Positions 1-21,582 of a stretch of 21,582 nt of DNA are shown one piece after another. The stretch spans positions 1 through 21,582 of the IMG/VR virus record IMGVR_UViG_3300031706_000057; one strand, 5' to 3'. Every line of letters starts with the position of its first letter. The stretch's first letter is position 1. Source of the stretch: a virus. The notes beneath the pieces were generated by a model, which made no database searches, was not told where the DNA came from, and was given only the letters and a program-made list of their open reading frames with translations. A program made the translations under genes and the position numbers.

Positions 1-111
1 TGGATTATCTCCATCTACTATTGCACCATCTTTTGTCGCAAGCTGTTGCGTTTCAAATAGCGTTGTACCGTTAGCGGTGAATGCCTGTGTTAATTTGTTC
101 CAAATAGCCAT
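1..111 (-). CDS. Partial hypothetical phage protein (N-terminal 37 residues)
   Basis: The gene runs off the left edge, so only the N-terminus (MAIWNKLTQAFTANG...) is visible. Its ATG shares one base with the stop codon of the upstream gene (TAATG), which indicates translational coupling. A G-rich stretch (GGGTGGCAG) just upstream can serve as ribosome binding site. I do not recognise the family from 37 residues. It is probably co-transcribed with the two unknown genes before it. Confidence 0.6.
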   Translation of the reverse strand, partial: MAIWNKLTQAFTANGTTLFETQQLATKDGAIVDGDNP

Positions 112-1346
112 TATTTCTGCCACCCTTTAATGTATTTGTCTGAAAAGTTAGCGTTACTAAATTCAAGTCTATCAATTAATTTAACTGCGTTCTTACCCAT
201 CTTATCAATAGCAACAAATCCTTCTTGGGATGTTACTTGGTAGCCGTCTGCAGTTCTAAGTAATGTGCCAACTTGCTTTGCTTTATCTAATTTTTGAATT
301 ACTTTATGTTTAGCATCAATGATTAGATTATATAATTCAAATACTGCTACTAATTGAGCAGGTTTTGTTTTTCTAAAATATTCTAACGTAGCATCTCTTT
401 TACCACGTTGTGCTACTTTACCTTTTTCAGATTTACGTTTCTCTTCTTCGTTCTTATAGAACCGAGTAATATAATTCTGTAAATCTCTTACGAATGCTTT
501 TGGATTCTTAATTCTTTCGCCAGCACGGATTTTAGTGTTAACGAATACTTTTGTTTTTGCAAGAGTATCTGGTTCTAATGCAATACCGTCAAGTGTTTCT
601 TTACGTATTGTTCTAAATAATTTACCAGCAGCAGATAGAATCTTATTAAGCTCTTCTGTTTCTTTCTTTGTAAAGTTTGCTGTACCCGATATATCCTGGT
701 AAGATGCATCTACTGACCAGACCGATTTTGCTCTCTTAAGATCAGATGCAATCTCCTCTCCAAAACTTGCAGACATTTCTTCAAAGCTTGATCCTCTGTA
801 GACTGTGTGCCAAACCACACCGACCTTGGATCCGAGAATTTGTTTGCCGAGTTCTGAGTTCTTAGGTACCGCGTAAACAATCGTATTAGGATGGAAAGTA
901 ATGTGCGGTTCACCTTCAATATCCACCACCTTGAGATCAGCCTTATCATATAAAAAATCACCTTGTACTACACCCTTGATACCGAGTTTTGAAAACTCAG
1001 CCAGTGCTAGCTTTAATTTAGAATTTAAACTATCTTTGCCTACTGTATCAGCATCGATATCTGCATTAGTCTTATATACCATTGGGTTCTTATTAAAGAT
1101 ACCCTTCTTAGCAACGAAGAACTTACCATCTGATGGATCAGTTCCACAAAATATAGCAGGAGCTCCGTCCCATTTAACCGAAACATTAACTTTGGATTTA
1201 GCAGTGCCGGCTAACATATCTCTCAACGAACGTAAGAAATTGATAGCGTCTCTTGTGCCATTTACACCGTGATTCAATATAGAATCTTCAAGATGTTCCA
1301 TATGTGTGTTTTTATTTTCAGTAATATACTGTTTGAAGCCGTGCAT
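111..1346 (-). CDS. T4-like phage conserved protein (DUF6267-like) with nucleotidyltransferase-like KWDG motif
   Basis: A 411-residue protein. The N-terminus (FKQYITENKNTHMEHLEDSIL) resembles a conserved family of unknown function in marine T4-like phages, which I believe is DUF6267. Residues 54-66 (VSVKWDGAPAIFC) have the Kx[DN]G form of motif I in covalent nucleotidyltransferases (DNA/RNA ligases, capping enzymes), with K58 as candidate nucleotide acceptor. Residues 128-134 (QGDFLYD) could be a motif III equivalent. Motifs IV and V are not convincing by eye, so a ligase activity is only an inference. The C-terminal half is rich in Lys and Arg. The ATG directly follows the stop of the upstream gene, with AAGGT about ten bases before it. 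Confidence 0.75.
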   Translation of the reverse strand: MHGFKQYITENKNTHMEHLEDSILNHGVNGTRDAINFLRSLRDMLAGTAKSKVNVSVKWDGAPAIFCGTDPSDGKFFVAKKGIFNKNPMVYKTNADIDADTVGKDSLNSKLKLALAEFSKLGIKGVVQGDFLYDKADLKVVDIEGEPHITFHPNTIVYAVPKNSELGKQILGSKVGVVWHTVYRGSSFEEMSASFGEEIASDLKRAKSVWSVDASYQDISGTANFTKKETEELNKILSAAGKLFRTIRKETLDGIALEPDTLAKTKVFVNTKIRAGERIKNPKAFVRDLQNYITRFYKNEEEKRKSEKGKVAQRGKRDATLEYFRKTKPAQLVAVFELYNLIIDAKHKVIQKLDKAKQVGTLLRTADGYQVTSQEGFVAIDKMGKNAVKLIDRLEFSNANFSDKYIKGWQK

Positions 1347-2681
1347 TTAATTAGTTACCTTCATTTTAAAACCTAACTTATTCTTAGCTGCATATCCTGC
1401 CCAACCAAATTGGAACTCAGCATCTTTAAAGTAGTTATGTTTAATCTTAATTGCTGTTTTTGATACATTAACATTAACCTGTATTAACGTAACCTGTCTC
1501 GCCACTCTTGTAAGTGAATCTTGAATCTCTTTATCGGAGTTTAAAACTTTCCATATGTTTTCTCCTAATGGTGATAACACAAGTCTTAAAGCATCATTCT
1601 CGTCATTCTTAATTCTATCTGTAAGAACCGTATTCATCGAGCGCCAAAATGGTTCTAGTTTTCTTATAAGATCTTCACGCGGTGTATTATCAGTAAAGTT
1701 TAGTACAGTATCTAAATTAATATTTGGAACTCTTACACCCATAATTCCAGCAAGTAATCTTACCGGCTCTGTATCCATATATTTATGGAGTTCAAACATC
1801 TGCTCTTTCATAGGGTATTTATTAACGATATTAAATATAGCCAATGATGGCTCACTAGTCATATCACTTCTATCAGCAGATTTAACCCTACGCTGAATTG
1901 CATCAATAATGTTTTGTATAGTAACTTTACCGCCACCACCAGATTTTACTGATATTGGATATTTGATTCCAAAGCGAATTGCATAGAAGTCAATAAGTCT
2001 TTCGTTACTTGCCTTTGGAAAATGAGCTTCTTTAAATCTTAAGTTAGATATAGTCCAAATAGCAGAAAGTATTTCGCCAAAGTCTGCAGATACTTTTGCA
2101 AGATCTTTAACAGAAAAATTGTTTTCGTTTCGTATATCGTTACCAGCACCTGCTGCTCGCCACATCATATCGTTAAGTTGTTTAGCAGTTGCAGGATCGT
2201 ATTTCTTACGTAGTTGTCCACCAACAGTTTGAATGATATTTGGTATAGTAAGAGTCTTACCGGCAATGCCTAAATTATCTGGTGATAACGCTTTGTTACT
2301 AAACAGTTGTGCTCCTTTAACAGAAGCTGAAGGAGCATTGTTTACCCAAGGTATTGATGAACCGCGTGGTAGCTTTGGAGATAGTTGTTTAGTAGCAACT
2401 AATAGAACAGTCGGATACTTATCAGAAATTGGAGTAGGCGAGTACTCACGAACTTCGATGCCATACTTCTTTAGAAGTTTTCTATGTTCAGCCTCGTCAC
2501 CTGCAACAGGAAAACGAACGTGAAAGGCACCTCTTGAAGACTGTGTAAACTTAATCTGTGGGAAGGACCTACGAATATAAGCTTTGAATTCTATTTGCTG
2601 CTGTCTCAACGTAGCCTCTATTAAATAAGATGTAAATGATTGCACTTGCAACATTCCTGCGTTAATTACCATTTTTACCAT
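1347..2681 (-). CDS. Hypothetical phage protein, 444 residues
   Basis: I do not recognise this gene with certainty. It encodes a soluble, basic protein without membrane segments. Residues around 230-255 read DFYAIRFGIKYPISVKSGGGGK; the D...xVK spacing is reminiscent of a PD-(D/E)xK nuclease core, but a Ser replaces the expected acidic residue, so this is weak. Three ATGs lie close together at the start (MVKMVINAGM). The first has AAGG five bases upstream and sits just after a TATAAATA late-promoter box, so transcription may begin very close to the start codon. It sits between gp41 and the DUF6267-like gene. Confidence 0.7.
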   Translation of the reverse strand: MVKMVINAGMLQVQSFTSYLIEATLRQQQIEFKAYIRRSFPQIKFTQSSRGAFHVRFPVAGDEAEHRKLLKKYGIEVREYSPTPISDKYPTVLLVATKQLSPKLPRGSSIPWVNNAPSASVKGAQLFSNKALSPDNLGIAGKTLTIPNIIQTVGGQLRKKYDPATAKQLNDMMWRAAGAGNDIRNENNFSVKDLAKVSADFGEILSAIWTISNLRFKEAHFPKASNERLIDFYAIRFGIKYPISVKSGGGGKVTIQNIIDAIQRRVKSADRSDMTSEPSLAIFNIVNKYPMKEQMFELHKYMDTEPVRLLAGIMGVRVPNINLDTVLNFTDNTPREDLIRKLEPFWRSMNTVLTDRIKNDENDALRLVLSPLGENIWKVLNSDKEIQDSLTRVARQVTLIQVNVNVSKTAIKIKHNYFKDAEFQFGWAGYAAKNKLGFKMKVTN

Positions 2682-2688
2682 TTAACCT

Positions 2689-2696
2689 TATTTATA
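2689..2696 (-). promoter_or_regulatory. Candidate T4-type late promoter box TATAAATA
   Basis: An exact TATAAATA on the minus strand lies 8 bases upstream of the 444-residue gene. T4-like late promoters are this octamer at -10, read by gp55 (encoded at 18012-18590). A few chance matches are expected in an AT-rich 21 kb window, so only the position supports it. Confidence 0.4.
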
Positions 2697-2700
2697 AAGC

Positions 2701-4119
2701 TCATGATATTCCGCCTGCGCTAAACATTGTTTTCTTGCTACCCTGGCCAAATGCAGTCTTATCAAAAGTTGAACCGTTGTCACTTGGAGCAAAAGATGCA
2801 GTATTAGCTGCGCTTGTGCCACCGATACCACGTTGAGCACTATCTTCAAGATCAAAGATTTGCATCTTAGAACGATCAATACCTACTACAAACCTACGAT
2901 AATAACCAAGATCACCCCAACGATTTTTCAATTGCTTCATCATTAGTTGGCCAAGATTATCAAGCTCTTCAGTTGTAACCAAACCAATAATACAATCGGC
3001 GGTGTGGGTAATACCCATAGACTCAGAAGTATTTGTAAGATCTACATCTGAATTGCCATAACCATCACGATTGAACTGAGATGATGAAACAACTGCACAG
3101 TTATATTCCATAGCAAGACCACGAATTTCTTCAGCAATAGATTTTACTAGAGTATAACTGTTTGCGGCAGCTGCACCTTTAATACGAGATGATGCACAAA
3201 TATTAAGATAATCGATAAAGATTACATCAGGAGTAAAGTTCTTCTTAAGTTTTAATTCATTAAGTAAGTGTCGGAAGTGACCAGCGTGTGCTGAACCAGT
3301 AGGATATTCTTTAATAACTAATTGACCAGTACACTTTGATTTGATACGTTCCATGCGTTTTTGATATACATCACGTGGTAACAATTTCAATTCATCGAGA
3401 GTAACATCCATCATATTAGCATCAATACGCTCGGCTACACGTTCTTCAGCCATTTCCATAGTAATATAAAGGCAGTTCTTACCGGTCATTAGATAGCTTG
3501 CAGCAGCATGGCATTTAACAAGAGATTTACCACCACCTGTAGTAGCTAGTAATACTGTTAATGATTTACGAGGCAAACCACCTTTGGTAATTTTGTTGAG
3601 AAGATCAATATCGAACGGCATGCGTTCTTCTTTACGGTGGTAAAAATCATAACGATCATCTGAGTCTTCAATGAAATCGTGACCTACAGAGCTATCAAAG
3701 CTAATACCTAAGGAATCAGACAACAAATTTGGAATTGAACCCTTATCATTATCTTTATCTTCACCATCCATAATTAGAATAGCTTTACGAATAGAATTAA
3801 ATAGATCTTTATCTTGACAAAACTTTTCAGTTTCTTTTACGAGAAAATCAAAGTTAGTATCATCATCACGCTGAAGACCATCAACTGTACCCATAACATT
3901 TTTATATGAGTCTTCATTTAGATCTTTGCGTTTATCGAGGGAGATTTTAAGAGCTTCAATAGAAGGAGGAGCTTTGTATAGCTCAACATATTCAGAATAC
4001 GTCGAGAAGATTTTCTTATATGATTGATCATCGAAGTACTCATCCTTAATGTAAGGATATACTTTACGATAGTATTCTTCATTAAATATAAGATTTGATA
4101 GTACAGTTGTTTCGATCAT
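2701..4119 (-). CDS. 41: Replicative DNA helicase, DnaB-like (T4 gp41)
   Basis: A 472-residue DnaB/gp41 family helicase. It unwinds DNA ahead of the replication fork as a hexamer, with primase and the gp59 loader. The N-terminal domain (about 1-130) has the DnaB-like opening (VLSNLIFNEEYYRKVYPYI). The RecA-like core has Walker A at 192-199 (ATTGGGKS), a DnaB-type MEMAEERVAER segment near 221-231, and Walker B at 299-306 (VIFIDYLN). The C-terminus is Ser/Gly-rich. Length is close to T4 gp41 (475). It has its own sigma-70-like promoter and a hairpin in the leader (4146-4167). The order gp32-UvsX-gp41 groups ssDNA-binding, recombination and helicase functions. Confidence 0.95.
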   Translation of the reverse strand: MIETTVLSNLIFNEEYYRKVYPYIKDEYFDDQSYKKIFSTYSEYVELYKAPPSIEALKISLDKRKDLNEDSYKNVMGTVDGLQRDDDTNFDFLVKETEKFCQDKDLFNSIRKAILIMDGEDKDNDKGSIPNLLSDSLGISFDSSVGHDFIEDSDDRYDFYHRKEERMPFDIDLLNKITKGGLPRKSLTVLLATTGGGKSLVKCHAAASYLMTGKNCLYITMEMAEERVAERIDANMMDVTLDELKLLPRDVYQKRMERIKSKCTGQLVIKEYPTGSAHAGHFRHLLNELKLKKNFTPDVIFIDYLNICASSRIKGAAAANSYTLVKSIAEEIRGLAMEYNCAVVSSSQFNRDGYGNSDVDLTNTSESMGITHTADCIIGLVTTEELDNLGQLMMKQLKNRWGDLGYYRRFVVGIDRSKMQIFDLEDSAQRGIGGTSAANTASFAPSDNGSTFDKTAFGQGSKKTMFSAGGIS

Positions 4120-4145
4120 TTAAATATCCAGTGTTTAAGTTGAGA

Positions 4146-4167
4146 ACTGGCGAGAAACCCCGCCAGT
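4146..4167 (-). promoter_or_regulatory. Hairpin in the 5' leader of gp41
   Basis: A 7-bp perfect stem (ACTGGCG/CGCCAGT) with an 8-base loop lies between the predicted gp41 transcription start (about 4180) and its ATG. No T-run follows on the minus strand, so it is not a good terminator for the uvsX transcript. A role in stability or translation of the gp41 leader is an inference. Confidence 0.45.
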
Positions 4168-4186
4168 CTTTTCAATTATTAAGTAT

Positions 4187-4215
4187 ACAATAACACACAT
4201 TATATAGATTGTCAA
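4187..4215 (-). promoter_or_regulatory. Sigma-70 type promoter upstream of gp41
   Basis: Perfect -35 TTGACA, 17-base spacer and -10 TATTGT (4 of 6) preceded by an extended TGn. It begins right after the uvsX stop codon and points at gp41. Confidence 0.65.
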
Positions 4216-4218
4216 CTA

Positions 4219-5316
4219 TTAACTTGCAATTGATGTTTCATCATGATCATCAATGACATCATCAAGCTCTTCAACTGTGTCTTCTCGCATAATAGCACCA
4301 GAAGCACCAATAGTGAAAGAATTTTTGATAAAGGTACTGAAGTCAGTTTTCTCAAACATCATCATCCAGAAGTCTTTGCTGTTTTGTACTTCCTTAGCAC
4401 GCATTAACTTTTGAGATAGAACTTCACCTGTTGCAGGATTAATAGCTTCATACCAACCAACTTTAGGCTTAGTAAGATAACCACCTTTCTCAGCAATATC
4501 CATCAATCCAGACCACTTAACAATGCCACCTTCCCAAGATACCGAGACTGGAATCTTAGACTTCTCTTTAACATGTCGAGATTTCTCAACGTTAATAATG
4601 AAGTGATAGCCTTGAATTTCTGTACCAACCTTATCTTGCTGACGGCCAATAATCCAAATAGCATCTGCTGAATAGTAGATACCTGTACCGCCTGAAACAA
4701 CAGCCTTAGGAAACAATCCAATTTCTTGATATGTGTGGTTAACAGCAATCAATGGAATATCTTTAAGGTTTAGATGTGGTGTTACAATACGGAACAGAGA
4801 TTTAAGAGCCTTAGCTCGTGACATATCTGCTACTGATTTACCGTCGAGTGCGTCAGCAACTTCTTTCTTAGAAGCAAGGTTACCGATTGAATCAATAACA
4901 ATAATTACTTTTTCAGCCTTGGTAATGCCATCTAACTGGTGGGCAATATCAAACTTAAGTTCTTCAACATTAGTAATTGGTGTGTGGACTACGCGATCCA
5001 TATCAATACCAAAGCTTTCGAAGTAAGCTTGAGGTGTACCAAATTCTGCATCATAGAATAACAATACAGCGTCTGGATTGCGTTGCATATAAGCTCCTGC
5101 CATCAACAATGCGAATGCTGATTTAAAGTGCTTTGATGGACCTGCCAAGACGAGTAGTCCTGGAGAAACACCACCATCAATACGACCTGATAGAGCAACG
5201 TTTACCATTGGTACATTGGTTGGTGCCATATCTTTTTTACCGTACACCTTAGATTCCATCAATGGTGCCGACATCTTAATTGTGCTGTTTTTCACCAGCC
5301 TGTCTAATAGACTCAT
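4219..5316 (-). CDS. uvsX: UvsX, RecA-like recombinase
   Basis: A 365-residue RecA/RAD51 family strand-exchange protein (T4 UvsX is 391). It forms filaments on ssDNA for recombination-dependent replication, loaded by UvsY (20308-20745) against gp32. Visible: Walker A at 59-66 (GPSKHFKS), Walker B near 137-143 (VIIVIDS), and the L2 region with GGTGIYYSADAIW. The C-terminus is acidic (EDTVEELDDVIDDHDE), typical of the family. The ATG has AGGAG seven bases upstream, next to the stop codon of the preceding coiled-coil gene. Confidence 0.95.
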   Translation of the reverse strand: MSLLDRLVKNSTIKMSAPLMESKVYGKKDMAPTNVPMVNVALSGRIDGGVSPGLLVLAGPSKHFKSAFALLMAGAYMQRNPDAVLLFYDAEFGTPQAYFESFGIDMDRVVHTPITNVEELKFDIAHQLDGITKAEKVIIVIDSIGNLASKKEVADALDGKSVADMSRAKALKSLFRIVTPHLNLKDIPLIAVNHTYQEIGLFPKAVVSGGTGIYYSADAIWIIGRQQDKVGTEIQGYHFIINVEKSRHVKEKSKIPVSVSWEGGIVKWSGLMDIAEKGGYLTKPKVGWYEAINPATGEVLSQKLMRAKEVQNSKDFWMMMFEKTDFSTFIKNSFTIGASGAIMREDTVEELDDVIDDHDETSIAS

Positions 5317-5317
5317 A

Positions 5318-5644
5318 TCAATCTCCTTCTACAATGGTTAACAATTTAGCTTTATATGCCTGAATTTTAGTAACTCGGTCAGGCCAGTAAATTGTTGATT
5401 TATCTGGGTTCTTACATAGATTATCTAAGAACGGCGTTATAGATTTGTAAAGGAGTTCTAACCTATATTCAAGGTCGTCAGCAGCAAGCTTTTGATCATT
5501 CAATTGATCTTGAATGGTCTCTTTCTCACTGCTAACTTTTTGAATAGCATCTTTGGCTTCAGCTTCTTTCTCTTGAATTTCTTCATCGATAAAGCTGAAA
5601 CCAAAGTCAAAGTCTAGAACTTCTTCATAGACTTTGTTAGCCAT
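5318..5644 (-). CDS. Coiled-coil hypothetical protein between gp32 and uvsX
   Basis: A 108-residue acidic protein. The middle (about 20-70: EEIQEKEAEAKDAIQKVSSE onward) is a strong coiled-coil candidate; the C-terminus has NPDKSTIYWPDRV. Its ATG overlaps the gp32 stop by 8 bases, with AAGGAG upstream, and it runs directly into uvsX, so the three are translationally linked. I do not know its function. The position suggests a link to recombination or replication, but that is inference. Confidence 0.75.
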   Translation of the reverse strand: MANKVYEEVLDFDFGFSFIDEEIQEKEAEAKDAIQKVSSEKETIQDQLNDQKLAADDLEYRLELLYKSITPFLDNLCKNPDKSTIYWPDRVTKIQAYKAKLLTIVEGD

Positions 5645-6566
5645 TCGCTAGCTCCTTAAAGATTGATAGGTCGTCATCATCATCATCCATTGATAGAGAT
5701 GTTGATGTTGGTGCTGGCATCGCTTCTGTTAGCGTTGGCTGTGGTGCTGCTGCTGTTGCATTACCCATAGAGCTTAGATCAAATTCATTATCTTGCTCTG
5801 CCGTAGCAGGTGTAGAAGCTTCTTCATCTAGCGCTAGTACACGATAGAGTTTCGCTTTCAATTCAGAATAAGATTTGAAGTTCTTTGGATCTACTAAATC
5901 TTGCAGCTTATGTTCTGCATTGTAGATCTTTTCCAACTCTGCATCATCTTCAGAGACCGGTGAAGGACCATCGAATTCTGATTTGTCGTAGTTAGGATAA
6001 CCTTCAAACTTACGAATTTTCAAACGGAAGTTAGCACCTTCCCATAGATCGAATGGGTTTACTGGAGTTTCATCTTCAAACTGAGGATTCATTAGATCAT
6101 TCAATTTGTCGAAGATTTTCTTGCCGAACTGGTACATAAAGACTTTACCATCGTTATCTGAGTTGGATGAGTCTTTAACAACTAGTACGTTGGCAAAATA
6201 TTTCAAGCGACGCTTTTGCTTACGTGCAAGTTCTTTGTCAGATTCAACACCTGAGTTCCACAACTTGCCGTTGTATTCCGAGACTGGATCGTCTTGGTTA
6301 ATAGTAGTAAGGGAGTTTTCGATGTACCACTGTCCTGTTGGACCTTGGAAACCGTGATCCCATACGCGTACAAAAGGCATTTCTTCACCTTGTGCTGCTG
6401 GAAGGAAACGAATGATTGCAAAACCGTTACCTGCTTTATCGCGGGTTGGCTTCCACATTTTACCTTCATTGGGATCTGAGTAGCTCTTTTGAGTAATCTT
6501 TTCGAGCTGTGAGTTCAATTTGTTTAAAGAACTTGAACGATTCTTTTTGAGTGCGTCAAATGACAT
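5637..6566 (-). CDS. 32: Single-stranded DNA-binding protein (T4 gp32), lacking the zinc-site cysteines
   Basis: A 309-residue gp32 homologue that coats ssDNA at replication and recombination forks. I start it at the ATG at 6566 (MSFDALKKNRSSSLNKL) because AGGAG stands just upstream and the sequence matches the gp32 LAST-like N-terminus; the frame stays open to 6641 without a site of its own. The OB-fold core is clear: WKPTRDKAGNGFAIIRFLP, WDHGFQG...QWYIEN, YFANVLVVKD, DGKVFMYQFGKKI, LWEGANFRLKI. T4 gp32 binds zinc through a His/Cys cluster; here the matching segment (DDPVSEYNGKLW) has no Cys and the whole protein has none. The acidic tail (SMDDDDDDLSIF) matches the partner-binding C-terminus. 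Confidence 0.93.
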   Translation of the reverse strand: MSFDALKKNRSSSLNKLNSQLEKITQKSYSDPNEGKMWKPTRDKAGNGFAIIRFLPAAQGEEMPFVRVWDHGFQGPTGQWYIENSLTTINQDDPVSEYNGKLWNSGVESDKELARKQKRRLKYFANVLVVKDSSNSDNDGKVFMYQFGKKIFDKLNDLMNPQFEDETPVNPFDLWEGANFRLKIRKFEGYPNYDKSEFDGPSPVSEDDAELEKIYNAEHKLQDLVDPKNFKSYSELKAKLYRVLALDEEASTPATAEQDNEFDLSSMGNATAAAPQPTLTEAMPAPTSTSLSMDDDDDDLSIFKELANG

Positions 6567-6621
6567 ATGTACTTCTCCTAGTTTTGCTGTATATAGCGAT
6601 TGTTTATATTGCGATGTATGT

Positions 6622-6638
6622 GCAGGTTTGTACCCTGC
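6622..6638 (-). promoter_or_regulatory. Small hairpin in the gp32 mRNA leader
   Basis: GCAGG and CCTGC form a 5-bp stem with a 7-base loop, about 55 bases before the gp32 start codon and followed by an A/T-rich leader. T4 gene 32 is autoregulated through a leader pseudoknot and an unstructured AU-rich region. A comparable role here is inference only. Confidence 0.35.
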
Positions 6639-6642
6639 CATC

Positions 6643-6650
6643 TATTTATA
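6643..6650 (-). promoter_or_regulatory. Candidate late promoter box TATAAATA before gp32
   Basis: An exact TATAAATA lies immediately after the gp59 stop codon, 77 bases upstream of the gp32 start. It would give late transcription in addition to the sigma-70 promoter at 6733-6760. Confidence 0.4.
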
Positions 6651-7253
6651 TCAGAAAAAACGATCACGGATCAAATCTTTGAACTTTTTTTCATCAATTT
6701 CTAAGAAAGGTTTATACTTTCTTATTAGTCTTATTATATCACATGCTATGATTTTGTCAACTATTTCTTTATCCCAATAAGGAAAAATATTAGCGATATG
6801 AGCAAGGATAGTAATAGTTTCCAAACTAATTTTCTTTTGCATATATAAAGTCATAAGCAACGGATGTTGCCCATTCACTGAAGTAAAATTAGCTTGGAAG
6901 TTGTCGTCAAGAAGATTAATCTCGGTTTTGAATGTGCGGGATAGAGTATCTATTCTACGTTGCCAATCAACATGCCGATCTTCACCTTCTTGTTCGAGTA
7001 TTTCACGTATCCATACATTAGGCTTTACTATCATATTAGATAGCATAAGCTTTTCTGGATCATCTTTCCGTGAAAGCTTTTCGAAAAAATATGCATCATT
7101 ACGAGTTCTATACTTATCGTATGACGCTCTTATCTTTCCGTGGTATTTAATGTAGTCATAACCGTCAGAGGTAAAATGTTTCTTCATTGCAAGGTACTTT
7201 ACGTACCATACGAAACTATCCTCGTTAGCATAACTTAGTGAGGTCTTGATCAT
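6651..7253 (-). CDS. 59: Helicase assembly (loader) protein, T4 gp59
   Basis: A 200-residue protein (T4 gp59 is 217) that loads gp41 helicase onto gp32-coated DNA at forks and recombination intermediates. Residues about 35-60 (YDYIKYHGKIRASYDKYRTRNDAYFFEKLS) match the T4 pattern of a DVIKYNW-type segment followed by a KRRDKYFFQKLS-type segment, and the helical C-terminal half is similar. It lies between gp33 and gp32, the T4 order (33-59-32), which strongly supports the call. Its start overlaps the end of gp33 by 29 bases. The sigma-70 promoter for gp32 lies inside its 3' end. Confidence 0.88.
   Translation of the reverse strand: MIKTSLSYANEDSFVWYVKYLAMKKHFTSDGYDYIKYHGKIRASYDKYRTRNDAYFFEKLSRKDDPEKLMLSNMIVKPNVWIREILEQEGEDRHVDWQRRIDTLSRTFKTEINLLDDNFQANFTSVNGQHPLLMTLYMQKKISLETITILAHIANIFPYWDKEIVDKIIACDIIRLIRKYKPFLEIDEKKFKDLIRDRFF
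6733..6760 (-). promoter_or_regulatory. Consensus sigma-70 promoter for gp32, inside the end of gp59
   Basis: TTGACA, 16-base spacer, TATAAT with an extended TGn: both hexamers perfect. It sits within the gp59 coding sequence and drives gp32 and the genes after it. Confidence 0.85.
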
Positions 7254-7485
7254 CTTTAATTACCAATTTTGCATCTACTGCTTCAGATCTTACTTTTTCT
7301 TTTAGAATAGAAGATTTCTTAACAATATTAGCTACTGTTTCAATTTCCAATTCGTTTATACGAGCATATTCACATAATGCATCTATATAACCTATACCAC
7401 TTTTGAGCATATATTGAATTTCATGATGTACCTTTTCAGGCGTTCTTGGTGCTACCATAGCAGCTTCATTCATGTCTTTATCCAT
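7225..7485 (-). CDS. 33: Late transcription co-activator, T4 gp33
   Basis: An 86-residue protein (T4 gp33 is 112). It links RNA polymerase carrying gp55 to the sliding clamp for late promoter activation. The central stretch (SGIGYIDALCEYARINELEIETVANIVKKSSILKEKVRSEAVDAKL) aligns by eye with T4 gp33 (GMSYLEATTAFLEENSIPE... IIEKIQSEAIDENL). The T4 C-terminal clamp-binding motif (LDFLL) is only loosely matched by the end LTKLC. It lies directly upstream of gp59, as in T4. The start is uncertain between M1 and M5; neither has an ideal ribosome site. The partner sigma factor gp55 is at 18012-18590. Confidence 0.85.
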   Translation of the reverse strand: MDKDMNEAAMVAPRTPEKVHHEIQYMLKSGIGYIDALCEYARINELEIETVANIVKKSSILKEKVRSEAVDAKLVIKDDQDLTKLC

Positions 7486-7678
7486 TAAGTGTCTTTATCC
7501 CTGCAAGCCAATTTTGGGCTGCTGATTGAGCGAAGTGAATGCTTTTACCTTCATAAACTTCTTCTTTGATAAATTCGTTATTAATGAAGAAACGAATGCC
7601 GGCACCGTTGTCTGTAGCGAAGTAGTCTGCCTTTAAGGTTTGACCGTCTGTTTCAGATATTAGTGTTTTACTGATCAT
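7478..7678 (-). CDS. Small hypothetical phage protein (66 residues)
   Basis: Not recognised. A soluble protein with a likely beta-rich first half (TLKADYFATDNGAGIRFFINNEFIKEE) and a C-terminal helix (SIHFAQSAAQNWLAGIKTLNG). It starts by an ATGA overlap with the preceding gene and has AAGGAG upstream. It overlaps the start of gp33 by 8 bases, so it is in the gp33-gp59 operon. A perfect sigma-70 promoter lies about 120 bases upstream of its start. Confidence 0.75.
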   Translation of the reverse strand: MISKTLISETDGQTLKADYFATDNGAGIRFFINNEFIKEEVYEGKSIHFAQSAAQNWLAGIKTLNG

Positions 7679-7905
7679 TGTTTATTCTCCTTAATACTTG
7701 AAGTTGCTTTAACACTGCCACAATTGGCGCAATAAACAATTGTTGCAATAAACTGGTGTTTACCGATTTTAATGTTTCTTTTACCAGTTGATATATCTAT
7801 TATATCACAACAGCCATTAAGTGTCAACTGTTTATTTCTATTATTATTAACTCCTGATATCTGAGAGATAGGCTTAATTTGCATTCCAAAGCTATACCTA
7901 TTCAT
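7675..7905 (-). CDS. Small Cys-containing hypothetical protein (76 residues)
   Basis: Not recognised. It follows the bilin reductase gene with an 8-base overlap, and GAGG stands eight bases before the ATG, so it is translationally coupled to it. It contains a CC pair near residue 32 and a CxxC (YCANCGS) near residue 60, which could bind a metal or be a redox pair. It is not a ferredoxin: too few cysteines in the wrong spacing. A perfect sigma-70 promoter lies inside the gene. Confidence 0.6.
   Translation of the reverse strand: MNRYSFGMQIKPISQISGVNNNRNKQLTLNGCCDIIDISTGKRNIKIGKHQFIATIVYCANCGSVKATSSIKENKQ
7799..7827 (-). promoter_or_regulatory. Consensus sigma-70 promoter inside the 76-residue gene
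   Basis: TTGACA, 17-base spacer, TATAAT with an extended TGn: both hexamers perfect. It drives the 66-residue gene, gp33 and gp59, separating them from the bilin pigment genes upstream. Confidence 0.85.
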
Positions 7906-8587
7906 CGTTTAATTCCTCAAATAATACATTGTTAACGTATTTGTCTTTATCTTCTTCCGATATTCCCATTGCTAAAATAGAACGGTGCAAGTGCGGATTA
8001 AGCTTTTGATTTTGACAATACTTGTTTAGTAATGGTTTTATATTTCGATGACTATCGAGAGCATTTGTATCTATGTTATCTAGGTAATGATCTACTAAGT
8101 CAGTTGTTACTGCGATAAACTGATCAAGCTCTTCGTCAGTCTTGATGTTACCTACTGCAAGCATGTCTTTTGAAAATATCTCTTGTGCCCACGGCGGTAA
8201 TTCTCTAGGCTTATTCCATTCTAAGTCTTTAACTCGCCTTTCCATATATTCATTATACGGATGCGGGAAACCGTGCAAAGGACTATAATCCATAAACGAA
8301 CCTGTAATTTTTTTAGGTCCTGCTACAATATCAAATCCAAGAATTGGCAATTCATAGCTTGGGTCTGGAAATACATTCACATGCATTAGCCACAAGCCTT
8401 TACCATCTGCTGGTACAATTGTTTTTAAATGAGCTTTTGATACTTGGTCAGAGTGCCAAAAAGTGTCATTCCAATCTTTGAATTTAAGATCGTCTGTATA
8501 CTTTTCGTTATCATAACGAGTAAAATGTTTATCAAAGCTTGCTGAAATATAATCAGCATAGCCATTTAATCTATCCCATAGTTCCAT
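7898..8587 (-). CDS. pcyX: Ferredoxin-dependent bilin reductase, PcyX/PcyA type
   Basis: A 229-residue ferredoxin-dependent bilin reductase, which reduces biliverdin to a phycobilin using reduced ferredoxin. The core matches PcyA: MHVNVFPDPSYELPILGFDIVAG (68-90) against cyanobacterial [23 protein letters not shown], then PRELPPWAQEIFS and a C-terminal YVNNVLFEEL. H69 and D86 correspond to catalytic His88 and Asp105 of Synechocystis PcyA. Where PcyA has Glu76 (HLEL), this protein has Lys55 (HLKT) by my eye alignment. PcyX enzymes from oceanic phages, thought to infect alphaproteobacteria, are PcyA-related but make phycoerythrobilin; short length, lost Glu76 and phage context fit PcyX. AGAGG precedes the ATG. 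It lies in one leftward block with heme oxygenase; no ferredoxin is encoded nearby. Confidence 0.9.
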   Translation of the reverse strand: MELWDRLNGYADYISASFDKHFTRYDNEKYTDDLKFKDWNDTFWHSDQVSKAHLKTIVPADGKGLWLMHVNVFPDPSYELPILGFDIVAGPKKITGSFMDYSPLHGFPHPYNEYMERRVKDLEWNKPRELPPWAQEIFSKDMLAVGNIKTDEELDQFIAVTTDLVDHYLDNIDTNALDSHRNIKPLLNKYCQNQKLNPHLHRSILAMGISEEDKDKYVNNVLFEELNDE

Positions 8588-8741
8588 TATTCTTACCTCT
8601 ATATTCTGGATTTATATTAAAAATCAATACGTACTTTGGCCTGTATTTAATATTGCCTTTACTATCAGTATACTTTTCAGTAGTATCGAGCTTTTTCCAC
8701 ACAGAGTCAAAACAGAGTATGGGTGATTTATATTGCTTCAT
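8571..8741 (-). CDS. Small hypothetical protein (56 residues) before the bilin reductase
   Basis: A short gene starting MKQYKSPILCFDSVWKK and ending YRGKNNGTMG. Its ATG overlaps the end of the preceding gene by 14 bases and its end overlaps the bilin reductase start by 17, so it fills the gap exactly. The middle (KYTDSKGNIKYRPKYVLIFNINPEY) looks like a beta hairpin. No family recognised. The ribosome site is weak, so translation may depend on coupling. Confidence 0.55.
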   Translation of the reverse strand: MKQYKSPILCFDSVWKKLDTTEKYTDSKGNIKYRPKYVLIFNINPEYRGKNNGTMG

Positions 8742-8901
8742 CTTTTATTACTTTGGTTAATGTTGCAACGCGGTTGTCTTCACTTATACTCCACTCAACA
8801 TCATCACCAAAATTAATATTAGAAGCTAGTAATACAGAATCAGGGAGAACAATAAAATGCTCTCCCGTATCAGATACTTGTATTTCAGATGTGTGATTCA
8901 T
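8728..8901 (-). CDS. Small AbrB/MazE-like hypothetical protein (57 residues)
   Basis: A short gene starting MNHTSEIQVSDTGEHFIVLP. It overlaps the stop of the preceding gene as ATGA. The pattern GEHFIVLPDSVLLASNINFGDDVEWSI resembles the swapped-hairpin AbrB/MazE fold (short strand, LP turn, helix, GD, strand), which often binds DNA, but no toxin gene lies next to it. I regard the fold as a suggestion and the coding status as likely. Confidence 0.55.
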   Translation of the reverse strand: MNHTSEIQVSDTGEHFIVLPDSVLLASNINFGDDVEWSISEDNRVATLTKVIKDEAI

Positions 8902-9092
8902 TTTTTCTTTTTAGCTCTTCTTGCAGCAGCCCATTCGTTTTGAATAAGTTGTTCTCGAACTAATTTGATGTCCTGCCTACGAAGCCTAGCTGCTTCTGAG
9001 CGAGCCATACGATCTTGGCGCTTTAAATCTTTTTCGATTCCAATGTCAGTTTCAGATTCAGATTCAATTTCATCTTGCATATTATTTTGCAT
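8898..9092 (-). CDS. Small charged hypothetical protein (64 residues)
   Basis: Not recognised. A highly charged, probably helical protein: an acidic N-terminus (DEIESESETDIGIEKD) followed by a basic Arg/Lys-rich half ending in RRAKKKK, which could contact nucleic acid. AAGGAG stands eight bases before the ATG. A perfect sigma-70 promoter lies about 40 bases upstream, so it is the first gene of its transcript. It is followed by the two short genes and the bilin reductase in overlapping order. Confidence 0.7.
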   Translation of the reverse strand: MQNNMQDEIESESETDIGIEKDLKRQDRMARSEAARLRRQDIKLVREQLIQNEWAAARRAKKKK

Positions 9093-9129
9093 GAGATAGT
9101 CTCCTTAATTAACTGTTTGTTATGGTATA

Positions 9130-9158
9130 ATTATACTACGTAATAGCAGCTTTGTCAA
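9130..9158 (-). promoter_or_regulatory. Consensus sigma-70 promoter at the end of heme oxygenase
   Basis: TTGACA, 17-base spacer, TATAAT: both hexamers perfect. The -35 lies in the last codons of the heme oxygenase gene. It gives the small genes and the bilin reductase a second, independent start. Confidence 0.85.
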
Positions 9159-9705
9159 CCATTTCTTTTGAAAGTTCATCAAATAATTCTGAAGCAAAAT
9201 CAAAACAAACCTTTGCTTCATCAGCCATATCGTCAGATAACAATGTTCTAAACTGTTCAATAAGAACTTTAGTGTCACCTTCGAATTCGTACATCAAGCC
9301 ATTGCCAGGAGTTTTCTTTTTGATGATTTGTCCGCCGTGTAATTCACCAAAGTGGCGAACATACATATGTGCAAGTAAAGCTTCGTTATCATCAGCCTCT
9401 GCTAACCCATTAACGTATGCTGCATACTTATTTACTGATGGAGGAAAAACACCTGTAGGAGAGTAACCGAAGACATCTTCTAGTTCTCTAATATCTTCAA
9501 AGATACGTCTATGGCGTTTAATAGCGTGTAGGTTTGGAGGGATAATAGTGTGTCGTTCTAGTACTTCGTAATTCATGTACTGACAACATAGGAATTTGTG
9601 ATACAATGCTGTATCAATATTGCCGGAAATAAGTTCTTTAGCGAATTTTCTTCGCTCGGCAGATTGGTGGTGAGCCCACGTTAGTTCTTTCAATTTGTTT
9701 GACAT
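9136..9705 (-). CDS. Heme oxygenase (biliverdin-forming)
   Basis: A 189-residue heme oxygenase, which opens heme to biliverdin, Fe2+ and CO with electrons from ferredoxin or another reductant. The proximal ligand is probably H13 in WAHHQSAE (family pattern HTQAE). The distal helix reads RHFGELHGGQIIKK (118-130), matching the LGDLSGGQ motif, but the catalytic Asp (Asp140 of human HO-1) is Glu121 and the following Ser is His. Length is slightly below cyanobacterial HO1 (about 240), as the C-terminal tail is short. AAAGAGGA precedes the ATG. It is the first protein gene after the tmRNA and lies upstream of the bilin reductase, so the two form a phycobilin pathway from heme. Confidence 0.93.
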   Translation of the reverse strand: MSNKLKELTWAHHQSAERRKFAKELISGNIDTALYHKFLCCQYMNYEVLERHTIIPPNLHAIKRHRRIFEDIRELEDVFGYSPTGVFPPSVNKYAAYVNGLAEADDNEALLAHMYVRHFGELHGGQIIKKKTPGNGLMYEFEGDTKVLIEQFRTLLSDDMADEAKVCFDFASELFDELSKEMVDKAAIT

Positions 9706-9713
9706 AATATCCT

Positions 9714-9728
9714 CTTTAATAATTAAAG
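9714..9728 (-). promoter_or_regulatory. Perfect inverted repeat before heme oxygenase start
   Basis: CTTTAATTATTAAAG is a 7-bp perfect inverted repeat between the tmRNA coding piece and the heme oxygenase gene, ending within its Shine-Dalgarno (AAAGAGGA). It may be a processing site for the tmRNA 3' end or may mask the ribosome site; I cannot tell which. Confidence 0.35.
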
Positions 9729-9770
9729 TGCCACTTTTCTGTTGCTAAGTAAGTGGCCAACTCCCTGTGA

Positions 9771-9818
9771 TTATGCTGCTAGAGCAAATAATCCAGATGG
9801 TGCGAAATTTTCATTTGC
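9771..9818 (-). other. tmRNA tag reading frame (ANENFAPSGLFALAA)
   Basis: Fifteen codons starting with the resume codon GCA and ending with TAA. The peptide begins ANENFA, like alphaproteobacterial tags of ANDNFA type, and ends ALAA, the hydrophobic-Ala-Ala end recognised by ClpXP and related proteases. The middle (PSGLF) differs from the tags I know. Confidence 0.9.
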
Positions 9819-9897
9819 ATTTAGTTTAATTGATCTATGCGCGATCATCCGGTAAACTCCACTTCACTACATCGTCCGTCGATCCTTGTTCAGCCCC

Positions 9898-9966
9898 ATC
9901 AAAAACATACTGCCCGCTTTATCAGAGCGTTCCATCCTCATTACAGGGGTTGGAACAGTATGCTTT
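9898..9966 (-). other. tmRNA internal transcribed spacer
   Basis: The 69 bases between the encoded CCA end of the acceptor piece and the GGGG start of the coding piece. CATACTG near one end pairs with CAGTATG near the other, holding the two tmRNA ends together; an inner GTTCCA/TGGAAC stem follows. By analogy with alphaproteobacterial pre-tmRNA it should be removed by RNase P and a 3' processing nuclease. Confidence 0.8.
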
Positions 9967-10033
9967 TGGTGGAGCTGTCGGGTACTGCCCCCGAGTCCGA
10001 TCCGATTTCACGTTGCTTCAACGTTTACAATAT

Positions 10034-10041
10034 TATTTATA
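10034..10041 (-). promoter_or_regulatory. Late promoter box TATAAATA overlapping the tmRNA promoter
   Basis: An exact TATAAATA overlaps the end of the -10 hexamer of the sigma-70 promoter. If used by gp55, it would let the tmRNA and heme oxygenase be transcribed late as well as early. Confidence 0.45.
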
Positions 10042-10069
10042 TAATATACTAGTAACAGACACTTGTCAA
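10041..10069 (-). promoter_or_regulatory. Sigma-70 promoter for tmRNA and heme oxygenase
   Basis: TTGACA, 17-base spacer, TATTAT (5 of 6). The predicted start, near 10034, is just upstream of the tmRNA acceptor piece. Confidence 0.75.
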
Positions 10070-10098
10070 CAGTTATTTTAATAACTATAATGTCGCAC

Positions 10099-10329
10099 CT
10101 AGTCATATCCAAGATTAGCTATCAGTTCTCTCTCCTGTTGGAAGCGCTCTTCCCAGGCCAATTCAAATCCAGCTTCGTGAATATAGCTTTCATTATTATT
10201 CCACAGTCTTTTAAAATAACTATCATGTATTTTTTCAACGCTGGCATCTGTTTCAATGGGATCAATGAGTTTACCTTTGATCATCCAGTTAAATCGGTTG
10301 GCTTCTTTACGTACAGCTTCAGTGCACAT
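10099..10329 (-). CDS. Small hypothetical phage protein (76 residues)
   Basis: Not recognised. A soluble, mostly helical protein with many aromatic and charged residues (NRFNWMIKGKLIDPIE, YFKRLWNNNESYIHEAGFELAWEERF). It has a very strong ribosome site (AGGAGG, 8 bases before ATG). It stands alone between the terminator at 10394-10414 and the tmRNA promoter. The leader holds a CATAAATA, one base off the late-promoter octamer, so it may have its own late promoter. Confidence 0.7.
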   Translation of the reverse strand: MCTEAVRKEANRFNWMIKGKLIDPIETDASVEKIHDSYFKRLWNNNESYIHEAGFELAWEERFQQERELIANLGYD

Positions 10330-10393
10330 CGTGGGACCTCCTATAATATAGTAATATTATTTATGTGCCAGATGCAAAAATATCGCTGAAACC

Positions 10394-10414
10394 AAAAACT
10401 GTTACCGGTAACAG
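10394..10414 (-). terminator. Rho-independent terminator after the aldolase unit
   Basis: The minus strand carries CTGTTACCGGTAACAG, a perfect palindrome giving a 6-bp stem with a CCGG loop, immediately followed by TTTTT. It ends the MazG-like/aldolase transcript before the 76-residue gene and tmRNA. Confidence 0.75.
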
Positions 10415-10428
10415 CAAGTAACTAATTG

Positions 10429-10530
10429 TTACATTTTTTTATCTTTTCCTGCTAGATAAGATGGAGCTTTATTTTTGCCAGTCATTAGCTTTGGAAATAA
10501 TTTAGTCATTAGCTTTGTTAAAAAATCCAT
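10429..10530 (-). CDS. Possible micro-gene (33 residues) after aldolase
   Basis: An open frame starting ATG right after the aldolase stop (TAAATG), encoding a basic peptide with a direct repeat: the bases AAAGCTAATGACT occur twice, giving TKLMTKLFPKLMTG. There is no ribosome site of its own beyond the end of aldolase, and no family is recognised. Coding status is uncertain. Confidence 0.3.
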   Translation of the reverse strand: MDFLTKLMTKLFPKLMTGKNKAPSYLAGKDKKM

Positions 10531-11340
10531 TTAGCCACATGCCTTTTTAATATCTGAAATATTCAATGCTAGTCTGGTGTTAAATACATTATTAGCTTGA
10601 TTAATGTTTAGACCCTCGTATAATGCTCTACTGAAGCTAGCAACTACATTTTCATTATCGTTTAGCCTGCGGCATGCTTCAGTAGTACCGTATCCTCCAC
10701 TTAGAAATACTAATTGTTCCACGTTAGGAAACACTGTAAGATTGTGATATATATTTGGTACTTCCGGTGGTGTTAGTTTGAGAATGCATTTGCCTGGAAA
10801 CTCATCTAAGAATTCTTGTAAATGAAACATAAGAGCGTCTTCTACTTCACCTTTAATAGGATGATCAATAGGTACTTCTGGTTCAATGATTGGTACAAGA
10901 CCATATTCACTAATAGTACGAGCAAGTGTAAACTGTTGTTTAAGCACAGGATGAATCATTTCCGTACCATACACAATGCTTCGCATTTTAGTACCGTAGA
11001 TTTTAGGACCAATGCCGTTTGTAGCAAACTCTAACATTTGTTTTACTGGAAACTGTTTCATTGTGCCATCTGAATCGACACCGTTATCAATCTTTAAGAA
11101 AGTATCAATACCCATCTTATCTAGGATATTAACCATACCACGATTAACAGTATCTTTGAATAAAATCGCAGCACTTATGTTACTATCGTTAAAGCTAGGA
11201 CTGTTGACCATTCGCAAACGCATAGCATGAATATGATCCATCATATTGTGTTCAGTATATTTTACACCGTAACGATCTAACGTGACTGCAGATGAGCCGC
11301 CGCTTTGATCTAATGCTGCAATAAACCTGTTATCAGTCAA
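10531..11340 (-). CDS. Class I fructose-bisphosphate aldolase (probable TTG start)
   Basis: A Schiff-base aldolase that splits fructose-1,6-bisphosphate into two triose phosphates. It closely resembles the bacterial Staphylococcus-type class I enzyme: FIAALDQSGGSS near the start, ILFKDTVNR, YGTKMRS, VPIIEPEV, the Schiff-base lysine in CILKLTPP (K188 from the chosen start), FLSGGYGTTEA and ASFSRALYEGLN. I chose TTG at 11340 (269 residues) because GAGGAAA stands just upstream and it overlaps the previous stop by only 8 bases; an ATG at 11397 in the same frame lacks a ribosome site and would overlap the upstream gene by 65 bases. That start would give 288 residues, close to the usual 296. Likely an auxiliary metabolic gene, followed by a terminator. 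Confidence 0.88.
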   Translation of the reverse strand: MTDNRFIAALDQSGGSSAVTLDRYGVKYTEHNMMDHIHAMRLRMVNSPSFNDSNISAAILFKDTVNRGMVNILDKMGIDTFLKIDNGVDSDGTMKQFPVKQMLEFATNGIGPKIYGTKMRSIVYGTEMIHPVLKQQFTLARTISEYGLVPIIEPEVPIDHPIKGEVEDALMFHLQEFLDEFPGKCILKLTPPEVPNIYHNLTVFPNVEQLVFLSGGYGTTEACRRLNDNENVVASFSRALYEGLNINQANNVFNTRLALNISDIKKACG

Positions 11341-11512
11341 TTGAAATTTCCTCTTCTTCTTCAAATTGCACAAATGCTTTAAGTGTTCGACCATCATCTT
11401 GTAGTTGAAACTTCAGCTCTTGCACTCCATACTTTGTATAAGCACGACCTTTATTATCTACAACCTCAAAACGAGTAATCTCGTCTCCAAATGTAATGTA
11501 CTCAACAATCAT
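11333..11512 (-). CDS. Small acidic hypothetical protein (59 residues)
   Basis: A short gene starting MIVEYITFGDEITRFEVVD and ending in an acidic run (FEEEEEISID). Its strand-turn pattern (YITFGDE, RFEVVDNKGRAYTKYG, LKFQLQ, LKAFVQF) suggests a small beta-barrel. It fills the gap between the 48-residue gene and aldolase and overlaps the aldolase TTG start. GGGGATATGGACA precedes the ATG. No family recognised. Confidence 0.6.
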   Translation of the reverse strand: MIVEYITFGDEITRFEVVDNKGRAYTKYGVQELKFQLQDDGRTLKAFVQFEEEEEISID

Positions 11513-11524
11513 TGTCCATATCCC

Positions 11525-11671
11525 CTAACGTGCTTTTTCCACAACATCATCTTCGCCAATCCACACATTGATAGTAACCATCTTATCTCCGTGTTCTTTA
11601 AAAACTGCATAGTCTAGCCCTGCTTTACATAATGCTTTGCTCAGGGCTATCATTTTAGGTGTTTTAATCAT
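11525..11671 (-). CDS. Small hypothetical protein (48 residues)
   Basis: A short gene starting MIKTPKMIALSKALCKAG and ending VWIGEDDVVEKAR. Its ATG overlaps the stop of the MazG-like gene (ATGA), and GGAG lies eight bases upstream. The sequence looks like one helix followed by a beta hairpin. Not recognised; supported by good spacing and overlap. Confidence 0.6.
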   Translation of the reverse strand: MIKTPKMIALSKALCKAGLDYAVFKEHGDKMVTINVWIGEDDVVEKAR

Positions 11672-12153
11672 TTTGTACTCCTATAGAAAATATGGAAAAA
11701 GTATTTACTAATTCGTTCCCATAATGATTTTTCAACCATGCCCAACGCCAGTTCTAGTTGACCGTGGTTACCTTCATGGCTTGGAGCAACCCAGCCGTCT
11801 GGTTTCATTAAATCTGGCAACCCAAACGGATTCGGACGGCCTTCTTTAACGCCAACAGATTTTTCCATATTAGCGTTATAAACTTTTTGCCAGGCAGCAG
11901 TAGCATCAACACCAAATACATCGAGAGTCCCAATAGCAAAAACGCACATGTCGATAAGACCATCCACAATTTCTTCAGCATCTTTAGCTTCGATTGCATC
12001 CAGTGTTTCATCTAGTTCTTCCTTACACATTGAAAGTCGGAAACGCAAATACTTATCCATCAAGTCTTTGTTGTCTTTATTGGCTTCAAACCAATCTTTT
12101 ACACCAAACTTGTGGTGCATCTCGTTAATGTCTTTAGACCAGTTATAGCTCAT
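11668..12153 (-). CDS. MazG-like nucleotide pyrophosphohydrolase
   Basis: A 161-residue all-alpha NTP pyrophosphohydrolase (MazG / phosphoribosyl-ATP pyrophosphohydrolase-like superfamily). The metal-binding pattern is KEELDET (E45, E46, E49) followed by EIVD (E61, D64) and GLIDM. Such enzymes hydrolyse (d)NTPs to monophosphates; phage versions have been linked to nucleotide pool or alarmone control, but the substrate cannot be read from sequence. A C-terminal extension (SLWERISKYFFHIFYRSTK) is aromatic and basic and looks amphipathic. AGGAG precedes the ATG, and a perfect sigma-70 promoter lies just upstream. Confidence 0.8.
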   Translation of the reverse strand: MSYNWSKDINEMHHKFGVKDWFEANKDNKDLMDKYLRFRLSMCKEELDETLDAIEAKDAEEIVDGLIDMCVFAIGTLDVFGVDATAAWQKVYNANMEKSVGVKEGRPNPFGLPDLMKPDGWVAPSHEGNHGQLELALGMVEKSLWERISKYFFHIFYRSTK

Positions 12154-12178
12154 AGTTTACTCCTATTTCATTTAATTA

Positions 12179-12207
12179 ATTATAATACAGTATTGTAAAA
12201 ATGTCAA
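12179..12207 (-). promoter_or_regulatory. Consensus sigma-70 promoter for the MazG-like/aldolase unit
   Basis: TTGACA, 17-base spacer, TATAAT: both hexamers perfect, located in the gap after the DUF465-like gene. Confidence 0.85.
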
Positions 12208-12210
12208 CAA

Positions 12211-12393
12211 TTAATCTTCAATTCTTCGTTGCCAATTTGCATGTTCAATACCGTGACCAGCAAGATGGTCTCTAACAATTAACTTTTCCACCTTGAGTTT
12301 TTTAATGAACTCTTCAGGCGCTTTTTCAGCCTCAGCAGCTTCAATTAATGCATGTAGCTTTTCGTGCCGTGCTTTTAGTTCTTCTATATTCAT
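12211..12393 (-). CDS. DUF465/YdcH-like small helical protein (60 residues)
   Basis: A short two-helix protein: LKARHEKLHALIEAAEAEK, then APEEFIKKLKVEKLIVRDHL, the pattern of the DUF465 (YdcH) family found in proteobacteria and phages; its function is unknown. AGGAG lies seven bases before the ATG, overlapping the end of the gp43 gene, so it is co-translated after the polymerase. Confidence 0.75.
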   Translation of the reverse strand: MNIEELKARHEKLHALIEAAEAEKAPEEFIKKLKVEKLIVRDHLAGHGIEHANWQRRIED

Positions 12394-12402
12394 TTGGTAC
12401 TC

Positions 12403-14952
12403 CTATACAAAGAAATCATCAAGTGTTGCAATCTTTACTGCAGACCAACCAACTGCTTCTAGGATAGCTTCTAGAGGCGATAGGAATACTTTTTCAAATT
12501 GCTTTTCGTAGTCAATATAATCGTGTAAACCAAATTCTTTAGGAAGAACACCTGGAAACGAGATGATGTTTTCTTTAATCGGGTTTGGTGTTTTTAGATA
12601 GCAGAATTTGATCTTGTCGCCGCCTTGTACTGATGTAAACTTTTTAGATAAACCGTTTTCATTTAGATAGTGGTTATATAGAATACAGCCACGAACGTGC
12701 ATTGGGCAACCTTTCTTATACATGTTACCGTTACCGTGTTCACGATACTTATCAATGTTGTCAGTACCGGAATTGCGACCAATATCTTCGGGAGGAAGCT
12801 TATAGAATTCTTGTCTGAAGTCTTCGATAAACTTTTGGACTGCAGCTTCATCGCCATTCATAATAACAGAGAACGATTGCTTTAGTTTGTTGCGACATAC
12901 TTCTGGTGTAGAAGATCGTACAGACTCAAGACCTGTTACAGAAATCTTTGGTTCTTCGTAGTGAACACCTTCTGAGTTGAGAGTATTCATAATGTAACGC
13001 TTCTTAGCAATGAATACAGATTTATCAGTAATCTTTTCTCGTTTCATTACCATCGCTTGGCGATAAGAACCCATTTTAGCTGCAAGTTCGATATAACCAT
13101 TTTCGATTACTTCTTCGATTTTAGAAGAACAAACCTTATCAAGGAACTCTTCGCCTTGCTTGCGGCCTATATCTGTTGTACCGAAAGATGCTTTAACTAG
13201 TGGACCAAAGTCAACGTAGATTGAATCGGTATCGATATAAACAATATAATCTTTGTCGTTAGTTTTTAAGATCTTATTGAGGTAAGTGTTAACTGAGTTT
13301 TCAGCGTATCGAATAGATAACTGGCCTGATGTTGTAATAGCTTCAGCCATATCGTTAATATAGTACAAGAAGTAAATATTAGCAGTTGCACCGTATAGAG
13401 AGTTCATAGCAATCTTGATAGCCATTTGCTGGTTATGTAGATTGTTTGCTTCACGTTTAAGAGCAGCTTTATGAGTAGGATCAGTAGCATTCTCAAGTTC
13501 TTGTTCTACACCAAGCATCTTCTTCTTGATTACAGAACGGTTGCCATAATATTCATCAATGATTTCAGGAATTACACCTTTGAATTCATTTGTAAAACAT
13601 GCACCGTTTGCACCAACTGATACAGACTTATCATCGTTTTGATATTCACCTTTGAGTACCATATCTTGAGACACGTATTCGCGACGATCACTAACATAAG
13701 TTTCTGGTGACATATTATATTGCAACATTAAGTGCGGATATAGAGAGTTAAGATCGAATGATACAATCCAAGGATGCATACCAACCTTCGGAGTCTTAAC
13801 ATAACCACCTACAAGTTCACCAGCTCGAGCACCAGGACCACCTTTAAGTGGTGGGACACGACCTTCTTCGATAAGTTTACGATATAGAGTTGTTTCCCAT
13901 ATGCCAACTGTACCGAATGCATCATTAAAGTTTACACCACCACCATAAGCAACAGTCATAACTAGAGATAACAAACCAGTTTCATCTTCAAAGCGTTGAA
14001 TAAGCCACGTGTCTTTAAGGTTATAATCGAGATATAGTTGTGGGTTTTGTTCGTACAATTCAGTAAGTGTACCATACTCTGAGTAATCGAGTTTCTTTTC
14101 ACCGAGTACTACATTAGCAATATGATCCAGTTTCCATGATTCTTGTGGGCCATACTTGTAGCCAAACTTCTTGAATGCATCCATATAATCGACTACAGCA
14201 ACACCAGATATTTCATATGTTTGCTGCATCTTGCCAAAGAATTCACGACCTGTTTGACGAATAGAGCGCCAAGGAGAAAGATCTCGTGCAAACTCTTCGC
14301 CGAATAGACGAGACATGCGTGTTATAATATATTGAATATCGAAGTAAGCCACGTTCCAGCCGGTTACAATATCGGGATAGTCATTGCACCACAACTGCCT
14401 GAACCTACGAAGCAATGCTTCTTCAGTATCAAACTTCATAAAGTGAATGTTATCTGGATCAATATCAAGTAACGTTTGTGATTTGTCGTAGTCTTTACGA
14501 CCGAGTAGATGGTAATCATCAGACTTAGAAGATTTAAAAGCAATCGATGTGATTTCTTTATCAGCAGAATTCATATCAGGATAGCCGTCAGCAATATCAA
14601 CCTCGATATCGAAAGAAACAATGTTTACTTTAGAAACATCGTAATTGACTTTGCCTGGATATTTTTGTTGAATGAACTGTGCTACGTAATTAGTGGAACC
14701 ACCAATTTCAAAGCCGTGAACATCTTTATATTGTTCAATCCAATCTTTAGCCTCTCGCATAGTATCCATAACAACAGAAGTCATAGGACGACCAGTTGTA
14801 AGAGAGGTGTGTTGGCTGGTACCAGATTTATCGCCACCGACAAATAAGGTAGGTGAGAACTTTACTTTACGTTCAAATCGCTTGTTATTTTCATAACCGC
14901 GCCATAATATGTTGTTGCCGTATCGCTCGACAGATGTGTAAAAGCTAGACAT
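12403..14952 (-). CDS. 43: DNA polymerase, family B (T4 gp43)
   Basis: An 849-residue replicative polymerase with proofreading (T4 gp43 is 898). Exonuclease motifs: VSFDIEVD (D115, E117) and GWNVAYFD (198-205). Polymerase motifs: [13 protein letters not shown] (398-409); [11 protein letters not shown] (513-522); [12 protein letters not shown] (572-582, two Asp). The palm and thumb continue to the end, and the last residues (ATLDDFFV) resemble a sliding-clamp binding tail. AAGGA precedes the ATG. It has a moderate sigma-70-like promoter and is followed by the DUF465-like gene. The gene appears intact, with no intron or split. Confidence 0.97.
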
Positions 14953-14979
14953 GATAATCCTTGTAATTCAATATAATTC

Positions 14980-15008
14980 ATTATATAACAGTTTCTGCGA
15001 TATGTACA
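14980..15008 (-). promoter_or_regulatory. Sigma-70-like promoter for gp43
   Basis: TGTACA (4 of 6), 17-base spacer, perfect TATAAT, 28 bases before the gp43 start codon. Weaker than the other promoters here. Confidence 0.5.
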
Positions 15009-15011
15009 CAG

Positions 15012-15218
15012 TTATTTTCGTCTATCTATATCTGATTCGATTCCACCCTGGTTGTTGTCTTTTGCAATCAGTAGAGCCATTGATTGTATATCTGCTAAGA
15101 TATTTTGGCAAGTAATCTTATCAAAGTCTGGACGTTCATTTCTTTTACGATGTAGTTGCATAGCTTTATCATGCATTACATTTATTCGTTCTATAAGTTG
15201 CTCTATGCTATGGTTCAT
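15012..15218 (-). CDS. Small hypothetical protein (68 residues) between gp46 and gp43
   Basis: Not recognised. A soluble, mostly helical protein (SIEQLIERINVMHDKAMQLHRKRNERPDFDKITCQNILADIQSMALLIAKD). TAGGA stands about eight bases before the ATG, just after the gp46 stop codon, so it belongs to the gp55-47-46 operon. Confidence 0.65.
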   Translation of the reverse strand: MNHSIEQLIERINVMHDKAMQLHRKRNERPDFDKITCQNILADIQSMALLIAKDNNQGGIESDIDRRK

Positions 15219-15228
15219 TAGAATATTC

Positions 15229-16941
15229 CTACGCTGCTATTTGTGAGAAGTTTTTAATCTTATCAAACTTGACGTGGGACATAAACTTGTCACCAAACTG
15301 GTGGCCACGGTGTGAGATAACAAAAATGTTATCGTCAGAGTTAAGATTGTGTAATGTATCAATTAACATTTCGATACCAACACCATCAAGTGCACCATCT
15401 AAAGTTTCGTCTAAGATTAAGAGGTTTGTTGAGACTGAGTTACGTAGCTTAGCAACTGCTCGCCAAGACAACATAATAGCCAATGTGATACGTAGCTTCT
15501 CACCTTCTGAGAATGAAGCATAAGAAAAAGCATCACGGAAACGAGACTTAATTACTTCGTTAAAGTTTTCATCAAGTCTAAAGTCTACAAACAAATCAAA
15601 TGCTTGAAGATACTTATTAATCAACTTATTCATTACAGGAACATATTGTTTAATGATCTTGGCTTTGATACCACCATCTTTAAGCATTTGTGCTGTAACA
15701 CTATTTACTTCTTTTTCTGTAAATAGTTCTGTTTGACGAGCATTGATTTCGTTTAGAGTATTACTATATTCTAAGAGCTTAGTCATATCAACTGCTTCAG
15801 CTTCTTCTTCAGCAGTATCTAATTCATTCTTATATGAAACTAAAGCATTCTTAGCAACCTTAATTGTTGCGCGTTGATCACCAATACCAAGGTTAATAGT
15901 ACGCATTTTATCTTCAAGTTTTGAGATATCACTAAGACGATCATCGTACTCTTTAGCTTTTACAGCCAGTTTCTCAAGCCCGGACATCAACTCAGTTACT
16001 TTAATATCTTTATCTGATATGATGCCGGCCTTGAAAGCTTGCTCAATACCTTGCTTACACGTAGGACAATCATCGTGATCTTTATAGAAAGATAACTCTT
16101 TTTGATGTGAACGCATTTGGCTTTCGATATCACGACGTAATGACTTAGCTTTTTCTGACTTCTTTTGCATATCAGGTTTATCTTTAATACCATCTAATAC
16201 AATCTGAAGTTCGTCATTCTGTGTCTCGATAATAGCTTTAGCATTCTCAATATCTTTAAGGTGAGCACCCATCTTATCACGAATCTTTTCAGCTTCGACT
16301 TCTTTCATCTCACGAATAGATTCATTATGATCTTTAGCTGATTCGATACGAGTTTCAACCATATCTTTTTGGTATCCGTTCTCTTTTATGCTTTCTTTAT
16401 TAGAACTCACAATATCTTTCAATAACGTATTCATTGTACTAAAGACTTGAATATCAAGAAGATCTTCAATAATTTCACGACGACCGTGTGCTGGTAACTC
16501 CATAAAAGGAACGTATGTAGCACTACCAAGGATAACAATCTGTGTAAATGATTTATAGTTAAGCTTAAGAATATTTTGTTCTAAGTAAGATTGATAATCT
16601 CTAACTGCAGCATCTTGGTCAATCAGCACATCATTAAGAGCAATCTCAAAGAAGTTTGGCTTTATGCCACGTCTAATCTTGTAGTTCTTAGAACCAATAT
16701 TAAACTCAATTTCAGTAACAAGTTCTTTCTGATTAATAGAATTAACAAGTTGTGGCTTTGTAATTTTGCGGAATGGTTTGCCATATAGAGCAAAAGTTAT
16801 TGCATCGAGTAGTGTAGATTTACCACTGCCGTTTGAACCACTAATTAAAGTAGTCTTGCTTTTATCTAAAAGGATTTCAGTCCAAGCATTGCCTGATGAT
16901 AAAACATTCTTATAACGTATTTTCTTAAAATGAATCTTCAT
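15229..16941 (-). CDS. 46: Recombination nuclease ATPase subunit, SbcC/Rad50-like (T4 gp46)
   Basis: A 570-residue SMC-like ATPase that works with gp47 to resect DNA ends for recombination-dependent replication and host DNA breakdown. Walker A at 35-42 (GSNGSGKS), a long coiled coil from about 180 to 410 interrupted by the zinc hook CPTC at 292-295, the ABC signature SFSEGEKLR near 476-484, and Walker B LLILDE at 507-512. Length matches T4 gp46 (560). Its ATG shares a base with the gp47 stop (TAATG), so the two subunits are translationally coupled. Confidence 0.96.
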   Translation of the reverse strand: MKIHFKKIRYKNVLSSGNAWTEILLDKSKTTLISGSNGSGKSTLLDAITFALYGKPFRKITKPQLVNSINQKELVTEIEFNIGSKNYKIRRGIKPNFFEIALNDVLIDQDAAVRDYQSYLEQNILKLNYKSFTQIVILGSATYVPFMELPAHGRREIIEDLLDIQVFSTMNTLLKDIVSSNKESIKENGYQKDMVETRIESAKDHNESIREMKEVEAEKIRDKMGAHLKDIENAKAIIETQNDELQIVLDGIKDKPDMQKKSEKAKSLRRDIESQMRSHQKELSFYKDHDDCPTCKQGIEQAFKAGIISDKDIKVTELMSGLEKLAVKAKEYDDRLSDISKLEDKMRTINLGIGDQRATIKVAKNALVSYKNELDTAEEEAEAVDMTKLLEYSNTLNEINARQTELFTEKEVNSVTAQMLKDGGIKAKIIKQYVPVMNKLINKYLQAFDLFVDFRLDENFNEVIKSRFRDAFSYASFSEGEKLRITLAIMLSWRAVAKLRNSVSTNLLILDETLDGALDGVGIEMLIDTLHNLNSDDNIFVISHRGHQFGDKFMSHVKFDKIKNFSQIAA

Positions 16942-18002
16942 TATATATTCTGTGCCTCTACATAAAGTTCGTCAATTAATCGCTTAATTTGTATCTTATC
17001 AACCTTTGTTTCTAAAGAGTTAATATAGTCGTGCAAGATGTCTTTTGTATCTTTAGTTTCATCTAGCATTTCATCAAGACCTTCAGACTCTAAACTAAGA
17101 GAATCTTCAATAGCTTTAACATCAGCTGCACCAGCGTCAGTCAACTTATTTAGGAACAAGTCATAGATGTATGGATTGGTTCTGTTCTTAACAATAACTT
17201 TAATAAAAGTATCTTTAAGAGCACTTACATCTAGGTTAGCAATATCTTCGATAGTCATATCAGCATCATCATATTCAATTTTATGAAAGATAACGTTAGG
17301 ATTTAAAATCCATTCTAACTCACGGGTTTCTGTATCTAAGACACGGAAGCCACGTTTGCCCTGATGATCTGACCAAGTCATTTCGTAAGGAGAACCAAGA
17401 TATGAAATATTATTATATGTAGATGGATGATGGAAGTGACCTGAGTACACAGCTTCAAAGTTTGTAAATACATCTCTTGTTAAACCGTGATCACACAAAT
17501 GGCCCTTATCCATTTCAAAGCCTTGAATAGAAAAGTGACCCATACACATATCAGCATCAGACTCACGAATATCTTTCATCATATCTTTATAGTTACTATT
17601 ATTAATCCAAGGAACCATCAAGAATTTTGTAGATCCAAGAGTAAGTTCTGCACATTTATCTTCGTAAATATTAAAATTGTTATACTCACGTAACAGCAAA
17701 TTCATAGAGTTTACTTCATTCGTGTTTGTATAATATGTTGTATGATTACCTACTAGTGCATGATATTCAATACCGCGATTAGCGATTTGATCAAAGAAGA
17801 ACTTCTTACCACGCTCTAGTGATACATAGTTGATAAACTTGCGACGATCGAAAGTATCACCAAGATCAAATATGATTTTAATATCATGTTCATCAATATA
17901 AGGAAAGAACACCTCTGAGAAGAAACGTTCTTGATGATCTAAAAATAACTTAGAATCACCACGAACACCGATATGCATATCTGTTACAATTGCTATTTTC
18001 AA
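16941..18002 (-). CDS. 47: Recombination nuclease subunit, SbcD/Mre11-like (T4 gp47), TTG start
   Basis: A 353-residue metallophosphoesterase (T4 gp47 is 339), nuclease partner of gp46. Metal-binding motifs: DMHIG (8-12), GDTFDRR (48-54), GNHTTY (85-90), and GHFHHP further on. The start is a TTG at 18002: an in-frame TAG, which is the gp55 stop codon, lies three codons upstream, and the first ATG would cut into the D-x-H motif. TAGGA precedes it. gp55 and gp47 are thus in the same frame, separated by one stop and three codons. Confidence 0.95.
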   Translation of the reverse strand: MKIAIVTDMHIGVRGDSKLFLDHQERFFSEVFFPYIDEHDIKIIFDLGDTFDRRKFINYVSLERGKKFFFDQIANRGIEYHALVGNHTTYYTNTNEVNSMNLLLREYNNFNIYEDKCAELTLGSTKFLMVPWINNSNYKDMMKDIRESDADMCMGHFSIQGFEMDKGHLCDHGLTRDVFTNFEAVYSGHFHHPSTYNNISYLGSPYEMTWSDHQGKRGFRVLDTETRELEWILNPNVIFHKIEYDDADMTIEDIANLDVSALKDTFIKVIVKNRTNPYIYDLFLNKLTDAGAADVKAIEDSLSLESEGLDEMLDETKDTKDILHDYINSLETKVDKIQIKRLIDELYVEAQNI

Positions 18003-18011
18003 GATTTTATC

Positions 18012-18590
18012 CTATTTTGTTTTTGGGTCTACATCTTTTTCTGCATCTACTACAGCATTAGCGTCTTTTTCAACTTTGTCAGCTTTTTTCTTAGCTTTAT
18101 CTCTTGCTAATTTATCTTCAAAGTCTTCAATAAAATCATTCATATAATCTGCTGCTGTACTAAGATGAATATTAAGATCTTCGCCAGCAGAGTATGTACC
18201 ACCAGTAGTAATCATATGTTGAGAAGACTTGAAACGAATATACATTTGCTTCTTCTCTTTAGCGATTCTACGTAGGAAAGCATACCAGATAATTTGCGTA
18301 AAATATGCAAACGGATTCTGAGATTTTTCTTCATTAAAGTTCATTATATATAATAGACAGTTTTCGATGCCGTCTGAGATCATATCTTCTTTATAAGAAT
18401 ATCCAGAGAAATTTGGTTTTGTTGCTAATCTTGTCGCTATCTGAAATATGCAAGTACCTATGTAATCTGGTACTCTTGGTCTTCCTTCACCTGCGTCTTC
18501 TGCTTCTCTGCAGAGTTGCTTGTATGCGACCAAAGCGTCAAGAAGGTCCCTGTTATTCACGTAATTGCGAGTGGCTCGTCTTTTTGCCAT
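18012..18590 (-). CDS. 55: Late transcription sigma factor (T4 gp55)
   Basis: A 192-residue divergent sigma factor (T4 gp55 is 185) that directs host RNA polymerase to TATAAATA late promoters with gp33 and the sliding clamp. The region-2-like part is DMISDGIENCLLYIMNFNEEKSQNPFAYFTQIIWYAFLRRIAKEKKQ, typical of T4-like gp55. I start at MAKRRATRNY (18590) because GGAGG stands eight bases before it; an ATG five codons upstream is part of that ribosome site itself. The C-terminus is Lys/Asp-rich and low in complexity. It has its own near-consensus sigma-70 promoter, as expected for a factor made before late transcription. Confidence 0.93.
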   Translation of the reverse strand: MAKRRATRNYVNNRDLLDALVAYKQLCREAEDAGEGRPRVPDYIGTCIFQIATRLATKPNFSGYSYKEDMISDGIENCLLYIMNFNEEKSQNPFAYFTQIIWYAFLRRIAKEKKQMYIRFKSSQHMITTGGTYSAGEDLNIHLSTAADYMNDFIEDFEDKLARDKAKKKADKVEKDANAVVDAEKDVDPKTK

Positions 18591-18632
18591 TGGAAATACC
18601 TCCATTGATGTAGTTAAAATCTATTTAAATCT

Positions 18633-18661
18633 AATATAACACAGTTATGCACAGGTGTCAA
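18633..18661 (-). promoter_or_regulatory. Sigma-70 promoter for gp55-gp47-gp46
   Basis: TTGACA, 17-base spacer, TATATT (5 of 6), 43 bases before the gp55 start codon. Its -35 lies about 46 bases from the -35 of the rightward promoter at 18708-18736. Confidence 0.75.
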
Positions 18662-18707
18662 CTAGTTTGTTGAAAATAATTAATTTTAAAATAAGTGAAA
18701 ATAACAG

Positions 18708-18736
18708 TTGACAACCTTATCAGGTAGGTGTATAAT
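18708..18736 (+). promoter_or_regulatory. Consensus sigma-70 promoter pointing rightward, antisense to uvsW
   Basis: TTGACA, 17-base spacer, TATAAT: both hexamers perfect, on the plus strand. No rightward gene follows: the only start codons give peptides of a few residues. The transcript would start near 18743 and run into the 3' end of the leftward uvsW gene. Early in it are small hairpins (AGGAT/ATCCT around the start, TCTAC/GTAGA) and a long-range CCCAGC/GCTGGG pairing. Confidence 0.7.
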
Positions 18737-18772
18737 AGGATTATATCCTTTAAACCATTATAGTCCCAGCCA

Positions 18773-20266
18773 TTATATATCTACTGTGTAGACCTTAAAG
18801 CTAAACTGCTGGGTACCATATATCTCAATTCTCTTCTTAAAATGCTGTAAAGTGTAGTTCTCAAATGATCCATGTGTCAAGTCATCTGTAATATCATATA
18901 GTGTAGCCTTATCGGCGTCGTTGCCCTTTCTTAGGGCACGACCAATTGATTGCAATACTTTGACTTCAGATTTAGAACCAGAAGCAAATATGATGTTATC
19001 AAGCTTTTTCAAGTTCACACCTGTTGAGAATACTCCGTAAGAAGCAAGGATATTGTGTTGTTTGATGGGATCATTTTCAATGAGATGTCTGATGCGTTCT
19101 CGCTCAGTACCTTTGGTAGCACCATATATGAAGTGCAGTTCTCTGCCTTCTTTTTGAAGCATAGGTTCTAAGATCTTTCCGTGCTTTTCAACAAGATCAA
19201 ACAAGACTAAATTATTCTGTCCTTCGAGAGACCACAATAAATTTCTAATGAAAATATTTCTTTTGTCATTATTAACTAAGAATTCACGCTCAGCAGGATA
19301 ACGTTTCTGAGTCTCTTTAATCTTCTTAAATGCAGTGTAAAAATTCTTACGAGCATCTTTACTGTGTGAAAGAACAATAGCTTTAATATTAAAATCAGCT
19401 ACAGTACCAGCATCCATAAGATCTTTTGTAGTAACGTGACTACGAACAGAACCAAAGCAACCCTCTAGAACAAGACGGTGTGTTTTACTTTCTTCTGATT
19501 TCAGAGTACCAGTAAAGCCGTGACGATAATAACATTCGTCAAGACCTTCCATGATTTTCTGTAATGATTTAGCTTGGAATAAGTGTGCCTCATCTCCAAG
19601 CACAACTTTAAATTGGCCTAACCAATCTTTACCAACTTTCATTAGTGACTGCCAAGTTGATATAACTATAGGGGAAGATGTATTTTTATCAACACCACCT
19701 TGAATTTTATATATCATAGATGGATCACAGCCATAGTCTTCAAAATCACCAGCCATCTGATGCACCAACGAAATAGTTGGAACAATAATCAATGTACGAT
19801 GTTCGAATGCTCTATAGTAATGTTGTTGTATTAGATAGATAATTAATGATTTGCCTGAAGATGTAGGAGATAATGATAATGATCTGTTATCTCTGATAGC
19901 ATCTACGACATATTGATTTTGATAATCTCGTGGTGTGAATGGGCAATTTACTTCTTTAGCCATCTCATATCCATAATCATCTGGAACAGATTCACCATTC
20001 ATTAAATGATCTGGAGCATTAAGCTGATAACCACGTTCTTCACAGAATTTTTTAAGGCGAGGAAATAGACCTACATATAGAACTGGTCTCATTGGCTGAT
20101 ATAATCTAATTACACCATCCCACATACGATTCTTATAAGCAGGAGAAAACTGGTATCCTTGCGGCTTAAAGGAAAAGTAGTCTGAGAGTTCCATACGAAC
20201 ACCAGAATCACCTGTCACAAGTAAGTGTACAGCATTCTTTTGTTCTACGTTTAGTACGTCTGGCAT
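18773..20266 (-). CDS. uvsW: UvsW, recombination and branch-migration helicase
   Basis: A 497-residue superfamily 2 helicase (T4 UvsW is 587) that unwinds branched DNA, R-loops and origin structures, shifting replication from origin- to recombination-dependent. The N-terminal domain (ELSDYFSFKPQGYQFSPAYKNRMWDGVIRLY) is typical of UvsW. Then FTPRDYQNQYVV (Q motif), SPTSSGKS (133-140), GDEAH (224-228), GFTGTL, and QSIGRALRKG (motif VI). I start at MPDVLNVEQ (20266) because AAAGGTG stands just upstream; eight more codons are open before it, without a good ribosome site. A rightward promoter points at its 3' end. Confidence 0.94.
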   Translation of the reverse strand: MPDVLNVEQKNAVHLLVTGDSGVRMELSDYFSFKPQGYQFSPAYKNRMWDGVIRLYQPMRPVLYVGLFPRLKKFCEERGYQLNAPDHLMNGESVPDDYGYEMAKEVNCPFTPRDYQNQYVVDAIRDNRSLSLSPTSSGKSLIIYLIQQHYYRAFEHRTLIIVPTISLVHQMAGDFEDYGCDPSMIYKIQGGVDKNTSSPIVISTWQSLMKVGKDWLGQFKVVLGDEAHLFQAKSLQKIMEGLDECYYRHGFTGTLKSEESKTHRLVLEGCFGSVRSHVTTKDLMDAGTVADFNIKAIVLSHSKDARKNFYTAFKKIKETQKRYPAEREFLVNNDKRNIFIRNLLWSLEGQNNLVLFDLVEKHGKILEPMLQKEGRELHFIYGATKGTERERIRHLIENDPIKQHNILASYGVFSTGVNLKKLDNIIFASGSKSEVKVLQSIGRALRKGNDADKATLYDITDDLTHGSFENYTLQHFKKRIEIYGTQQFSFKVYTVDI

Positions 20267-20307
20267 ATGATCACCTTTATTCATTATCAACTATATACTA
20301 CTATTTA

Positions 20308-20745
20308 TTAGTATTCGCCATGTTGGAATTTCAGTATGGCAATCATGTTATTGATAATGAAGTTTCTGCTGTGGATAGTTTTTACAATATCCTCTAGGAA
20401 ATCAGCATTTGCTGTATGAAAATCAATTTTAAGACTCAGACGGATAATATCAGCATCTGCTTGTAAATGCTTATCGAGATCTTGTCTAATGATTTTCTTT
20501 TGCTGCGGCTTCCATCCACGATCACGTAGATCTTCTTCAGCCATAGAACCATCAAGCCACTCACGTTTAGCAAGCTCAAGTTCTTTGTAATCATAACGAA
20601 GCTTCTTTACTTTCAAAGCTTCCTTATAATACATACCATAATACTTGTTGTGTAAGATGGGAATTTTCTTAGCTTCCCCGCCGAGATTTGATTCGTCGAT
20701 TTTAACATCTTCAGCCCAGATCTCGCTAATTTGTTCAGTACTCAT
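20308..20745 (-). CDS. uvsY: UvsY, recombination mediator
   Basis: A 145-residue protein (T4 UvsY is 137) that loads UvsX onto gp32-covered ssDNA. It has the family's layout: an acidic N-terminus (EQISEIWAEDVKIDESNL), a helical middle with KKLRYDYKELELAKREWLDG, then DKHLQADADIIRLSLKIDFHTANADFLEDIVKTIHSRNFIINNMI, where T4 UvsY has a similar SADKDVLKVDT... IKSRGFAIKHI arrangement. The ATG at 20745 (MSTEQ) has GAGGAA upstream; a GTG seven codons earlier is open but less likely. It has its own perfect promoter and lies upstream of uvsW. Confidence 0.87.
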   Translation of the reverse strand: MSTEQISEIWAEDVKIDESNLGGEAKKIPILHNKYYGMYYKEALKVKKLRYDYKELELAKREWLDGSMAEEDLRDRGWKPQQKKIIRQDLDKHLQADADIIRLSLKIDFHTANADFLEDIVKTIHSRNFIINNMIAILKFQHGEY

Positions 20746-20781
20746 TATAACTATTCCTCTATTCACGTCACTTTATAATAT

Positions 20782-20810
20782 ATTATAACACAGGAATGCG
20801 CTAATGTCAA
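20782..20810 (-). promoter_or_regulatory. Consensus sigma-70 promoter for uvsY-uvsW
   Basis: TTGACA, 17-base spacer, TATAAT: both hexamers perfect. The -35 overlaps the stop codon end of the tail tube-like gene. Confidence 0.85.
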
Positions 20811-21295
20811 GGCATTTTTTCAAAGCTCATATTTGTATATCTGAAAGTAACATTGACTTCTGGGTATTGAACGTCAGTATTCGTTACGTCTAGAGGAATA
20901 CCACTGATGGATGTTGGAAATGCTTCTGTGAAAGTAAATTTAAGATTTCCAATTCTAGCACTATTCTCAATTATAACTGATATATCAGATCTCTCGCCCG
21001 CCTTACTAGCTTGTAGGTCAGCCCTTTGTTTAGTATTTTCAGGAGTACCCATTCCTTCCATCCACCTTAAAATCTCTTCATAATTAGACATGTTTTCATC
21101 TGCTATAAAAGAGAGGTCAAGATCTGCGTATTCCACGCGATCCGGAGTTTGATAAATACGATGAATAGGGGATTGCTGCTCTGGAGCATTCATACTAAGA
21201 CTAGGTAAAGTTACTCTTTGTGTAAAAAATTCTACATGAGGGAGTCTATCTATAACGATCTTAAATGAAATCGGTGACAAATAATTTGTAATCAT
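20807..21295 (-). CDS. Tail tube family protein (T4 gp19/gp54-like)
   Basis: A 162-residue structural protein. The opening SPISFKIVIDRLPHVEFFTQRVTLPSLSM and the close FTEAFPTSISGIPLDVTNTDVQYPEVNVTFRYTNM follow the pattern of the T4 gp19 tail tube fold (gp19 ends with WPTNVGELQLDW... FEVTLALDYW). It could be the tube protein itself or a baseplate relative such as gp54; eye inspection cannot decide. TAGGAAA precedes the ATG. A late box TATAAATA lies about 40 bases upstream, fitting a late structural gene. Confidence 0.75.
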   Translation of the reverse strand: MITNYLSPISFKIVIDRLPHVEFFTQRVTLPSLSMNAPEQQSPIHRIYQTPDRVEYADLDLSFIADENMSNYEEILRWMEGMGTPENTKQRADLQASKAGERSDISVIIENSARIGNLKFTFTEAFPTSISGIPLDVTNTDVQYPEVNVTFRYTNMSFEKMP

Positions 21296-21308
21296 TCTAA
21301 ATTTCCTA

Positions 21309-21337
21309 TTGACATTATGTTAAGCTTATGGTATATT
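21309..21337 (+). promoter_or_regulatory. Sigma-70 promoter for the rightward genes
   Basis: TTGACA, 17-base spacer, TATATT (5 of 6), 37 bases before the first rightward start codon. Confidence 0.7.
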
Positions 21338-21345
21338 TATAAATA
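21334..21345. promoter_or_regulatory. Divergent late boxes in one palindrome
   Basis: TATTTATAAATA contains TATAAATA on both strands: minus at 21334-21341, facing the tail tube-like gene, and plus at 21338-21345, facing the rightward genes. It also overlaps the -10 of the plus-strand sigma-70 promoter. Confidence 0.5.
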
Positions 21346-21373
21346 CAACACCTAATCAATGGTAGGAAATCAC

Positions 21374-21445
21374 ATGTCTAACGAGAAACCAATACGTTAT
21401 GATGACCCTTTTGATGACTGTACACACTGGCTGGGTAAAATATAA
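21374..21445 (+). CDS. Possible small rightward protein (23 residues)
   Basis: An open frame starting MSNEKPIRYDDPFDDC and ending HWLGKI. TAGGAAA lies a few bases before the ATG and a promoter stands 37 bases upstream, which favours translation. It could be a true micro-protein or a leader peptide for the following gene. No family recognised. Confidence 0.45.
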   Translation: MSNEKPIRYDDPFDDCTHWLGKI

Positions 21446-21465
21446 TATAAAGGAATATATATATA

Positions 21466-21582
21466 ATGATAAAATTTGTAGTAAATAGTTGGGAACTAGT
21501 GATGGATCACGGCAAAAACCCACTAAGCACCATACCTTCGCTGCCAGTACGTCATATGATTATGCAAGTGCTTGCTTGGATG
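21466..21582 (+). CDS. Partial rightward hypothetical protein (N-terminal 39 residues)
   Basis: The frame opens MIKFVVNSWELVMDHGKNPL and continues past the right edge. AAAGGA lies about 11 bases before the ATG. The stretch RHMIMQVLAWM may begin a membrane segment, a form seen in small conserved proteins of marine T4-like phages, but the family cannot be assigned from this fragment. Confidence 0.6.
   Translation, partial: MIKFVVNSWELVMDHGKNPLSTIPSLPVRHMIMQVLAWM

Follow-up and report, generated by a model that had tools for sequence, protein, structure and literature searches.

Among 18,146 phage genomes, 402 have been reported to encode a tmRNA; the two-piece genes comprise 53 unique forms, of which 50 are marine or aquatic, and Melnitz, a phage of Methylophilales, is described as carrying a two-piece tmRNA of the alpha type, along with an early promoter and a glutamine riboswitch (PMC9004378). 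The nearest isolate found in the present work is Mosig, a phage of SAR11 (Pelagibacter) in which a two-piece tmRNA occurs together with hemO and a bilin reductase gene. Phage cassettes that associate hemO with pcyX or pcyA have also been described, in a paper whose main text mentions neither tmRNA nor ssrA (PMC11480375). In addition, one nominally archaeal permuted tmRNA holds a tRNA-Ala inside its intervening sequence (IVS) (PMC11915505).

The window analyzed here, which is the entire 21,582-base virus record IMGVR_UViG_3300031706_000057, carries a complete, circularly permuted, alpha-type tmRNA gene at c9729-10028, as recognized by ARAGORN and by two Rfam models. ARAGORN calls a permuted gene (tmRNA*) at c9680-10059 with the tag ANENFAPSGLFALAA; in the Rfam scan of the window, RF01849 (alpha_tmRNA) matches over the full model with 110 bits (gathering threshold 50, E 1.3e-29), and RF04321 (tmRNA_permuted), also over the full model, reaches 103.2 bits (gathering threshold 47), with a match that begins at 10028. 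The initial annotation had claimed a permuted, alpha-lineage tmRNA in a phage, and had proposed a covariance-model search with RF01849 and a permuted ARAGORN call as checks; the claim is borne out by both, as well as by RF04321 and by the T4-like gene content of the window, which includes DNA polymerase, UvsY, a late sigma factor, UvsX, UvsW, and gp59.

All elements of the molecule lie on the minus strand. The acceptor piece of the mature tmRNA (62 nt, 9967..10028), whose probable 5' end coincides with the start of the RF04321 match, contains the GUAAAC arm of an inter-piece helix (10028-10023), the T arm UCGGG-GGCAGUA-CCCGA (9994-9978; stem UCGGG/CCCGA, loop GGCAGUA), and the acceptor 3' half CAGCUCC followed by ACCA (9977-9967). 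The 69-nt IVS (9898..9966), expected to be missing from the mature RNA, is followed by the coding (mRNA-like) piece (9729..9897), whose probable 3' end is placed by the pseudoknot and which opens with the acceptor 5' half GGGGCUG (9897-9891); the 3' acceptor half is thus encoded ahead of the 5' half, and the 7-bp acceptor stem with G3-U70 is present. Within the coding piece, GUUUAC (9852..9857), as read from the sequence, is complementary to GUAAAC; the same helix appears in the structure line of RF01849, and this pairing could tie both pieces together. The tag reading frame, ANENFAPSGLFALAA plus UAA (9771..9818), is intact and has a degron-like AA at its end, and beyond it lies an H-type pseudoknot (9730..9761) with the conserved AGCAACAGAA, whose pairings GUUG/CAAC and GCCACUU/AAGUGGC were likewise read from the sequence. 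The order of CAGCTCC-ACCA before GGGGCTG with a 69-base spacer, the 7-bp stem with G3-U70, the T-loop GGCAGTA, the tag frame, and the pseudoknot after the tag had all been recognized initially, and each is confirmed, the spacer being exactly 69 nt. The gene does lie within the limits first proposed, 9729-10033, but the probable start, G10028, lies 5 nt downstream of the 5' limit given there. As for novelty, the phage permuted tmRNA is real, but its kind was already reported from marine phages in 2022 (PMC9004378), and the gene of the window is a further member of that type. The structure of the spacer itself was absent from the initial description.

The gene and the alphaproteobacterial two-piece ssrA (RF01849/RF04321) have in common the permuted order, the encoded CCA, the acceptor stem with G3-U70, the T loop GGCAGUA, a tag of the AN..N...AA type, and a pseudoknot with AGCAACAGAA. 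They differ in RF01849 score (110 bits, as compared to 240-313 for the best cellular matches listed), in the region that aligns in RF01849 with the host 5' hairpin, which in the window is an A/T promoter box, in an SG insertion present in the tag of the window, and in the length of the IVS, which measures 69 nt in the window and 10-61 nt in the 28 top-scoring cellular genes, whereas others reach 163 nt and more. Melnitz and Mosig are, like the source of the window, marine myophages with a permuted tmRNA; unlike Melnitz, the window has no riboswitch match in Rfam. The heme oxygenase and bilin reductase of Mosig are 34% and 33% identical to those of the window, and its spacer, like that of the window, pairs across the CCA end. 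However, the tmRNA of Mosig adjoins a late-promoter accessory gene, while that of the window adjoins hemO, and Mosig has the tag GEDNFALAA and a different, 44-nt IVS. The window is similar to the hemO-pcyX and hemO-pcyA cassettes in combining a heme oxygenase with a ferredoxin-dependent bilin reductase (FDBR), which here follow the tmRNA, and to the archaeal tRNA-Ala case in harboring a structured RNA insert within the IVS (PMC11915505); the latter, however, involves a single tRNA, whereas inserts of the window kind are exchanged, non-tRNA cassettes that also occur outside tmRNA.

The start codon of hemO (9136..9705, minus strand; heme oxygenase, PF01126, E 4.4e-20) lies approximately 24 nt past the probable 3' end of the tmRNA, and small ORFs follow, and then the FDBR gene (7898..8587, minus strand; PcyX/PcyA/PebS superfamily, PF05996, E 4.3e-18, phrog_7278). 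No intrinsic terminator was found in 9650-10150. In a survey of the best 80 of 227 viral loci with a relative of the hemO of the window, a same-strand tmRNA was found in 38, its acceptor half 237-1524 nt upstream of hemO; in 30 others the upstream sequence was too short to judge. Uncultured phages with hemO and bilin reductase are thus often equipped with a ribosome-rescue RNA and a tag of their own (38 of 50 judgeable loci). In the 12 loci with at least 1.5 kb of upstream sequence where a tmRNA was not found, 11 of which were also negative with Rfam (L006 being outside the Rfam scan), the tmRNA may lie elsewhere in the genome, as in Mosig, or be absent; it is not invariably adjacent to hemO. 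A search for SmpB gave no match in 16 phage records, most of them fragments, and was positive in 10 of 14 control genomes; because no phage SmpB was found, use of the host protein is assumed. Megablast of the window against 50,697 phage records, a set from which very near records were possibly excluded, yielded no match. A further gene of the window (10531-11397, minus strand) has a weak, above-cut-off match to class-I fructose-bisphosphate aldolase (PF00274, E 4.6e-7) and no PHROG match.

Upstream of the acceptor piece, TATAAATA, the T4 late-promoter consensus quoted in PMC5587285, occurs in the window at 10041-10034 (10034..10041, minus strand), which corresponds to positions -13 to -6 with respect to G10028. 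A putative sigma-70-like promoter, TTGACA-N17-TATTAT (10041..10069, minus strand), overlaps this box and extends upstream, with an 11/12 match to the consensus in a scan that yields 4 such sites in 501 bases as opposed to 1.2 in shuffles. The TATAAATA 8-mer is not enriched across the window, with 5 occurrences against 3.5 expected. In the related loci, the 5' motif GT..CG.TGAA starts exactly 51 nt before the acceptor half in 55 of 55 cases, a set defined by the presence of that motif and in which some contigs were fetched twice. Upstream, conservation is highest in an A/T box that spans -13 to -5 and that in 33 distinct upstream regions takes the form TATAAATA in 9, a TATATATA-like form in 21, and AATAAATA in 2, while one more region carries TATAAATA shifted by one base; many of the TATATATA-like regions, as read by eye, have TTGACA at sigma-70 spacing. 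A universal late promoter was ruled out as too strong a reading, since 21 of the 33 regions have the TATATATA-like box. These arrangements suggest that transcription would begin at or near the mature 5' end, G10028.

The tag frame is present in all 55 family loci, in 25 distinct sequences that end in LAA, except for one that ends in IAA, and 21 of the 25 have the form AN[DENT]N[FY][AK]PSG. A DNA pattern for ANxN[FY]APSG, which begins with GCAAA, fixes Ala as GCN and Ser as TCN and misses other spellings, retrieved only 3 stretches from a collection of genomes from 84,980 species, and a reading of the ORFs places all 3 among phage genes, on contigs contained in bins. A tree of 126 rows, made from mature sequences, has one branch that divides 39 phage rows (36 family members plus 3 of that tag type) from all 78 cellular alphaproteobacterial rows, with bootstrap 86 and SH-aLRT 94, values left unstarred, that is, below the mark of the tool for a firm branch; deep branches of this tree are weak, and its bootstrap is unsettled. 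The tree omitted duplicates, rows that were too short, loci unparsed by the pattern, and a fixed exclusion list that named L001, L095, L104, L085, L143, L110, L175, L140, L082, L108, L114, and L115 as well as 13 loci (L083 among them) to which a false ‘spacer’ of 461-721 nt had been assigned. Cellular RF01849 scores were 240-313 bits among the best listed (266 of 289 genomes matched), 168-236 bits plus two at 80 and 67 in a second set (49 of 49 genomes), and 143-208 bits plus two at 115 and 97 in 36 genomes chosen for low scores. A bacterial donor, sought by tag in the genome collection and by the tree, low-scoring cellular tmRNAs included, was not found in any close form. The gene likely belongs to an old alpha-type phage lineage rather than being the result of recent capture. 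The suggestion of an alphaproteobacterial host or donor, for which a tree with alphaproteobacterial ssrA had been proposed, survives only in part, in that the molecule is of the alpha type and the SAR11 phage Mosig combines the same three kinds of gene; but the tmRNA of the window falls within the 39-row phage group (86/94), which stands apart from the 78 cellular rows. The lineage reading tells little regarding which alphaproteobacterium hosts the phage.

The acceptor stem and the spacer together fold with z = -4.71, as compared to z = -2.78 for the spacer alone. In 33 distinct phage sequences with spacers of at least 30 nt, the IVS ends add 12 pairs to the acceptor stem beyond one fixed C·A mismatch, and 9 of the 12 display compensatory changes. 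Pairs 1-8 (the acceptor stem and A73-U) are formed in 97-100% of the sequences, position 9 (C74 opposite A) is unpaired in 33 of 33, and positions 10-21 are paired in 97-100%, save position 12 (67%), so that the IVS helix is paired in 383 of 396 cells. Positions 10-21 have 58 double-change cells against a mean of 14.0 in shuffles that ignore relatedness, none of the 1000 reaching as high. The spacer is thus structured and under selection for pairing. In 28 cellular genes, positions 9-21 are paired in 4-75% in the phage register, and several of these genes fold a spacer hairpin in another register; the fixed-register test is unfair to cellular genes, and a helix in the spacer is not in itself something that phages invented. 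A tRNA within the spacer of the window was excluded by ARAGORN, and a known riboswitch or ribozyme by Rfam, where at a permissive threshold the IVS matches only tmRNA models plus two entries with E of 1 or worse. Pairing between a leader and the CCA end has been reported to inhibit RNase P (PMC9433436), and the spacer helix is therefore predicted to need opening before an RNase P cut; processing of the RNase P type is expected for this tmRNA from its family, but since the CCA end is engaged in pairing with the spacer, the cut may initially be blocked.

Most of the spacer of the window (9903..9965, minus strand) is occupied by a structured RNA cassette, here termed the W type, which consists of a variable but covarying helix P1, a P2 hairpin, and a P3 hairpin with a CUGAUAAAG loop. 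In an alignment of 23 of the 24 distinct copies, from which a tmRNA remnant in locus L265 was excluded, the three-helix structure is paired in 96.3% of cells, versus 27-45% in slid controls. Nine pairs are changed on both sides (shuffle mean 4.0) and 37 cells carry double changes (11.0 in shuffles), in each case with 0 of 500 shuffles as high; the number of further pair types is not above that of shuffles (18 against 16.7, 125 of 500). In P1, where variation is compensatory, every cell (100%) is paired; the outermost pair of P2 does not form in 14 of 22 copies, and the inner CCA...TGGAAC...CTGATAAAG is nearly invariant, which is partly explained by search patterns that required GGAAC and CTGATAAAG. 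A covariance model, R1, scores the cassette of the window, one of its training rows, at 58.1 bits (E 6.6e-11), and gives 25 strong matches in 99 loci, corresponding to 23 W-pattern loci, the window, and the phage CRP-143, with none added. In 25 whole records, 11 matched, with one W copy each; one of these is diverged (31.7 bits) and can be read as the IVS of a further permuted tmRNA (L346), where ARAGORN makes no gene call. A hammerhead-like reading of CUGAUAAAG was rejected, the order of conserved parts being unfit when set against the hammerhead consensus.

The spacer is exchanged between tmRNA genes. The window and locus L002 differ by only 8 mismatches over 8,520 bases outside the IVS in an ungapped comparison, 2 of the 8 lying 9 and 11 nt from the spacer edge, and yet their spacers, of 69 and 82 nt, are unrelated. 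The L002 IVS shares 96% identity with its counterparts in the distant L073 and L076, where the adjoining flanks align at only 50-53%, with stretches of L002 and L073 at 71-77% identity farther out, and the IVS of the window is 97% identical to that of L010, with flanks at 61% and 75%. The same pattern is displayed by L041 and L038, which have 4.5 kb at 98.3% identity and a spacer at 47%. An assembly error in L002 is unlikely, as both junctions are flanked by near-identical DNA. Among 85 distinct tmRNA genes, a set that combines viral contigs and phage-like bin contigs and includes other phage tmRNA types and one host-like gene (L137), identity of the IVS is scarcely correlated with that of the tmRNA pieces (r = 0.17). 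Of 3,570 pairs, 88 have an IVS at least 95% identical with pieces below 85%, and 9 have pieces at least 95% identical with an IVS below 65%; loci were partly gathered by IVS-core patterns, which inflates the counts of shared cassettes. The spacers of these 85 genes form 28 clusters of 22-167 nt.

Cassettes are also found outside tmRNA. The A-core pattern occurs in 31 stretches representing 23 distinct contexts, of which 18 are tmRNA genes, 16 recognized by script and two (L322/L330 and L331) by reading; the remaining 5 (L312/L334, L317, L325, L326/L332, and L329) all lie in gaps of tRNA arrays, that of L312/L334 sitting between tRNA-Lys and tRNA-Ile; because L317, L326/L332, and L329 are near copies, these represent three kinds of site. 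ORFs of at least 60 codons that overlap the A element in L312, L317, L325, and L329 are antisense to it. The core of the 82-nt spacer occurs in 14 stretches and 9 contexts, 8 of them tmRNA and one, L249, in a tRNA array directly upstream of tRNA-Trp, with its own closing helix. By eye, the sequence of this core in L002 and L249 permits an H-type pseudoknot between the first-hairpin loop CUGCAA and a downstream UUGCAG.

The W core was present in 36 stretches and 32 contexts among the loci then gathered, 26 of them tmRNA and 6 not. The six comprise L259, L261, and L266/L286, with at most 6 closing pairs, the tmRNA remnant of L265, and two standalone copies, L274/L275 and L279, with 26 and 15 closing pairs. 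Hits of the W pattern that lacked a surrounding tmRNA and had no more than 7 closing pairs (L259, L261, L266/L286, and L304) were judged to be chance, and hits L298-L302, which are without the fold, were set aside. A further W element, detected by blastn of phage records (41 bases, 82.9%, E 0.02), is found in the T7-like Roseobacter phage isolate CRP-143, in the gap after DNA maturase B, and has 10 closing pairs. In genomes of the alphaproteobacterial class, the W pattern occurs in 2 of 385, one being the bin with phage contigs of this kind and the other showing a site with 7 closing pairs. No tRNA genes were found near the W copies of L274/L275, L279, and L265 within the fetched 10-11 kb, and Rfam gave no non-tRNA, non-tmRNA match in the cassette loci L249, L274, L279, L265, L312, L317, L325, and L329. 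The L265 remnant (7980-8110, plus strand) belongs to a hemO/FDBR-like phage with a decayed tmRNA, where the TATAAATA box, the W element, and a CAACAGAA tail are kept while the acceptor and tag regions are gone. In CRP-143 (L307), a second long hairpin (641-698), ending GTTACTCTAAA...TTTAGAGTAAC, directly follows the W element and is possibly another cassette type. Searches of one literature library brought up no paper on tmRNA-spacer exchange or on these cassettes, and a swappable, structured IVS cassette that is found also between phage tRNA genes appears to be new.

The anatomy of the gene, its phage-lineage tag, the covarying IVS helix, the exchange of cassettes, and their presence outside tmRNA are directly shown by these analyses; from them, we infer a course of expression, processing, host SmpB and ClpXP use, and cassette function. 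The promoter would set the 5' end at or near G10028, and the transcript, which probably runs on into hemO, would be cleaved into an acceptor piece with its encoded CCA and a coding piece; the two pieces would then pair, receive alanine, bind host SmpB, and rescue stalled ribosomes, adding a tag whose ALAA end would be destined for host ClpXP. The discarded IVS would come from a shared stock of portable, structured RNA elements, swapped among phages and also retained by them between tRNA genes. Its outer helix would stack on the acceptor stem and pair across the CCA end. The IVS would most likely serve as a processing module, one that keeps both ends joined and has to be opened before the RNase P cut. 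That the locus encodes a working phage two-piece tmRNA that employs host SmpB, with an exchanged, portable cassette that is most likely a processing module as its IVS, is the reading that we consider to be probable with good confidence. A processing role is favored because most sites found are spacers of RNA precursors (tmRNA and tRNA arrays), and the cassettes probably act in this manner, on the circumstantial basis of a helix across the cleavage sites and of their location in tRNA and tmRNA precursors; the W copies of L274/L275, L279, and L265, which have no tRNA gene in the fetched sequence, speak against it. The nearly invariant inner loops, which the search patterns partly required, exceed the needs of a plain spacer and hint at a bound factor. 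The broader proposal, that marine phages share small portable RNA devices with a variable, covarying closing helix and conserved inner loops, which are inserted in tRNA arrays and in the discarded spacers of permuted tmRNA genes, are swapped between phages that are otherwise nearly identical, and have a selected function, either in the control of processing or in conflict with host RNases, instead of being filler, is put forward tentatively, its chances being somewhat short of even.

The exchange of spacers could instead be neutral, with the conserved tmRNA halves serving as homology arms in T4-like phages that recombine at high rates, any helix-closing sequence being tolerated, and the cassettes having no function. 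The tmRNA pieces are indeed conserved enough for recombination, the window carries the recombination genes UvsX, UvsW, and UvsY, and 28 IVS clusters of 22-167 nt exist; nevertheless, the inner loops of W barely vary, in contrast to the covarying P1, isolated cassettes are maintained between genes, and L265 has kept its W element and a tmRNA-like tail with the rest of the tmRNA missing, so that we regard neutrality as doubtful, albeit worth serious consideration. A different possibility is that we are dealing with selfish mobile DNA of small size, for which homing-type endonucleases might provide movement in trans and which would survive where RNA is discarded, in the IVS of tmRNA and in tRNA spacers. 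The replacement with sharp limits between two nearly identical genomes, accompanied by two edge substitutions reminiscent of co-conversion, the presence of different cassette clusters at one site, and the tRNA-spacer sites would all fit such elements, but inspection by eye revealed neither a target duplication nor a fixed terminal repeat, the ends vary yet stay paired, as selection for RNA pairing would give, and each of the 11 matched records holds one W copy; this explanation seems improbable.

Equally improbable in our view is a function of the IVS as a small RNA after its excision, such as that of a decoy which lures a host nuclease or defense protein and has been diversified by phage-host conflict. 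Stable structures with conserved loops, alternatives at one locus, and sites beside tRNA genes are compatible with this role, against which stands the lack of any Rfam match for the cassettes. Lastly, the tmRNA itself could be a recently captured host gene or a decaying, functionless remnant, as its alpha-type family and the broken tmRNA of L265 might suggest; but the separate phage group in the tree, of moderate support, the restriction of the ANxN[FY]APSG tag to three stretches of the genome collection, all phage-like by ORF reading, and the intact structure and tag across the family make this highly improbable. Above all, the gene shows that a split RNA gene can have a spacer that is exchanged as a module, and the window and L002 provide a natural allele pair that isolates the spacer as the variable. 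If functional, the cassettes represent RNA families without an Rfam entry that are tied to the making of stable RNA in phages; if functionless, they offer a clean recombination record of the ocean phage pool.

Some further loci deserve mention. L013, L016, and L144 are mosaic tmRNA genes, with the T loop form GGTTCAAATCC and another tag, ANDNSYA[HR]EDFALAA, and with an upstream motif, spacer, or tail in common with the family. L144, a possible chimera of two tmRNAs, has its IVS in common with a contig of the same bin, so that it may be misassembled, and no inference was drawn from it; its row is counted in the IVS-helix, tree, W-element, and spacer-identity analyses. The bin of a Rhodobacteraceae MAG (G001) yielded one host-like tmRNA at 284 bits and six weaker, above-cut-off alpha-tmRNA matches, some of them on phage-like contigs, indicating that several related phages were co-binned with one MAG. 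Finally, in G174, G270, G292, G293, G313, and G321, the Rfam match of the cellular alpha tmRNA extends over 703-907 bases, which implies very long spacers.
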